Shown here: positions 1 through 64,000 of the stretch, piece after piece | Numbering within the stretch: the stretch's first letter is position 1 | Layout: each line of letters starts with the position of its first letter | Source of the DNA: Streptococcaceae bacterium | Lineage (GTDB): Bacteria; Bacillota; Bacilli; Lactobacillales; Streptococcaceae | Length of the DNA: 64,000 nt | Assembly (NCBI GenBank): GCA_031269775.1 | Contig: JAISYQ010000014.1 | Location: forward strand, 62,001-126,000 | Direction of reading: 5' to 3' | Translations under genes and position numbers: made by a program | The notes under the pieces: generated by a model | What the model was told of the DNA's origin: nothing | Databases searched by the model: none | What the model saw: the letters and a program-made list of their open reading frames with translations, nothing else

Positions 1-882
1 GATTCGTTAAATGAAATCAAAAGCAGGATTGCTTCAACGAAAAAAACTAGTCATATTACTAGCGCAATGCAAATGGTTTCAGCTGCTAAATTAACAAAGG
101 CAGAACAATTAAATCGTAATTTTCAAATTTATGCCTCAAAGATTAGGGCAATTGTTACGCATTTAGTTGCTTTTCAGCTTGATAATTCAATGCCAGATGA
201 TAAATTAAATGCAATGCTTGCTAATCGCAAGGTTAAAAAAACTGGTTATATTGTGATTACTTCAGATAAGGGCTTAGTTGGTAGTTATAATAGTTCAATC
301 TTAAAAAGAACAATAGATATGATTGAGCGAGATCATGATTCTTCAGAGGAGTATTTAATTTTGGCAATTGGTGGTGTGGGGGCTGATTTTTTTCGAGCAC
401 GTAAAATGAAAATTGCTTATGAATTAAGAGGAGTAGTAGATCATCCTTTGTTTGATGAAGTTCATAAAATTGTTAGTGAAGCAATTACGATGTATCAAAA
501 GGAGGTTTTTGATAAGTTGTATGTTTGTTATAATCATCACATTAATTCACTGACTGCTCAATTTCGTGTAGAAAAGATGTTGCCAATTAGTGATTTGAAT
601 CTTGAAGAGGTTAAAGCAAACAATATCTCTTACTTGCTAGAACCTTCTAAAGATAAAATTTTAGAAAGTTTGCTCCCGCAGTATGCTGAAAGTTTGATTT
701 TTGGTGCAATTATTGATGCCAAAACAGCTGAGCATGCAGCAGGGATGACAGCAATGAGAACAGCCACAGATAATGCTAAAAATATTATCAATCGGTATAA
801 AGTAATTTATAATCGTGCGCGCCAAGCGGCAATTACGCAAGAAATTACTGAGATTGTAGCAGGTGTTGTGATATTGGAATAG
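1..882 (+). CDS. atpG: ATP synthase F1 gamma subunit (5' partial)
   Basis: This is the gamma (central stalk) subunit, which couples rotation of the c-ring to catalysis in the F1 head on the cytoplasmic face of the membrane. The reading frame is open from base 1 and encodes the family N-terminus ([21 protein letters not shown]), so only the first few codons lie outside the window and the ATG at 67 is internal. The C-terminus holds the conserved [15 protein letters not shown] helix. It is followed 35 bp later by atpD, as in the usual atp operon. Confidence 0.97.
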
Positions 883-902
883 TAAAAATAAATAGGCTCT
901 AA

Positions 903-2327
<1,425 letters not shown>

Positions 2328-2361
2328 GTTTTGTAAATGTGTATAAGGAGAGTTTTTTTTT

Positions 2362-2787
2362 ATGGCAGTAATGACTGTAAATGTAGTGACTCCTGCTGGG
2401 TTAGTTTATACTCATCATTCATTGTTTATTGTTGTTAGGGTTGAAGATGGGGAACTAGGAATTTTACCAAACCATGAAGCATTGATTGCTTCATTAGTTA
2501 TTGATGAGGTAAAGGTTAAGCGAGTAGATTCAGCTGAGCATGTTGATTACATTGCGGTTAATGGTGGAATTATAGAAGTTCAAGATAATTTGGTAACAAT
2601 TGTTGCCGATTCAGCTGAGCGTGATCGTAATATTGATGTAAGCCGTGCTCAGCGTGCTAAAAATCGTGCAGAAAAGATGCTTGAATTATCTAAAACAAAA
2701 CAAGATACTGATCAATTAAAACGTGTAGAAATTGATTTGCATCGTGCGATTAATCGAATAAATGTATCAAAACATTTTAATTTATAA
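2362..2787 (+). CDS. atpC: ATP synthase F1 epsilon subunit
   Basis: This is the epsilon subunit, which binds gamma and inhibits ATP hydrolysis (141 aa). The N-terminal beta-sandwich carries the family pattern V-TP-G-VY and [12 protein letters not shown]. The C-terminal helical hairpin (about 90-141) is rich in Arg, Ala and Lys. A run of T separates the AAGGAGAG site from the ATG. It is the last atp gene, and pgcA follows 43 bp later on the same strand with no evident terminator, so pgcA may be read with the atp operon. Confidence 0.96.
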
Positions 2788-2830
2788 GATGATAGATGAA
2801 TCTTTAGTTTGAGAGGAGATTTTTTAGATT

Positions 2831-4552
2831 ATGTCCTGGCAAGATACTTATTTAATTTGGTCTAAAGAGGAAATGCTAGAGAAATCATTAAAAGAAGAAT
2901 TGCTTTTATTACAAGGAAATGAAGAAGCCTTAAAAGAAGCTTTTTATGCACCTCTAGAGTTTGGAACAGCTGGAATGCGCGGCATTTTAGGTGTTGGAAT
3001 TAATCGAATGAATATTTATACAGTACGTCAGGCTACAGAAGGGTTAGTGCGCTTGCTTGATGCTAAGGGTGATAAGAAAAAACGAGGGGTAGTAATTGCG
3101 TATGATTCTCGTCATTTTTCTGCAGAATTTGCAGGACAAGCAGCAAAAGTTTTAGCAAATCATAATATTCCTTCGTTTGTTTTTGAAAGTTTACGTCCAA
3201 CACCAGAGTTATCTTTTGCAGTTCGAGAACTTAAAGCTTTAGCTGGAATAATGATTACGGCTTCTCATAATCCAGCCCAATATAATGGCTATAAGGTTTA
3301 CGGGGAAAATGGTGGACAAATGTCGCCATATGACGCTAATATTTTAACAGAATATGTGTTGGCAATTGAAAATCCATTAATGATTAAAGTAGCTGATGAG
3401 AAGCAAGCTCAAAGAAAAGGTTTGATTAAAATTGTAGGTGAAGATCTTGATAATAAATATCTTGAATTGATAAAAGAAGTAACTTTAAATCAAGAACTGA
3501 TTAATGAAGTTGGTAAAGATTTAAAGTTAGTTTACACACCTCTTCATGGGGCTGGGGAGAAGATAGCTTGGCGTGCTTTAATGCAAGCTGGTTTTACTGC
3601 AGTTTCAGTAGTTAAGGAGCAGGCAGTTCCTGATAAAAATTTTTCAACGCTGAAAGTTCCCAATCCAGAAGAGGAATCAGCGTTTGAATTAGCGATTAAA
3701 TTAGGTAAAAAAGTAGGTGCTGATATTTTAATAGCAACAGATCCTGATGCTGATCGTTTGGGTGTTGCTGTATGTATGCCAAATGGATTTTATCAAGTAC
3801 TTACGGGTAATCAAATTGCTGCTCTTCTTGCTAAATACCTTTTGGAAACTCATAAGCAAAAAGGAACATTGCACAAAAATGCAGCCATTTTAAAATCAAT
3901 TGTTTCTTCAGAGTTAGTAACAAAGATTGCCAAGTCTTATAATGTGGCTGTGTTTAATGTTTTAACTGGTTTTAAATTTATTGCGGAAAAAATTCAAGAG
4001 TTTGAAAATGCGAACTCGTATGAATATTTATTTGGTTTTGAAGAGTCTTATGGTTATTTAGTAAAGCCCTTTGTACGTGATAAGGATGCGATTCAAGCAT
4101 TATTATTAACGGCAGAAGTAGCTGCTTTTTATAAAAAACAAGGTAAGAGTTTATATGATGGATTGCAGGATATTTTTAAGGAATATGGCTATTATTTTGA
4201 AAAGACGATTTCAATTACGATGGATGGTATTGGTGGAGTAAAAAAAATCAAAGAGTTGATGGAAAAATTTCGCAATGAAGCTTTTAATGTTTTTGATGAG
4301 ATTGTTATATCTGTAATAGAGGATTATAAAACGCAAACGGCAATAACAAGCAAGAAGGAAATAACTAAGCTTGTAACTTCACCTTCAAATGTATTGAAAT
4401 ATCTTTTAGAAGATGCTTCATGGATTGCTGTTCGTCCTTCAGGAACAGAGCCAAAAGTTAAATTTTATTTAGCGACTTCAGCAAATAATGAAAAAAAAGC
4501 ACAAGCCAAAATAGATAAATTAGAAAAGGAAATTCGAAAAGTGCTAAATTAA
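2831..4552 (+). CDS. pgcA: alpha-phosphoglucomutase / phosphomannomutase
   Basis: This enzyme interconverts glucose 1-phosphate and glucose 6-phosphate and feeds UDP-glucose for envelope glycans. The 573-aa length fits the long PgcA form of Firmicutes. The phosphoserine loop TASHNP is at residues 143-148 (Ser145), the magnesium loop DPDADR at 304-309, and the phosphate-binding loop RPSGTEPK near the C-terminus. GGAGAT 14 nt upstream of the ATG is the likely ribosome binding site, with rather long spacing. The family and length distinguish it from glmM (about 450 aa). Confidence 0.95.
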   Translation: MSWQDTYLIWSKEEMLEKSLKEELLLLQGNEEALKEAFYAPLEFGTAGMRGILGVGINRMNIYTVRQATEGLVRLLDAKGDKKKRGVVIAYDSRHFSAEFAGQAAKVLANHNIPSFVFESLRPTPELSFAVRELKALAGIMITASHNPAQYNGYKVYGENGGQMSPYDANILTEYVLAIENPLMIKVADEKQAQRKGLIKIVGEDLDNKYLELIKEVTLNQELINEVGKDLKLVYTPLHGAGEKIAWRALMQAGFTAVSVVKEQAVPDKNFSTLKVPNPEEESAFELAIKLGKKVGADILIATDPDADRLGVAVCMPNGFYQVLTGNQIAALLAKYLLETHKQKGTLHKNAAILKSIVSSELVTKIAKSYNVAVFNVLTGFKFIAEKIQEFENANSYEYLFGFEESYGYLVKPFVRDKDAIQALLLTAEVAAFYKKQGKSLYDGLQDIFKEYGYYFEKTISITMDGIGGVKKIKELMEKFRNEAFNVFDEIVISVIEDYKTQTAITSKKEITKLVTSPSNVLKYLLEDASWIAVRPSGTEPKVKFYLATSANNEKKAQAKIDKLEKEIRKVLN

Positions 4553-4682
4553 ACGATAATTGCTTTGATTAGTATTTTTTTGCTATCTTGCGCTTTTTTA
4601 TTCCCATGAACTATTTTTTCACATTCATTTGTAAAACAAAATTAATAAGGAAGCAAAAATTGCTTTGTGTAAAGGAATTTGG

Positions 4683-4727
4683 CGTACGCACGTACGTATT
4701 GCAAGTCATAAAAAAAAAAATTATACT
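4683..4727 (+). promoter_or_regulatory. Promoter for acoAB with paired CGTACG sites
   Basis: The 321-bp gap between pgcA and acoA contains a strong sigma-A-type promoter: TTGCAA (4699-4704), a 17-bp spacer, and TATACT (4722-4727). Directly upstream lie two CGTACG palindromes (4683-4688 and 4691-4696), 8 bp apart, which stand out in this AT-rich gap and could be an operator. The predicted transcript would have a leader of about 140 nt before acoA. I see no convincing gene in 4553-4873; the 80-codon ORF there is lysine- and asparagine-rich without family resemblance. Confidence 0.55.
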
Positions 4728-4873
4728 GTGCATAAGCATTAGCTTTAAAAATTTAAGAAAGGAAAATAAAAGTTTAATTATAAATAGTTTCAAGAAGTTG
4801 TTATTAAATTTTGAATTTGTAATTGTTTAAAATTTTTAATAATAGCTTTTAATAAAGAGAAGGAGTCAATTCT

Positions 4874-5854
4874 GTGAAACAAGAGAAGGCTATATGTTGC
4901 TTAACTCAGATGTGGCGAATTCGATTATTTGAAAAAAAATTACAAAATTTATATCAAGAAGGAAAAATTCATGGCACAATTCATTCATGTGTTGGACAGG
5001 AGGCAGTTGCCGTAGGGGTAGCAAATGCATTGCATGCAAGGGATTTGATGACTTCGACCCACCGTAATCATGGGCATTTTATTGCTAAGGGAATGTCTAT
5101 TTATGGGATGTTGGCGGAGATTCTTGGTAGAAAGACAGGTTTAAATCATGGTAAAGGAGGCAGTATGCACCTTTTTGATATGAAAATTGGTGCACTTGGT
5201 TCTAATGGAATTGTCGGTGGTGGATTTCCAATTGCAACAGGAGCTGCGTTAGCTAGTGTTATGCAAAAAACGAAAAAAGTTGTTGTGTGTTTTGCAGGAG
5301 ATGGTGCAGTCAATCAAGGAAGTTTTCATGAAGCGGCAAATATTGCTTCCATTTGGCATTTGCCTGTTATTTTTGTAGTGGAAAATAATCGCTATGCAAT
5401 GAGCAGTGATATCGAAAAAATGGTAAATATTGATCAATTATCAAAACGAGCTGAAAGTTATGGAATTAAAGGAATTACAATAGATGGTAATGATTTAGAA
5501 TTGGTAGAAGAAACTTTAAAGGATGCTGTTAATTGGGCACGTGAAGGTTTTGGGCCAATGTTAATTGAAGCTATGACTTATCGTCAAGCCGGTCACTCAA
5601 AATCAGATGAAGAGCTGTATCGTCATAAAGAAGAGTGTGAACGCTGGAAGAGGGAAAATGATCCTCTTATTCGCTTTGAACAAAAGATGATCGATGAAGG
5701 TTGCCTATCAACAGAAGAAATAAAATGCATTCAAGAAGAGCAAGTTTTGGAATTAGAAACTGTATTTGCTTATGTTCAAAAGGATGATGCCCCTTCGTTA
5801 GATAAGCTATGTGCTAATGTTTATGCGGGAAGAGTAGGTGAGTTATTTGATTGA
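4874..5854 (+). CDS. acoA: Thiamine-diphosphate dehydrogenase E1 alpha (acetoin/pyruvate dehydrogenase type)
   Basis: This is the alpha subunit of a ThDP-dependent E1 that decarboxylates acetoin or a 2-oxo acid. Residues 142-172 form the ThDP/magnesium motif, starting GDGAVNQG and ending VVENN. The phosphorylation-loop-like segments STHRNHGH (61-68) and HGKGGSMHLF (92-101) match the AcoA/PdhA family. Length is 326 aa. Translation starts at GTG with AGAAGGAGTC upstream. acoB overlaps its end by 17 bp. The AcoA-like short form is favoured over PdhA by overall sequence, but substrate cannot be fixed from sequence alone. Confidence 0.85.
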   Translation: MKQEKAICCLTQMWRIRLFEKKLQNLYQEGKIHGTIHSCVGQEAVAVGVANALHARDLMTSTHRNHGHFIAKGMSIYGMLAEILGRKTGLNHGKGGSMHLFDMKIGALGSNGIVGGGFPIATGAALASVMQKTKKVVVCFAGDGAVNQGSFHEAANIASIWHLPVIFVVENNRYAMSSDIEKMVNIDQLSKRAESYGIKGITIDGNDLELVEETLKDAVNWAREGFGPMLIEAMTYRQAGHSKSDEELYRHKEECERWKRENDPLIRFEQKMIDEGCLSTEEIKCIQEEQVLELETVFAYVQKDDAPSLDKLCANVYAGRVGELFD

Positions 5855-6869
5855 AAAAACTTATCGTAAAGCTCTAAATGAAGCGCTAACTCAAGCGATG
5901 CGTGCCAATGATAAAGTTTACTTAATTGGAGAGGATATTGGCGTTTATGGTGGAGGTTTTGGTGTAACACATGGTTTACTAGAAGAATTTGGTTCTGAGC
6001 GTGTGCGTGAAACACCGATTTCTGAGAGTGCAATTGCTGGGGTTTGTGTAGGTTCTGCTATGATGGGTATGCGTCCAATTATGGAACTGCATTTTAGTGA
6101 TTTTATTACGATTGCGATGGATCAAATTGTCAATCAAGCAGCCAAGATGCATTATATGAATAATGGCAATGTCACAGTACCGATGGTTATCCGTGCACCT
6201 TTTGGAATAGGCACAGGTGCTGGGGCTCAGCATTCGCAAAGTTTAGAAAGTTGGTTTACTCATATTCCAGGACTTGTAGTGATTGAGCCATCTAATGCTT
6301 ATGATGCTAAAGGATTATTGTTCTCAGCTATTAAAGATGAAAACCCTGTTGTTTTTTTTGAACATAAAATGTTGTATGAAAAGGCAATGGAAGTTCCAGA
6401 TGAGAAATATTTATTACCGATAGGGGTAGCTGATATCAAGCGTGTTGGTAGTGACGTCACAATTATTGCTACGGCTCAGATGGTAAATTATTCATTGCTA
6501 GCTGCAAAAAGATTAGCTCTTCAAGGCATTTCTGTTGAGGTTGTTGATCCAAGAACCTTGGTGCCGTTAGATAAAAAGACTTTGATTAATTCTGTTAGTA
6601 AAACAGGACGGGTCTTAATTGTTACAGAAGAGGTAAAAGTAAGTGGTTTTGGTGCAGAAATTACGGCGATGCTTGCTGAGTCTTTGGCATTTAATTCATT
6701 AAAGACGTCAATTAAACGAATAGGTGCGGCGTTTACCCCAACTCCTGTAGCAGAAATTCTTGAAAAAACAAGCATTCCACAAATTTTAGATATTGTATTG
6801 GCTGTAGAGCAGTTGATGAAAGATACGAAGTACCTTACAAGGAAACGATATTTTACTAGAGCTTTTTAA
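5838..6869 (+). CDS. acoB: Thiamine-diphosphate dehydrogenase E1 beta (acetoin/pyruvate dehydrogenase type)
   Basis: This is the beta subunit that completes the E1 heterotetramer with the preceding alpha subunit (343 aa). Recognisable segments are GEDIGVYGG near residue 31, ETPISE near 56, and the C-terminal transketolase domain with DPRTLVPLD and a conserved TVxEE-like strand (VTEEVKVSGFG). GTG 5838 is used here; TTG 5847 is a good alternative because AGGTGA lies 5 nt before it. No E2 or E3 gene follows; rpoE begins 17 bp after the stop. Confidence 0.86.
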   Translation: MSYLIEKTYRKALNEALTQAMRANDKVYLIGEDIGVYGGGFGVTHGLLEEFGSERVRETPISESAIAGVCVGSAMMGMRPIMELHFSDFITIAMDQIVNQAAKMHYMNNGNVTVPMVIRAPFGIGTGAGAQHSQSLESWFTHIPGLVVIEPSNAYDAKGLLFSAIKDENPVVFFEHKMLYEKAMEVPDEKYLLPIGVADIKRVGSDVTIIATAQMVNYSLLAAKRLALQGISVEVVDPRTLVPLDKKTLINSVSKTGRVLIVTEEVKVSGFGAEITAMLAESLAFNSLKTSIKRIGAAFTPTPVAEILEKTSIPQILDIVLAVEQLMKDTKYLTRKRYFTRAF

Positions 6870-6886
6870 AGGAGGATTAAGAAAGA

Positions 6887-7390
6887 TTGGAACTTAATGT
6901 TTTTAAAAAGCAAAAGCGTGAAGAGTTATCAATGATTGAAGTAGCTTATGCTTTGTTGGAGCAAAAAAATGAAGTTATGGAATTTGCTGAATTGGTAAAT
7001 AAAATTCAAGATTATTTGGTAAAATCAGATATTGAAATTCGCAAACAATTGCCTCAATTTTATACAGATTTAAATATTGATGGTCGTTTTATTTTTCTTG
7101 GTGAAAATCGTGTGGGTTTGCGGTCTTGGTATGCAATTGATGAAATCGATGAAGAGTTAACTAATGTATTAGACGATGATGAAAGAACTACTCTACGTAA
7201 GAAAAAAAATCGTGTAAATGCCTTTGCTAATCTTGATGATGAAAATGCAATTGATTGGAACAATGATGACTCTGAAGATGAAAACTTTAGCGATGATCTT
7301 GATGATGATTTATCCATTGATGATGAAGACGATGACGAGGATAAAGTTGGTGCATATGATAGTGAAGTAAATCTTAATAAAAAAGATTAA
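6887..7390 (+). CDS. rpoE: RNA polymerase delta subunit
   Basis: Delta is a Firmicutes-specific RNA polymerase subunit that promotes recycling and promoter selectivity. The 167-aa protein has the folded N-terminal HARE-HTH domain (about 1-90, with MIEVAYALL and [11 protein letters not shown]) and a long Asp/Glu-rich disordered tail (about 90-160). The start is TTG with a strong AAAGGAGGA site. It usually precedes pyrG, as it does here. Confidence 0.95.
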
Positions 7391-7392
7391 AT

Positions 7393-7482
7393 TTGAAGTT
7401 TTTTATGTACCTTTTGATTATATCTCTCTGTTCATGTTGAGCAGGGAAGTTTTTGCTTAGAGAATCGTTAACAGACTCTAAG
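7393..7482 (+). promoter_or_regulatory. Candidate pyrG promoter and leader stem-loop
   Basis: Downstream of rpoE a modest promoter can be drawn: TTGAAG (7393-7398), 17 bp, GATTAT (7416-7421). The leader holds a perfect 7-bp inverted repeat CTTAGAG/CTCTAAG (7456-7462 and 7476-7482). In other Firmicutes pyrG is controlled by leader attenuation. Here the stem is not followed by a T-run and no GGGC start is evident, so that mechanism is not demonstrated. Confidence 0.3.
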
Positions 7483-7507
7483 GTATGAAAGTATCTAAGG
7501 AGATGGT

Positions 7508-9115
7508 ATGATAAAGTATATTTTTGTGACTGGTGGGGTCGTTTCGTCAATTGGTAAGGGCATAGTTGCAGCTTCACTGGGACGTTTGTTAAAAAATCGT
7601 GGATTAAAAGTAACACTGCAAAAATTTGATCCATATATTAATGTAGATCCAGGGACAATGAGCCCTTATCAGCATGGGGAAGTGTTTGTAACTGATGATG
7701 GAGCAGAGACGGATCTAGATTTAGGGCATTATGAGCGATTTATTGATATTAATTTAAATAAATATTCAAATGTTACAACAGGAGAAGTTTATTCAGAAGT
7801 TTTGCAAAAAGAGCGTAAAGGTGAATACTTAGGTGCAACAGTACAAGTGATTCCACATATCACCAATGCGTTGAAAGAAAAAATTATGCGTGCGGCTACA
7901 ACAACTGATTCTGATGTCATTATTACTGAGGTTGGTGGAACAGTTGGAGATATTGAATCTTTACCATTTTTAGAAGCACTTAGACAAATGAAATCAGAAG
8001 TTGGTAGTGATAATGTAATGTATATTCATACAACCTTACTTCCGTATTTAAAAGCAGCAGCAGAGATGAAAACAAAACCAACTCAACACTCAGTTAAAGA
8101 GTTGCGAGGTCTTGGAATTCAGCCAAATATGTTAGTGATTCGCACAGAAAAGCCTGTATCATGTGGAGTTAAAAATAAGTTAGCGCAGTTTTGTGATGTA
8201 GCGCCAGAAGCTGTGATTGAGTCCCTTGATGTGGAGCATTTATATCAAATTCCTTTGAATTTACAGGCACAGAAAATGGATCAAACGGTTTGTGATCATC
8301 TGAAAATAGATGCTAAAGCAGCTGATATGACAAAATGGGCAGCCATGGTTAGAAAGGTAATGAATCTTAAAAAGAGAACAAAGATTGCTTTGGTTGGGAA
8401 GTATGTTGAGCTGCCTGATGCGTATCTTTCAGTGGTGGAAGCTTTAAAGCATGCTGGATATGCTTATGATACGGATATTGATTTACTTTGGATTAATTCG
8501 GTAAAACTGACACGTGAAAACGCCCCCTTTTTGTTAAAAGAAGCAGATGGAATCATTGTTCCTGGAGGTTTTGGGCCTAGAGGAATTAAGGGTAAGATTG
8601 AGGCGATTCGTTATGCTCGAGAAGAAAATGTTTCGTTTCTTGGTATTTGCTTAGGTATGCAGCTTGCAACCGTAGAATTTGCACGTAATGTGGCAGGGTT
8701 TAAAGGCGCTAATTCAACAGAGCTTGATCCCAATACGCTTCATAATGTGATTGATATTATGGAAGATCAAAAAAATATCGAAAATATGGGTGGAACACTT
8801 CGTTTAGGACTTTATCCTGCGAAATTAAAACGCGAAACAATTGCGGCTTGCGCTTATGATAATGAGGAAGTGGTGCAAAAACGTCATCGTCATCGTTATG
8901 AATTTAATAATCGATATCGTAGAGAATTTGAAAAATTAGGATTGGTATTTTCAGGTATATCTCCAGATAATCGTTTGGTTGAAATTGTTGAATTACCTGA
9001 TAAAAAATTCTTTGTCGCCTGTCAATACCATCCTGAGCTGACAAGTCGGCCAAATCGGCCAGAAGGTCTTTATAAAGCTTTTATTGGATCAGCATTGACT
9101 GATTTAATTGATTAA
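7508..9115 (+). CDS. pyrG: CTP synthase
   Basis: This enzyme makes CTP from UTP with glutamine as nitrogen donor (535 aa, full length). The synthetase domain begins with the P-loop-like [13 protein letters not shown] and contains [15 protein letters not shown]. The class-I glutamine amidotransferase domain has the oxyanion segment GGFG and nucleophile motif GICLGMQ near residue 380, plus the catalytic YHPE near the C-terminus. AAGGAGATGGT precedes the ATG. Confidence 0.98.
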
Positions 9116-9140
9116 TTTTCTACATATGTGATATTAATTT

Positions 9141-11015
9141 TTATGTTAATTGATTATCTTCGACATTACCAAAAGCTACATGAGAATCTTGGATACGTTT
9201 AAACATTTTTTCCATATCTATCTTGCTAAAATGGCTTAAAACAGGACGTCCATGAGGGCAGTTGAAAGGATTTTGGCATTTTGCTAAGTCTGTAATCAAT
9301 ACTCTTGCTTCAACATTTGATAAATGATGATTTGCTTTAATGGAACGTTTACAGCTCATCATAATGGCTATTTTTTTTCGAAATTCTTTAATTTTTACTG
9401 TACCCTTAAGTAAAAGAATATCAATTATTTCACGAATAATTACTTCTTCTTGACCTTGAGTTAGCCACGTAGGATGCCTTCTTAAGACAAAAGAATTTTC
9501 TCCGTAACTTTCTAAAAAGATGCCTGCTTGTTTTAATAATTCCTCTTTTTCTTTGATCACTAATCGGTCATTTAATGGATAGTCAAGAATAATAGGAATT
9601 AACATTTCTTGTAAATCTTCGCTAACCTTCGCAAGCTCTTTACGGTAATATTCATATTTTACTCGCTCTTGTGCTGCATGTTGATCAATAATATATAAAC
9701 CTTTTTCATTTTGCGCAAAAAGATAAGTTCCATGCATTTGCCCAAAGTACTCTAATGTAGGAAATTGTTTGTTTTGGATCATTGTTTTAGTTTCTTCAGC
9801 TTGTATTGTAGGATTTTTATCTTTTAAATCTGTTGAGAACTTACCACTTTTTTTATCATAAATTAACTGCTCATCTGTTTCTTCTACATAGTTTGCTGAT
9901 AAATTTTTTTCGCGTAAATAATTTGCATAGTCGATGGAATTTAATAAAGATACTTGTTCTGCGTTATTTTTTATTAAAGATTTCTCTTTTCTTTGAAATG
10001 ATAAATTTTTTATCGCTTCGGGAATTAGCTGTTCATTAGCTAGCGTTTCTTGAATCGTTTTTGTAATAAGTGCCATTAGTTCTTTTTCTTTTGAAAGGCG
10101 CACTTCTAACTTGGTTGGATGCACATTGACATCAACTAATAGTGGATCTGTTGTAATTTTTAAAACAACAATTGGAAACCAGCCCACCATTAATTTTGAT
10201 CCGTAACCTGCAATAATTGCGTGATTTAATCGAAAATTTTTAATATAGCGTCCATTAATGATAATAGAAATATATTTTTTACTTTTACGATTTAACTCCG
10301 GTAGAGAAATATATCCTGATAATTTTGCATCTAAATTAGCAGCATTTAACGGAATCATTTTTTTGGCATTATTCACTCCATACACTCCAGCCAACGCCAT
10401 TTTTAGATCTCCATTACCAGTAGTGTGGATCATTTGATGAGCATCATGAGTAAAATGAAAAGCAATTTGCGGATAACTAAGAGCTAAACGATGGATAATA
10501 TCACTAATTACGGCAAGCTCTGCTTGCAAAGAACGAATATATTTTAATCTAGCAGGAGTATTATAAAATAGGTTGGAAACGGTAATTTTACTTCCTTTAC
10601 GTAAAGGAGCTGAAGTGTTTTTAAGTACTTTGCCACCTTTTAAAATGACCAAACTACCACTTTTTTCTGTTTCAACTGCTGTTTCTAATTGAATTTCAGA
10701 AACTGAAGCAATCGAAGGTAGAGCTTCACCGCGAAATCCAAGTGTGCGAATGCGAAAAAGATCATCGCGATGATGAATCTTACTGGTTGTATGCTTTTTA
10801 AAGGCTATTAAAACCTCATCTTTTTTAATTCCTTCTCCATTATCCGCAATTTCAATTTTTTTCATACCAGCTTCTTCTAAGCTAATTTCAATTTGTGTGC
10901 TTTTTGCATCAATAGCGTTTTCCAGTAATTCTTTTACCACTGAAGCAGCTCGTTCAATAACTTCGCCTGCAGCAATTTGATTTGCCAGCTGTTCACTTAA
11001 TTCTTGTATTCTCAC
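9141..11015 (-). CDS. mutL: DNA mismatch repair endonuclease MutL
   Basis: MutL links mismatch recognition by MutS to strand cleavage. The N-terminal GHKL ATPase shows QIAAGEVIERAASVVKELLENAIDA, NGEGI and GFRGEALPSI within the first 110 residues. The C-terminal domain carries the endonuclease signature DQHAAQERVKYE and the later CKRSIKA and CPHGRP motifs, so this is the nuclease-competent form (624 aa). mutS, the usual upstream neighbour, is not in this window; a KtrB gene lies upstream instead. Confidence 0.95.
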   Translation of the reverse strand: MRIQELSEQLANQIAAGEVIERAASVVKELLENAIDAKSTQIEISLEEAGMKKIEIADNGEGIKKDEVLIAFKKHTTSKIHHRDDLFRIRTLGFRGEALPSIASVSEIQLETAVETEKSGSLVILKGGKVLKNTSAPLRKGSKITVSNLFYNTPARLKYIRSLQAELAVISDIIHRLALSYPQIAFHFTHDAHQMIHTTGNGDLKMALAGVYGVNNAKKMIPLNAANLDAKLSGYISLPELNRKSKKYISIIINGRYIKNFRLNHAIIAGYGSKLMVGWFPIVVLKITTDPLLVDVNVHPTKLEVRLSKEKELMALITKTIQETLANEQLIPEAIKNLSFQRKEKSLIKNNAEQVSLLNSIDYANYLREKNLSANYVEETDEQLIYDKKSGKFSTDLKDKNPTIQAEETKTMIQNKQFPTLEYFGQMHGTYLFAQNEKGLYIIDQHAAQERVKYEYYRKELAKVSEDLQEMLIPIILDYPLNDRLVIKEKEELLKQAGIFLESYGENSFVLRRHPTWLTQGQEEVIIREIIDILLLKGTVKIKEFRKKIAIMMSCKRSIKANHHLSNVEARVLITDLAKCQNPFNCPHGRPVLSHFSKIDMEKMFKRIQDSHVAFGNVEDNQLT

Positions 11016-11072
11016 AAAATTTCTCCAATTCTGTTTTTGTTTAATTATAACAAAATCGGAAAATGCTCTTTC

Positions 11073-12458
11073 TTATCCAATAATGATTTTCTCTGTTGGA
11101 TATTTATAGCCGAGATCACGTGTTTTTTTTGGTATAAAGAGCATCAGTATGTATAATGTACCAACGCGTCCAATAAACATTAAAGTGGCAATGGTTGTTT
11201 TTCCAATGATGGTTAAATGAGATGTGATTCCAAGAGAAAGCCCAGTTGTTCCAAAGGCGGAAGCAACTTCTAAAATTATTTCAATAATTGATACATCAGG
11301 TTGTGTTGCCATTAGGATGAGTACTGAGAAAAAGCAGAAAAAAATTGATAAATTTAGAATGCTCACAGCTTTTTTAATATCTTCTTGCGGAATGCATCGA
11401 TTAAAAATACTAACATTTTCCTTACTTTTTAAGAAAGAAAAAGTGTAAAGGAGAACAATTGCAAAGGTTGTTGTTCGAACGCCACCACCAACTGAGCTTG
11501 GACTAGCACCAATGAACATTAATAAGGATATAATCAAAAGAGTAGTTGGCTGAAAGTCGGTTAATGAATTTAATTGTAAGCCAGCATTTCTAGTGCTCAT
11601 CGAGTAAAATGCAGAATTAGTAAGGCAATCTATAAAATTTTTACCACGGTAAAAATGATTTATTTCAAAAAGAAAAATCAAAATTACTCCGATCAAAAAA
11701 AGGCCAATAAAAGCAGCTAACGCCATTTTGGTAAAGAGGGAGAATTGATATTTAATGGAAGATTTTCGTTTTTTAGACCATTCGGTTATTTCTAATAAGA
11801 CAGGAAAGCCGATAGATCCAAGTGACATTAAAAATATTATTGTGTATAAGAAAAGATAATCTGTTTTAAAAGGTATTAAAGAGTTCCCTCGAACATTAAA
11901 ACCAGAATTAGTTACTGCAGAGACCGAGTCATATAAACCCCAAAAGAGGTTTTGTGAAAAATTAGGGTAGTAACTTTTAAGGTGAAAATAAATTCCGAAA
12001 ATGATTCCAAAAATAATTTGGACCATAATTAAAAAAAACAAGACATGTTTAATAAGGCGGACAACTCCAGAAAGTTTTGTTTGGTTCATATCAACAGCAA
12101 TTAGTTGACGCTGCCGTAGGGTTATTTTACGCTTTGCAACGATAAAAAAGAAAGTTGAGATCATCATGATGCCAAAACCGCCAATTTGAAAAAGGATTTC
12201 TAGCAGCAAGATTCCATAATTATTAAAAATGGCATGAATATCAAATGTTGTAAGTCCTGTTACAGAAATGGTCGAAACTGCCATAAAGGCCATATCGATA
12301 AATGAGACATGTGTATTTGGTTTACGAAAAAACGGAAGTTGAAAAAGCAGAAAAGTAACAATGGTCATTGCTAAATAGTAAAAAACAATAATTTGAATAG
12401 AACTTAAGTGTTTATTTGAAAATTTTTGCAAAACATTCAATTTTCTTAAAATATGCAT
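11073..12458 (-). CDS. ktrB: KtrB/TrkH-type potassium uptake membrane subunit
   Basis: This is a membrane translocating subunit for sodium-coupled potassium uptake (461 aa). Four pore-loop repeats with the selectivity glycine are visible: VTGLTTFD, VTNSGFNV, TRNAGLQL and GTTGLSLG, each followed by a membrane helix. It resembles KtrB/KtrD (no long N-terminal TrkH helices). The regulatory partner KtrA is not adjacent. An AGAGG ribosome binding site lies just upstream of the ATG. Confidence 0.9.
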   Translation of the reverse strand: MHILRKLNVLQKFSNKHLSSIQIIVFYYLAMTIVTFLLFQLPFFRKPNTHVSFIDMAFMAVSTISVTGLTTFDIHAIFNNYGILLLEILFQIGGFGIMMISTFFFIVAKRKITLRQRQLIAVDMNQTKLSGVVRLIKHVLFFLIMVQIIFGIIFGIYFHLKSYYPNFSQNLFWGLYDSVSAVTNSGFNVRGNSLIPFKTDYLFLYTIIFLMSLGSIGFPVLLEITEWSKKRKSSIKYQFSLFTKMALAAFIGLFLIGVILIFLFEINHFYRGKNFIDCLTNSAFYSMSTRNAGLQLNSLTDFQPTTLLIISLLMFIGASPSSVGGGVRTTTFAIVLLYTFSFLKSKENVSIFNRCIPQEDIKKAVSILNLSIFFCFFSVLILMATQPDVSIIEIILEVASAFGTTGLSLGITSHLTIIGKTTIATLMFIGRVGTLYILMLFIPKKTRDLGYKYPTEKIIIG

Positions 12459-12478
12459 AGCAAAGACCTCTGATATAA

Positions 12479-12497
12479 ATGATATTCATTATATCAT
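12479..12497 (-). promoter_or_regulatory. ktrB promoter overlapped by a palindrome
   Basis: On the minus strand there is an extended -10 element TGATATAAT (-10 hexamer at 12488-12493). It is overlapped by a perfect 7-bp inverted repeat ATGATAT/ATATCAT (12479-12485 and 12491-12497, 5-nt loop). This placement is typical of a repressor site, but no regulator is identified. Confidence 0.4.
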
Positions 12498-12623
12498 ATA
12501 GTTTTGTTATGACTGATTAAAGACATAAAGATAAAAGATTAGAAAAAATAAGCAGATAATTCAAAAAGCAGACTAATTATTTTTAGAGGTTGTCATCCCC
12601 AAATATCTCTTGTTGATTGCATA

Positions 12624-13577
12624 TCACTTATCTAACAATCTCAAATTGCCGAATTTATTTTTTTGATTCTCATCAAGCTTCTCTTCTGCTTGTGCAACTG
12701 CTTGTACAAGATATTTTCTATATCGTTCTACCAAGTCAAAACTCTCAGTGGCTGCGAAAATACCAATAGCGGTATTCATCATTTCCAACCCCTTTTGTTT
12801 TTTGCCATTTAGCAAGTAGTAGTAGCCTTTCATAAATTTAAAAACTTGCCTTTCAAACATATTATTTTCATTCAACTGAGTTTTCAGTAGGGATCCTAAA
12901 TGATTTAAAAAATAACTTGCTTGAGCTAGATAATGATGTTGCAAGCAAGCATAGGAAACATTAATCAAAATTCTGATAAAAAGATTCTTTTTTTTGTAGT
13001 TTCTATGAATCTCTTCTATTTGATTAGTGAGCTCTTGAGTTATTAAGATTACCAAATTTATTTTTAATGCATTTAAAGTATTACAGAATAAAACCATCTC
13101 ACTATATCCCCAGTAATTCAAGTCCATAAAGTAATCTGCAGCTTTTTCTAAATCCTTTTCTGGAATATTATAATCAGGCTTCATCTCATTCAGAAAGGCA
13201 GATATCATAAGAATATATACATAATCTTCATTATTTAAAAAAGGTGAGTCACGCTTTTCTGCTAAAATTTTCTCTAATTCCTTAATATTATTTTCATAGC
13301 AATAATTATTTATTTTATATTGATCATAACCAATCGCTAAACCAACTTCTTCAAAAGCTAAGTCAACTTTTTTAAAAAGACGGAATAAATCCCCATAATT
13401 CATAGATGTTTTGCCATTTTCCATATTATATAAAGTCTTGATATCACAGATACCTTTTGCTACTTCTTCAGCAGTCATCCCCAAAACTTTTCTTCGATCT
13501 TTAAATAATTGGGCCACTTTTTTCATTATTTTTTGGCAACTCATTGAAGTAAAAAACATTTTATCATTATTATTCAT
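12624..13577 (-). CDS. Rgg/MutR-family transcriptional regulator
   Basis: This protein has an N-terminal helix-turn-helix (about residues 18-75 from the chosen start; KKVAQLFKDRRKVLGMTAEEVAKG, DIKTLYNMENGK) and a long alpha-helical C-terminal domain of the type that binds peptides in Rgg, PlcR and PrgX regulators. The ATG at 13577 is preferred because TGAGGAAC lies about 8 nt upstream; a TTG 45 bp further upstream lacks such a site. Length is 317 aa, a little above the usual 280-300. It points away from a 970-bp gap that contains tiny ORFs. Confidence 0.75.
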   Translation of the reverse strand: MNNNDKMFFTSMSCQKIMKKVAQLFKDRRKVLGMTAEEVAKGICDIKTLYNMENGKTSMNYGDLFRLFKKVDLAFEEVGLAIGYDQYKINNYCYENNIKELEKILAEKRDSPFLNNEDYVYILMISAFLNEMKPDYNIPEKDLEKAADYFMDLNYWGYSEMVLFCNTLNALKINLVILITQELTNQIEEIHRNYKKKNLFIRILINVSYACLQHHYLAQASYFLNHLGSLLKTQLNENNMFERQVFKFMKGYYYLLNGKKQKGLEMMNTAIGIFAATESFDLVERYRKYLVQAVAQAEEKLDENQKNKFGNLRLLDK

Positions 13578-13852
13578 ATCCAAGTTCCTCACATAATAAA
13601 TTATTGGTAAGCTTTTGCACAAAAGTAAATCTTTAAATATAATTGCAATGGATTTATAAATAGTTATTTTTATATAGATAATTTAAATTTTCAATATTTC
13701 ATATAATATCATAAAAATTAAAATTAAGATGTATTGTAATAAATTTCCCAATAGAATTTTACTCTTAGTAAACATTTCTTAAAAGAGAAGTGAAAAAATG
13801 AAAGATAATGAAAGATTATGTATATTAAAATAAATGGAGAGAAAGATAGATT

Positions 13853-13939
13853 ATGAAAAATTTTATAGCTCAACATTACCAATTAATTAGCATATTATCA
13901 CTTGCTGTTATACTATTTAGGCCGCATACTACATGTTAA
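13853..13939 (+). CDS. Small hydrophobic peptide, 28 aa, divergent from the Rgg-like gene
   Basis: The ATG has GGAGAG 11 nt upstream. The product begins MKNFIAQHY, continues as a hydrophobic stretch (LISILSLAVILF) and ends RPHTTC. The size and position fit a pheromone precursor for an Rgg regulator, but the C-terminus does not match the known SHP, ComS or PapR patterns I can recall. An alternative is that it is the first part of a frameshifted membrane protein, because a +1 shift near 13919 continues in a plausible frame to 14051. A 22-codon ORF starts at the stop (TAATG, 13939). Confidence 0.3.
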   Translation: MKNFIAQHYQLISILSLAVILFRPHTTC

Positions 13940-14240
13940 TGTTTATACTAAAATTATGGCATTTAATAATAACAGCTTCATTGTTTTTACATGTCTTGAA
14001 CACATGAAAAATAAAAATCTTTTAGAGTTTGCTAGCGATGAGCAATTTTAACAATGTTTTTTATTGCGCTATAAGGTCTGTTATGATCTTCTAATACAGA
14101 TTTTATCTTACTTATTTAGTCAATTGTTTCCAAACACTATAGACTAATTACTTTATTGATGTTTTTACCGCCTATTTATAATGTTTTTGTTCCGGTGCTA
14201 TCATCACCTATTTGTTAATTTTAATATGTTGATTAATTTT
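13853..14240 (+). pseudogene. Possible decayed membrane-protein gene
   Basis: If one frameshift near 13919 is allowed, the 28-codon ORF continues as RILHVNVYTK...LLEFASDEQF up to a stop at 14049-14051. Further on, at about 14145-14216, another fragment reads LITLLMFLPPIYNVFVPVL, a typical transporter-like membrane helix. These pieces lie in order on one strand and look like remains of a transporter, but I cannot name the family. Confidence 0.25.
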
Positions 14241-14249
14241 CTATTTATT

Positions 14250-14294
14250 TAAAACGACTAAAGTCTTGATATAATCGAGATATTAGTCGTTTTA
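14250..14294. repeat. Long hairpin, 12-bp perfect stem plus inner stem
   Basis: TAAAACGACTAA at 14250-14261 is exactly complementary to TTAGTCGTTTTA at 14283-14294. The interior TCTTGAT/ATCGAGA pairs with one G-U. The structure could be a bidirectional terminator or a transposon end. It lies 5 bp from the end of an interspersed repeat remnant at 14299. Confidence 0.55.
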
Positions 14295-14298
14295 ATAT

Positions 14299-14350
14299 TA
14301 GACCTTCTCTGGAAAAGAGATGTACAAAAATTCCGTTTTCTTTTTCCCTA
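14299..14350 (-). repeat. Partial copy of the interspersed TIR element
   Basis: The sequence TAGACCTTCTCTGGAAAAGA, then GATGTA, then CGTTTTCTTTTTCCCT matches one end of the copy at 39874 in order and spacing. The match stops after about 50 bp and no second end is found, so this is a truncated or decayed copy. Confidence 0.5.
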
Positions 14351-14545
14351 ATATATCGTCAAAAATCTCAAGTGAGGGGGTTGATTGTGATTTTTAATTT
14401 TTTCAGTTTTAACTGATACTTGACCTTTAAATCATCTGATTTAACAGAAATTTCAGATTTATTCTATCCAAAGTTGTTCTGTAAACATTATAGTTTGTTA
14501 TTATTGGTGGTGAGATATAGCTGAGATTTGAAATTAGGAGAAAGA

Positions 14546-15556
14546 ATGGAAATTGTAAATATTACTCCACGTGGCTTTTGTTATGGTGTTGTGGATGCAA
14601 TGGTGATTGCTCATAATGCTGCATTTGATGAAAACTTACCACGTCCGATATATATTTTAGGGATGATTGTTCATAATAAACATATTACTGAGAGTTTAAA
14701 AGAGATAGGCATTTATACAATTGATGGAGATAATCGCAAAGAGATGCTAGATAAGATTAACTTTGGAACAGTAATTTTTACTGCTCATGGTATTTCTCCT
14801 AAAATAGTTCGTTTAGCCAAAGAAAAAGGCTTGAGAACAATTGATGCTTGTTGTCCTGATGTTAAGATTACACATGATTTGATAAAAAAATATGTAGATG
14901 ATGGGTATGAGATCATCTATATTGGGAAAAAAAATCATCCAGAACCAGAAGGAGCCATAGGTGTTGCACCAGGGAAAGTACATTTACTTGCAAAATTAGA
15001 AGAAATAGCCTTGCTATCTTTAACAAGTGAAAAGCTTTTTGTTACAAATCAAACGACAATGAGTCAGTGGGATGTAGCAAAGATTATGGAGGCACTTAAA
15101 AGTAAATATCCGCAAATGATAATTCATAAAGAAATTTGTCATGCTACGCAAATTCGTCAAAAAGCAGTAGTAAAGCAAGCTAAGAAGAGCGATTTAACGC
15201 TAGTGATTGGAGATTCTAGAAGTAATAATACCAATCGTTTAGTACAAATTTCAATAGAGCAGGCACACGTTCCTGCTAAAAGAATAGCAGATCTTTCTGA
15301 GCTTAATATAGAATGGTTGAAAGATGTAGAAAAAATTGCGATAACTGCGGGTGCTTCAACCCCAACAGCAATTATTCGAGAAGTTGTCAAATTTTTAGAA
15401 CAATTTGACAATAATCAACCTGAAACTTGGGAAAAAAATGCAAAAATTACGAGTGAAGATATTTTACTTAAAGTAAGAAAAAAGAAAGATTTAGCGGCAA
15501 ATCGGGTCAAGAAAATGCAAAAATTACGTGTTAAAAATGGATTAGTAAATTTTTAA
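14546..15556 (+). CDS. ispH: 4-hydroxy-3-methylbut-2-enyl diphosphate reductase
   Basis: IspH is the last enzyme of the MEP pathway and reduces HMBPP to IPP and DMAPP with a 4Fe-4S cluster. The three cluster cysteines are in RGFCYGV (Cys12), DACCPDV (about 103) and [10 protein letters not shown] (about 194). The family motifs [18 protein letters not shown] and AGASTPT are present. The protein is very like Bacillus IspH. The ATG at 14546 has TAGGAGAAAG directly upstream; a TTG 18 bp earlier overlaps that site and is unlikely. Its stop overlaps the rqcH start (TAATG). Confidence 0.95.
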
Positions 15557-17262
15557 TGAAAGAAAGTGATGATGTGTCATTTGATGGCATTTTTATTCAT
15601 GTGTTGGTGATTGAGCTTCAAAAAAAATTATTGCATGGACGGATTCAGAAAGTCCATCAGCCATACAGTCAAGAAATTGTGCTAGTTATTCGTGCAAATT
15701 CTCAAAATTATCAATTACTTTTATCTTCGCATCCCAATTATGCACGTGTGCAGCTTACTGGTATGCAATATCGCAATCCTGAAACTCCTTCTAGCTTTGT
15801 GATGGTGTTAAGGAAATATTTGGAAGGAGCAATTTTAGAAGCGATTGAACAAGTTGAAAATGATCGTATTTTGCATTTTACTTTTAGTCATCGTAATGAA
15901 TTGGGTGATTTGCAAGATATTGTTTTGATTGTGGAAATTATGAGTCGTCATTCAACGATTATTTTGCTAAATAAAAAAACAGGTAAAATTTTAGATGCGA
16001 TAAAGCATGTGGGTTTTACGCAAAATACTTATCGGACAATTCTTCCTGGTGCAAAGTATCTCACCCCACCTAAGCTAAAGGGGAAAAATCCGTTTATTTT
16101 GCAAGACTTAGAAATATTTGAGATTTTATCAACGGCGCAAGATTTATCGGTGCGTTTTTTGCAGCAAAATTTTCAGGGCTTTGCTTGCGATACAGCAGAG
16201 GAATTAGTCTATCGCTTAAAGAGAAAACCTAATGAAAAGCTGAGTGTATGGCATAATTTTTTTGCTTCATTAAACTTTAAGAAACCAAGTTTATATGAAA
16301 ATAACGGCAAAGAGTGGTTTACACCTGTTGCTTTTTTATCATTGGGAAGAGCAAAAACAATATTTAGTAGTTTAAATGAATTACTGGAGGCTTTTTTTAC
16401 AGAAAAATCAGAAAAAGATCGAGTAAAGCAGCAAGTTGGGGATCTTTTGCATCGTGTAAAGATTAAGCGCAAAAAAAATCAGGAAAAGTTAAAAAAATTA
16501 CAAGTTGCATTAAAGGATACAAAAAACGCGGAGGATTATCGTCGTAAAGGAGAGCTTTTAACAACTTTTATGACACAAGTACCGAAAGGATGTGAATTTG
16601 TTGAGCTGAAAAATTATTACAAAGAAGATTCTACGATCAAAATTGCTTTAAAGTCGTATTTGTCACCAAATCAAAATGCTCAAAAATATTTTCAGAAATA
16701 TCAAAAATTAAAAAAGGCTGTGCGTATTGTTAAGGATCAAATAGAACAAACAAAGCAGGAAATTTTATATTTAGAAAGTGTAGAGTCGCAATTAGAATTA
16801 GCAACGATGGTAGAAATTCCGCTTATTTTTGAAGAATTGCAAGTAGAAGGTTATATCAAAGTTCAACAGAAGAAGCAAAAAAGAGAAAAGCCAAGTCAGC
16901 CAGCTCAGTTTCAAGCAAGCGATGGGACAAAAATTTTAGTCGGGAAGAATAATTTGCAAAATGATCACTTAACATTGAAAATAGGCCAAAAGAGTGATTA
17001 TTGGTTACATGCAAAAAATATTCCAGGCTCACATGTGATTGTCAAATCAGATCATCCAAGTGATAAAACTTTAACTCAAGCAGGAATGCTTGCTGCTTAT
17101 TATTCAAAATATCGTTCTTCTGCGCAAGTGCCGGTTGATGTGGTACAAGTCAAAAATATTCGTAAACCAAAGGGAGCTAAAGCCGGGTTTGTGATTTATA
17201 AAGGACAAAAAACAATTTTGGTAACGCCTAGTAAAGAAATGATAGATCAGCTGAAAAAATAA
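15556..17262 (+). CDS. rqcH: Ribosome quality control factor RqcH / NFACT protein
   Basis: RqcH binds the 50S subunit carrying a stalled peptidyl-tRNA and adds C-terminal alanine tails; older annotations call it fibronectin-binding protein. NFACT-N occupies about residues 1-260 (SFDGIFIHVL, SSHPNYARVQLT). A central coiled coil spans about 280-430. The NFACT-R domain is at the C-terminus (KIGQKSDYWLHAKNIPGSHV, then PKGAKAGFVIYKGQKTI). Length is 568 aa. The family start MSFDG suggests GTG 15574 as an alternative to ATG 15556. The gene is translationally coupled to ispH. Confidence 0.92.
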   Translation: MKESDDVSFDGIFIHVLVIELQKKLLHGRIQKVHQPYSQEIVLVIRANSQNYQLLLSSHPNYARVQLTGMQYRNPETPSSFVMVLRKYLEGAILEAIEQVENDRILHFTFSHRNELGDLQDIVLIVEIMSRHSTIILLNKKTGKILDAIKHVGFTQNTYRTILPGAKYLTPPKLKGKNPFILQDLEIFEILSTAQDLSVRFLQQNFQGFACDTAEELVYRLKRKPNEKLSVWHNFFASLNFKKPSLYENNGKEWFTPVAFLSLGRAKTIFSSLNELLEAFFTEKSEKDRVKQQVGDLLHRVKIKRKKNQEKLKKLQVALKDTKNAEDYRRKGELLTTFMTQVPKGCEFVELKNYYKEDSTIKIALKSYLSPNQNAQKYFQKYQKLKKAVRIVKDQIEQTKQEILYLESVESQLELATMVEIPLIFEELQVEGYIKVQQKKQKREKPSQPAQFQASDGTKILVGKNNLQNDHLTLKIGQKSDYWLHAKNIPGSHVIVKSDHPSDKTLTQAGMLAAYYSKYRSSAQVPVDVVQVKNIRKPKGAKAGFVIYKGQKTILVTPSKEMIDQLKK

Positions 17263-17410
17263 ACGAAAGCTTTACAAAGAATAACTATTTTTGCGTTTTC
17301 GATGAATGAAAACTTATACTTTGTTTTCCCTTATCTCATTACCACCATAAAAAACTGCGTTTCTAGTCTTGTTTTGGAACAGATCTATTATCGATAATTC
17401 AATAACCTGA

Positions 17411-18505
17411 TCAATCAATTATACCTGTTTGCAAAAATTGTTTGTGCATCTGATTAATTTCAATTTTTAATTCATCAATCATTTTATTTTCTGGTACAGT
17501 TTTAATAATTTGGCCTTTTTTAAATAATACGCCTTTGCCATTCCTGCCTGTAAGGCCGATATCTGCTTTTTTTGCTTCTCCCGGGCCATTTACCGAACAT
17601 CCCATTACTGCTACAGTAATGGGCATTTTTATTTTTTCAATATAACTTTCAATCTCATTAGCAATTGAAATCAGATCAATTTGCACTCGTCCACAAGTTG
17701 GACAAGAAATTAATATTGCCTTATCTTCTATTAATCCATACATTTTTAATATTATACGAGCTACTCTGATCTCTTCTACGGGATTAGCCGAAAGTGATAC
17801 TCGCATAGTATTTCCTAATCCTAAATGCAGTAAAACTCCCAAACCAGCTGCAGATTTAATCATTCCGGTATATAATGCTCCAGATTCTGTAATCCCTAAA
17901 TGTAGTGGATAATTAAACATAGTGCTTGCTAACTTATAAGCTTCAATAGTTAGAGGAATACTTGAAGCTTTCAATGAAATTATAATATCATAAAATTCAA
18001 ACTCCTCTAATAAACGAATATTTTCCAATGCAGAATCAACCATTCCTTGAGCAGTTGGAGATCCCGTTTGTTTAAGAAATTTTTTTTCTAGCGAACCTGC
18101 ATTAATTCCTATTCGAATTGGAATTCCTTTTTTCTTACAAGCTTTAACTATTTTAGCAACACGATCATTGCGTCCAATATTTCCAGGATTAATCCGAATT
18201 TTATCTACACCTTGTTCAACAGCTTCTAAAGCTAGGCGATAATCAAAATGAATATCGGCAACTAAAGGTATCGAAATTTTTGATTTAATTGCACTTAAAC
18301 ATTTTGCAGCTTCCATATCATAAACAGCAACCCGCACTAATTGACATCCTGCATCTATAAGACGATTAATTTGTGCAATTGTTTTTTTAACATCTGTTGT
18401 CTTTGTCGTACACATCGACTGAATAATAACTTGATTACTCCCACCAATGATCAAATTTCCAACTTTAACAGGACGTGTATTTTTTCTACATGTTACTGAA
18501 TTCAT
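17411..18505 (-). CDS. ispG: (E)-4-hydroxy-3-methylbut-2-enyl-diphosphate synthase
   Basis: IspG converts MEcPP to HMBPP, the substrate of IspH, which lies 2 kb away. The TIM-barrel portion shows [21 protein letters not shown] and RINPGNIG. The iron-sulphur cysteines are in ISCPTCGR and [12 protein letters not shown]. Length is 364 aa. The ATG is fixed by the family N-terminus. A TIR element ends about 12 bp upstream: its AGGAGG lies 15 nt from the ATG, too far for a normal site, and only GAAG is closer. The 148-bp gap to rqcH contains no clear terminator. Confidence 0.95.
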
Positions 18506-18516
18506 TTTTACTTCAA

Positions 18517-18692
18517 TAGACCTCCTCGGAAATTAGTGTATAAAGAGAATTCGTTTCAATTTTCCTGAGACAAGGAAAAAAACTTAAAGATACGTAGTGT
18601 ATTTTGAGGCTTTTTGACGCTAGAGGCACGGCTTCTAGGTGATGGATAAAAGAAAATGAAGTTCTCATACATCTACTTTTCGAGGAAGTCTA
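18517..18692 (+). mobile_element. MITE-like TIR element, copy A (internally deleted)
   Basis: The left end reads TAGACCTCCTCGGAAATTAG and the right end CTACTTTTCGAGGAAGTCTA, which are imperfect inverted repeats bounded by TA. The interior shares long identical stretches with the copies at 25813, 39874 and 48399 (for example CTTAAAGATACGT and GGCTTCTAGGTGATGG). About 43 bp present in the other copies, from CGAAAGTG to AAAACGAA, is missing between short GAA repeats. The element sits 5 bp downstream of the rplQ stop and 12 bp upstream of ispG. Confidence 0.85.
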
Positions 18693-18697
18693 ATATC

Positions 18698-19078
18698 TTA
18701 AACCAACTCAATGATCGCTCTTGGTGCAGTATCTCCACGACGGGGTTCTGTTTTAAGGATTCGAGTATACCCACCACTGCGCTTTGCATAACGCAAAGCT
18801 ATATCATTGAACAGTTTTTGTAAAGCTGATTCAACAATAATATTGCCATCCTTTTCCTTAACAGAAGCAATTTTTTTACGAATAAATGCTGCTGCTTGAC
18901 GGCGTGCATGCAAATTTCCACGTTTACCCAAAGTGATCATTTTTTCAACAGTTCTACGAGTTTCTTTTGCACGCACTTTAGTTGTCACAATGGATTCATT
19001 AATAATTAAATCTGTTGTTAAATTACGTAACAGTGCTTTACGCTGAGAGCTTGTACGCCCTAGTTTACGATACCCCAC
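18698..19078 (-). CDS. rplQ: 50S ribosomal protein L17
   Basis: L17 lines the peptide exit tunnel region of the large subunit. The N-terminus ([20 protein letters not shown]) and the ending [14 protein letters not shown] are diagnostic; length is 126 aa. The start is GTG with AAAGGAGG 8 nt upstream. It is the last gene of the alpha operon, 27 bp after rpoA. Confidence 0.97.
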
Positions 19079-19105
19079 TTAGATTTCCTCCTTTTACTTA
19101 TGATA

Positions 19106-20041
19106 CTAATCCTTACGAAATTCCATTCCTAATTCATGCAATTTAGCTTTCACTTCTTCCAATGATTTACGACCCAAATTACGCACTTGAAGCATTTCAG
19201 ATTCTGGTTTAGATACTAATTCTTTAAGAGTGTTAATGCCAAAGCGTTTTAAAGAATTATAAGATCTAACAGATAAATCTAAATCCTCAATAATCATTTC
19301 TGGATTTATAATCTTTTTCTTCTCTTTTTTTTCAACCAATATTTCTTTAGGTAGAGATACATTTGCCAATTCCTTAAAAATATTTAAATGTTCCATTAAA
19401 ATTTGTGAGGATAAACTAAGGGCTTCTTCTGCATTAAGAGAAGCATCTGTCCAAACTTCTAAAGTTAGCTTATCGTAATCATCACGTTTTCCAAGACGTG
19501 TTGCTTCGACTTGATAATTTACACGACGAACAGATGTATAAACAGAATCGGTTACTAAAACACCAATAGATGCGTTGCCTTGTTTATTTTCATCAGCTGT
19601 AACATATCCACGCCCTAAATTCACAACAATAGAAGCTCTAAAAGTAGCACCTTTAGCAACTGTGCAAATATATAAATCTTTATTTAAGATTTCTACATCT
19701 GCATCTGTTAAAATATCACCAGCTGTTACAATTTTTGGACCTGTAATATCAATTTCTAATGTTTTTTCTACATTAACAAACATTTTAAGAGCTAGCCCTT
19801 TTAGATTCAAAATAATCTGGGTAACATCCTCACGTACACCTGGTATTGAAGAAAATTCATGCAATACACCATCAATTTGGATGCTTTTAACTGCAGCTCC
19901 AGGAAGGGATGATAGCAAAATACGACGTAGTGAATTCCCTAAAGTAGTACCATATCCTCTCTCAAGAGGTTCTAAAATAAATTTGCCATAATCTACAGCT
20001 TCATCAATTTTTGTAATTGTTGGCTTTTCAAATTCGATCAA
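19106..20041 (-). CDS. rpoA: DNA-directed RNA polymerase alpha subunit
   Basis: Alpha dimerises to nucleate RNA polymerase assembly and contacts promoters and activators. The N-terminal domain has [28 protein letters not shown]. The C-terminal domain (about 240-311) has [16 protein letters not shown] and [11 protein letters not shown] for UP-element binding. Length is 311 aa. The start is TTG (MIEFEKP matches family MIEIEKP) with GAGGGAGGG upstream. Confidence 0.98.
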
Positions 20042-20086
20042 TCTATATTTCCCTCCCTCAATTGTTGAAACATTTTATTATGTCGA

Positions 20087-20473
20087 TTAAACACGACGAC
20101 GTTTTGGAGGACGAGCGCCATTGTGTGGTATCGGAGTTACATCACGAATTGCTCTAACAGTTAATCCTGCTGCTTGAAGCGAACGAATTGCCGCTTCACG
20201 ACCTGAACCAGGACCTTTAACAGTAACTTCTACTGATTTTAAACCATGTGCCATAGCAGCTTTTGATGCAGCCTCAGCTGCCAATTGTGCAGCAAAAGGA
20301 GTAGATTTCTTAGAGCCTTTAAATCCTAAAGCTCCTGCTGAAGACCAAGATAAAGCATTACCATGAACATCTGTAATCATAACAATGGTATTATTAAAAG
20401 TTGAATGAACATGTGCTACACCAGCTTCGATATTCTTTTTTACACGGCGCTTACGTGCAACTTTTTTTGCCAT
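20087..20473 (-). CDS. rpsK: 30S ribosomal protein S11
   Basis: S11 lies on the 30S platform near the mRNA exit. It shows [33 protein letters not shown] and the basic ending [11 protein letters not shown], 128 aa. It is separated from rpsM by 24 bp and from rpoA by 45 bp in the operon. Confidence 0.98.
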
Positions 20474-20497
20474 TATTTATCCATAACCTCCTTATCC

Positions 20498-20866
20498 TTA
20501 TTGTTTTTTCTTGCCTGCGATGGCTTTAGAAGGACCTTTGCGTGTATGCGCATTATTTTTTGTATTTTGCCCACGAACAGGCAATCCTCGACGATGGCGT
20601 ATCCCACGATATGAACCAATCTCCATTAAACGCTTGATATTTAAGTTAACTTCACGACGACAGTCTCCTTCAACTTTTAATTTATCGACTTCACGACGAA
20701 TCGCATCTTCTTGATTGGTTGTTAAATCTTTTACCCGCACTTCTTCTGATACACCTGCAGCTGCGAGCACTTTTTTAGCTGTTGTTTTGCCAATGCCATA
20801 TATATAAGTAAGTGAAATTATAACACGTTTATCACGTGGAATATCAACTCCTGCAATACGAGCCAT
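20498..20866 (-). CDS. rpsM: 30S ribosomal protein S13
   Basis: S13 sits in the 30S head and contacts the P-site tRNA and S19. Characteristic parts are [28 protein letters not shown] and the C-terminal [19 protein letters not shown] tail; 122 aa. It follows rpmJ by 18 bp. Confidence 0.98.
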
Positions 20867-20884
20867 CCACCATTTACCTCCTTT

Positions 20885-21001
20885 TTATCCTTGACGTTGC
20901 TTATGTTTTGGATTTGCTGAACAAATCACTATTACTCGACCATGACGACGAATAACCTTGCAATGCTCACACATTGGTTTTACTGATGCTCTTACCTTCA
21001 T
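20885..21001 (-). CDS. rpmJ: 50S ribosomal protein L36
   Basis: This 38-codon gene encodes [20 protein letters not shown], followed by [18 protein letters not shown], the complete L36. The zinc-ribbon ligands CEHC and the later Cys and His are intact, so it is the zinc-binding (C+) form. It has an AGGAGG site upstream and lies between infA and rpsM. Confidence 0.96.
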
Positions 21002-21082
21002 GATAACCTCCTATGAAAGTTAACGAGAAAACAATAAAAATGTGAATTATAAATAAGCTTATAATTCTCGAAATTCAATAAA

Positions 21083-21301
21083 TTACTTAAAGCGATAAGT
21101 GATACGACCGCGAGTCAAATCATAAGGTGACATTTCTACCGTAACTTTATCTCCAGTTAAAATACGAATATAATTTTTCCGGATTTTGCCAGATACAGTT
21201 GCTAAAATTTTATGACCATTTTCAAGTTCAACTGTAAACATAGCATTCGGTAAAGTATCGACAACTAGCCCTTCGATTTCAATCATATCCTCTTTTGTCA
21301 C
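21083..21301 (-). CDS. infA: Translation initiation factor IF-1
   Basis: IF-1 occupies the 30S A site during initiation. The 72-aa OB-fold protein contains [32 protein letters not shown] and the terminal [15 protein letters not shown]. The start is GTG with GGAGGA 5 nt upstream. Confidence 0.97.
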
Positions 21302-21319
21302 TAAAAATCCTCCAATTCA

Positions 21320-21358
21320 AAAAACTAAAAGCTTTAGACAGTAATACGTTCTAAAGCT
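21320..21358 (-). terminator. Rho-independent terminator or attenuator between adk and infA
   Basis: Read on the minus strand, AGCTTTAGA and TCTAAAGCT form a 9-bp stem (21350-21358 with 21330-21338) with an 11-nt loop, followed by TTTTAGTTTTTT. The structure lies in the 249-bp gap between adk and infA, in the middle of the superoperon. It could split the transcript into adk-proximal and infA-proximal units or act as a partial attenuator. I saw no gene in this gap. Confidence 0.65.
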
Positions 21359-21550
21359 AGAATGAAATTTTCATATACACAATACACAACATAAAAAAAT
21401 CAAAGAAACTAATCTCAAATTAAATTTATTATATATTTTAATTTTCAAAAAAACTAAAATTTTATTTTTTCAAAATATTATAAAACTAGACTTTAACAGC
21501 TTAACATATGATTTACTCTTTGACAAGAATGCAAAATACAGCTAGCTGTA

Positions 21551-22201
21551 TCAAATATTTTTGATAATTGCTTTGATATCTGTAAAAATTAAGTTAATAT
21601 CACAATTGCCATCAATGTCATAAAGCAATCCTTGTTTTTTATAATAATCAAGAATTGGTTGACTTTGTTTAATATTGATATTTAAACGATTTTTAACCGT
21701 TTCAGGTTTATCATCATCGCGCTGATAAAAGTTATCTCCTCCGCAACGATCGCAAAGTCCTTTAACCTTTGGTGGGTTATTTAATTTATGATAAGTCGCT
21801 CCACAATTACGACAAATAAAACGACCTGCTAAACGTTTTATTAAAACTTCTGGCTTCACATTAATATTGATTACAGCATCGATTTTTTTCTGTAATTCAT
21901 TTAACATGGTATCTAATGCTTTTGCTTGCTTAATTGTTCTAGGAAAACCATCCAATAAGAAGCCTTTTGTAACATCTCTTTTTGCTAAACGTTCTTTGAC
22001 AATGCCATTACTCACTTCATCAGGGACTAATTCTCCTTTATCAATAAAAGTTTTGGCTTCTAAACCTAGCTTCGTTTGCTTTTTTATTGCTAAGCGAAAC
22101 ATATCTCCCGTAGAGATTTGTAAAATATTAAAAGTTGTGACAATACGTTCAGCTTGTGTGCCTTTACCTGCACCAGGCAAACCCATAATTAATAAATTCA
22201 T
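21551..22201 (-). CDS. adk: Adenylate kinase
   Basis: Adenylate kinase interconverts ATP, ADP and AMP. The P-loop [10 protein letters not shown] is at residues 7-16, the AMP-binding DGFPRT near 85-90, and the lid contains a zinc site with CRNCG and CDRCG, the Gram-positive zinc form. Length is 216 aa. It lies 11 bp after secY in the spc operon. The map gene that often follows adk is absent. Confidence 0.97.
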
Positions 22202-22212
22202 TTTATTACCCT

Positions 22213-23538
22213 TTATTCTTCAGTATTGATAAAGCCAACATATTTGCGTTTTAACATTAAACCTTCCAATTGTTTTGCTGCTTCTAATGCTACTCCAATA
22301 ATAATCAGCAAACTGGTTCCCCCTAAGCCTAATCCCTTTAAAGCACTCTTACTCTCATCAATAAGCATAGAAGCAATAATCGGCAGCAAAGCTATAACTC
22401 CTAAGAAAATAGCACCAACGGTTGATAAACGCATTAGTAATTTTGATACGTATTCTTCTGTGCCCTTTCCTGGGCGAACACGCGGAATATATGATCCTTG
22501 TTTTTGCAAATTCTCTGCTAGCTTTTCAGGATTAACCTGTACAAAAGCATAAAAGAAAGTAAATCCTACAATTAATAAGGCATAAAGAATACTTCCTGGA
22601 AGTGTTTGATAGCTAAAAATAGTTGTCATTACATCAACCCATTTTTTCTCTGCTAATGATGGAATCCACGTAGATAAAGTTTGAATAACGGCACTTGGAA
22701 TCGTAACAATTGAACTTGCAAAAATTACAGGAATCACTCCTGCAGCATTAACTTTAAGCGGTAAATAAGAACTGGTTGGTGCACCTTGGATACGCTTTGT
22801 ATATTGAATAGGAATTTTACGTTCTGCTTGTTGCACGAAAGTTGTTGCAGTAACAATAGCAATAATTGCTAATAGTAAAGCTATAACAAAAATAATTGAT
22901 TTTAAAAGATCAGATGGGGAAATGTTAACAAAATAATCGTTCCATAAATCTCTCACACTAGAGGGAACTGAAGAGATAATCCCAGCAAAAATGATCATGG
23001 AGACTCCATTACCAAACCCTTTTTCTGTAATTTGTTCACCTAACCAAGTAATAAACATTGTTCCTGTTGTTAAAATCAAACCAATTAAGATAAACGTTCC
23101 AACTGTTGGCTTTGGTACTAAACCTTGTTGTGACATTCCATTAAATAAGGTTGTAATTCCCACTGATTGAAGAAAGGCTATAATAAGAGTAAGGTAACGA
23201 GTTACTTGATTTAATTTCTTACGACCCACTTCACCTTGCTTAGACCATTCAACAAATTTAGGAACAATATCCATCTGTAACATTTGAATAATAATAGAAG
23301 AAGTGATATATGGTGAAACGCCCATTGCAAAAACAGAAAAATTTTGCATACCGCCACCACTAGTAAGGCTTAACAGATTTAAAAACGACACATCTTGCAA
23401 TTTACTTAATGCATGTGCATCAACACCAGGAACAGTAATATGAGATCCTAAACGAAAAATAAATAAAATAAAAATAGTAAATAAAATTTTCAATCGAATT
23501 TCTTTTATATTAAAAGCATTTTTCAACAACTTAAACAT
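22213..23538 (-). CDS. secY: Preprotein translocase subunit SecY
   Basis: SecY forms the protein-conducting channel in the membrane. The 441-aa sequence has ten predicted transmembrane segments. Family stretches include [36 protein letters not shown] and [14 protein letters not shown] with the following IPRVRPGK. The ATG overlaps the rplO stop (TAATG), indicating translational coupling. Confidence 0.98.
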
Positions 23539-23978
23539 TAGATCACCTCAATTGATCCACCAGCAGCAACAATTGCTTCTTTAGCTGCTTTAGAAAATTT
23601 TGTTGCCTTAACAGTTATTTTTTTTGTTAATTCACCATTAGCTAATATTTTAATCCCAGCTTTTTCTTTTTTTACAATCCCTGCATCCATTAATGTTTTG
23701 GGAGTTATTTGTGAGTTATCATCAAAGCGATTTAAGGTATCCAAATTAACAATTGCATATTCCTTGCGATTAATATTTGTAAATCCGCGTTTTGGCAAAC
23801 GACGGAATAATGGTGTTTGACCACCTTCAAATCCTAAACGAACGCCGCCTCCAGAACGAGCTTTTTGCCCTTTTTGCCCGCGACCTGAAGTTTTACCGTT
23901 ACCAGAAGAAGTTCCGCGACCAACACGATTACGCGCGCGACGAGATCCTTTAGCGGGTTTTAATTTATGAAGTTTCAT
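23538..23978 (-). CDS. rplO: 50S ribosomal protein L15
   Basis: L15 assembles late in the large subunit. The Gly/Arg-rich N-terminus ([35 protein letters not shown]) and the central [18 protein letters not shown] motif are diagnostic; 146 aa. It lies 16 bp after rpmD. Confidence 0.98.
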
Positions 23979-23994
23979 TTATGGCACCTCCTTA

Positions 23995-24177
23995 TTAATT
24001 TGCTTTTTTAACATCCACTAAATGCGATACAGTTGTAATCATTCCACGAATTGCTGCATTATCAGGCTTAATAACTGTGCTGTGTAATTTTCTTAAACCC
24101 AATGCTTTCACTGTATCACGTTGATTTTGAGGATGCCCAATTACTGATTTAGTTAAAGTTATTTTTAATTCAGCCAT
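23995..24177 (-). CDS. rpmD: 50S ribosomal protein L30
   Basis: This is the short 60-aa bacterial L30, with [20 protein letters not shown] and [20 protein letters not shown]. It occupies its normal place between rpsE and rplO. The 75 bp before it hold an imperfect GTTAACGATT/AATCATTAAC inverted repeat of unknown relevance. Confidence 0.97.
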
Positions 24178-24252
24178 TCTTTTATCCTCCTTAAGAGCCT
24201 GTTAACGATTATTATCGCTAAAATCATTAACATATTCTCAGCTTTTAGACCG

Positions 24253-24738
24253 TCAATAGGAATTTCCGCGTAGTTTAGCTACAATATTTGCTCTTTTCAA
24301 AAGTTTTAATCCTGCAACAGTTGCACGAACAACATTAATTGGCGTGTTTGAACCTAAAGATTTAGAAGTAATATCTGCAATTCCTGCTAATTCTAATACC
24401 GCGCGTGTCGGACCTCCAGCAGCAACTCCTGAACCTTCTATCGTCGGTTTCATTAAAATACGTCCGCCACCAAATTCACCGATTACTTTATGCGAGATAG
24501 TAGTCCCAACCATGGGTATTTCAATTAAATTCTTTTTCGCCGATTCAATAGCCTTACGAATAGCTTCAGGAACTTCTTGAGCTTTACCTGTCCCAAAACC
24601 TACATGTCCTTTTTTATCACCGACTACAACTAAAGCAGCAAAACGCAAACGACGTCCACCTTTTACAACTTTTGTTACTCGGTTAATGGCGACAACGCGA
24701 TCCTCCAAGTCCAAAGTTTTTGGATCAATATAAACCAT
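24253..24738 (-). CDS. rpsE: 30S ribosomal protein S5
   Basis: S5 affects decoding fidelity and mRNA helicase activity at the entry channel. The double-stranded RNA-binding N-terminal part ([37 protein letters not shown]) and [10 protein letters not shown]-like segment ([19 protein letters not shown]) are clear. The ATG at 24738 ([10 protein letters not shown]) is preferred: GGGAGGAA lies about 10 nt upstream. A longer frame starting 36 bp earlier has no family match. Length is 161 aa. Confidence 0.97.
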
Positions 24739-24793
24739 GAATGTGTATTCCTCCCTAAAAAGTTTTAAATGCAAGCCAAAGCTACTAATTATT

Positions 24794-25150
24794 TTAAAAT
24801 TCTAACCCATTTTCACGTGCTGCTTGTGCTAAAGCTTGTACACGGCCATGGTAGAGGTACCCACCACGGTCAAAGACAACACTCTTAATACCTTGTGCAA
24901 GAGAGCGCTCAGCAACCAATTTACCAACAGTAGATGATTTTTCAATTTTTGTTCCATTTGAAATTTCTTTATCTAAAGTAGAAGCACTTGCAAGCGTTAC
25001 ACCCTTTATATCATCAATCACTTGTGCATAAATGTTTGAATTTGAGCGGAAAACATTCAAGCGTGGGCGCTCTGTAGTACCAGAAAGCTTATTTCTAATA
25101 CGCATATGACGTTTTTTGCGTGTTTTATTTTTATTTGGTTTAAAAATCAA
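24794..25150 (-). CDS. rplR: 50S ribosomal protein L18
   Basis: L18 binds 5S rRNA. Family segments are [39 protein letters not shown] and [15 protein letters not shown] place the start at TTG 25150 because GAGGTG lies 6 nt upstream; the GTG at 25159 is itself part of that site. The resulting protein has 118 aa, close to the Bacillus protein. Confidence 0.95.
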
Positions 25151-25234
25151 AATTTTCACCTCTAATTATTTATTTTATTTATTATTTTTGCAATGCTTAT
25201 GAATAAAAATCATAGTCAAAATGCTAAGCAAAAA

Positions 25235-25771
25235 TTATTTACCAGTTTTACCTTCTTTACGTTTAACAAACTCCCCAACATAACGAACACCTTTACCTTT
25301 ATAAGGTTCTGGTGGCCGAAGAGAACGAATGTAAGCTGCAGTTTGGCCAACAATTTCTTTATTTGCCCCTTCAACAACAATTGATGTTGCAGAAAGAACA
25401 GTAAAAGTAATGCCTTTTGAAGCTTTAACTACATCTTGATGAGATTTTCCTAAATTAAGTTCAAGATTTTTTCCTTTGAGTTGAACGCGGTATCCAACAC
25501 CACGCAATTCTAATTCTTTTTTAAAACCAACACTTACACCAACAACCATATTATTAAAATTTGCGCGTGTTGTGCCATGAATGGTTTTCATCTCTTTGCT
25601 ATCATCAGGCCTAATAAAAGTTACTTTATTTCCCTCTTGTTTCATTTGAATTCTCGAAGAAAGGTAACGTGACAATTCTCCCTTTGGTCCTTTTACAATA
25701 ACATTACGACCATCTGTTCTTATTTTAACGTCTTTTGGTAATAGAACTACTTTTTTCCCTATACGACTCAT
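25235..25771 (-). CDS. rplF: 50S ribosomal protein L6
   Basis: L6 lies near the factor-binding stalk base. The sequence shows [32 protein letters not shown] and the C-terminal [14 protein letters not shown]; 178 aa. It has its own AGGAGGTGCC site. A TIR element (copy B) separates it from rpsH, whereas these two genes are normally close together. Confidence 0.98.
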
Positions 25772-25812
25772 TATGGCACCTCCTTTTTCTGCTCACTACT
25801 AAAGTTCTTTAA

Positions 25813-26035
25813 TAGATCTCCACTGGAAACTAGGGTATAACGAGAATTCGTTTCAATTTTTTCTTGATACAAAGAAAAAAACTTAAAGATACGTGTTTCT
25901 ATTTCGAGTCTTTTTGACGCTAGAAGCACGGCTTCTAGGTGATGGATAAAAGAAAATGAACGAAAGTGAATTTTCTGTCGCCGTCAGGGAAAAAGAAAAC
26001 GAAATTCTCATACATCTAGTTCCCGAGGAGGTCTA
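25813..26035 (+). mobile_element. MITE-like TIR element, copy B (inside the spc operon)
   Basis: This 223-bp element begins TAGATCTCCACTGGAAACTAG and ends CTAGTTCCCGAGGAGGTCTA, inverted repeats bounded by TA. The interior includes a perfect hairpin CTAGAAGC-ACG-GCTTCTAG. It has the full internal region CGAAAGTGAATTTTCTGTCG absent from copy A. It lies between rpsH (stop 16 bp away) and rplF, within one polycistronic unit. Confidence 0.88.
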
Positions 26036-26051
26036 TTAATAAGTTTTTTAA

Positions 26052-26450
26052 TTACCAAACATACGCAATAACTTCGCCACCGATATTACGAGCACGAGCT
26101 TCTTTATCTGTTAATAAACCTTCTGAAGTAGAAATAATAGCAACTCCTAAACCATTTAATACTTTAGGAACTTCATTATTTTTCACATATTGACGCAAGC
26201 CAGGTTTTGAAATACGTTTTAAATTTGTAAGAACGCGTTCACCATCTCTACTATATTTCAAAAAAACACGAATAATGCCTTGTTTATCATCTTTTATATA
26301 TTCAAAATTTTTAACAAAACCTTCTTTTTTCAAAATCTTGGCAATATCACGTTTCATTTTTGATGCAGGTACTTCTAATGATTTATGTTTTACCATATTG
26401 GCATTTCTAATGCGTGCTAGAAAATCTGCAATTGGATCTGTCATGACCAT
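26052..26450 (-). CDS. rpsH: 30S ribosomal protein S8
   Basis: S8 binds the central domain of 16S rRNA and in many bacteria regulates spc-operon translation. It has [27 protein letters not shown] and the terminal [20 protein letters not shown]; 132 aa. GGAGGAG precedes the ATG by 7 nt. Confidence 0.98.
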
Positions 26451-26482
26451 TAAAGCACTCCTCCTTTTTAAGCAATTTTTCT

Positions 26483-26668
26483 TTACCAGCTAGCTTTTCG
26501 AATTCCTGGAATTTGACCTTTGTAAGCAAGTTCACGAAAGCAAATACGACAAAGATGAAATTTACGATAAACTGAATGAGGACGTCCACAACGCTTGCAA
26601 CGTGTATAGCTTCTTGTTGAAAATTTTGTAGGGCGTTTTTGTTTAGCAATCATTGATTTTTTTGCCAT
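26483..26668 (-). CDS. rpsN: 30S ribosomal protein S14, type Z
   Basis: This is the 61-aa zinc-binding form of S14. The zinc ligands CKRC (24-27) and CRIC (40-43) are both present, and the protein ends [11 protein letters not shown]. It lies in the canonical position between rplE and rpsH. Confidence 0.98.
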
Positions 26669-26694
26669 TTTTTGATTATGCCTCCTTTTTTAAA

Positions 26695-27234
26695 TTATCT
26701 TTGAAACGGCATTCCAAGTTGTAGAAGTAGTTCACGACCTTCTTCATCTGTGTTTGCCGTTGTTACAATCACAATATCCATTCCACGAACTTTATTTACC
26801 AAGTCGTAATCCACTTCTGGAAAGATTAACTGTTCTTTTATTCCTAAGGTATAATTTCCTCGACCATCAAAGGATTTTACCGATACTCCATGAAAATCAC
26901 GAACACGCGGCAGGGCAACTGTTATCAATTTATCTAAGAATTCATACATTCTTAATCCTCGTAAAGTCACTTTTGCTCCAATTGGCATCCCCTCACGCAA
27001 ATGAAAAGCGGCAATTGATTTTTTTGCTTTAGTAATAATGGGTTTTTGCCCTGAAATAAGTGCTAACTCTTCTACTGCTTTATCTAAATTTTTAATATTT
27101 GAAACAGCATCACCAACGCCCATATTAATTACAATTTTCTCCACTTTTGGTGCTTGCATAATTGAAGCATAATTAAATTTTTTAATCAAAGCTTTAACAA
27201 CTTCTTTAGTATATCTCTCTTTTAGACGGCTCAT
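26695..27234 (-). CDS. rplE: 50S ribosomal protein L5
   Basis: L5 binds 5S rRNA and contacts the P-site tRNA. It shows [31 protein letters not shown] and the terminal [13 protein letters not shown]; 179 aa. It follows rplX by 41 bp. Confidence 0.98.
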
Positions 27235-27275
27235 TAAATGAATCCCTCCTTCCTTGAACTAACAGGCTTTAAAGA

Positions 27276-27584
27276 TTATTTATCTAAAATTTCGCCAGAT
27301 TTTTTGTTGTAACGAACTTTCTTGCCATTAATTTGTTTTTTCCCTATGCGAGCTGCAACACCATTTTTATCTAAAACTTGCACATTAGAAACATGAATAG
27401 CTGCTTCTGATTCAATAATGCCTCCTTGTTGATTAGCATTATTTGGTTTTTGATGTTTTTTAAATTTATTAATCCCTTCAACAATAACCTTCTCTTTCTT
27501 AGGAAACGCCGTTAAAACAAGACCTTCTTTACCCCGATCTTTACCGCTAATAATTTTAACTTTATCGCCTTTTTTTACAAACAT
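27276..27584 (-). CDS. rplX: 50S ribosomal protein L24
   Basis: L24 initiates large-subunit assembly. The KOW motif is [19 protein letters not shown] at the N-terminus and the body contains [11 protein letters not shown]. The ATG at 27584 is preferred (GGAGGTG 5 nt upstream) over an in-frame TTG 15 bp earlier that overlaps that site. Length is 102 aa. Confidence 0.97.
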
Positions 27585-27648
27585 TCTTCGCACCTCCAAT
27601 ACAGCTTAAACAAATGACTAAAAAAATGGATATACATATATCGATTGA

Positions 27649-28017
27649 TTATAATACCTCTGGAGCAAGGGAAACAATTTTCATAAAGTTTCTTTCACGA
27701 AGTTCTCGAGCCACTGGTCCAAAAATACGCGTACAACGCAAACTTTTATCATCATTAATAATAACGGCTGCATTTTCATCAAATTTAATATAAGAACCGT
27801 CATTTCTACGCATGCCATATTTTGTTCGAACAATAACAGATTTAACAACTTCCCCTTTTTTAACAGCACCACCTGGAATTGCTTGTTTAACCGTTGCCAC
27901 AATCACATCCCCAATATTAGCGATTTTACGACCAGAACCACCAAGAACTTTAATAGTTAAAATTTCACGCGCTCCAGAATTATCTGCAACTTTCAAACGA
28001 CTCTCTGCTTGGATCAC
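27649..28017 (-). CDS. rplN: 50S ribosomal protein L14
   Basis: L14 lies at the subunit interface. The 122-aa protein begins [19 protein letters not shown] and has [13 protein letters not shown] and [20 protein letters not shown], a typical full-length L14. Confidence 0.98.
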
Positions 28018-28048
28018 ACTTATACTCCTCCTTAATCTTAAGCAGAGA

Positions 28049-28312
28049 TTAAATAATCACTGCTTCTTCTACTACTTTTAGTAAACGAAAACGTTTGGTC
28101 GCTGATAGTGGTCTTGTCTCCATAATATCGACAATATCTCCCATTTTAGCGACATTTTCTTCATCATGTGCTTTATACTTTTTAGAATAATTCATACGTT
28201 TTTCATAGATAGGATGATTTTTCTTTGTTTCCACTAAAACAGTAATTGTTTTATCCATCTTATTTGAAACTACACGACCTTGATAAACTTTACGATTATT
28301 GCGTTCAACCAT
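28049..28312 (-). CDS. rpsQ: 30S ribosomal protein S17
   Basis: S17 is a primary 16S rRNA binder. Family parts are [27 protein letters not shown] and [23 protein letters not shown] 28312 (MVERNNRK) has AAAGGAGA 9 nt upstream and is chosen over a TTG 6 bp earlier. Length is 87 aa. Confidence 0.97.
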
Positions 28313-28353
28313 AAACAAGACTCTCCTTTCTAAAAAAATTTTGCTGTTTCTAT

Positions 28354-28554
28354 CTATTCATTACTATTTAATATATTTTCTCTCTGAACTGTTTTAATAC
28401 GCGCAATCATTTTACGTACCTGTTTTATACGCGCAGTATTTTCTAATTTACCCACTGCTGATTGAAAACGTAAATTAAATAATTCTTCTTTTAACTCTTT
28501 TTCTTTAGCGATCAAGTCTTTAGATGTTAATTTTCGAATTTCACTAATTTTCAT
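28354..28554 (-). CDS. rpmC: 50S ribosomal protein L29
   Basis: L29 lies at the tunnel exit and helps dock SRP and trigger factor. The 66-aa protein has the two-helix signature [14 protein letters not shown] and [16 protein letters not shown]. Its start overlaps the end of rplP by 11 bp. Confidence 0.97.
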
Positions 28555-28975
28555 TTAAAGTACCTACTTCCTTACGTTTTACAATCTTTGTTTTCACCGG
28601 TAATTTATGCGAAGCAAGACGCAATGCTTCACGTGCTACTTCTTCAGAAACCTCCCCAATTTCAAACATAATTTTTCCACGTTTAACAGGTGCTACCCAT
28701 CCTTCAGGAGCTCCTTTCCCAGAACCCATACGAACTCCAATAGCTTTTGCTGTATAAGATTTATGAGGAAAAATTTTAATCCATACTCTTCCACCGCGCT
28801 TCATAAAACGTGTCATAGCAATACGCGCTGCTTCAATTTGACGGTTGGTAATCCAATGAGAATCTAGGGTTTGTAACCCCCACTCACCAAATGTTACTTC
28901 TCTATCACCTTTTGCTTCACCTTTCATTTTGCCACGAAACTCACGACGATATTTTACACGTTTTGGTATTAACAT
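28544..28975 (-). CDS. rplP: 50S ribosomal protein L16
   Basis: L16 shapes the A site of the large subunit. It begins [19 protein letters not shown] and contains [16 protein letters not shown] and [19 protein letters not shown]; 143 aa. It starts 2 bp after the rpsC stop. Confidence 0.98.
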
Positions 28976-28977
28976 TG

Positions 28978-29634
28978 TTATTCTCCTTCCTTTTCAGGCT
29001 TCTTTTTAGCTGGAAGAATTTCACCACGATAAATCCAAACTTTAACACCTAATTTTCCATAAGTTGTATTTGCTTCTTCCCAGACATAATCAATATCGGC
29101 GCGCAAAGTATGCAAAGGAACAGTTCCTTGAGAATAACCTTCTGTGCGTGCAATATCTGCACCATTTAAACGTCCAGACACTTGTGTTTTAATCCCCTTG
29201 GCGCCAGAGCGCATTGCTCTTTGAATAGCTTGCTTTTGCGTTCTACGAAATGCCACACGATGTTCTAGATCACGCGCAATCACTTCAGCAACTAATTTTG
29301 CTTCAAGTTCTGGCTTCTTTATTTCAATAACATTAATATGAACTCGTTTATCTGTTAATTTTTCTAATTTTTTACGAGTCATTTCTATTTCTGAGCCACC
29401 TTTACCAATTACCATACCTGGCTTTGCTGTAGCAATTGAAATAGTCACTTTTTTTGCAGAACGTTCAATTTCAACTTTTGCTAAAGCAGCACTTTGAAAT
29501 TTTTTTTGAAAAAAGTCGCGAATTTTTAAATCTTCATGCAAATAAGTTGCATATTCTTTATCAGCATACCATTTTGCTTCCCAATCACGAATAACTCCAA
29601 TACGCATACCTATTGGATGTATTTTTTGACCCAA
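28978..29634 (-). CDS. rpsC: 30S ribosomal protein S3
   Basis: S3 lines the mRNA entry channel. The N-terminus [13 protein letters not shown], the KH domain [15 protein letters not shown] and the C-terminal [13 protein letters not shown] are evident; 218 aa. Confidence 0.98.
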
Positions 29635-29679
29635 TATAATTCCTCCTTATTCTAAATTTTTTAAGGTCATAAACAGACT

Positions 29680-30033
29680 TTAAACTTCTTTTTCTGCTAC
29701 AACAACAGTAATATGACTTGTGCGTTTATTAATTGGTGAAGCTGAACCTTTGGCACGAGGGCGGATGCGCTTCATAGTTGATCCCTCATTTACATAAGCT
29801 TTAAAAACATATAGATCTTCTTTATCTAAATCAAAGTTATTTTCTGCATTTGCAATTGCCGAGTTTAATACTTTCTCAATAATTGTTGCCGCTTTATTAG
29901 GCGTAAATTTTAAAATTGCTAACGCATCAGCAATCTTTTTACCGCGGATTAAATCAATGACCAAACGCGTCTTACGAGGAGAAATACGAACTGTTTTAGC
30001 AGTTGCTTTAGCAGATGTAATTTGTTCTAACAT
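29680..30033 (-). CDS. rplV: 50S ribosomal protein L22
   Basis: L22 extends a hairpin into the exit tunnel, where macrolides bind. It shows [20 protein letters not shown] and the hairpin [23 protein letters not shown] 30033 ([10 protein letters not shown]) has AAAGGAGG about 9 nt upstream; the longer frame that runs back into rpsS is an artefact of the overlapping frame. Length is 117 aa. Confidence 0.97.
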
Positions 30034-30052
30034 AGCTCTTTTCCTCCTTTTG

Positions 30053-30334
30053 TTATTGTCGACGTGTCTTTTTATCATCCCCAGCATGACCACGGAAGGT
30101 TCTAGTTGGAGCAAATTCACCTAATTTATGCCCAACCATATCCTCTTGAATATAGACAGGAACATGCTTGCGTCCATCATAAACAGCAATCGTGTACCCT
30201 ACAAAACTTGGAAAAATTGTTGAACGGCGTGACCAAGTTTTAATAATTTTTTTCTTTTTCGAATTTGCTTGAGCTTTTACTTTTTGAATTAAATGTGCAT
30301 CAGCAAAAGGTCCTTTTTTAAGACTGCGGCCCAT
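30053..30334 (-). CDS. rpsS: 30S ribosomal protein S19
   Basis: S19 lies in the 30S head beside S13. It begins [16 protein letters not shown] and contains [19 protein letters not shown] and [16 protein letters not shown]; 93 aa. It follows rplB by 12 bp. Confidence 0.98.
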
Positions 30335-30346
30335 AGTTCTCCTCCT

Positions 30347-31180
30347 TTACTTCGCATTTCTTCTACGAACAATGAATTTATCAGATTTTGCCTTCTTATT
30401 ACGAGTTTTATATCCAATTGCTGGTTGGCCCCACGGAGATACTGGTGCTTTTCGTCCTATTGGCGCTTTACCTTCTCCACCACCATGTGGATGATCATTA
30501 GGGTTCATAACTGACCCACGAACTGTTGGTCGTTTGCCTAACCAACGAGAACGTCCAGCTTTACCGATATTAATCAATTCATGTTGTTCATTGCTAATTG
30601 TTCCAACCGTTGCTCGTGCAGTTGCTAAAATCATCCGGACTTCACCAGAATTTAAACGAACAAGAACATATTTACCTTCTTTACCAAGAACTTGTGCACT
30701 ACATCCAGCTGAACGGATTAACTGCCCACCTCTACCAGGCTTTAGTTCAATATTATGGATCACTGTACCTATTGGAATATTTTCTAAAGGTAAAGCATTG
30801 CCAACTTTGATATCAGCATTAAAGCCAGATTCTACTTGCATTCCTACTTCTAATCCTCTCGGGGATAAAATATATGTTTTAATCCCATCAGCATATATAA
30901 TCAATGCGATATTTGCAGAACGATTTGGATCATATTCAATTGTTTTTACGGTTGCAGCTATTCCATCTTTATTACGTTTAAAATCCACTAGACGATATTG
31001 GCGTTTATGTCCACCACCTTTATGGCGAACAGTAATACGTCCATTATTATTACGACCAGCTTTTTTCTTTAATGGGCGTAACAAGGTTTTTTCTGGCTTA
31101 TTTGTTGTAATTTCTGCAAAATCAGATGCTGTCATATTACGACGGCCATTGGATGTTGGTTTGTATGTTTTAATCGCCAC
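30347..31180 (-). CDS. rplB: 50S ribosomal protein L2
   Basis: L2 is needed for subunit association and peptidyl-transfer. It has [36 protein letters not shown] and the conserved [18 protein letters not shown] containing the critical histidine; 277 aa. Confidence 0.98.
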
Positions 31181-31268
31181 GTTTTTCCCTCCTTTTCTAC
31201 GTTTTGCTTGCTAACTTACGTCATTACATTCGGTCTTTACACATTTACACAAGTACGCTTAGCAAGTT

Positions 31269-31294
31269 TTATTTGCTAATGTATAAGCAAATAA
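31269..31294 (-). promoter_or_regulatory. Stem-loop in the rplW-rplB spacer
   Basis: The 167-bp spacer between rplW and rplB is unusually long for this operon. It contains a perfect 9-bp inverted repeat TTATTTGCT/AGCAAATAA (31269-31277 and 31286-31294, 8-nt loop). No T-run follows on the minus strand, so a processing site or leader structure is more likely than a terminator. Confidence 0.35.
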
Positions 31295-31347
31295 TAAAAA
31301 AATATTGCTAGCAAATAAGCGTTTTGAAAATATATCAAATCTTAACA

Positions 31348-31653
31348 TTAAGCTTTGTTCTTAGCTTCATCAGTAAATATAACGATATCTTTTGACTCTT
31401 TAGTTAAAGTAACAATTGCCTTACGACGTTTTTTAGTAAAGCCGCTATGACGTCCTACACGCTTAAACTTAGGTTTAATATTTAAAACATTGACCTTTTC
31501 TACTTTAACACCATCAAACACTGCTTCTACCGCTTGCTTTACTAAGGTTTTATTGGCGTGAATATCTACTAAGAATGTATATTTCTTATTATCCATTGCA
31601 AGCATTGTAGATTCCGTAATTAAAGGTTTTATAATTACATCATGTAAATTCAT
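31348..31653 (-). CDS. rplW: 50S ribosomal protein L23
   Basis: L23 is the docking site for trigger factor and SRP at the tunnel exit. It has [32 protein letters not shown] and [18 protein letters not shown]; 101 aa. The ATG at 31653 overlaps the rplD stop (TGATG) and has GAGGAGGGAC 7 nt upstream. Confidence 0.97.
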
Positions 31654-32276
31654 CAAGCAAGTCCCTCCTCAATTTGTGATAGAGCAGTTTGCGTAATTAA
31701 CAATTTATCATTAGAAACAATATCTAAAACACTTGCACGCTTTGCCGTAGTTATTTGAACCTTTGGAAGATTTCGTGCAGATAATTCTACAAAATCATTC
31801 CTCTTTTCAAGTATGAGCAATACTTTTTTATCAATTGCTAAATTAGCTAAAACTTTTGCAAATTCCTTTGTTTTTGGTACTTCAAAAGTTAATCTTTCAA
31901 CTGCTATTAATTTATTTTCAGCTACTTTTTCTGAATAAACAGATTTAAGCGCTAATCTACGAATTTTTTGTGGAAATTTATAGTTATAAGAACGTGAAGT
32001 TGGACCAAAAACGACACCTCCGCCACGCCATTGCGGGGAACGGATTGATCCTTGACGAGCGCGTCCTGTTCCCTTTTGTCGCCATGGCTTACGTCCACCA
32101 CCTGATACAGCTGAACGGTTCTTAACCGCATGTGTACCTTGGCGTTTTGACGCACGTTGACTATGAATTACATCAAACACAACAGATTCATTCACTTCAA
32201 CAGCGAAAATATCATCGTTTAAAGTAATTTCTCCAGCTTTCGTTCCATCTTGTTTAAACAATGCTACATATGCCAT
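31653..32276 (-). CDS. rplD: 50S ribosomal protein L4
   Basis: L4 enters the exit tunnel and in several bacteria represses its own operon. The internal loop shows [20 protein letters not shown] and the following [15 protein letters not shown]; 207 aa. It follows rplC by 24 bp. Confidence 0.98.
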
Positions 32277-32300
32277 TTTTCAAATTCCTCCTTCCATCAA

Positions 32301-32933
32301 CTATTTCGCAGCTTTTACTGCAGATTTAATAGAAATTAATGATTTTTTAGCACCTGGGATATTGCCTTTAATAAGAATTACATTATGTTTGTCATCTACA
32401 CGAACAACTTTTAAGTTTTGAATCGTTACACAACTTCCCCCCATACGACCTGGCAAACGTTTATTTTTAAATACACGGTTTGGCGCAACTGGCCCCATTG
32501 ATCCTGGGCGACGATGATATCTTGAACCATGAGACATTGGACCACGAGCTTGTTTGTGACGTTTAATAGCTCCTTGAAATCCTTTGCCTTTGGATGTTCC
32601 TGTAATATCCACAATATCTCCTGCTTTGAAAATATCTACTTTGATTTCTTTTCCAACTGCATAATCTTTCAATTCAACATTTCTAAATTCACGAATGAAG
32701 TGTTTGGGAGTCGTGTTTGCTTTTGCAACATGACCTTTTGTAGGTTTATTTGCCAAAATTTCACGTTTATCCTCAAAGCCGACTTGAATTGCTTCATAAC
32801 CATCTGTTTTTATCGTTTTTACTTGTAAAATAACATTTGGTGTTGCTTTGATCATTGTTATTGGAATTAATTCTCCAGTTTCTGTAAAAATTTGAGTCAT
32901 TCCCACTTTTCTTCCTAAGATTCCCTTGGTCAT
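32301..32933 (-). CDS. rplC: 50S ribosomal protein L3
   Basis: L3 is an early assembly protein near the peptidyl-transferase centre. It begins [16 protein letters not shown] and contains [15 protein letters not shown] and [13 protein letters not shown]; 210 aa. Confidence 0.98.
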
Positions 32934-32958
32934 AAGTACACCTCCATTATTTTATTTT

Positions 32959-33267
32959 CTATAATTTAATTTCCACATTTACGCCTGATGAAAGATCTAA
33001 TTTCATCAACGCATCAACCGTTTTTGAAGTAGGATTTATAATGTCAATCAAACGCTTATGTGTTCGCATTTCAAACTGTTCACGAGAATCTTTATATTTA
33101 TGGGTTGCACGAATAACAGTATAAATAGAGCGTTGTGTTGGCAATGGAATAGGACCAGAAACACTAGCGCCTGTACGTTTTGCCGTTTCCACGATCCTTT
33201 CTGCTGATTGATCAAGAATACGATGTTCATATGCTTTTAAACGAATACGAATTTTTTGTTTTGCCAT
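32959..33267 (-). CDS. rpsJ: 30S ribosomal protein S10 (NusE)
   Basis: S10 is a 30S head protein and, as NusE, an antitermination factor. It begins [20 protein letters not shown] and has [22 protein letters not shown] 33267 directly follows an AAGGAGGAAA site; the 12 upstream codons in frame cover that site and are not translated. Length is 102 aa. It is the first gene of the superoperon. Confidence 0.98.
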
Positions 33268-33281
33268 TTTTTTCCTCCTTC

Positions 33282-33301
33282 GCCTATTTTTAAAAATAGG
33301 C
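33282..33301 (-). promoter_or_regulatory. Perfect 20-bp palindrome next to the rpsJ ribosome binding site
   Basis: GCCTATTTTT followed by AAAAATAGGC forms a perfect palindrome. It ends a few bases before the AAGGAGG site of rpsJ. In RNA it could form a hairpin at the ribosome binding site and so affect translation of the first gene of the operon. Confidence 0.45.
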
Positions 33302-33421
33302 ATAGCTCAACAGAAAATACCAATCCTCGAGCGCATGGCAATGCAGCCGAGCGTATCGCAACCTCCTGCTTCTTAGCCAATTTAAAGCTTTCTAATTACT
33401 CTTTTGCAGAATACCTTTGTC

Positions 33422-33450
33422 ATCATACTATGAATTCAAGTCTCTTGCAA
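33422..33450 (-). promoter_or_regulatory. Promoter of the S10-spc-alpha superoperon
   Basis: On the minus strand TTGCAA (33445-33450), a 17-bp spacer and TATGAT (33422-33427) form a near-consensus sigma-A promoter. The predicted leader is about 150 nt and contains a GC-richer stretch (33328-33372) against an AT-rich background, suggesting a structured ribosomal-protein leader. The rest of 33451-33658 has no gene; it contains a 7-bp inverted repeat TAAACTC/GAGTTTA at 33532-33550 upstream of yajC. Confidence 0.65.
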
Positions 33451-33658
33451 ATTTTTTGTATTGCTTTATGAAAAATAAATAATTTGGGATATCTAATTTT
33501 TCGGTCAATTGAAGGAAAATATAAAATTTGTTAAACTCATTAAGAGTTTATCTAACATCTTTAGCAAAATGTTTTAAATTTTCACTTCTCACAAAAAATA
33601 TTGTAAAGATGAGAGAATTTTTAAGGTTATCGACTATATAGAAAATGAGGTTTAATTG

Positions 33659-33970
33659 ATGAATATATTAACTGTCATAATGTTGTTAGTTTTTGCTGCA
33701 TTTTTCTTTATTTCACAGCATCGTCAACAAAGTAAACAACAACAAGAACGAACAAAACAACTAGATGAGATGAAACAAGGAGATGAAATTATCACTATCG
33801 GGGGCTTACATGGACTTTTACATGAAGTAGATAAAGCAAAAGGCATAATTACTTTGGATTGTGAAGGTATTTACTTGATATTTGAACATTCAGCAATTCG
33901 TACAATAAAATCAGCAAAAGCAAAAACTGTTCCACCAATAGAAACAATAGATGAAAATTCAAATAAATAA
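33659..33970 (+). CDS. yajC: Preprotein translocase accessory subunit YajC
   Basis: YajC associates with SecDF in the membrane. The 103-aa protein has a single N-terminal transmembrane helix (about 3-20), a Gln/Lys-rich segment (QSKQQQERTKQL), then MKQGDEIITIGGLHG, the YajC signature. ATG 33659 has GAGGT 7-8 nt upstream. It is divergent from rpsJ; the usual neighbours tgt, queA and secDF are not seen. Confidence 0.9.
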   Translation: MNILTVIMLLVFAAFFFISQHRQQSKQQQERTKQLDEMKQGDEIITIGGLHGLLHEVDKAKGIITLDCEGIYLIFEHSAIRTIKSAKAKTVPPIETIDENSNK

Positions 33971-33990
33971 ATTTACCAAGGATTCCACAT

Positions 33991-34028
33991 AATACTAAAA
34001 TGCATCAATATCAATGTATTTTAGTATT
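33991..34028. terminator. Bidirectional terminator between yajC and apt
   Basis: AATACTAAAATGCAT (33991-34005) and ATGTATTTTAGTATT (34014-34028) form a 15-bp stem with one wobble pair and an 8-nt loop. The sequence continues with TTTATAAATTCTTTTCTTT on the plus strand, and the convergent genes yajC and apt both end here. Confidence 0.75.
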
Positions 34029-34067
34029 TTATAAATTCTTTTCTTTAACAAGAAGATTTTATTGTTT

Positions 34068-34586
34068 TTAATTTCTAAAATGCATTAGAGTTTTAATATC
34101 ATAATTTTTAATTTTTTCCCGTCCATTTAAATCATCTAATTCAATTAAAAATGCACAGCCTGCAACAATCCCACCAAGCTGTTCAATCATCTTAACTGTT
34201 GCTAGTACCGTTCCACCTGTAGCAAGAAGATCATCAACTACTAAAACACGCTGATTCTTTTTTACTGCATCTTCATGCATCGTTAATGTATCCATTCCAT
34301 ACTCTTTTTCATAATTAGCAGAAATAGTTTTTCTTGGTAATTTTCCAGGCTTACGCACCGGTGCAAAGCCGATACCTAATTCAAAAGCCACAGGGCAGCC
34401 CATAATAAAACCACGTGCTTCTGGTCCAACAATCATTTCAATTTTTTTTTCTTTGGCATAACCCACCATTTGTATGACTGTTTGCTTATAAGCACTCCCA
34501 TCAGCCATCAAAGGAGAAATATCCCGAAAGGTAATCCCTTTTTTTGGATAATTTTCAATATTTGTAATATAATTTTTTAAATTCAT
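34068..34586 (-). CDS. apt: Adenine phosphoribosyltransferase
   Basis: Apt salvages adenine to AMP with PRPP. The PRPP-binding motif [14 protein letters not shown] is at about residues 118-131, and the flexible-loop and base-binding parts EARGFIMG and RKPGKLPR are present; 172 aa. It follows recJ by 36 bp and is probably co-transcribed, a common arrangement in Firmicutes. Confidence 0.96.
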
Positions 34587-34622
34587 TTTTTAACTACTCC
34601 TTCAATGAGTTTAAAATTTACT

Positions 34623-36956
34623 TCATTTTAACTCTTCTTTTGCTTTAGATTCATAAAACCAATTCATTAACGTTTTGCTATCATTTAACAAAAAAAACGT
34701 TTCTTGTTCTATTTGTTTTTTTCTTTTTTGATACAAAATACTTTCTGTTAAAGAACGATGTACCGGTTTATCAACAACTTCCATAACTCCATTAACAATG
34801 GTAACAAAATCTAACTCTTCAAACACTTTTACCATAAAAATAAACAAACGCACTGGCAGTTTTAAATATCTCGCTGTCTCGCGAAATTTATGGCGAATGT
34901 CCACTTTTCGATATTGTTTTATAAATTTAAACAACATAGCAAACTGCTCGCGACTCCCCATACCTTCGATATAAGCCTCGTCCAAACTAAGACCTAAAAA
35001 GTAAACACGGTCAAATGATGATTCCTGGACCAACTGCTGTAACTCTTTAGCATCATCAGGAATATCGACAATCACTAAGTTATAAGATGCATTCTCTTTT
35101 TTCCACGTTATAATTTTTTCTTTTTCAGGTAAAAATAAAATATCCTCTTTAGCAACTCCGGTTAAAAATTTTAAATTTTTTTTATGGTTTAGCAAAAATA
35201 ATGCTTTTTCTGTTGGCAAAAAGCGCATTCCTTGCTTACCACGTAAGTCAAAAAATTGTACCCCTTCAACAGCAAAATCAGTTAATGTAAATTGCGCTTT
35301 TTTCTGTCCATTCCACTCATTAAGTGTAAACTCTCCTGCAATAGATAATTCTCCACCGCTAATAAATTCTTTAGCTAAAGGACCTAGTCCCCAAGCCATA
35401 ATATCTAACGGTAAATCATCTTCAATATGCGTTAATTTCAAATGCTGATTATTAATCCCTACAGTTTTAACATCTTGAATATAAGGATTCTTTAAAGAAA
35501 AGATCAGTTTATCATTTTCTCGACCAAAAGGAGCAAGCATCTTTAACTCTTTAGCAAATTCTAAAGTTAGCTCATTAGATGTCAAAACGCTATCAATTTT
35601 TAATATCTTATCTTTTCTTAAATCAATCTTTTCTGAAATAATATACTCTTTTAAAATTTGACGAAGTTTATCTAAATTTTCGACCAACAACGTTGCTCCT
35701 ACAGCCATATGATGGCCACCAAAAGATAAAAATAAATCCCTGTGAGCATCAAGAGCACTAAATAAATTTAATGCTTTCACTGATCGTGCGGATCCTTTTG
35801 CTTTTCCTTTTTCATCAATTGCGAAAACAAAAGTTGGCTTACCTGTTTTTTTTAAAATGCGACTAGCAACAATGCCCAAAACTCCTGTATTCCAATTAGT
35901 TTTGGCAATAATTTGAATAGCGTCTTCAGGTTGTTCTAAAAGAACTTCCATAGCTTCTTTCACAATTTTTTCAACCAATTTTTTACGTTCTTCATTAATT
36001 TTTTGAATATCTTTTGCTAAAGTTTCAGCTACTTCAAAATCAAAAGTTGACAACAATTCAACAGCAGGATTTGGGTCTTTTAGGCGACCTAAAGCATTAA
36101 ATCTTGGTGCAAGCCAAAAAGAGACATTATCCTCTGTAACTGCTTTTTGATCAATACTTGCAATTTTCATTAATTCGATTAAACCGATACGCTGTGAGCA
36201 ACGGATCGTCTTTAAGCCAAAAAAAGTCAATATCCGATTTTCATCTATTAATGGAACCATATCTGCAATTGTCCCAATGGCTACTAAATCCAATAATTCA
36301 AGGGAAACCTCGCCAAGTAAAGCGCACGCTAATTTAAAAGCTACACCCACACCAGCTAATTCTTTAAAAGGATAATTACCTTTAGGATGTTTTGGATGAA
36401 TAAGCGCATAAGCCTTTGGCAAATCCTTTGGCAATTCATGATGATCAGTAATAATTACATCGACACCCATTTTTTGTGCATAATCAATTGCTTCAATACC
36501 CGTTACACCATTATCAACAGTAATAATTAATTGTACCTTTTGTTGTTTAATGAAATATTTATAGATGTCAATATTGGGTCCGTAACCATCTGTAAAACGA
36601 TTAGGTAAATAATACGAAACTTTAGCACCAATACTCTCTAGCGCCTCTTTTAGCAAGGTAACACCTGTCATACCATCCGCATCATAATCACCATAAAGCA
36701 AAATCTTTTCATTATTGGTAGTAGCATCTTTAATTCGCTTAGCAGTACGCTGCATATCAAAAAATAAAAAGGGATCATGCAAATCTTCTAATTGAGGATG
36801 CAAAAATTTTTGCATTTCATGAGTTGTTTGAATCCCTCTTTGCCACAAAAATTCTCCTATTAAGGGCGATAATTTCTCCTGTTTAAGTGTTTTTAAAAAT
36901 TCGATACTTGGTAAAGCTTTTTTCTTTAATTCCCATGTATATGTTGCCTCTTTCAA
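34623..36956 (-). CDS. recJ: Single-stranded-DNA-specific exonuclease RecJ
   Basis: RecJ degrades single-stranded DNA 5' to 3' in recombination and mismatch repair. The DHH phosphoesterase motifs DYDADGMTG, DNGVTG and TDHHELP are in the N-terminal 160 residues and DHHA1 has SFGGHHMAVGATL. The long C-terminal extension (777 aa total) is typical of Firmicutes RecJ. Confidence 0.96.
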   Translation of the reverse strand: MKEATYTWELKKKALPSIEFLKTLKQEKLSPLIGEFLWQRGIQTTHEMQKFLHPQLEDLHDPFLFFDMQRTAKRIKDATTNNEKILLYGDYDADGMTGVTLLKEALESIGAKVSYYLPNRFTDGYGPNIDIYKYFIKQQKVQLIITVDNGVTGIEAIDYAQKMGVDVIITDHHELPKDLPKAYALIHPKHPKGNYPFKELAGVGVAFKLACALLGEVSLELLDLVAIGTIADMVPLIDENRILTFFGLKTIRCSQRIGLIELMKIASIDQKAVTEDNVSFWLAPRFNALGRLKDPNPAVELLSTFDFEVAETLAKDIQKINEERKKLVEKIVKEAMEVLLEQPEDAIQIIAKTNWNTGVLGIVASRILKKTGKPTFVFAIDEKGKAKGSARSVKALNLFSALDAHRDLFLSFGGHHMAVGATLLVENLDKLRQILKEYIISEKIDLRKDKILKIDSVLTSNELTLEFAKELKMLAPFGRENDKLIFSLKNPYIQDVKTVGINNQHLKLTHIEDDLPLDIMAWGLGPLAKEFISGGELSIAGEFTLNEWNGQKKAQFTLTDFAVEGVQFFDLRGKQGMRFLPTEKALFLLNHKKNLKFLTGVAKEDILFLPEKEKIITWKKENASYNLVIVDIPDDAKELQQLVQESSFDRVYFLGLSLDEAYIEGMGSREQFAMLFKFIKQYRKVDIRHKFRETARYLKLPVRLFIFMVKVFEELDFVTIVNGVMEVVDKPVHRSLTESILYQKRKKQIEQETFFLLNDSKTLMNWFYESKAKEELK

Positions 36957-37049
36957 ACCTACACCTCCTCGTTTTATTTATGATTAGCTTTGTAAAATAT
37001 ATTTTGTAGAGAATTTTCCTTATATGTAATCTTTGATAAAAAATCTTAT

Positions 37050-37997
37050 CTATTTTATCTTTCTAAAGGGGATTTCTATTTCATCAAGATCTTTTAGCGT
37101 TACTACTTTAGTAAAAACTTTCTGTGCTTGTTTACGTAACAATTTTAAATCTTGATTATTATAACGAGCACTATAGTGAGTTAAAATTAATTTTTGTACT
37201 TTAGCTTCTTTAGCAACTTCAGCTGCTTGTGTTGTGGTAGAGTGAAAGTATCGATGTGCTTTTTTCTCTTCACCACATTCAAAGGTTGCCTCATGAACCA
37301 AAACATCCGCATCATCAGCTAGTAAAACAGCTTGCTTGCTTTTGCGCGTATCCCCCATTATAGCAATTATTCGCCCCTTTTTTCTTTCACTAACAAAATC
37401 CTTTCCATCAAGGATACGACCGTCTGCAAGTTTAACTTTTTCTCCTCGTTTTAACTGCCCAAAAAGAGGTCCAGAAGGAATACTTAATTTATGCAGACGT
37501 TCTACTTGCAATCGACCTTCTTGACTCTTTTCTACCACACGATAACCAAAAGATAAAATTCCATGCTCCAAAGGAAGAGCATAAATTTCAAATTGATCAT
37601 CTGCAAAAATTTTTCCGCCAATTTTTGGAATTTCATAAAATTTAATTTCATAATTAATACGTGTCATTGATAAATACAATGAAGTTTTAATAAATTTTTT
37701 AATTCCCACTGGGCCATAAATTGTTAATGAAGATAAATTTTTTTCACCACCTTGAAATGATCTACTGCTTAAAAGACCTGGTAAGCCAAATAAATGATCT
37801 CCATGCAAATGTGTAATAAAAATCTTTTCAATTTTTCGTGGACGAATCGATGTATATAGAATCTGCATTTGTGTTCCTTCACCAACATCAAATAACCATA
37901 CTGCATTTCGCTCCTGCAATAACTTTAAAGCAAGACTCATTACATTGCGATTTTTAATTGGCACCCCTGCACCAGTCCCTAAAAACTGTAACTGCAT
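37050..37997 (-). CDS. rnz: Ribonuclease Z
   Basis: RNase Z trims the 3' trailer of tRNA precursors. It is a metallo-beta-lactamase-fold protein: N-terminal LGTGAGVPIKNRN, zinc motif THLHGDHLFGLPG, later MGDTRKS, and HEATFECGEE with the final LTHYSARY; 315 aa. It lies between recJ and the antiporter gene on the same strand. Confidence 0.96.
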   Translation of the reverse strand: MQLQFLGTGAGVPIKNRNVMSLALKLLQERNAVWLFDVGEGTQMQILYTSIRPRKIEKIFITHLHGDHLFGLPGLLSSRSFQGGEKNLSSLTIYGPVGIKKFIKTSLYLSMTRINYEIKFYEIPKIGGKIFADDQFEIYALPLEHGILSFGYRVVEKSQEGRLQVERLHKLSIPSGPLFGQLKRGEKVKLADGRILDGKDFVSERKKGRIIAIMGDTRKSKQAVLLADDADVLVHEATFECGEEKKAHRYFHSTTTQAAEVAKEAKVQKLILTHYSARYNNQDLKLLRKQAQKVFTKVVTLKDLDEIEIPFRKIK

Positions 37998-38017
37998 TTA
38001 ATCCTCTTTCTAAGTAA

Positions 38018-39205
38018 TTACAAGCTTTTGAGTATAACCTCTTTTTTGAATGAATGTTTCAGTAAAAATGGAGCAAGCAATGTGCATAAAATAATTACGA
38101 TAACTAACTCGGAATAAACATTTTTATTCACAATTGCATTTGTAAAGCCAATTTGTGCTATAATTAAACCCATTTCTCCGCGTGAGACCATACCTGAGCC
38201 TACAATGTAGCTACTTTTCCAAGAAAAACCGTTTACTTTGGCAGCAAGGCTACAACCAAAAAGTTTTGACAAAACAGCGGTAACTAAAGCAATTAATATT
38301 TGCTTAAAAGAAACGCCAGTCGTAGCAAAAGTCATTTGCATGCCAATCGAAGCAAAAAAGATGGGAATAAAAAAAGTATAACCAATCATCGATAAGCTGC
38401 TTTTAATTTTTTCACGAATTTTTTTCTTACTTTGAGCTACCACAATGCCAGCAAAAAAAGCGCCAATTACATCACTCATGCCACTTAATTTAGCCAATTC
38501 AGCTAACGTTAAACAAATTATTACTGCTCCTATTGTTTCTGATGCAAAAAGTGACAATTCATAAAAAAATTTCATCACAAAAGCAGCTCCAAAACGAATG
38601 ACAATAAATAAGAACAACATATATGCTATTTGAAGAATAAGTGTTAAATAAAAAGGCAATTGCTCTAAACTAGTCTCTCTTTTGCCATACATCGTTACAA
38701 ACGTACCTAAAAGCAATACTGCAATAATATCATCCACCACAGCAGCTCCTAAAATCGTTGCCCCTTCAACTGTATTAAGTTTCTTATATTCTTGCAAAAC
38801 GCTCACTGTAATTGAAACAGAAGTTGCTGCATATACTAAGCCAAACAATAATGCTTGCTTTTGACTATAACCCAACAATTGGCTAATGCTAAGAAAGCTT
38901 ATCAATGGGAAAATAACACCTAAAGCTGCTACTGCTACTGCAGGCTTCATAAACTTTTTAAGCATAGAAAGATCTGATTCTAAACCTGCGATAAACATTA
39001 AAAAGACTACTCCAATTTCAGCAATAAAATGAAGTGGTTTTGTTAAATGAACGGCATTAAACATTGCTGGTCCCAAGATAATTCCAACCAATAACTGCCC
39101 CACTACAGCTGGAAGGTTTAAGCGCGTAAAAAATGCACCAATCAACGTTGAGATAATCAAGATAGCTGCAATCATTCCATACTCTGTCATTTTTATTGGC
39201 TCCAT
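38018..39205 (-). CDS. CPA2-family cation/proton antiporter
   Basis: This is a membrane antiporter of the KefB/NapA (CPA2) type, likely exchanging sodium or potassium for protons. The 395 residues form about 12 hydrophobic segments. Conserved parts are LNLPAVVGQLLVGIILGP and the paired-aspartate AAVVDDIIAVLLLG helix (near residue 157), which marks electrogenic members. There is no C-terminal TrkA-N domain, so it is not a full Kef channel. The ion cannot be assigned from sequence alone. Confidence 0.88.
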   Translation of the reverse strand: MEPIKMTEYGMIAAILIISTLIGAFFTRLNLPAVVGQLLVGIILGPAMFNAVHLTKPLHFIAEIGVVFLMFIAGLESDLSMLKKFMKPAVAVAALGVIFPLISFLSISQLLGYSQKQALLFGLVYAATSVSITVSVLQEYKKLNTVEGATILGAAVVDDIIAVLLLGTFVTMYGKRETSLEQLPFYLTLILQIAYMLFLFIVIRFGAAFVMKFFYELSLFASETIGAVIICLTLAELAKLSGMSDVIGAFFAGIVVAQSKKKIREKIKSSLSMIGYTFFIPIFFASIGMQMTFATTGVSFKQILIALVTAVLSKLFGCSLAAKVNGFSWKSSYIVGSGMVSRGEMGLIIAQIGFTNAIVNKNVYSELVIVIILCTLLAPFLLKHSFKKEVILKSL

Positions 39206-39424
39206 TTAGGGTTTATTTATGATCTTAAAGCAGTGAAGATCTTGTTTTTTAATTTACTCAATCTTTGCTTAATTTACAGTTTGATAAATACAATTACAAT
39301 TCATTTCACTAAAGATTATAAACAGACTCTTAAATAACAAATTAACACGATCATTTTAACACAGTTGAGAAGATTGAAACAAAAACCAGGGAATAAATTT
39401 TAAAATATTCTTATTCTTTTCTCT

Positions 39425-39873
39425 TCATAATTCATCGATTCTTGAAATAAAATTGATAATTTTTTTTATGTCTTCTTCTGTTAAATAGCGGATATATTCT
39501 GCTTGTCTATTGCTGTTGATAACTATTGGCAAAAAATCATAAAGCATGTTTAAATACATCAATAACATTCTTACACTCCGTCCATTACCATTTGAAAATG
39601 GGTGAATGCGCTCAAACTGAATATGATTATCGGCTAAAATTTCTGTAATTCTTTCTTTCACAATTTTCAAGCGATAAATTGATAACGGTATTTTTTTCTA
39701 ATTAAATCAATTAAATAAGCAAAGGTTTGTCTGTGATTATCAATTTCATAAAATTTACGTACAGAATATCCTTTTTCATTGGTTGAAATCGTGTGCTCTA
39801 AATAATGGCAACAGTTTCTGCTAAAGTAATAATATTTATCTTCAATTGCGTTAGAATGATAGGTTATACATAT
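39425..39873 (-). pseudogene. Truncated and frameshifted Fic-domain gene
   Basis: The 3' part is intact and carries the Fic active-site motif HPFSNGNGRSVR. Upstream, a second frame encodes family sequence including ITYHSNAIED, CCHYLEHTIS and YEIDNHRQTFAYLIDLI. The two frames are separated by a one-base slip at a seven-T run (39691-39697 on the plus strand). The 5' end stops at TIR element copy C at 39874, and no further Fic sequence lies beyond it. Fic enzymes AMPylate proteins; this copy cannot make a complete protein. Confidence 0.8.
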
Positions 39874-40094
39874 TAAACCTCCTCGAAAAGTAGATGTATG
39901 AGAACTTCGTTTTCTTTTTCCCTGACGGCGACAGAAAATTCATTTTCATTCATTTTCTTTTATCCATCACCTAGAAGCCATGCCTCTAGCGTCAAAAAGC
40001 CTCAAAATAGCATCACGTATCTTTACGTTTTTTTCCTTGTCTCAGAAAAAATTGAGACAAATTCTCTTTATACCCTAATTTCCGAGGAGGTTTA
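39874..40094 (-). mobile_element. MITE-like TIR element, copy C (reverse orientation)
   Basis: The ends are TAAACCTCCTCGAAAAGTAG and a complementary end at 40075-40094 finishing GAGGAGGTTTA. The interior is the reverse complement of copies B and D, including CTAGAAGCC and CATGCCTCTAG around a hairpin, and a perfect TTGTCTC/GAGACAA stem. It joins the truncated fic gene to the 3' end of the CPBP gene (5 bp from its stop). The 65-codon ORF spanning it is a by-product. Confidence 0.88.
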
Positions 40095-40099
40095 ATGAT

Positions 40100-40762
40100 T
40101 TAACTTTTAATAAACATCACGGAAATTGCAAATAAATTCCACAAAAAATGGATACAGATATTTATTTCCAAACGCTTAGTATACAGATAAACTAAACCGA
40201 GGACTAAACCCATTCCTCCATAGCCCACCCAACTGCCAAGGTCATTTGGTCCGTGAGCTAAGCCAAATAATAAAGAACTCAATATTAATCCTAAGCACGG
40301 AATGTTTTTAAAAAGTTTACCTATAATTACTCCACGAAAAGTAATTTCCTCCATAATCGGTGCACCAACAACTGTCATAAAAAACATAACAATTTGTGGC
40401 ATGACTTTATTTATCTCTTGCAATATTTTATCATTGGCAGTTGTATTTGCATGCGAAAGCATACTTCCTAGAGTTACTACTATTGTCATGCTGAAAATCG
40501 CTAGTAAAATAATTTTCATTGTTTTAATGTTTAAAAAATCAAAATGAAATTTAAAGCCATATCTGCCAGCAACGTATAAAATTAACCAAACATTTATCAA
40601 AATAGCAATCACCAAGATATAAGCTACAAGATTGTCCATTGGTTTATGTATAGATTTTGATGAAACAATAGCAATTATCACACAACTAGGACTAAGTTGG
40701 CTTATTATAAAAAACATAAGAAAAGATGCAATCCCTTTTACTATTTTTATTAATTTTTTCAT
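40100..40762 (-). CDS. CPBP-family intramembrane metalloprotease
   Basis: This 220-aa protein has about six to eight hydrophobic helices and the CPBP (Abi) motifs: EEITFRG (motif 1), FGLAH (motif 2) and HFLWN (motif 3), the presumed metal ligands. Family members include prenyl-protein CAAX proteases and bacteriocin self-immunity proteins. It starts 13 bp after polC on the same strand with AAAGGT upstream and probably shares its transcript. Its substrate is unknown. Confidence 0.85.
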   Translation of the reverse strand: MKKLIKIVKGIASFLMFFIISQLSPSCVIIAIVSSKSIHKPMDNLVAYILVIAILINVWLILYVAGRYGFKFHFDFLNIKTMKIILLAIFSMTIVVTLGSMLSHANTTANDKILQEINKVMPQIVMFFMTVVGAPIMEEITFRGVIIGKLFKNIPCLGLILSSLLFGLAHGPNDLGSWVGYGGMGLVLGLVYLYTKRLEINICIHFLWNLFAISVMFIKS

Positions 40763-40775
40763 TGCTTATTTACCT

Positions 40776-43700
40776 TTATAAATTATCAAAATCATCAAAT
40801 AAACTTAATTGATTTTCCTCAGGCAATCCATCTAAAACGCTAAGCTCACTCATTTTTTCAATTAATGTTTTAGAAACACCAGCACGTATGCGCAAATCAT
40901 TTTTTGATAAAAACTTTCCTTCACTGCGAGCCTCAACGATTTGCTTGGCCACGTTTTCCCCAAGAGAATCCATCGTCCTAAATGGCGGAATTAGTGTATT
41001 CCCATCAATAATAAAATTTTTAGCATCTGATTTGTATAAATCAATTTTAGAAAAATAAATTCCACGCTCTAGCATTTCATTACAAAGCTCAAGTACGGTC
41101 ATTAAATTTTTTTCTTTATTACTTGCATCTACTCCCTTATCATGGATTTCTTGCATTCTTTTCTTAACTGTTTTTAGTCCACCAGCCATCGCTGCCAGAT
41201 CAAAATCTGCTGCTCGAGTTGAAAAATAAGCGCAGTAATAAAAAATCGGAAAATGTACTTTAAAATAAGCTATACGCAGTGCCATCAAAACATATGCTGC
41301 TGCGTGTGCTTTAGGAAACATGTATTTAATCTTAGTACATGAGTCAATATACCACTCTGGAATATTTTTCTCTCTCATCGCTGTAAAATACGAGTTACGA
41401 TTCTTTTTTGGCAGGTTATTTAAAGCACCTTTACGCACGCTCTCCATAATCTTAAAAGCCATATCAGGTTCAAGTCCAACATGCATTAAATAAACCATAA
41501 TATCATCTCGACAACCAATTACTTCTTTAAGTGTTGCTTGTCCATTTTGAATCAACTCTTGTGCATTTCCAAGCCAAACATCCGTCCCATGCGAAAGACC
41601 GGAAATTTGTAAAAGTTCTGCAAAAGTTGTTGGTTTCGTTTCCTCTAGCATTCCTATAACAAAGCGCGTGCCAAATTCAGGAATGCCATATGTCCCCGTC
41701 TTTGCATAAATCTGCTCATATGTTACTCCTAACACTTCTGGTCCTTGAAAAATTTTCATTACTTTAGGATCATCTATTGGAATTTCTGCTGGATCAATAC
41801 CTGATAAATTTTGCAGCATACGGATCATTGTTGGATCATCGTGTCCTAAAATGTCTAATTTTAAAGCATTATCATGGATTGAATGAAAATCAAAGTGCGT
41901 TGTTTTCCACTCAGATGTGATATCTTCTGCCGGATAAGCAATCGGTGTAAAGTCATAAACATCCATATCTTGCGGGATAACAATAATCCCTCCTGGGTGC
42001 TGCCCGGTTGTTCGTTTTACTCCCGTAACACCAAGCGTTAAACGTTCCACTTCAGCATTGCGCAATTGCAAATTATTCTCGCGCTCATAAGCTTTGACAA
42101 AGCCAAAGGCTGTTTTATTTGCTACGGTTGCAATAGTCCCTGCACGATATACATGTTCTTTACCAAAAAGATCACGTGTATCTAAGTGAGCACGCGCTTG
42201 ATCTTCTCCGGAAAAATTTAAATCAATGTCCGGAACTTTATCACCATGAAAACCAAGAAAAGTTTCAAAGGGAATATCTTGCCCATCTTTTTTTAATTTT
42301 TTGCCACATTTTGGACAAGTAATGTCAGGCATATCAAAACCTGAACCGTATTCGCCTTTAGTAAAAAATTCACTGTAGTGACAATTTATGCAATAATAAT
42401 GTGCAGGCAGCGGATTAACTTCCGTAATGCCAATCATCGTCGCTACCAAACTTGATCCTACCGAGCCACGAGAGCCCACCAAAAAACCACGTTTATTAGA
42501 TCGCACAACCAGCTCTTGAGAAATCAAATAAATTACCGAAAAACCGTTACCAATAATAGAATTTAACTCTTTGTCAAGTCGCATCTGAACAATCTCAGGA
42601 AGATTAGTTCCATAAAGCTCTTTTGCTCTTTTAAAGGTAAGTTCGGTAATTTTTTCTTCAGAATTTTCTAATTTTGGTGTATATAACCCTTTTTTTACAG
42701 GGCTCACTATCTCAAACCAGGATGCAACCTTATTTGAATTAATAACAACCACTTCTTTGGCTTTTTCATTCCCAAGAAAAGCAAATTCTTTTAGCATTTC
42801 ATCCGTTGTGCGAAAGTGAACTTGTGGTATAGGAGGCATAAGTCCATCTTTACTCTTTGAACGATTAAGCGGATGTTCAAAACCAACTGTTCGAATTAAA
42901 ATTTCGCGATAAATAGCGTCTTCATAATCTAGATAATGAACATCGCCAGTAGCAACCACAGGCTTTTTCAACTCTTCACCCAATCGCATTAATTGATACA
43001 ACACATCTTCTAATTCTTTTTCGCTAGTAATTACTTCATTAAATAACAAAGGTTTATATAATGTTTTGGGCATAATTTCAATAAAATCATAAAATGATGC
43101 AATTTTTTTGGCTTTTTCATAGCCTTTTTCAAGCATCGCTTGAAAAACTTCACCTAAGCTACAGGCTGTGCCAATGATTAAACCTTTGCGATACTTTTTA
43201 AGCTCACTGCGCGGAATTCGCGCTAATTTTCCATGATAATATTTCACATAAGACAGTGAAATCAGTTTAAACAAATTTTTTAAACCAACTTGATTTTTGG
43301 CATAAATCGTTGCGTGAAAGGGTCTTGCATGCTTATAAGCGTCCTTAGTACTTATCTTAGTGTTTAACTCGTCATGAAATTTAACGCCAAATCTTTCACT
43401 AACATCTTTAATAAAAAGCCAATTTAGTTGCGCTGTTGCCTTTGCATCATAATTTGCCAAATGATGACTCTCTAAACTAATCCCAAATTTTTTTGTTAAC
43501 TGCCCTAAACCAAATTTTTTTAAATCTGGATATAGATTTCTGGCAAATTCTAAAGTGTCAATGCATGGTTCAGCAATCTCTTTAATGCCATTACGCGTGT
43601 AATTGGCATTGATAAAATCAATATCAAAACTCGCATTATGTGCAACTAAAATTGCATTTTGACAAAATTCTTTAAATTCTTTAAGCACTTGTTTGAATGG

Positions 43701-45173
43701 TTTAGAACCTTTCAGCATTTCATTGGTAATAGAAGTAAGTTGGGTTGTAAAAGAACTAATTGAAATCCCTGGATCAATAAATTCATCAAAAGTAGCTATT
43801 ACTTCTCCTTTATGCATTTTTGTTGCTGCTATTTGGATTAACTTATTATATACCGCTGATAAACCTGTAGTTTCCACATCAAAGACAACATAAGTAGCTT
43901 CAAATAAATCAAGATGCTTTTCATTATAGGTAATCGGCATCTGATCATCAACAATATTGCCTTCAATACCGTAAATTACTTTAATATCACCACCTGCAGC
44001 ATGGTGAGCATCAGGAAAAGATTGAGCTCCAGCGTGATCTGTAATAGCAACTGCTTTATGTCCCCACTGTTTTGCTTGATTCACCAAATCTTTAGCACTA
44101 GATATTCCGTCCATGGTCGACATATTGGTATGGATATGAAGTTCAACACGTTTTTCTTCACTAGATGCGTTATCAAGCCTTACGCTTTTTTTTATTTCCT
44201 GTAAATCAGTAATATTCATTACTAAATCACGAGCAAAATCATTATATTGGACTAAGCCACGAACTCGTACCCAAATGCCCTTTTTTAAAGCAGTAAATGC
44301 TGCTGCTTCTTTTTCATTATTGGCAAATTTTTGCATTTGAAAGGAAGAAGTGTAATCCGTTACTTTAATATTTAAAATTTTGCGCTTTGTTTTTGTTTTT
44401 CTAGTATTGATTGCAAAAATAACTCCTTCAAAAACTATTTTCTTCTCTTCTTCTGTAACGCTGTACATTTTCGTAATTGTTTCTGTTTTAGGAATTTTGC
44501 GGCCAAAAGATATCAAAGCATTAAATATTTCTTTTTTTTTATTTTCCTCCTTTTGTAAATTTTCTTTATGCTTTTGTTTTTGGACTTTAAAGGTCTGTTG
44601 AACTTCGTTAATCACGCTATTTTCTAACTCTTGTTTTTTTTCCTTAAAAACATAATTCGCTTTTTTTGAAGCTTCATTATCAACAAGCAATTGGAAATTT
44701 AAGTGTGGAAAGCCATGATCTTTAAAACAATCAATAAAAAATGGTCGATATTTTTGTTTAAAAAAACCTACCATTGCTTCATTATTAAGCTTTAATAAAA
44801 TACGATCATCTTGCAAAGTAAGTGGGTTATTTGATAAATAATTATAAAGAGTTGATGAATTAGCGCACTCATTTAAAATCAGCGAAAAATAATCATTTAA
44901 CGACTGTTCATTAAACGATTGATTTTTTGCATTAATTTGCATTTTAATGGTAGCTATATCAGCAAAAGTGCTAACTAAACGCTGTTGAAATTGATTATAT
45001 AGCTCAATAGGTAGAATAGCTGGAAATATAAAATGAAACATCCACACACGTTTTTTAGGGTCAACCTCTACTTGCTGAAGTAAGGCTTTTTGCATATAAA
45101 AGTTCTGATATGTTGTTTTTTCTAAACCAATATTATCCATTAATTTTTCAAATGCTTCTCTTTTATCAGGCAT
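40776..45173 (-). CDS. polC: DNA polymerase III alpha subunit, Gram-positive type PolC
   Basis: PolC is the replicative polymerase of low-GC Gram-positives. In order: N-terminal domains (1-230), an OB fold (about 235-335), the PHP domain (RVELHIHTNMSTMDG), an inserted DEDD proofreading exonuclease (VFDVETTGLS, VAHNASFDIDF, LANYDAKAT), a zinc finger (CINCHYSEF, CPKCGKK) and the polymerase core with PDIDLNFSGE. Length is 1465 aa. proS and rseP, frequent upstream neighbours, are absent. Confidence 0.98.
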   Translation of the reverse strand: MPDKREAFEKLMDNIGLEKTTYQNFYMQKALLQQVEVDPKKRVWMFHFIFPAILPIELYNQFQQRLVSTFADIATIKMQINAKNQSFNEQSLNDYFSLILNECANSSTLYNYLSNNPLTLQDDRILLKLNNEAMVGFFKQKYRPFFIDCFKDHGFPHLNFQLLVDNEASKKANYVFKEKKQELENSVINEVQQTFKVQKQKHKENLQKEENKKKEIFNALISFGRKIPKTETITKMYSVTEEEKKIVFEGVIFAINTRKTKTKRKILNIKVTDYTSSFQMQKFANNEKEAAAFTALKKGIWVRVRGLVQYNDFARDLVMNITDLQEIKKSVRLDNASSEEKRVELHIHTNMSTMDGISSAKDLVNQAKQWGHKAVAITDHAGAQSFPDAHHAAGGDIKVIYGIEGNIVDDQMPITYNEKHLDLFEATYVVFDVETTGLSAVYNKLIQIAATKMHKGEVIATFDEFIDPGISISSFTTQLTSITNEMLKGSKPFKQVLKEFKEFCQNAILVAHNASFDIDFINANYTRNGIKEIAEPCIDTLEFARNLYPDLKKFGLGQLTKKFGISLESHHLANYDAKATAQLNWLFIKDVSERFGVKFHDELNTKISTKDAYKHARPFHATIYAKNQVGLKNLFKLISLSYVKYYHGKLARIPRSELKKYRKGLIIGTACSLGEVFQAMLEKGYEKAKKIASFYDFIEIMPKTLYKPLLFNEVITSEKELEDVLYQLMRLGEELKKPVVATGDVHYLDYEDAIYREILIRTVGFEHPLNRSKSKDGLMPPIPQVHFRTTDEMLKEFAFLGNEKAKEVVVINSNKVASWFEIVSPVKKGLYTPKLENSEEKITELTFKRAKELYGTNLPEIVQMRLDKELNSIIGNGFSVIYLISQELVVRSNKRGFLVGSRGSVGSSLVATMIGITEVNPLPAHYYCINCHYSEFFTKGEYGSGFDMPDITCPKCGKKLKKDGQDIPFETFLGFHGDKVPDIDLNFSGEDQARAHLDTRDLFGKEHVYRAGTIATVANKTAFGFVKAYERENNLQLRNAEVERLTLGVTGVKRTTGQHPGGIIVIPQDMDVYDFTPIAYPAEDITSEWKTTHFDFHSIHDNALKLDILGHDDPTMIRMLQNLSGIDPAEIPIDDPKVMKIFQGPEVLGVTYEQIYAKTGTYGIPEFGTRFVIGMLEETKPTTFAELLQISGLSHGTDVWLGNAQELIQNGQATLKEVIGCRDDIMVYLMHVGLEPDMAFKIMESVRKGALNNLPKKNRNSYFTAMREKNIPEWYIDSCTKIKYMFPKAHAAAYVLMALRIAYFKVHFPIFYYCAYFSTRAADFDLAAMAGGLKTVKKRMQEIHDKGVDASNKEKNLMTVLELCNEMLERGIYFSKIDLYKSDAKNFIIDGNTLIPPFRTMDSLGENVAKQIVEARSEGKFLSKNDLRIRAGVSKTLIEKMSELSVLDGLPEENQLSLFDDFDNL

Positions 45174-45194
45174 AATATTTCCTCAATACCTATT

Positions 45195-45471
45195 CTATCC
45201 ATTGCTTTTTTTGAATATTTTCAATATGGAAAGTAATTTTTGCCACTCATCAATCAAAACAGGGGGCATATCTTTCAATAAAATATTCGAACTAGACGGT
45301 AACACTTCATAATGAAGAGGATTATTCAGATCATAAGAAGCTTTTACAAAAATTTTCACCGTATTCGTCTTTCTCACTACTTTTTGCACATTCCATAAGA
45401 ATTACTGGAATATTTTTAATATATTTCTGTAATAAACTATCCACAGATCTAATAGGTATTATAGCTTTTTG
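45195..45471 (-). pseudogene. Decayed AAA_14/DUF4143 ATPase fragment
   Basis: Two adjacent frames together resemble the N-terminus of AAA_14 (DUF4143-associated) ATPases. The first reads RSVDSLLQKYIKNIPVILME followed by CAKSSEKDE, where a working protein would have a P-loop like EGAKGSGKTE; the glycines and threonine are lost. After a frame change it continues YDLNNPLHYEVL and LLKDMPPVLIDEWQ, the Walker B region. The rest of the gene is missing. A 64-codon GTG-started ORF is all that is formally open. Confidence 0.55.
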
Positions 45472-45843
45472 TTAAAAAATTTATACTTTTATATTAGCGC
45501 ACATTACCAAAAAATAACACTTCAAACTAACACATACATAGTACTTTAACTTTTAATAGTTTTACATTATAAAATAGAATCAAGAGGTGACTATAATGCC
45601 AAGTTCAATTTGATATGAAAATAGTTTCGCAAATATTTTTTTGAAAAGATTTCCCGTATAATAAAAAAACGGTAAATTTACCAAATTACTTTTCTTGTTC
45701 GGTAAGTTTATCAAATTCTTTTTCCTATTTTGGTGGCACTCTTTCATGTAATTTAAAATCCTTTAAACACTCAAAAAAAGAATGGAATATATACGTTTTT
45801 AAAGTGAAAATAAATTTTCTTATTATAATTAAGGAGGATATAA
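45472..45843. other. Upstream region of the bacteriocin operon
   Basis: This 372-bp gap contains a possible promoter (TTAACT, 18 bp, TAAAAT ending near 45580), a five-codon ORF at 45597 with a strong GAGGTG site (MPSSI then stop), the paired 30-bp repeats at 45670-45729, and further AT-rich sequence before the bacteriocin gene. After the five codons the frame reads YENSFANIFLKRFPV, so a decayed gene start is possible. Confidence 0.4.
45670..45729 (+). repeat. Two tandem 30-bp direct repeats upstream of the bacteriocin gene
   Basis: The units CGGTAAATTTACCAAATTAC (45670 on) and CGGTAAGTTTATCAAATTCT (45700 on) align over 30 bp each. The first contains the palindrome GGTAAATTTACC. A weak promoter-like pair (TTGGTG 45730-45735, TTAAAA 45753-45758) lies immediately downstream, so the repeats are placed like activator-binding sites. 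Confidence 0.55.
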
Positions 45844-46146
45844 ATGAGAATAAGAAAATTTAAAAATATCATTGTAACCATCACTCTGTTTCTAGGAATA
45901 ATTTGTTCAATTCCGGCATTAGCGGATACAATTTATTATAAAGGATATGCAGTTTATTGGAACTATGGTCGTTTTTGTCCTTTGAGAGATTGGAGTTTTT
46001 CTGAGGTTCAAAGTTCAAATTTTGATCATACTGCAACAGCAAATTCTGTATCTTCTGGATGGCAACCACCTTGTGTTGTAGCGTATGCAAAATGTCATAT
46101 TGGTGTTTTAGGTCATGCAACAGCCGCTTGGAATTGTCGCGGTTAG
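45844..46146 (+). CDS. Lactococcin 972-family secreted bacteriocin precursor
   Basis: The 100-aa product has a Sec signal peptide (MRIRKFKN, hydrophobic core, then IPALA) with predicted cleavage after Ala27, leaving 73 residues. The mature part shows the family layout: YYKGYAVYWNYG, a WSFS segment, DHTATA, then VAYAKCHIGVLGHATAAWN. Members form a bacteriocin that blocks cell-wall synthesis by binding lipid II. The mature peptide has four cysteines (45, 77, 84, 98), unlike the classical peptide. A perfect AAGGAGGA site precedes the ATG. The next two genes are the expected immunity/export partners. Confidence 0.8.
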   Translation: MRIRKFKNIIVTITLFLGIICSIPALADTIYYKGYAVYWNYGRFCPLRDWSFSEVQSSNFDHTATANSVSSGWQPPCVVAYAKCHIGVLGHATAAWNCRG

Positions 46147-46187
46147 TTGAATAATAAAAAAGAGGAATTTTGAGGGATAAAAATAAA

Positions 46188-48401
46188 ATGAGACGATTGT
46201 TACCAGTAGGAAAGTTGAAATATTGTGTATATCTTTTAATTATCATTCAAGGAATTTTACTAGCAACTCTAACTTCTTGTTTTCTAGATCAAAAATACAA
46301 AAATACGTGGAATTCATATCCCAATAATGGAGAATATCTTTATATTTCTCAAGTTTCCTCTGTTCATGAGGAAAAAGTTTCTCAATATTTATTATCGGAA
46401 GCTATAAAGCAATCTTTGTTTTTGGTAAGAATCGAAAATGATCAAGAATGTGGAATTTCTTCAAAGATAAAAATAGGAGTGGAGGGAGCTTTTCAGTCCA
46501 ATGAAGCAGAATTTCATTTTTTAGATCAAACATTGCTCGATTTTCATAAATTAATGACTCTTTTTCAATCAAAAAATATTAAAAGTACTTTAGGTGTAGC
46601 AAAGGGTAGTGCTTATTGTGTAGGAGAGTTATCTTGTTTGCGTTTTGGAACGAAGGTTGTCATTGAAAAACTTTCTCAGCTTATCAAAGAAACTCATACA
46701 GTGAATGGAACTTATCGAGTTGTAGGATGGAAATCTGACCAACAAAAACAAGCGTTTATTGACCAACTTGCACAAATGATAGGAAATTCGGATAAAAGTT
46801 TTCTTTTTGCTCAGAGTGGAAATTATGTCAATGACCCATTTTTATTAAAAATTTTGATTGCATTCATTTTATTGGCAGGTTTTGTTCTTTTGATTCTTTT
46901 GATGGTTTTAGCGGCTCAAACATTGGGTTCGTTAGGAAAGTTCATACTCCTAGGTTGGTCAAAAATGAGTGTAGTTTATTCGCTGTTTCAACCATTTGTC
47001 CTGGTATCTATCGGCTTTCTTCCATTTTCTGTTCTGCTTGGTTATTGGTTGCTTGGAACGGTTCCTTTTTCTTATTCATTACTTAGCTTTTTTATCCTGA
47101 CAGGTATGGCAAATGTGTTCTTTCTGTTATTGTTATGTACGTTAGTCAGTGGAATTTTATTGTTGATTCGTCCAATTGATGCCATTCATCAACGAATTCC
47201 TCAAAAGATACTTTATGCGTTTGGAATTTCAACTTATCTCTTGATTGGAATAGGATTGATTGTTACTTCTTCTTATATGGATAATTTTTTTCAAGAATGG
47301 ATCGACAATCGAGAATTATATAAAAAATGGGAAAAAGTTTCTAATTATCACATATTAGGAGATCTTTCTTTTGAAAAGGATGCTTCGTCTGCTATGGGAG
47401 GGGCAAAACAATTTGATTTAAAATTTTATCGTTGGTATCAAGCCATTGCAAATCGAAAAGGAGTTTATTTGATTCACACAATGCATATCGATGAAAAAAT
47501 ATTACATTTATGGCGTGAAAATCAAGTGTATGATTATATCCCTGAAGAAAGTTTTTGGACTTATAGTGTCTCAGCAAATTATTTATCTCAGCTGAATGTT
47601 TCATTATCAAAGCAAACGCTTGAAGAAGTCACACGCGGAGTTCGATTATATTTGCTACCTAGCAATTTGAAAGGTAGCAAACGTCAAAATATGGTGAACT
47701 ATTTGCAAGAAAGTACGTTAAAAGGTCTTCAAAAAGATGATATTCCTACAAATTTTAATCAAAATCAACAATTTTGTTTCCTTAATTACACTCCTACAAA
47801 AGGGATATTTCATTGGTCAACTGAAAAAGCGACGGAGAAAATCACAAAAGCACCAATTATTTATGTGATGACTCCTCAAAACATGACATTTAGAGAATCG
47901 GAAAGTTTGTATTCAATTGGATTAGAGAATAATTATTTAAAATTTGTCGATCACAAAACAATGGAGCAATGTACTGAAGAGCATTTTTTACAAAAGTTTG
48001 AGTTATCTAAGAAAAAAATGAAATTCATTGGAATTTGGGAATATATTGATGGTCTTCAAAAAGACCTTTTAACTACTACTCAGTTGCTAGGTGGAATATT
48101 TTTATTTTTAATGTTATTGGCTGTGGCATTGTTGCTAACATTGGCAGGTGTTTTTCGATTGGCAAACCAAGAAAAAATTTATGTGCAAAAATTTTTAGGC
48201 TTCGGATATTGGCAAACTTATCGTATTTCCATTTTTTTGTTGGCAAGTATTGTTGGTTTAGAGTTGTTAACAGTTATTTTAATTCACTCCAGATTGGGAA
48301 TGATCTTTTTAGGAATGGTTGGAGTGATTCAATTTTTTGTGTTGTGGAAGTATGTAACAAGAAACGAAATCAAGCAATTAATATCGTATTTTAAAGAATA
48401 G
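46188..48401 (+). CDS. Bacteriocin-associated 7-TM integral membrane protein (DUF1430 type)
   Basis: This large membrane protein (737 aa from the ATG at 46188; TTG 46170 is possible) has an N-terminal helix (about 12-34), a long extracytoplasmic region, three or four helices at about 215-370, another large loop and a C-terminal block of helices. The architecture resembles FtsX-like permeases and the membrane partner found with lactococcin 972-type genes, proposed to give immunity or export. The stop codon TAG uses the first bases of the TIR element that follows. Confidence 0.75.
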   Translation: MRRLLPVGKLKYCVYLLIIIQGILLATLTSCFLDQKYKNTWNSYPNNGEYLYISQVSSVHEEKVSQYLLSEAIKQSLFLVRIENDQECGISSKIKIGVEGAFQSNEAEFHFLDQTLLDFHKLMTLFQSKNIKSTLGVAKGSAYCVGELSCLRFGTKVVIEKLSQLIKETHTVNGTYRVVGWKSDQQKQAFIDQLAQMIGNSDKSFLFAQSGNYVNDPFLLKILIAFILLAGFVLLILLMVLAAQTLGSLGKFILLGWSKMSVVYSLFQPFVLVSIGFLPFSVLLGYWLLGTVPFSYSLLSFFILTGMANVFFLLLLCTLVSGILLLIRPIDAIHQRIPQKILYAFGISTYLLIGIGLIVTSSYMDNFFQEWIDNRELYKKWEKVSNYHILGDLSFEKDASSAMGGAKQFDLKFYRWYQAIANRKGVYLIHTMHIDEKILHLWRENQVYDYIPEESFWTYSVSANYLSQLNVSLSKQTLEEVTRGVRLYLLPSNLKGSKRQNMVNYLQESTLKGLQKDDIPTNFNQNQQFCFLNYTPTKGIFHWSTEKATEKITKAPIIYVMTPQNMTFRESESLYSIGLENNYLKFVDHKTMEQCTEEHFLQKFELSKKKMKFIGIWEYIDGLQKDLLTTTQLLGGIFLFLMLLAVALLLTLAGVFRLANQEKIYVQKFLGFGYWQTYRISIFLLASIVGLELLTVILIHSRLGMIFLGMVGVIQFFVLWKYVTRNEIKQLISYFKE

Positions 48402-48621
48402 ACCTCCTCTGAAATTAGGTTATAACGAGAATTCGTTTCAATTTTTTCCTAAGGACAAGGAAAAAAACTTAAAGATACGTGGTACTATTTTGAGGCTTTT
48501 TGACGCTAGAGGCACGGCTTCTAGGTGATGGATAAAAGAAAATGAACGAAAGTGAATTTTCTGTCGCCGTCAGGGAAAAAGAAAACGAAGTTCTCATACA
48601 TCTAATTTTTGAAGAGGTCTA
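48399..48621 (+). mobile_element. MITE-like TIR element, copy D (inside the bacteriocin operon)
   Basis: This 223-bp element begins TAGACCTCCTCTGAAATTAG and ends CTAATTTTTGAAGAGGTCTA, inverted repeats with TA at both outer edges. Its interior is nearly identical to copy B. It lies exactly between the membrane-protein gene and the ABC ATPase gene. Removing it with one TA would leave AAAGAATAATGAGGGAGATC, restoring a TAA stop and a short, normal operon junction. Confidence 0.9.
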
Positions 48622-49296
48622 ATGAGGGAGATCATGAAAGCAATTGAATTGAAACATGTGTGTAAGCGTTATAAAAATCGGAGTATTTTAGAAAACATTT
48701 CGCTAACAATTGAGGAGAGAAAGTTCATTTCGTTAGTAGGACCTTCAGGATCTGGAAAATCAACCCTATTGAATATGATTGGTTTATTGGAGACGATTGA
48801 TGAGGGAGAGATTTTTGTATTTGGGCAAAAACTTCCGAATATCAATTGTCGAAAAGCAACTTGGATAAGGCGAAATGTAATCAATTATTTGTTTCAGTCA
48901 TTTGCCCTGATTCATAATTTAACTGTAGAGCAAAATTTAAATATTGCAATGAATTTTGTAGATTTTCCCAAGAAAGAAAAACAGAGGAAGTTGAAATTGA
49001 TTCTTGAGCAAGTGGAATTAACTCCGTTTATTCAGGAAAAGGTCAACACACTTTCAGGTGGTGAGCAACAACGAGTTGCATTAGCGCGAGCCATGCTAAA
49101 GCCTGGAGATTTGATTTTAGCAGATGAACCAACGGGATCGTTGGATGAAAAATTGGCGGAAAAAATATTTAAATTGTTGAAAGATTTAAGTACACAATAT
49201 CAAAAAACGATTGTGATGGTTACACATGATTCAAAGTTAGCACAACAAGCAGAAGTTCAGATTGATTTGGCACATTTTTTGGAGAAAAAGAGATAG
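48622..49296 (+). CDS. Bacteriocin export/immunity ABC transporter ATPase
   Basis: This is an ABC ATPase of the MacB/LolD-like group that accompanies lactococcin 972 clusters (224 aa). Walker A GPSGSGKST is at 40-48, signature LSGGEQQR near 140 and Walker B LILADEPTGSLD near 160. It probably works with the preceding membrane protein. Two starts are possible: ATG 48622, preceded by AGAGG contributed by TIR copy D, or ATG 48634 with the native GAGGGAG. Cysteines and lysine-rich tail are unremarkable. Confidence 0.88.
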   Translation: MREIMKAIELKHVCKRYKNRSILENISLTIEERKFISLVGPSGSGKSTLLNMIGLLETIDEGEIFVFGQKLPNINCRKATWIRRNVINYLFQSFALIHNLTVEQNLNIAMNFVDFPKKEKQRKLKLILEQVELTPFIQEKVNTLSGGEQQRVALARAMLKPGDLILADEPTGSLDEKLAEKIFKLLKDLSTQYQKTIVMVTHDSKLAQQAEVQIDLAHFLEKKR

Positions 49297-49531
49297 TATT
49301 CGGTTGCTCAGTAGGAACATTATTGAAAGTTAAATTAAGGAAAGCAGAGATTATTAAAATAATTTCGACTTGGAAAGCCGGAAATCGAGTTAAGACGAAG
49401 AACTTGACCTTTTTCTTTTTTTCTTTGCGGGTCTGCACTTCAAACACAAGTGGTGGTAGCGGCTAAAAAATATAGAATAGACTTACTTGCTATTAAATAA
49501 AAAATATGTTTTACAGTCAGGATATTGATCG

Positions 49532-49551
49532 TTTTTTTTTTTTTGGGGGGG
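49532..49551 (+). repeat. Homopolymer tract: 13 T then 7 G
   Basis: Thirteen T are followed directly by seven G, flanked by GATCG and CAATCG. A G7 run is rare in such AT-rich DNA. It lies in non-coding relic sequence, so phase variation has no obvious target; the length could also vary between reads. Confidence 0.85.
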
Positions 49552-49687
49552 CAATCGTTTCTGAAACCAAGGTATCAAAAGAATGAGTTGTAAAAAAATT
49601 TTACAGTTTTCCTATCATGCTCTAGATTATCCGTGTTTCTATTGCTTTTATCATATTCAATACTTAAAGGAAAATCAATGAAATCTC

Positions 49688-49825
49688 TCAAAATATAATA
49701 GATCTATTCTCTTTTTCCGCTATTGTAAGCGTATCGTAAGCTACGGTAACTTGTTTGTGAATGTCTCCAGTAATTAATGAACCACCGTCTGTACATTTCA
49801 GATCAACTAACTTTAAGTGTATCAT
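49688..49825 (-). pseudogene. 45-codon relic ORF
   Basis: The ATG at 49825 opens a 45-codon frame starting MIHLKLVDLKCTDGGSLITG and including DIHKQVTVAYDTLTIAEKEN. After its stop another frame continues with RDFIDFPLSIEYDKSN. The composition is protein-like and suggests a frameshifted gene, perhaps from a mobile element, but I do not recognise the family. Confidence 0.3.
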
Positions 49826-49837
49826 GATTTTTTCTTT

Positions 49838-50010
49838 TAAAAGATATAACAAACAAATCGAATTTCTTCCAAAAAAAAAATCATTTCTTGAATTTCAATA
49901 TGATGACGAATTCTATTCCCATAAATCTTTGCTCTTCGAAAAAGACCTTCTAAATGTTCATGCTCTTCTGGTGTAATTTCAGCTTTAATATTTTCCCTCT
50001 TTCCTATTTA
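49838..50010 (-). pseudogene. Relic ORF fragment without start
   Basis: The frame reads IKAEITPEEHEHLEGLFRRA followed by KIYGNRIRHHIEIQEM, then runs into a ten-T homopolymer (on the minus strand) and stops. The mixed charged composition is protein-like. A single-base change at the homopolymer would prolong the frame. Family unknown. Confidence 0.3.
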
Positions 50011-50298
50011 AAAAAACTAATCCAAGCATATAACCTACTATTAAATTTTATTCCTTTTTTCATTTTTATTCCCCTAATTTTAATTTGTGATTTTGACTTT
50101 ACTCCTTAAGATTCACAAGAGGAAAAACAATCATAACAAATGAGGAATAAATTATACATCAGAAGTTAGTATGAGGATAAATACACCTATATTTATACTA
50201 AGAAGAACAATATTTGATTTAAGTAAAATCTTATTTATTTTTATTAAATATTAGAGGATAAGAAAGGTGTAAAGTAAACCACGAATTTTTTCTAACTT

Positions 50299-50308
50299 TT
50301 GCTATAAT
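50299..50308 (+). promoter_or_regulatory. Extended -10 promoter of the HD-domain gene
   Basis: TGCTATAAT (hexamer TATAAT at 50303-50308) is a consensus extended -10 element, 28 bp before the ATG of the HD-domain gene. No good -35 is visible, which is usual for extended -10 promoters. Confidence 0.5.
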
Positions 50309-50335
50309 AAAAGCAAATTGTTAAAGGAGATTTCG

Positions 50336-51673
50336 ATGATTCCAGAAAAAGAAAGATTAATAAATGAAAAAGTTTTTCGTGATCCTGTTCATAATTATAT
50401 AAAAGTTGATCACCCAATAATTTTGGATTTAATTAATGCAAAAGAAATGCAACGTTTGCGTCATATTAAACAGCTAGGAACATCGAGCTTTACTTTTCAT
50501 GGCAGTGAGCATAGTCGTTTTACACATGCCCTTGGCGTTTATGAAATTGCTCGTAAGATTTGTAATGTTTTTAAGTGCAATTATCCCAAAAATAGCACTA
50601 ATAAAGATGGTTGGGATAATTCTAAGCGCCTGCTAACCTTAACTTCAGCGTTACTTCATGATATTGGGCATGGTGCGTATTCTCATACTTTTGAACATAT
50701 TTTTAACACTGATCATGAACAATTTACAATAGATATTATTACTTTTAAACAAACAGAAGTATTTCAAATTTTGCATTCTTTTGCAAAAGACTTTCCCAAA
50801 AAGGTAGCAGAAGTAATTCAAAAAACATATAAAAATCAACAAGTTGTCCAAATTATCTCTTCACAAATCGATGCTGATCGCATGGATTATCTACTGCGTG
50901 ATGCTTATTATACAGGAACAAAATATGGGACCTTTGATTTAACGAGGATTTTGCGCACGATTCGTCCAGTAAAAGGTGGTATTGCCTTTAAAGCTAGCGG
51001 TATGCATGCTGTTGAAGATTACATCATAAGTCGTTATCAAATGTATATGCAAGTTTATTTTCATCCAACTAGTAGAGCCATGGAAATTATTTTAAAACAT
51101 TTGCTCAAACGAGCTTGTACTTTATATCAAAAAATGCCCGCTTACTTTAAACAGACAACGCCTTTTTTGCTGCCTTTTTTAAAAGGAAAATATAAATTAA
51201 AAGATTATCTTTGTCTAAATGATGATGTCCTAAATACTTATTTTGCCGAATGGAAACAGGCCAAAGATTTTATATTAAGTGATTTGGCTAAGCGTTTTTT
51301 GGATCGAAAACCATTAAAATCTTGTGCTTATCTTAATAAAGACAAACCTATCATAGATGAAATGAAAAAATTAGTAGCTGCTGTCGGATTTGATCCTGAT
51401 TATTATACTGCTTTAAACTCTAGTTATGATTTACCTTACGATTTTTACCGTCCAAATACTAAAAATACGTATACACAAATTGAGATTATGCAAAAAAACG
51501 GCCAATTAAAAGAGTTATCAACTATGAGTCCATTAGTTTTTGCACTTGCAGGAAATTCTCATGGTGATCAACGCTTTTATTTTCCTAAAGAAATGCTTGA
51601 TAACTCGTTAACATCTAAATTTAATAAAGAGATCAAAAAATTTAATCAATTGTTCAGCTCTGTACAAAATTAG
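50336..51673 (+). CDS. HD-domain phosphohydrolase (YwfO-like)
   Basis: This 445-aa protein is of the dNTPase-like HD superfamily. Metal-binding parts are SRFTHALGVYE (His), LLHDIGHGAYSHTFEH (HD) and the later IDADRMDYLLRDA (Asp). The N-terminal VFRDPVHNYIKVDH is characteristic of the Gram-positive YwfO group, which hydrolyses deoxynucleotides. The ATG at 50336 has AAAGGAGA 5 nt upstream; a TTG 18 bp earlier overlaps it. The substrate is not certain. Confidence 0.85.
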   Translation: MIPEKERLINEKVFRDPVHNYIKVDHPIILDLINAKEMQRLRHIKQLGTSSFTFHGSEHSRFTHALGVYEIARKICNVFKCNYPKNSTNKDGWDNSKRLLTLTSALLHDIGHGAYSHTFEHIFNTDHEQFTIDIITFKQTEVFQILHSFAKDFPKKVAEVIQKTYKNQQVVQIISSQIDADRMDYLLRDAYYTGTKYGTFDLTRILRTIRPVKGGIAFKASGMHAVEDYIISRYQMYMQVYFHPTSRAMEIILKHLLKRACTLYQKMPAYFKQTTPFLLPFLKGKYKLKDYLCLNDDVLNTYFAEWKQAKDFILSDLAKRFLDRKPLKSCAYLNKDKPIIDEMKKLVAAVGFDPDYYTALNSSYDLPYDFYRPNTKNTYTQIEIMQKNGQLKELSTMSPLVFALAGNSHGDQRFYFPKEMLDNSLTSKFNKEIKKFNQLFSSVQN

Positions 51674-51687
51674 AAAGGAAAATTATT

Positions 51688-52497
51688 GTGTCAATTAAAC
51701 TTGTTGCTATCGATGTTGATGGAACTTTGATAACTGATAAGGGTGAAGTTACAACAAAAGTTTATGAAGCTATTCAAAAAGCAAAAAAGCAAGGAGTCAA
51801 AATTGTTATCGCTACTGGTCGTCCACTAACAGGTGTTTATGATTTATTAAATCATTTGCAACTTAACAAAGATGAAAATTTCGTTATAACCTATAATGGA
51901 GGGCGCCTTTAAGAAGTTAAAACAGGAAAAGAAATCATTCATTATTCTTTAACTTATGAAAATTACCTAGAAATTGAAATGTGGTCAAGAAAAAGCTTAA
52001 TGTTCATATGCACGCCATTACAAATGATGCTATATATACTGCAAATCGCAATATCAGTCCGTTTACAGTACACGAATCTATCTTAGTTAATATGCCAATT
52101 TACTACCGTACACTAGATGAGATGACAAAAGATTTAGAAATTGTTAAAACCATGTATATTGATGAAGCTGAATATTTAACAAAAGTTATCCAAAAATTCC
52201 CAGCACATCTTAAAGAAAAATATATGACTATGCGTAGTTCACCTTTTTATTTTGAAATTTTAAATTCAAAAGCAAGTAAAGGAAATGCGCTTTTAGCATT
52301 AATAAAAAAATTAAATCTTGCTAAGAAAGAAATTATGGCTATTGGGGATGCTGAAAATGATCTTTCGATGATTAAAGTTGCAGGTCTTGGCGTTGCTATG
52401 GGAAATGCCGCAATAAAAATCAAAAAAAGCCGATGTTCAAACGAGTAGTAATAATAATGATGGCGTTGCTTTAGCATTAGAAAAATGGATGTTATAA
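51688..52497 (+). pseudogene. Broken Cof-type HAD phosphatase
   Basis: The gene begins (GTG or nearby) with the HAD motif AIDVDGTLITD and has VIATGRP. At codon 75 a TAA (51910-51912) interrupts GGRL-EVKTGKE, consistent with CAA to TAA. A frame change follows near 51985, where MWSRK shifts into KLNVHMHAITND. The last frame change is at the AAAAAAA run near 52425, after MGNAAIKIK; beyond it the sequence VQTSSNNNDGVALALEKWML gives the normal C-terminus. Three lesions make it non-functional. Confidence 0.85.
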
Positions 52498-52519
52498 CTA
52501 GTAGTCAGGAGGAAAGCAT

Positions 52520-54751
52520 TTGGCAACACAGCAAGAGTTAACAGGAGCTGATGTTATTAGCATCATTAGCGATTATATGATTGAAGAACAAGTCAAATAT
52601 GTGCAAAAAGCTTTAGATTTTGCAATTAAAGAACATGCCAAACAATTTCGTAAATCTAGCGAACCTTATATTGTTCATCCTATCCAAGTTGCTGGCATCT
52701 TAGCACAATTAAAAATGGATTATCATTCAATTGCTGCTGCTTTTTTGCATGATGTTGTGGAAGATACACCTGTTAGTTTTGAAGATATCAGGAAAGAATT
52801 TGGAGTTGATGTCGCTATGTTGGTAGATGGTGTCACCAAATTAGGAAAAATAAAATATAAATCTCATGAAGAACAACTAGCAGAAAATCACCGTAAAATG
52901 TTACTGGCTATGGCGAAAGATTTGCGTGTTATTTTAGTAAAATTAGCCGATCGCCTGCATAATATGCGAACCTTAAAGCACTTGCGCGAAGATAAACAAC
53001 GTAGAATTTCAGAAGAAACATTAGAAATTTATGCACCACTGGCTCATCGTTTAGGAATTAGCCGCATTAAATGGGAATTAGAAGATATTGCTTTGCGTTA
53101 CCTCCATCCAAAACAATATTATCGAATTGTTCATTTAATGCAGATAAAGCGCACAGAAAGAGAAAAATTAATTGAAGAGAGTGTTAAAGATATTCAAAAA
53201 GCAACTGAAGATTTGGATATTATTGGCGAAATTTATGGAAGAGCTAAGCATTTATATTCTATTTATCGCAAAATGGTGGATAAACATAAGCGATTTGAAG
53301 AAATCTATGACTTACTAGCCATTCGTGTGATTGTAAATTCCATCAAAGATTGTTATGCCGTACTTGGAGCAATTCATACGAAATGGACGCCCATTCCTGG
53401 TCGTTTTAAAGATTATATTGCCATGCCCAAAGCCAATATGTATCAATCGCTTCATACTACGGTGGTGGGTCCAAATGGACAACCAATTGAAATTCAAATT
53501 CGCACGGTTAAAATGCATAAAATTGCAGAATTAGGAGTTGCTGCTCATTGGGCATATAAAGCTGGTAAAACAGATGAAGTGAAACAAAATGAGATGACCA
53601 AAACTTTATCATTATTTCATGATATTTTGGATATTCAAAGTGCGACCAGTAACGCTTCAGAATTTATGGCATCAGTAAAAGATGATATTTTTTCTGATAA
53701 AGTATATGTTTTCACACCTAAAGGGGATGTAGAAGAGCTTCCAGCTAAAAGTACTCCTATTGACTTTGCCTATAGTATTCACACGCAAATAGGAGATAAA
53801 ACAATTGGTGCCAAAGTAAATGGTAAAATGGTCCAATTAGATCACAAATTAAAAACAGGAGATATTATTGAGATTATCACTTCTGCCAATTCTTTTGGCC
53901 CTTCACGCGATTGGTTAAAATTAGTTAAGACAACACGTGCACGCAATAAAATTAAGCGTTTTTATAAAACACAAGATAAAGAACTAAACATCAATAAAGG
54001 TCGCGAAATGCTGGTGAATGAATTACAAAAAAATAATTTCGATACCAAAGTATTTATGAATAAGCAACATATTGATGAATTACTTATTCATACTAGTTAT
54101 CAAACACAAGAAGATCTATATGCAGCAGTTGGGTTTGGAGAAGTCAGTGCTCAAACAATCGCTAATAAACTTATTGCTAAAGAAAGAAATGAAATAAAAC
54201 GACACAAACAAGCTGAAGCTTCTGAAGAGTTAATGACAAAATCTATTAAAGTTGAAAAAAAAGAACCTGAGAAGATGAAAATTCGCCGTGAAGGCGAAAT
54301 TATTATTCAAGGTGTTGATAATTTAATGGTTCGCCTTAGTCATTGCTGCAATCCTGTTCCAGGAGATAGTATCGTAGGTTATATTACAAAAGGGCGTGGC
54401 ATTTCTATTCATCGCAAGGATTGTCAAAGTTTAGCAAATCAAAAGCAAGTAGCACAGCGTTTAATTGAAGTAGAATGGGAAGAAAAATCAATTGTTGCAC
54501 CTTTCAAAAAGAATTATGCAACTGATCTTAATATTTACGGTTTTAATCGCTCAAATTTATTAAATGATGTATTGCAAGCGATAAGTTCTACGACCAAAAA
54601 TCTTGTGAGGGTAAATGCTAGGCCAACCAAAAATAAAATGGCCATAATTCACATAACCGTGGGTGTACAAAATAAAGATCACTTAAAACAATTAGTTGAA
54701 AAAATAAAATCCATTTCAGATATATATTCTGTGAAAAGGAAAAATATTTAA
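52520..54751 (+). CDS. relA: Bifunctional (p)ppGpp synthetase/hydrolase
   Basis: This is the long RSH enzyme of the stringent response (743 aa). The hydrolase HD domain has FLHDVVEDT (His77-Asp78, Glu81-Asp82), so hydrolysis should be active. The synthetase domain contains IRVIVNSIKDCYAVLG and NMYQSLHTTVVGP. TGS (VFTPKGDVEELP) and C-terminal ACT domains follow. It starts at TTG with CAGGAGGAAA upstream. The dtd gene that often follows relA is absent. Confidence 0.96.
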   Translation: MATQQELTGADVISIISDYMIEEQVKYVQKALDFAIKEHAKQFRKSSEPYIVHPIQVAGILAQLKMDYHSIAAAFLHDVVEDTPVSFEDIRKEFGVDVAMLVDGVTKLGKIKYKSHEEQLAENHRKMLLAMAKDLRVILVKLADRLHNMRTLKHLREDKQRRISEETLEIYAPLAHRLGISRIKWELEDIALRYLHPKQYYRIVHLMQIKRTEREKLIEESVKDIQKATEDLDIIGEIYGRAKHLYSIYRKMVDKHKRFEEIYDLLAIRVIVNSIKDCYAVLGAIHTKWTPIPGRFKDYIAMPKANMYQSLHTTVVGPNGQPIEIQIRTVKMHKIAELGVAAHWAYKAGKTDEVKQNEMTKTLSLFHDILDIQSATSNASEFMASVKDDIFSDKVYVFTPKGDVEELPAKSTPIDFAYSIHTQIGDKTIGAKVNGKMVQLDHKLKTGDIIEIITSANSFGPSRDWLKLVKTTRARNKIKRFYKTQDKELNINKGREMLVNELQKNNFDTKVFMNKQHIDELLIHTSYQTQEDLYAAVGFGEVSAQTIANKLIAKERNEIKRHKQAEASEELMTKSIKVEKKEPEKMKIRREGEIIIQGVDNLMVRLSHCCNPVPGDSIVGYITKGRGISIHRKDCQSLANQKQVAQRLIEVEWEEKSIVAPFKKNYATDLNIYGFNRSNLLNDVLQAISSTTKNLVRVNARPTKNKMAIIHITVGVQNKDHLKQLVEKIKSISDIYSVKRKNI

Positions 54752-54819
54752 ATAAATTTTAATTTTCAACTAAAACGCTTTAAATATAACTTAATTGATC
54801 AAACTTGAAAGGAAATATT

Positions 54820-55347
54820 ATGATGGGTAAAAGAGGATTTGAAATTATTAAAAAGTATGAAGGTAAGGGTATTAATTTACCTAAACGAGCAACCAAACAT
54901 GCAGCTGGATATGATTTTAAAGCAGCTTGTGATGTTGAAATTCCAAGTATTTGGTTTACTGATATTAAAACAGATTTAAGCGCATTTAAGAAACTTGCAA
55001 TAGCTAATCAGAAGGAAGGGCTCGTAAAACCAGTATTGGTTCCCACTGGGATTAAAGCGTACATGGGAGAAAATGAGTATTTAGAAATAGCTAATCGTTC
55101 TAGCAATTCATTAAAACGTTTTTTACTATTAGCTAACGGTGTAGGAATTGTTGATAGTGATTATTATAATAATCCTGATAATGAAGGTCATATTATGTTA
55201 CAATTTTTGAATTTTGGTTTTTGCCCAGTTATTATTAAAAAAGGTGAGAGAATTGGGCAGGGAATTTTTCATACATTTTTAAAAACTAATCAAGATGTAG
55301 AAGGTTGCAAACGTACTAGCGGCTTTGGTTCTACAGGAGAAAGGTGA
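54820..55347 (+). CDS. dut: dUTP diphosphatase
   Basis: Dut hydrolyses dUTP to dUMP. Trimeric dUTPase motifs are visible: [10 protein letters not shown] (motif 1), [10 protein letters not shown] (motif 2), [11 protein letters not shown] (motif 3), GERIGQGIF (motif 4) and [12 protein letters not shown] (motif 5). Length is 175 aa; an insert between motifs 1 and 2 is typical of the Lactobacillales type. The ATG at 54820 has AAAGGAA upstream. The end lies just before rplI. Confidence 0.93.
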
Positions 55348-55351
55348 TATT

Positions 55352-55804
55352 ATGCAGGTTATTTTTACAGCTGATGTGAAAGGTAAAGGGAAAAGAGGAG
55401 AATTGAAGGATGTTTCAGTAGGCTATGCGCAAAATTTTTTATTTAAAAAAGGATTAGCCAAAAAAGCTACAACTGCTGCAGTAAGTGCACTTAAAAGTCA
55501 AGAGAAGGTTAAAGCTAAACAAAAAGCAGAATTTTTAGCTAAGGCTAAAGAATTAAAAGCATTTTTGGAAAAAAAAACAACCATCGTTGAAATGAAAGTT
55601 AAGGCAGGAGAAGGTGCACGACTTTTTGGCTCGATTACCTCAAAACAAGTGATTGAAGCTTTATTTAAACAATATAATGTAAAGCTTGATAAGCATAAAA
55701 TGGATTTAAAAACTCCTATTCGCTCACTTGGTTTTACAAAAATTCCGATTAAATTATATACAAGTGTTGTTGCTAATATTAAAGTTCATGTTGTGGAAAA
55801 ATGA
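55352..55804 (+). CDS. rplI: 50S ribosomal protein L9
   Basis: L9 has an N-terminal rRNA-binding domain ([20 protein letters not shown] and [14 protein letters not shown]), a connecting helix and a C-terminal domain ([13 protein letters not shown]). Length is 150 aa. The ATG at 55352 follows an AGGAGAAAGGTGAT site, and the gene starts 5 bp after dut. It is coupled to the next gene by a 4-bp overlap. The common partner dnaC is not present. Confidence 0.96.
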
Positions 55805-56526
55805 TGAAATATATTGAGGTTCAAAATTTAACTTTTTATTATGGTAAAGAGCCTATTTTACAGGATGTAAGTTATTCAGTGAGTGCAGGTGAATTTACTC
55901 TTCTAACAGGTGAAAATGGTGCAGCTAAATCCACTTTGATTCAAGCAACTTTGGGGTTGCTAAAACCTAAAAAAGGTATTGTTAAAATATCTAAAAATAA
56001 TATAAACGCTTGTAAATTACGAATTGGCTACATTCCGCAGCAAGTTGCCTCATTCAATGCTGGCTTTCCTTCAACAGTGCTGGAATTGGTCCGTAGTGGA
56101 CGTTATACGCGAGGAAAATGGTTTAAAAAATTAACAAAGCGTGATGAGAAGCATATTCAAAAGGCTTTAGAGTCCATTGACATGTGGGAAGAGCGTTTTA
56201 GACGGATTGGGGAGCTTTCTGGTGGAGAAAAACAACGCATTTCTCTAGCGAGAATGTTTGTATCAGATCCGGATTTATTTATTCTAGATGAACCAACAAC
56301 AGGGATGGATGACTCCTCACGCAAGAATTTTTATCAATTAATGCAGCATAATGCACATGTTCACAAAAAAGCTGTTTTAATGATTACCCATGATGCAGAA
56401 GATTTAAGTGAGTATGTGGATCGTAGAATTCATCTGTTAAGAATAGCAACTAGTCCATGGCGTTGCTTTCATGTGCATGATGATAAAGAAAGTAAGGTGT
56501 TAGAGAATGATCATTTTTCAACATGA
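55801..56526 (+). CDS. adcC: Zinc/manganese ABC transporter ATPase
   Basis: This is the ATPase of a metal-uptake ABC transporter (AdcC/ZnuC or MntB group; 241 aa). The P-loop reads GENGAAKST, with Ala for the usual Gly before Lys, as I recall from other Lactobacillales zinc ATPases. The signature is LSGGEKQR and Walker [13 protein letters not shown]. It overlaps both rplI (4 bp) and the permease gene (20 bp). The solute-binding protein is not next to it. Confidence 0.85.
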
Positions 56527-57322
56527 ATTTATGTTGCGTGCTTTCTTAGCGGCACTTAGTATTTCTGTGATTGCGCCTTTACTTGGAGTGTTTTTGATTA
56601 TTCGCAGATTATCATTAATAGCGGATACTTTATCACATGTATCGTTAGCAGGAGTTGCTTTAGGTTTTGTTTTAAATTTAAATCCTAATTTAATGACTTT
56701 TTTGATTGTGATCCTTGCTGCTATTTTTTTGGAATATTTGCGTATGCTATATAAGACATATAGTGAAGTTAGTATTGCGATTTTAATGGCTGGAGGGTTA
56801 GCATTTGCTTTAGTTTTAATGAGTTTTGGTAAAACAGATAATGTAATAAGCATACAGCAATATCTTTTTGGTTCAATTACTATGATTAATTGGGCACAAG
56901 TGAAAATTCTTATAGTGCTTTTATTAGTTTTGTTAGTTGCTTTTGCACTGTTTAAACGTCCGATGTATGTAATGACTTTTGATGAGGCAACGGCTTTTGT
57001 AGATGGTCTACCTGTAAGGAGTATGTCTATTGTTTTTAATGTAATAACTGGAGTGACAATTGCGGTTATGATTCCTATTGCAGGTGCTTTATTGGTTAGT
57101 GCTATTATGATTTTACCAGCAGCTATAGGAATGCGTATAGGAAAAAGTTTTACTTCAGTGATTTTTATTTCCATGGTTATTGGTGTGATTGGAGTGATTT
57201 CTGGGCTTTATAGTTCTTTTTATTTAGGTACACCAGCTGGTGCTAGTATTACTTTAGTTTTTATTTTTTTATTTTTGGCCATTAACGGCTCTAAGAGCTT
57301 ATCTACGATCTTTAAGCGATGA
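56507..57322 (+). CDS. adcB: Zinc/manganese ABC transporter permease
   Basis: This is the membrane subunit of the same metal transporter (271 aa, ABC-3 family). It has about eight hydrophobic helices and the family segments [27 protein letters not shown] and [19 protein letters not shown]. It overlaps the ATPase gene by 20 bp, so translation is coupled. AdcB/ZnuB is most likely; MntC cannot be excluded without the binding protein. Confidence 0.85.
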
Positions 57323-57368
57323 ATTTTCACTAGAGATTAGAGAAGAGAATTTCAAGGAAGAGGATTTT

Positions 57369-58091
57369 ATGTTTAAGCTAAAATTATTTATTATTATTGA
57401 AATTCTTCTTGCTTTAATTGGTTTTTTTAATATTGTGTACAAATCTAGTATGAGGTACATGTTTGTCTTTAGTGTTTTGCTGATTGTATGGGGAGCTCAA
57501 AGATTAAAACGATATGGTAAAGGCGCTATTTTACTAACGCTTGGTACGATTAGTTTATTGATTTTATTTTTAAGTAGTCCTATTTTTTGGTTGCTGATTT
57601 TAGTAGCAATGTTTTATTTTCTATTTATGAAAAAAAGCGCTTTACAAGATTTATTTTTTCATAGCAGACGAAGTTTAGATTTTTTTATGATCGAAACGAT
57701 AGAGCCACAAAAAAAAAGCAATCGACGTGCTCGCTATAAATGGATAGGACAAAATAATATTGGTCAAGAAACATATGAGTGGGATGATATTAATTTATTT
57801 ATGTTAGCAGGGGATATAATTATTGATTTGAAAGAAACACTTTTGCCTAAAGAAGATAGTGTAATTACTTTGCAAATTATTTTTGGACGAGTGCGTATTA
57901 TTATTCCTTCAGATATTGGAGTTCATGTAATTCATTATACATTAATAGGGGAATTGTATTTTGATGAAGATCGCTATAAATTAAGAAATGAGAGTGTGGA
58001 TATATATAGCGAGAATTATGATGAGGCAATTCGCCATTTAAAAATTTTAACAAACGTAGGTTTTGGCGAAATTGAGGTAATCCATGTATGA
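57369..58091 (+). CDS. liaF: LiaF-type cell-envelope stress inhibitor
   Basis: LiaF restrains the LiaS kinase until the cell wall is damaged (240 aa). The N-terminal half holds about four transmembrane segments. The C-terminal half is the LiaF cytoplasmic beta-rich domain, with GDIIIDLKETLLPKEDSVI, IFGRVRIIIPSDIGV and a GEL-YF strand. It overlaps liaS by 4 bp (ATGA). Confidence 0.88.
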   Translation: MFKLKLFIIIEILLALIGFFNIVYKSSMRYMFVFSVLLIVWGAQRLKRYGKGAILLTLGTISLLILFLSSPIFWLLILVAMFYFLFMKKSALQDLFFHSRRSLDFFMIETIEPQKKSNRRARYKWIGQNNIGQETYEWDDINLFMLAGDIIIDLKETLLPKEDSVITLQIIFGRVRIIIPSDIGVHVIHYTLIGELYFDEDRYKLRNESVDIYSENYDEAIRHLKILTNVGFGEIEVIHV

Positions 58092-59128
58092 GTAAGCATA
58101 GACCACAAGTAATTGTCATGCTTTTTAATATTTTTATTGCCTTTGTTATTTTAGTGGTTTTTAGTGCTTTTGTAGTTAACAATTTTAAGTCTGTATTTAT
58201 TGGTTATTTACATTGTTCTGAAATTTTTTATATACCAACTTTTGTGATTTTATTGGGGTTATCATTAACAGCTGGATTATTGATTTATATTATTATGATA
58301 GTGGTAGAGCGTTTTGAAGATCGAAAAATGGAACGTTTACTTTATTATTTGGTAAATGGAGAATATGATAAAATCCTAAGCATACATAGTGAATTAGATA
58401 TGAGCATAACAGATTCCAAAAGTCAAAATATTATTTTATTAGCAAAAATTTTGCAAAAAATGAATGAGAAACTTGTAGAGTTAAGCCAATATACACAAGT
58501 AGTAGAAGGTGAAGAAAAATCAGAAATTTTACGTTTAGAGCGACTTCGTTTATCTCGTGAGCTACATGATTCAGTAAGTCAGCAATTGTTTGCTGCAATG
58601 ATGATTTTATCTAGTTTAGATGAACAAGCAAAAATACCTGAGAGTTTTGAAAAACAGCTAAAAAGTGCGATATCAGTAATTCATGCGGCGCAATCAGAGA
58701 TGCGAGCATTACTTCTTCATTTGCGTCCAGTAGAACTTTCTGGTAAGAGTTTACATGAAGGTATTGAACATTTATTGCAAGAATTGCAGACAAAAGTTCA
58801 GTTTAAATTAGTTTGGAAAATTGATGATGTTTCTATAGATGCAAGTAGTGAAGATCATTTGTTTCGTATTCTTCAAGAGTTGCTTTCAAATTCTTTAAGG
58901 CATGCAAAAGCTGAAATAATTGAAGTATATTTAAAGCAAACGAGCAATATGGTGCAATTGTTGATGGTAGATGATGGCGTTGGTTTTGATGTAAATGAAC
59001 TAAAAACGCTAAGTTATGGTTTGACAAATATTCATGAGCGTGTAGAAAATATGGGTGGAGTATTTAAAGTAGTTAGTTTTAAGGGACAAGGAACAAGAAT
59101 TGAGATTCGTATTCCTTATAAGAAATAA
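58088..59128 (+). CDS. liaS: LiaS-type sensor histidine kinase
   Basis: This is a membrane histidine kinase of the NarX-like class (346 aa). Two transmembrane helices (about 11-33 and 50-74) border a short loop, with no large sensor, as in intramembrane-sensing kinases. The phosphoacceptor is His160 in RELHDSVSQQLF. The ATPase domain has ELLSNSLRHAKA and DDGVGFD. It should receive an inhibitory signal from LiaF and phosphorylate LiaR. Confidence 0.92.
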   Translation: MSKHRPQVIVMLFNIFIAFVILVVFSAFVVNNFKSVFIGYLHCSEIFYIPTFVILLGLSLTAGLLIYIIMIVVERFEDRKMERLLYYLVNGEYDKILSIHSELDMSITDSKSQNIILLAKILQKMNEKLVELSQYTQVVEGEEKSEILRLERLRLSRELHDSVSQQLFAAMMILSSLDEQAKIPESFEKQLKSAISVIHAAQSEMRALLLHLRPVELSGKSLHEGIEHLLQELQTKVQFKLVWKIDDVSIDASSEDHLFRILQELLSNSLRHAKAEIIEVYLKQTSNMVQLLMVDDGVGFDVNELKTLSYGLTNIHERVENMGGVFKVVSFKGQGTRIEIRIPYKK

Positions 59129-59138
59129 GAGTGATAGG

Positions 59139-59762
59139 ATGATTAAAGTATTGTTAGTAGATGATCATGAAATGGTGCGTTTTGGTGTTTCAAACTATCT
59201 ATCAAATCAAGCAGATATTGAAGTAGTAGGAGAAGCAGAAAACGGAAAAGTGGGTATAAATCAAGCTTTTGCTCTGCGTCCAGATGTTATCTTAATGGAT
59301 TTAGTGATGGAAGTAATGGATGGGATAGAAGCAACGCAGAAAATTTTAACAAGTTGGCCTGAAGCAAGGATCTTGATTGTAACTAGTTTTATTGATGATG
59401 ACAAAGTGTACCCTGCGATTAAAGCAGGAGCTTATGGGTATTTATTAAAAACTTCTTCAGCAGCGGAAATTGCAAGTGCAATTCGTAAAGTAGTAACTGG
59501 AAAGAAAGTATTGGAGCAAGTAAATCATAAAATAGAACAAAGATCATCTTTTGTACCTGAATTGCATGAAGCGCTAACTAATCGAGAAAACGAAGTACTG
59601 CAATTAATTGCTCAGGGTAAAAGTAATCAAGAAATTGCCAATCAATTGTTTATTACATTAAAGACAGTTAAAACGCATGTATCTAATATTTTATCAAAAC
59701 TTGAGGTGGAGGATCGAACACAGGCAGCAATTTATGCATTTAAACATCATTTGGTGAAATAA
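59139..59762 (+). CDS. liaR: LiaR-type response regulator
   Basis: LiaR is a NarL/FixJ-family transcription factor (207 aa from the ATG at 59139). The receiver domain has the acidic pair in VDDHE and the phosphoacceptor Asp54 in VILMDLVM. The LuxR-type HTH is LTNRENEVLQLIAQGKSNQE with LKTVKTHVSNILSKL. It lies 10 bp after liaS. No target gene with a recognisable Lia box is visible in the window. Confidence 0.93.
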   Translation: MIKVLLVDDHEMVRFGVSNYLSNQADIEVVGEAENGKVGINQAFALRPDVILMDLVMEVMDGIEATQKILTSWPEARILIVTSFIDDDKVYPAIKAGAYGYLLKTSSAAEIASAIRKVVTGKKVLEQVNHKIEQRSSFVPELHEALTNRENEVLQLIAQGKSNQEIANQLFITLKTVKTHVSNILSKLEVEDRTQAAIYAFKHHLVK

Positions 59763-59788
59763 TTAAGATGTACTTTTTTCTACGAAAA

Positions 59789-60850
59789 TTAATCTGTTAT
59801 AGCAAAATGCAAAATATTTTTTAATTTTTTATGAAGATCTTGAATTGCTTTTGGTTTTGCTAGCGATGGTGAGTGATTATCTAACAACCATGTCTTGGCC
59901 CAATGAGTTTTACTTACTTTAAACTTTGGTGGTTCTTTTTCAAAATCAATAATCATAGCATATGGATTTCGAGATGCGAACGCATCACCTTTAATTTTTT
60001 TGAATAAAGAAGGAGGGGATCCAGGGATTGAAAACAATTCTGCGCCTTTTTTTCCTAACTGTGGCAAAGAAGATAATAAACTCCATGTATAAGGATGTTT
60101 GGGATCATAAAAAATCTCTTCAACCTTTCCATATTCAACAATCTCTCCAGCGTACATTACGGCCACTTTATCAGCAATTGATGCTACAACTCCTAAGTCA
60201 TGTGTAATAAAAATTACTGTAAAATGATGTTCTTTTTGCAACTCTTTAATTAAATCCAAAATTTGTGCTTGATTTGTTACATCTAATGCTGTTGTTGGCT
60301 CATCACAAATTAAAATCTTTGGTTTACATGCTAAAGCAATAGCAATTACAATTCTTTGCCTCATGCCACCTGAATACTGAAATGGATATTCATCAAAACG
60401 ATCTTTAGCATTAGTAACCCCAACCCGATTCATTAAATCAATAGCATTTTTTTTTGCTTGTCGTAGCGTTTTACCTTGATGCTTTATCACAACTTCAGAA
60501 ATCTGCCTACCAATAGTTATAATTGGATTTAAAGAGGTCATCGGATCTTGAAAAATGGTTGCGATTTCTTTACCGCGAATACGCCCCCATTCTTTATTTG
60601 TTTTAATATTTGTTAAAATTTTTTCTCTATAAATAACCTTTCCTTTAGAAACTCTCCCATTTACTTCTAACATTCCTGTAAATGTCTTAGTCAGTACTGA
60701 TTTTCCAGAACCAGACTCTCCTACCAATGCTAAAATTTCTCCTTCATATAAATCAATAAAAATATTACGAATAGCTGTTAAAATGTGATCTCTAACTTTA
60801 AATTGCACACTTACATTTTTTGCTTGCAGTATCACTTTTTTATTTAGCAT
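59789..60850 (-). CDS. oppD: Oligopeptide ABC transporter ATPase OppD/AmiE
   Basis: This ATPase drives peptide uptake (353 aa). Walker A GESGSGKS is at 44-51, signature YSGGMRQR near 173, Walker B ILICDEPTTALD, and the C-terminal oligopeptide/dipeptide extension includes PGSPPSL and RNPYA. It follows oppC by 9 bp with AGGAGGTAA upstream. The second ATPase, OppF/AmiF, which normally follows, is absent: the next gene is liaR on the other strand. Confidence 0.94.
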   Translation of the reverse strand: MLNKKVILQAKNVSVQFKVRDHILTAIRNIFIDLYEGEILALVGESGSGKSVLTKTFTGMLEVNGRVSKGKVIYREKILTNIKTNKEWGRIRGKEIATIFQDPMTSLNPIITIGRQISEVVIKHQGKTLRQAKKNAIDLMNRVGVTNAKDRFDEYPFQYSGGMRQRIVIAIALACKPKILICDEPTTALDVTNQAQILDLIKELQKEHHFTVIFITHDLGVVASIADKVAVMYAGEIVEYGKVEEIFYDPKHPYTWSLLSSLPQLGKKGAELFSIPGSPPSLFKKIKGDAFASRNPYAMIIDFEKEPPKFKVSKTHWAKTWLLDNHSPSLAKPKAIQDLHKKLKNILHFAITD

Positions 60851-60859
60851 ATTTACCTC

Positions 60860-61792
60860 CTACAAATGTGTTTTAGGATCCGCTGCATCAGCTAAGCGTT
60901 GGCCAACCAAATAAAGCGAAACAGTTACAAGTGCTAGCACTGTCACAGGAATCCAAAATAAATAAGGATAATTATTTATATTCAGCGAATATTGATTAAT
61001 AATTCGTCCAAGAGAAGGCGTATCTATAGATAAACCAATACCTAAAAACGATAAAAATACTTCATAAGAAATAAACTCTGGCAATTGTTTTGCAGCATCT
61101 GTCATAATAACCGAAATCAAATATGGAAAAATATTTTTAAGAATCAATCGCCACATCTTAACCCCTAATGTGCGTGATGCTAAATTATATTCACGATCTC
61201 GCATAATCATAACTTGTACACGAATCAAATAAGCAGTTTTAAACCAAGAAGTACAAGTCATCGCAAATAATAAATTCCAAAAACCTGAACCAAAAGCATA
61301 AGATAAAACAATTACTATTAACAATTGCGGAATATTAGAAATAACATTATAAACTTCCAGTATAAAACGATCGATTCTTTTTGAACTTCCCCAAATTGCC
61401 CCAATAATCACTCCTAAACTTTCGCAAACAAACATTGATAAAATACCAATTAAAATCGATGTTCTAGCTCCTGCCCACACAGCATCAAATAATGATTTAC
61501 CATCAGCATCTGTCCCAAACCAATACTTTGCTGAAGGAGGATTATAACGAGCCTTAAAGTTATTAATATTGGTAACATCTAACAAATTATATCCTGAGAA
61601 TATTGGTTGAAAAAAGCTCATCAAGACAACAATCATCATAATAATCACGATCACAAGCGCTATCTTTGAACTAAAAAATTTTTGAAATACCGATTTCCAG
61701 TAAGAATAAACCGGCGCATCAATGTGTTCACTAGCTAAATAATCTACTTTAACAAATTGAAATTTTTCTGCTGGAATTTCTTTTTTATCCAT
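60860..61792 (-). CDS. oppC: Oligopeptide ABC transporter permease OppC/AmiD
   Basis: This is a membrane subunit of the peptide importer (310 aa). The N-terminus (KFQFVKVDYLASEHIDAPVY) is typical of AmiD-type proteins. Six helices follow, with a binding-protein-dependent transport signature near residues 200-225 (ASRTLGVKMWRLILKNIFPY). It starts 5 bp after oppB with AAAGGAGG upstream. Confidence 0.93.
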   Translation of the reverse strand: MDKKEIPAEKFQFVKVDYLASEHIDAPVYSYWKSVFQKFFSSKIALVIVIIMMIVVLMSFFQPIFSGYNLLDVTNINNFKARYNPPSAKYWFGTDADGKSLFDAVWAGARTSILIGILSMFVCESLGVIIGAIWGSSKRIDRFILEVYNVISNIPQLLIVIVLSYAFGSGFWNLLFAMTCTSWFKTAYLIRVQVMIMRDREYNLASRTLGVKMWRLILKNIFPYLISVIMTDAAKQLPEFISYEVFLSFLGIGLSIDTPSLGRIINQYSLNINNYPYLFWIPVTVLALVTVSLYLVGQRLADAADPKTHL

Positions 61793-61797
61793 ACTTA

Positions 61798-63297
61798 TTA
61801 CTTACCTCCTTTTACACTTAAATTAATTCGCGGATCCATCATTATCATCAATAAATCACCAATAAAGACTCCTATCACCGCGAGTAATGTAAACAGAAAA
61901 ACCAAACTAATGACCATCGAATTATTATGGACAATAATTGCATCAGGTAACATCTTTCCCATACCTGGTACTGCAAAAATGGTCTCCGTCATCGTGGCTC
62001 CTTGAATTGTTAAAATAATCATTGTTGGAACATTCTGCACAATTGGAATTGATGCATTTTTTAATATATGATTTTTAGAAATTTCGTACTCTGATAATCC
62101 TTTTGCTCGAGCAAATTTTACATAATCAGCTGATTGTTGATCAATCATATAACGACGTGTCCACATTACAGTATTAGTGATATTAAGAATTGCCAAAATC
62201 AAAGTTGGTAAAAAATAAGAAAAAATATTTTGTGCGCCCAATGTGGGGAATAGATCAGGCCAACCAAAAGCACTTGATCCAATAAAACGCAGGAAATAAA
62301 TAATAGCTAATGAAGGAATCGAAATTAATAGAGTAATACTTGCTGTTCCTATTTTATCAATCCAACTTGATTTAAAATGTGCCATTAATACGGCTAGCGG
62401 TATTCCTAGCACATAAGCAATCATCAATGAAATAAGGCCCACCTTAAGAGAAATAGCTATCATTGAAGGATCTTGATAAAAATTCTCTGTCTTTGAATAA
62501 AAATCTTTTCCAAATCTTGCTCTAGTAATATTATCCATCTTCTTTAATGGTTGATACCTAGCGGTATGAATATTGATAGGGGAAATTTGCTTTTTTCCTG
62601 TAGGAAAAGTCATTTCACTTGCAATTGTTTCCCCTTGACCATTTGTAATTACATCCATCACTTTACGATTTGCAAAAGTAGGGAAAGATTCGCCTAAATA
62701 TAAATGTATAATATTTTGATGAATAAAAGGAAAATGCTTATCAAAATACACTTGATATTTATATTTAGTCCCACTTCCAATTAAAGTAAAACCATCAATT
62801 TTATTATTTGTAATCTTATATCCTCGTTTTAAGTTTGGATTATCTTTATCATGTATATACCACGGATGATCAATTTGGATTAATTTACCATAAAAACGAC
62901 AAACGCGTTCTAAAAGTGGAATCTCACGTGTTGCATAAAATTTTTTTGAAGTTGGGAACTGTTTGATCTTCCAATATCCTCGTTTATTTTTTGCCCATTT
63001 ATTATAGATACCTTTATTCTTTTTATTAATCTCAACATTTACTGATTTATCTGTTTTTTCTGCTTTTCTTTGCAAAGCTTTAGAATCTAAATAGTCAATA
63101 TAACCCATGAGGCTAAAGATACTATTTTCATAATCTAGACGTGAATCTTGTGTTTTTGTCATTTTGGGATACACAGGATCAGTAGAAAAAACAGATCTTC
63201 TAGGTACCAACGAAAAAACCATAATGTAGGTAAGCGTTATTACCAAAAAAATGGAAATAAATGATCTCAATAGGCGACCTAATACGTAACCTTTCAC
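61798..63297 (-). CDS. oppB: Oligopeptide ABC transporter permease OppB/AmiC (long form)
   Basis: This is the first permease subunit (499 aa). The N-terminal helix (about 10-30) is followed by an extracellular insert of about 240 residues, as in streptococcal AmiC, and then six helices with AKGLSEYEISKNHILKNAS, the EAA-like loop. A normal OppB is about 310 aa; the insert is a Lactobacillales feature in my recollection. It is separated from oppA by 324 bp. Confidence 0.93.
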   Translation of the reverse strand: MKGYVLGRLLRSFISIFLVITLTYIMVFSLVPRRSVFSTDPVYPKMTKTQDSRLDYENSIFSLMGYIDYLDSKALQRKAEKTDKSVNVEINKKNKGIYNKWAKNKRGYWKIKQFPTSKKFYATREIPLLERVCRFYGKLIQIDHPWYIHDKDNPNLKRGYKITNNKIDGFTLIGSGTKYKYQVYFDKHFPFIHQNIIHLYLGESFPTFANRKVMDVITNGQGETIASEMTFPTGKKQISPINIHTARYQPLKKMDNITRARFGKDFYSKTENFYQDPSMIAISLKVGLISLMIAYVLGIPLAVLMAHFKSSWIDKIGTASITLLISIPSLAIIYFLRFIGSSAFGWPDLFPTLGAQNIFSYFLPTLILAILNITNTVMWTRRYMIDQQSADYVKFARAKGLSEYEISKNHILKNASIPIVQNVPTMIILTIQGATMTETIFAVPGMGKMLPDAIIVHNNSMVISLVFLFTLLAVIGVFIGDLLMIMMDPRINLSVKGGK

Positions 63298-63480
63298 ATT
63301 TTTCCTCCAATTATATTTTCTGAAAATCTACTCTTTCTAAAAAGTTTACCTACTAAACATAAGTAATTCAACATTTATTAGATTTGTTCTAAAATTAAAA
63401 TATGATTAAAATTGTGTACAATTTTTTCCTTAAAATGAAAAAAATGCAAGAATAGTTATTTTTTGTGAAGCTATCATTTC

Positions 63481-63517
63481 CAGATTTGCAATCAAACAAA
63501 GTTTGAAAGCAAATCTG
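63481..63517. promoter_or_regulatory. Two-tier stem-loop in the oppA-oppB spacer
   Basis: CAGATTTGC (63481-63489) pairs with GCAAATCTG (63509-63517), and inside CAAAC pairs with GTTTG around AAA. On the minus strand no T-run follows, so an RNA-stabilising or processing structure downstream of oppA is more likely than a classical terminator. Confidence 0.5.
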
Positions 63518-63564
63518 AGAATTGGATAATTTTTTTAACGAAATATTAAGGAAAAAGAAGCGCA

Positions 63565-63595
63565 ATTTTTATACCCTAATTTTAGCAGAGGTCTA
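63565..63595 (-). repeat. Partial end of the TIR element
   Basis: The sequence TTTTTATACCCTAATTTTAG then AGAGGTCTA matches the same end of copy C (TATACCCTAATTTCCGAGGAG) and ends with TA, 26 bp from the oppA stop. The remainder of the element is not recognisable upstream. Confidence 0.5.
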
Positions 63596-63621
63596 TTGTA
63601 TTAAATGATCAAAATTCTTGC

Positions 63622-64000
63622 TTATTTTTTTTCATCTAAAATCTTTGCCATAGTAATTTTTTTATCAGAAGCTTTCTGTGCTTTTTTATATTGTTTTACC
63701 GTTACAATATCATTTTGAAGTTTTACATATTTCCATCGCGGATATCGTAAGTTAACAAAAGCACCAATTCCAACTGAAGAATTTGACCAACTAAATGGTT
63801 TGATCTTTAACATACAAGGGATAACTTCTTTTCTTATTGGTATAATATATACATTATTCAAAAGATAAGCTTCTGCTTTAGAAAACGCTTTGACTCTATC
63901 TGCTTGCTTATCAATTTGCTTAATTTTATTAGCTTTAGCTAATAATTCATCATATTTATCCAAACCGATTGTTTTAACAATATCTTTATCTACATCTGTA
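63622..64000 (-). CDS. oppA: Oligopeptide-binding protein OppA/AmiA (C-terminal part)
   Basis: The reading frame is open to the window edge, so the gene starts beyond base 64000; the TTG at 63963 is internal. About 125 residues are visible. They match the C-terminal end of family-5 peptide-binding lipoproteins: a LDKYDELLAKANKI helix, AFSKAEAYLLNNVYIIPI, and VNLRYPRWKYVKL. It would be the first gene of the opp operon. Confidence 0.88.
   Translation of the reverse strand, partial: TDVDKDIVKTIGLDKYDELLAKANKIKQIDKQADRVKAFSKAEAYLLNNVYIIPIRKEVIPCMLKIKPFSWSNSSVGIGAFVNLRYPRWKYVKLQNDIVTVKQYKKAQKASDKKITMAKILDEKK

Follow-up and report, generated by a model that had tools for sequence, protein, structure and literature searches.

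The window analysed here is a stretch of 64,000 nucleotides from the genome of a Streptococcaceae bacterium (1.2 Mb in 32 contigs). It contains a gene for an Rgg-type regulator and, divergent from it, two very short open reading frames of 11 and 28 codons (Table 1). This layout had been described in an initial annotation of the DNA and was confirmed in the current work, in which the regulator matched both Pfam Rgg_C (1.6e-33, above the 27-bit cut-off) and TIGR01716 (RGG_Cterm; 1.1e-33, above cut-off).

Table 1. Features of the rgg locus and of the oligopeptide importer, in positions of the window.
Feature	Position	Strand	Remarks
Rgg-family peptide-sensing transcriptional regulator	12624..13577	-	317 aa from ATG 13577; frame open to TTG 13622
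Divergent intergenic region, promoters of both genes	13578..13852	.	Putative operator (weak), TTTACT-CTT-AGTAAA, around 13757-13772
11-codon ORF	13798-13833	+	Divergent from rgg; no family counterpart seen
Putative pheromone precursor, 28 codons, MKNFIAQHYQLISILSLAVILFRPHTTC	13853..13939	+	Leave-one-out profile match
Decayed second peptide gene in tandem, SIVSKHYRLITLLMFLPPIYN...	14120..14215	+	Leave-one-out profile, E 1e-3; without usable start or RBS
oppD, oppC, oppB and 3' part of oppA (continues past the window)	59789..64000	-	No other OppA-type importer of oligopeptides detected genome-wide

At its full extent the rgg frame covers 12624-13622 of the minus strand from a TTG start, and the ATG at 13577 is the likelier start because a GTGAGGA Shine-Dalgarno-like stretch precedes it. 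The deduced protein has the two parts of an Rgg regulator, an N-terminal HTH and a C-terminal Rgg_C TPR-like domain; the match to HTH_3 (0.003) is below cut-off. Its top sequence match in the PDB is Rgg2 of Streptococcus dysgalactiae, an SHP receptor (E 6.7e-17), and RopB is a weak match (E 0.0023). The structure predicted from a 6-row alignment has a mean pLDDT of 82. When this fold was searched with Foldseek, the SHP receptor Rgg2 was again the best match (E 1.9e-10), with Rgg144 and Rgg3 near the top and ComR only distant (TM about 0.4). The window's own genome contains 16 Rgg matches at E 0.01, many of them partial or broken, and among 40 relatives searched at E 1e-20 the regulator was matched in the five genomes of the genus only. 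Six Rgg loci were obtained from a scan of named genomes, which are MAGs titled Lactobacillales or Streptococcaceae bacterium. Their isolates are Cd354_bin51, Gsp477_bin117, and Cc175_bin59, codes that, together with the accession blocks, presumably denote termite-gut metagenome bins.

No model in Pfam or NCBIfam matches the 28-aa peptide. A family of similar peptides was detected by collecting, for every Rgg gene, the upstream short ORFs that carry a ribosome-binding stretch, and aligning them. The recurrent divergent ORF beside Rgg genes begins with MKKFxxKHYxLI and continues with a hydrophobic stretch, PP, and a few variable residues; the N-terminal motif MKKF..KHY.LI is conserved across the family, and the C-terminal PP is found in nearly all copies. 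In the loci taken, 21 strong copies (>40 bits) were counted. Family peptides are 25-33 aa long, except for a tandem copy that reaches 45 aa, and tandem peptide genes are also present at loci L096, L097, and L087.

The window peptide was left out when the profile was rebuilt for scanning the window, so that circularity would be avoided. Among the 3041 window frames of at least 12 residues, only 13850-13936 (the 28-codon ORF; 20.0 bits, E 1e-4) and 14120-14215 (16.6 bits) passed the inclusion threshold, and both are beside this Rgg; the top score in 30 simulated 64-kb sequences was 13.3 bits. The segment 13400-14600 is overlapped by 18 frames of 20 aa or more, as might be expected if both short ORFs were random open frames in AT-rich intergenic DNA. 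For the 28-codon ORF this explanation is opposed by the leave-one-out profile, the simulations, and the purifying selection described below for the family, and as an account of both frames it is very improbable. Judged from its sequence, the 28-codon ORF is not a product of chance. Randomness is probably the right explanation for the 11-codon ORF, which had been proposed as part of the pair: no counterpart was seen upstream of rgg in other modules, and the frame was dropped as a pheromone candidate and is probably incidental. The ribosome binding site that had been assigned to the 28-codon ORF is present as GGAG, but it lies 13 nt 5' of the ATG and is weak, weaker than in most family copies.

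The window peptide has only one close paralogue, MKNFIAQHYQLISILLLAVMLFSPLTTC, which is located on contig C10 of the same genome beside an Rgg remnant missing most of its length. The two peptide genes differ by four codon changes, all four non-synonymous and all in the C-terminal half. Another degenerate peptide copy in this genome, MKNFMNKHNKLILTV... (L084 3306-3599; G000 contig C25), is beside a short Rgg remnant.

The range of the peptide family appears to be narrow. The profile detected it in four of the five genomes of the genus; in the remaining one (G004, 88% complete) Rgg homologues are present and no peptide match was obtained. Over 295 genomes of the wider family at E 0.05, 19 were positive; the four belonging to the genus reached E 1e-11 or better, and the E-values of the other 15 were 0.0018-0.049. 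These 15 outside matches equal the chance yield of about 290 genomes, and an extension of the peptide family beyond the genus was rejected. The literature search returned no paper with the peptide motifs, no paper joining Rgg, a short hydrophobic peptide, and termite, and no matching prior description for Rgg in insect symbionts.

Of the strong copies, 16 of 21 are divergent to an Rgg frame of at least 299 codons (13 Rgg genes, three of which have tandem peptides); among the remaining five, one faces an Rgg cut by a contig end (L090) and two face Rgg remnants (L083 and L088). Two strong copies (L089 and L094) are within 300 nt of a contig end. The earlier proposal that the 28-codon ORF is a pheromone partner from an unfamiliar family is thus supported by the divergent position of this family beside Rgg in four of the five genomes of the genus. 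Nine Rgg loci have the N-terminus but no such peptide (L004, L005, L006, L008, L011, L016, L019, L026, and L029; the upstream sequence at L011, L019, and L026 is at most 450 nt), so a second set of Rgg genes is without this peptide. Distances among Rgg proteins and among peptides are correlated over 14 pairs (Mantel r = 0.80, p 0.0001, a p value that ignores the duplication of modules as units). Because the modules were duplicated as units, this correlated divergence reflects co-inheritance and not necessarily binding.

Selection differs between the two halves of the peptide. In eight disjoint close pairs, pN/pS is 0.14 in the N-terminal half (Fisher 1e-8) and 0.93 in the C-terminal half, with synonymous/nonsynonymous counts of 20/12 versus 26/62 (p 0.0014). 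The values for all pairs of the largest group, which are not independent, are 0.19 and 1.35, respectively. Rgg dN/dS is 0.18-0.36 in 17 comparisons. These ratios indicate purifying selection on the N-terminal but not on the C-terminal part of the peptide; a constrained leader joined to a freely changing tail is the pattern that a pheromone precursor would be expected to show. Conservation of the 28-codon frame next to Rgg homologues, which the initial annotation had suggested checking, is therefore found at the level of the family, in the N-terminal half. Conservation of this particular pair in sister species is not: the closest Rgg to the window copy has 42% identity, while neighbouring genes are 79-85% identical to genes of G002 and G003, and the window pair is without a close orthologue there.

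The modules are dispersed. Within the KHYGLI group, a common segment of about 1.3-1.5 kb recurs in differing neighbourhoods of G003 and G001, mostly with 84-94% DNA identity between copies, and no constant target gene was found among the neighbours of the family peptide genes, nor a constant immunity or exporter gene. In the sister genomes the mutL–ktrB and ispH–rqcH blocks that flank the window copy are both conserved but not adjacent. The 2 kb that separate these blocks in the window had no match in the sister flanks compared, so that no clean empty site was seen. No terminal repeats or target duplications could be defined at module boundaries. A mobile carrier was sought and rejected, as 600 pattern matches in viral contigs gave 0 confirmed relatives and plasmids gave just two distant Rgg/MutR matches (22-24% identity). 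A GTGTAC...GTACAC hairpin has seven matches in the 23 loci plus the window, six at the ends of KHYGLI modules in G003 and one elsewhere in the window. The module-end copies, each followed by T-rich sequence, are at L092 6449 and 7948 (on both sides of the module), L089 3060, L090 7143, L091 3622, and L094 4370.

In the intergenic region, TTTACT..AGTA(A/G) occurs 62-81 nt 5' of the peptide ATG in the window, L097, and L087. Of 2000 shuffles, 1359 contain a 6-bp inverted repeat of the TTTACT-CTT-AGTAAA kind. A shared operator was rejected, since none was found in all module groups and the inverted repeat of the window is of a kind expected by chance.

Other genes of the window are also of note. 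Two enzymes of non-mevalonate isoprenoid synthesis, IspH and IspG, are encoded at 14528-15556 and 17411-18505, respectively, both over NCBIfam cut-offs; the genome is placed near Streptococcaceae, a family in which the mevalonate route predominates. At 45844-49296 of the plus strand, a 100-aa secreted-looking protein and a 743-aa membrane protein, neither with an NCBIfam match, are encoded together with an ABC ATPase. The best NCBIfam model of the ATPase is TIGR03608, for export ATPases of lactococcin-972-type bacteriocins (241 bits, just below the 254.85 cut-off). This region is probably a bacteriocin locus.

Candidate genes for export, processing, and import of a peptide signal are present in the genome, with matches over cut-off to EcsB (4.4e-104), RseP (5.9e-82), and OppA (1.0e-36). 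One RseP/Eep, one EcsB/PptB, and one OppA-type protein were counted. By analogy, the OppABCD genes in the window are a candidate route of pheromone re-import. No OppF was recognised in the genome by OppD similarity (the next match is 34%), which counts against a standard importer. The best NCBIfam models of OppB, OppC, and OppD are those of the minimal-mycoplasma Opp (MMSYN1_0165 to 0167), with OppC above cut-off.

Three kinds of known systems come closest to the present family. In PMC13361665, Rgg/SHP groups I and II are described as having divergent peptides with a conserved Asp (I) or Glu (II), and Rgg2/SHP2, Rgg3/SHP3, and RovS are given as streptococcal systems of these groups. As in these groups, a short hydrophobic peptide gene with an N-terminal Lys and basic N-terminus faces rgg divergently, the nearest solved structures are Rgg2 and Rgg3, and Eep/RseP, EcsB/PptB, and OppABCD types are present. 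Unlike them, the 21 peptides have no conserved Asp or Glu (a single D is found, at the C-terminus of L095), the family has a fixed N-terminal motif of the (K/Q)HY-x-LI kind and a PP-containing C-terminus, and no constant target operon accompanies its multiplied, dispersed modules. In group III, according to the same paper, shp is convergent and overlaps the 3' end of rgg, whereas the window peptide gene lies at the 5' end of rgg in divergent orientation. The leaderless peptides (LCPs) of the SIP/RopB type, described there as 8-10 aa long, are likewise divergent from an Rgg-type regulator; the window peptide, in contrast, has 28 codons and belongs to a family with a leader-like, conserved N-terminal half under purifying selection. 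ComRS shares with it an Rgg-like cytoplasmic receptor and a short peptide, but the double-tryptophan motif of ComRS peptides, named in a reference title in PMC9765709, is absent from the family, and ComR is distant in fold. On this comparison, the family was filed as working like, and being closest to, Rgg/SHP groups I and II, without membership in either. Since the SHP Asp/Glu is lacking and the family is found in this genus only, it is counted as a new form of Rgg–pheromone signalling.

The region 12624-13939 is probably an Rgg–pheromone module and one member of a dispersed family of the genus. The precursor translated from the 28-codon ORF would combine a hydrophobic core with a fixed N-terminus that is positively charged. 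By analogy with SHP systems, the precursor may be exported by the EcsAB/PptAB-type transporter, trimmed by Eep/RseP at a predicted site to a C-terminal signal of about 7-9 residues, and re-imported via the single Opp importer. For MKNFIAQHYQLISILSLAVILFRPHTTC, the mature signal is predicted to be the C-terminal 7-9 residues. The signal would bind to the Rgg encoded divergently, in its TPR-like pocket, and this regulator could then alter transcription from the peptide gene itself (autoinduction) and, probably, from unlinked genes.

The hydrophobic core, charged N-terminus, and variable C-terminus, with no SHP-typical Asp or Glu, would also suit a membrane-active product, toxin- or bacteriocin-like, that is merely regulated by Rgg. 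Such a product is unlikely, because the peptide genes sit at a receptor gene or its remnant and have no constant immunity or exporter neighbour, the regulator matches SHP receptors, and change is focused at the C-terminal end while the PP motif is mostly retained. A more likely alternative is that the window copy, a true Rgg–pheromone pair by descent, has gone out of use, with an intact Rgg and a peptide gene drifting to loss. The weak RBS, the RP in place of PP, and the decayed tandem copy point this way, as do the C10 and C25 copies of the same genome, which are relics, and the many further Rgg copies in it that are broken or partial; on the other hand, the Rgg is of full length with a well-predicted fold, and the peptide frame has kept a suitable length as well as the conserved motif at its N-terminus. 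Disuse is a real but doubtful possibility. Within the reading of the region as a member of the pheromone family, the copy is a divergent one (RP replacing PP) that may be starting to decay, as the lack of a close orthologue in sisters, the weak RBS, and the RP suggest; its state may reflect either a change of specificity or decay.

Regulators are usually lost from reduced genomes of host-associated bacteria, so it is surprising that these pairs have been retained and multiplied in genomes that measure about 1.2 Mb. Tentatively, an uncultured small-genome lineage near Streptococcaceae may carry dispersed, multiplying receptor–pheromone cassettes of roughly 1.3-1.5 kb with no fixed target gene, in which the leader is constant and the signal tail varies between copies. 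Such cassettes could spread by copying within the genome and diversify into private signalling channels, with decay of some of them, as in the window's genome. The family would add a peptide class with a KHY leader and a PP tail to Rgg signalling outside cultured streptococci, and its duplicated receptor–signal pairs form a natural series that allows new signalling specificities to be traced step by step as they arise.

Follow-up and report, generated by a model that had tools for sequence, protein, structure and literature searches.

We found that the window, the whole 64,000-nt stretch of DNA analyzed here, carries a three-gene cluster whose first product is most likely a functional bacteriocin of the lactococcin 972 (Lcn972) type directed at lipid II. 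Lcn972, which has no cysteine, is the standard example of an unmodified bacteriocin that binds lipid II. The window cluster is a genus-specific, four-cysteine layout inside an unremarked cysteine-bearing subfamily, and is a modest departure from a known kind. Taken jointly, it is probable that the three genes form a functional Lcn972-type cluster, that its peptide acts on lipid II at the septum, that a permease and ATPase protect the producer and that disulphides brace the peptide. The features of the cluster are as follows.

45832..45837, plus strand: ribosome binding site AGGAGG (from sequence)
45844-46146, plus strand: bacteriocin open reading frame with an ATG start, 100-aa secreted precursor (from sequence)
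45844..45924, plus strand: Sec-type signal peptide, 27 aa, ending ...SIPALA (from sequence)
45925..46146, plus strand: lactococcin 972-like bacteriocin, mature part of 73 aa, and stop codon (from sequence, alignment and model)
45976-45978, plus strand: Cys45 codon
46072-46074, plus strand: Cys77 codon
46093-46095, plus strand: Cys84 codon
46135-46137, plus strand: Cys98 codon
46188..48401, plus strand: 737-aa permease of the bacteriocin-associated integral membrane protein type (from orthologues, TIGR01654 via homologues, model and fold search)
48401..48622: MITE-like repeat of about 222 bp whose termini are inverted repeats (TAGACCTC..), separating the permease gene from the ATPase gene
48634..49296, plus strand: ABC transporter ATPase (best match TIGR03608, L_ocin_972_ABC, 241 bits, cut-off 254.85)

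The Sec signal peptide typical of the lactococcin 972 family was assigned by eye from the sequence and alignment, and its cleavage site was placed from the A-x-A motif together with the alignment. The precursor would thereby be exported by Sec and its signal peptide removed. Cys21 lies within the hydrophobic signal, and inspection revealed no lipobox. The two motifs named in the original prediction, YYKGYAVYWNYG and DHTATA, are both found in the peptide, as are the four cysteines that it placed in the mature part (Cys45, Cys77, Cys84 and Cys98, which are C18, C50, C57 and C71 in mature numbering). All five precursor cysteine codons (residues 21, 45, 77, 84 and 98) are TGT. Four cysteines within 73 residues are unusual because the local cysteine frequency is just 0.67% (binomial P about 0.0015). 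We sought a regulator box in the upstream region and found none that was convincing; promoter-like matches there are consensus matches only.

The peptide is not recognized by the curated family models, to which the original prediction had looked for its identity. Searches against Pfam and NCBIfam models yielded no match, including none to PF09683 or TIGR01653 up to an E-value of 10, where the peptide falls below the curated cut-off; a sequence search of the PDB also yielded no match, and viral contigs and phage records contained no credible relative. Five of eight subfamily members match TIGR01653 weakly, with 1.6e-4 as the best value, two streptococcal members score about 21.9 bits against the curated 32.1, and a wider TIGR01653 search of the phylum returned only matches from the same genome and one sub-threshold match. 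Consequently, kinship had to rest on profile, operon and fold, all of which uphold the lactococcin 972-type identity. Because the curated models are not matched, we call the peptide lactococcin 972-like, as it shares the fold and operon type while lying outside the family as curated.

Profile comparison with hhalign aligned the subfamily (16 relatives) to the canonical family (14 members) with moderate significance (P 5.5e-5, probability 66%, 42 columns), and the two profiles share WnYG, S..H and AxA. The AlphaFold2 model of the mature peptide has five strands at moderate confidence (mean pLDDT 77) and adopts the Lcn972 beta-sandwich fold. Its top two matches among 350,542 PDB chains are lactococcin 972 itself (2LGN, Foldseek probability 0.97) and Formosin D, a bacteriocin of the same family (9HKJ, 0.84), both with a VIA-align Z of 7.7 compared to 4.3 for the next chain. 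A literature search for Formosin D, which is 11% identical to the window peptide, found no publication. With lactococcin 972 (PF09683/TIGR01653) the window peptide shares the Sec signal, the predicted beta-sandwich, the W-x-YG and H-x-A motifs and the three-gene operon; unlike lactococcin 972, which the curated models recognize, it carries an N-terminal YYKG extension and four cysteines. Since the two are 17% identical by structural alignment, identical lipid II contacts cannot be assumed.

Antibacterial activity and action on lipid II at the septum are described for the lactococcin 972 family (PMC11796350). By analogy with Lcn972, the mature 73-aa peptide would fold into a small beta-sandwich and, in related Gram-positive cells, bind septal lipid II, thereby stopping wall synthesis at the septum.

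It had also been claimed that a cognate 7-TM protein and an ATPase follow the bacteriocin gene and complete the cluster. The three genes are indeed present, but their start sites were revised, with ATG 46188 probably starting the membrane protein and ATG 48634 probably starting the ATPase, and a repeat lies between them. The label '7-TM' is a historical family name; a membrane protein does follow, but its model shows two FtsX/MacB-type halves, each consisting of a helix followed by an extracellular domain and more helices. The best PDB matches of this model are of the YbbP, BceB, HrtB, MacB and LolC/E type, with a poor global superposition and a consistent shared class, and the modelled protein would be better described as a YbbP/BceB/MacB-like permease. 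The window permease matches no curated model, while 8 of 14 homologues match TIGR01654 (bact_immun_7tm), and the ATPase scores just below the TIGR03608 cut-off. The cluster accordingly has a TIGR01654-type membrane protein, recognized through homologues only, beside a TIGR03608 ATPase, and the peptide-permease-ATPase order is kept in Streptococcus, Coriobacteriia and Macrococcus.

The likely role of the permease is immunity and/or release. Together with the ATPase it would form a type VII (YbbAP/BceAB/MacB-like) ABC complex that would guard the producer by freeing, at the membrane, either the peptide or lipid II, and that may also help peptide release. Published work on streptococcin B notes that direct experimental proof is lacking for the B and C genes acting in immunity and transport (PMC11796350). 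Past the ATPase gene, a non-coding stretch of 13 T and then 7 G (49532-49551) is a possible slippage site.

The repeat between the permease and ATPase genes is a MITE-like element present at high density given the small size of the genome: about 40 copies with 87-97% identity are found in 1.2 Mb, and the sequence has a strong hairpin fold (z -5.9). Further copies lie within the window at about 39873-40091, 25815-26035 and 18519-18693. The element's position would fit a reading whereby the repeat has disturbed the cluster, the peptide no longer matters and its gene is a relic, and another Lcn972-type gene of the same genome does contain an in-frame stop. We consider this reading highly improbable, as the three frames are all open, the four cysteines are all retained and a terminator-like site was sought in the insert with none seen. 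The source organism, for which a termite or insect gut is no more than a candidate origin, belongs to a small genus, with five species among the genomes compared, and we searched 335 genomes of Streptococcaceae, the majority of them in one genus whose matches come from named Streptococcus records. An equivalent gene is present in one sister species, the MAG 'Lactobacillales bacterium Gsp477_bin117' (L026/L004), whose peptide is 72% identical and keeps all four cysteine positions; at its permease/ATPase junction the repeat is absent and there is only a short gap. Compared to this sister species, the peptide has a dN/dS of about 0.17, the permease 0.18 and the ATPase 0.08, which argues that the cluster has been maintained.

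The same genome contains two more lactococcin 972-type clusters, making three in all. The cluster on contig C13 (L103 2594-5773) encodes a cysteine-free member, and the cluster on contig C9 (L104 2290-5039 and upstream) encodes a member with several cysteines. The C9 bacteriocin gene (L002 about 1471-1740, minus strand) contains an in-frame TGA at a site that is a Trp codon in the sister species G003 (L105 2653-2931); it is a relic, a case of readthrough or a sequence error.

The statement that lactococcin 972 has no cysteine holds for the aligned part of the 2LGN sequence, and the mature parts of canonical streptococcal members are likewise cysteine-free. Exceptions among canonical members are two lactococcal-type sequences with one cysteine and the C9 copy. 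Our alignment shows that a cysteine-bearing subfamily does exist, with relatives in Streptococcus, Atopobiaceae/Coriobacteriia, Macrococcus plasmids and two other Bacilli, while the exact four-cysteine layout occurs only here and in the one sister MAG. In the mature numbering of the window peptide, the patterns are C18, C50, C57 and C71 in the window genus; C67 and C71 in streptococci; C28, C36, C39 and C71 in Atopobiaceae, where some members lack one or two (2-4 cysteines, with three in L044 and L046); C36 and C71 in L095; and C71 alone in Macrococcus (L057) and L096. Cys98 (C71) is the only invariant cysteine, being present in 16 of 16 alignment rows and also in Macrococcus and two further Bacilli. 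In the permease tree, the window-type, streptococcal and coriobacterial cysteine patterns form three well-supported clades, with their deep branch order unsure. Three clades, each with its own pattern, point to separate cysteine gains around one old cysteine.

The window peptide would fall within a divergent subfamily defined by its invariant C-terminal Cys98, with Cys45, Cys77 and Cys84 gained in the window genus and probably forming disulphides that brace the sandwich. More broadly, we tentatively propose, as one possible history, that the subfamily was built on the invariant cysteine, that partner cysteines were gained independently in each lineage, and that covalent bracing or dimerization of a normally cysteine-free sandwich evolved several times, the window genus being one of two four-cysteine solutions. 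The presence of cysteines is not unique to the window peptide, as shown by these relatives and by a Brevibacillus laterosporus peptide, but its exact layout is. The Brevibacillus precursor has two cysteines in its mature part, is of the canonical GGxWNYG type and places them at positions unlike those of the window peptide (PMC6510442). A literature search on cysteines or disulphides in the lactococcin 972 family found no discussion of the cysteine-bearing subfamily. A subfamily that has lineage-specific cysteines and is missed by current family models presents a broader target for genome mining, and its cysteine-varying relatives are natural comparisons for the effects of disulphides on stability or target range.

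The original prediction further proposed two disulphides, protease resistance and an altered target range for the window peptide, all of which are speculation. Disulphides are likely to be found outside the cell, and the model is at its least confident near Cys45 (residues 11-20, pLDDT about 49). An intramolecular disulphide is not obligatory in the subfamily, because relatives with a single cysteine exist. Lcn972 is reported as a homodimer, and Cys98 could instead form an intermolecular disulphide that locks such a homodimer, with the other cysteines making one intramolecular bond or further cross-links. An odd thiol is left in relatives that have Cys98 alone (L057 and L096) or three cysteines (L044 and L046), and the two cysteines of the streptococcal CYWNC end, four positions apart along a predicted beta-strand, could hardly pair if that strand is extended. 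These unpaired thiols and the unfavorably spaced streptococcal pair make a covalent dimer a serious rival, but a rather unlikely one by our estimate, and the extended-strand argument rests on the model of a relative. More doubtful, and in our judgement improbable, is a reading in which the cysteines remain reduced or coordinate a metal jointly with mature His35, His58 and His64. Several histidines are near the cysteines in sequence, and searches of the genome for an extracytoplasmic thiol oxidoreductase with two models found none with PF13462 and only a 104-aa, cytosolic-type thioredoxin without a signal with PF08534. However, the oxidizing exterior favors disulphides, conservation of His58 and His64 is confined to the window genus, and we know of no metal-binding member of the lactococcin 972 family.

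Among the closest comparisons are the streptococcal relatives (S. pneumoniae, S. mitis and S. parasanguinis; L027-L037 and L039), which have about 50-60% mature identity, the pattern YYKG..VYWxYG..WNC and the same operon, and which are probably among the published streptococcins (PMC6120550). Compared to the window peptide, they have two cysteines (CYWNC), lack Cys45, Cys77 and Cys84 and are two residues shorter past the WNYG motif. The Atopobiaceae/Coriobacteriia relatives (L038, L040, L042 and L044-L047) belong to the same subfamily with the same operon, keep Cys98 and have up to four mature cysteines, but their other three are at mature positions 28, 36 and 39, whereas those of the window peptide are at 18, 50 and 57. 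The single-cysteine Macrococcus member (L057 984-1178) is unannotated and resides on mobilizable Macrococcus/Macrococcoides plasmids with a permease and ATPase downstream. Several genomes of the S. mitis/S. pneumoniae group (L019-L023, L041, L043 and L048) have a common one-base deletion, seen when L041 is compared with L039, through which the streptococcal relative ends in VQLNVTGIVGKYL instead of CYWNC; the permease and ATPase are intact where checked.
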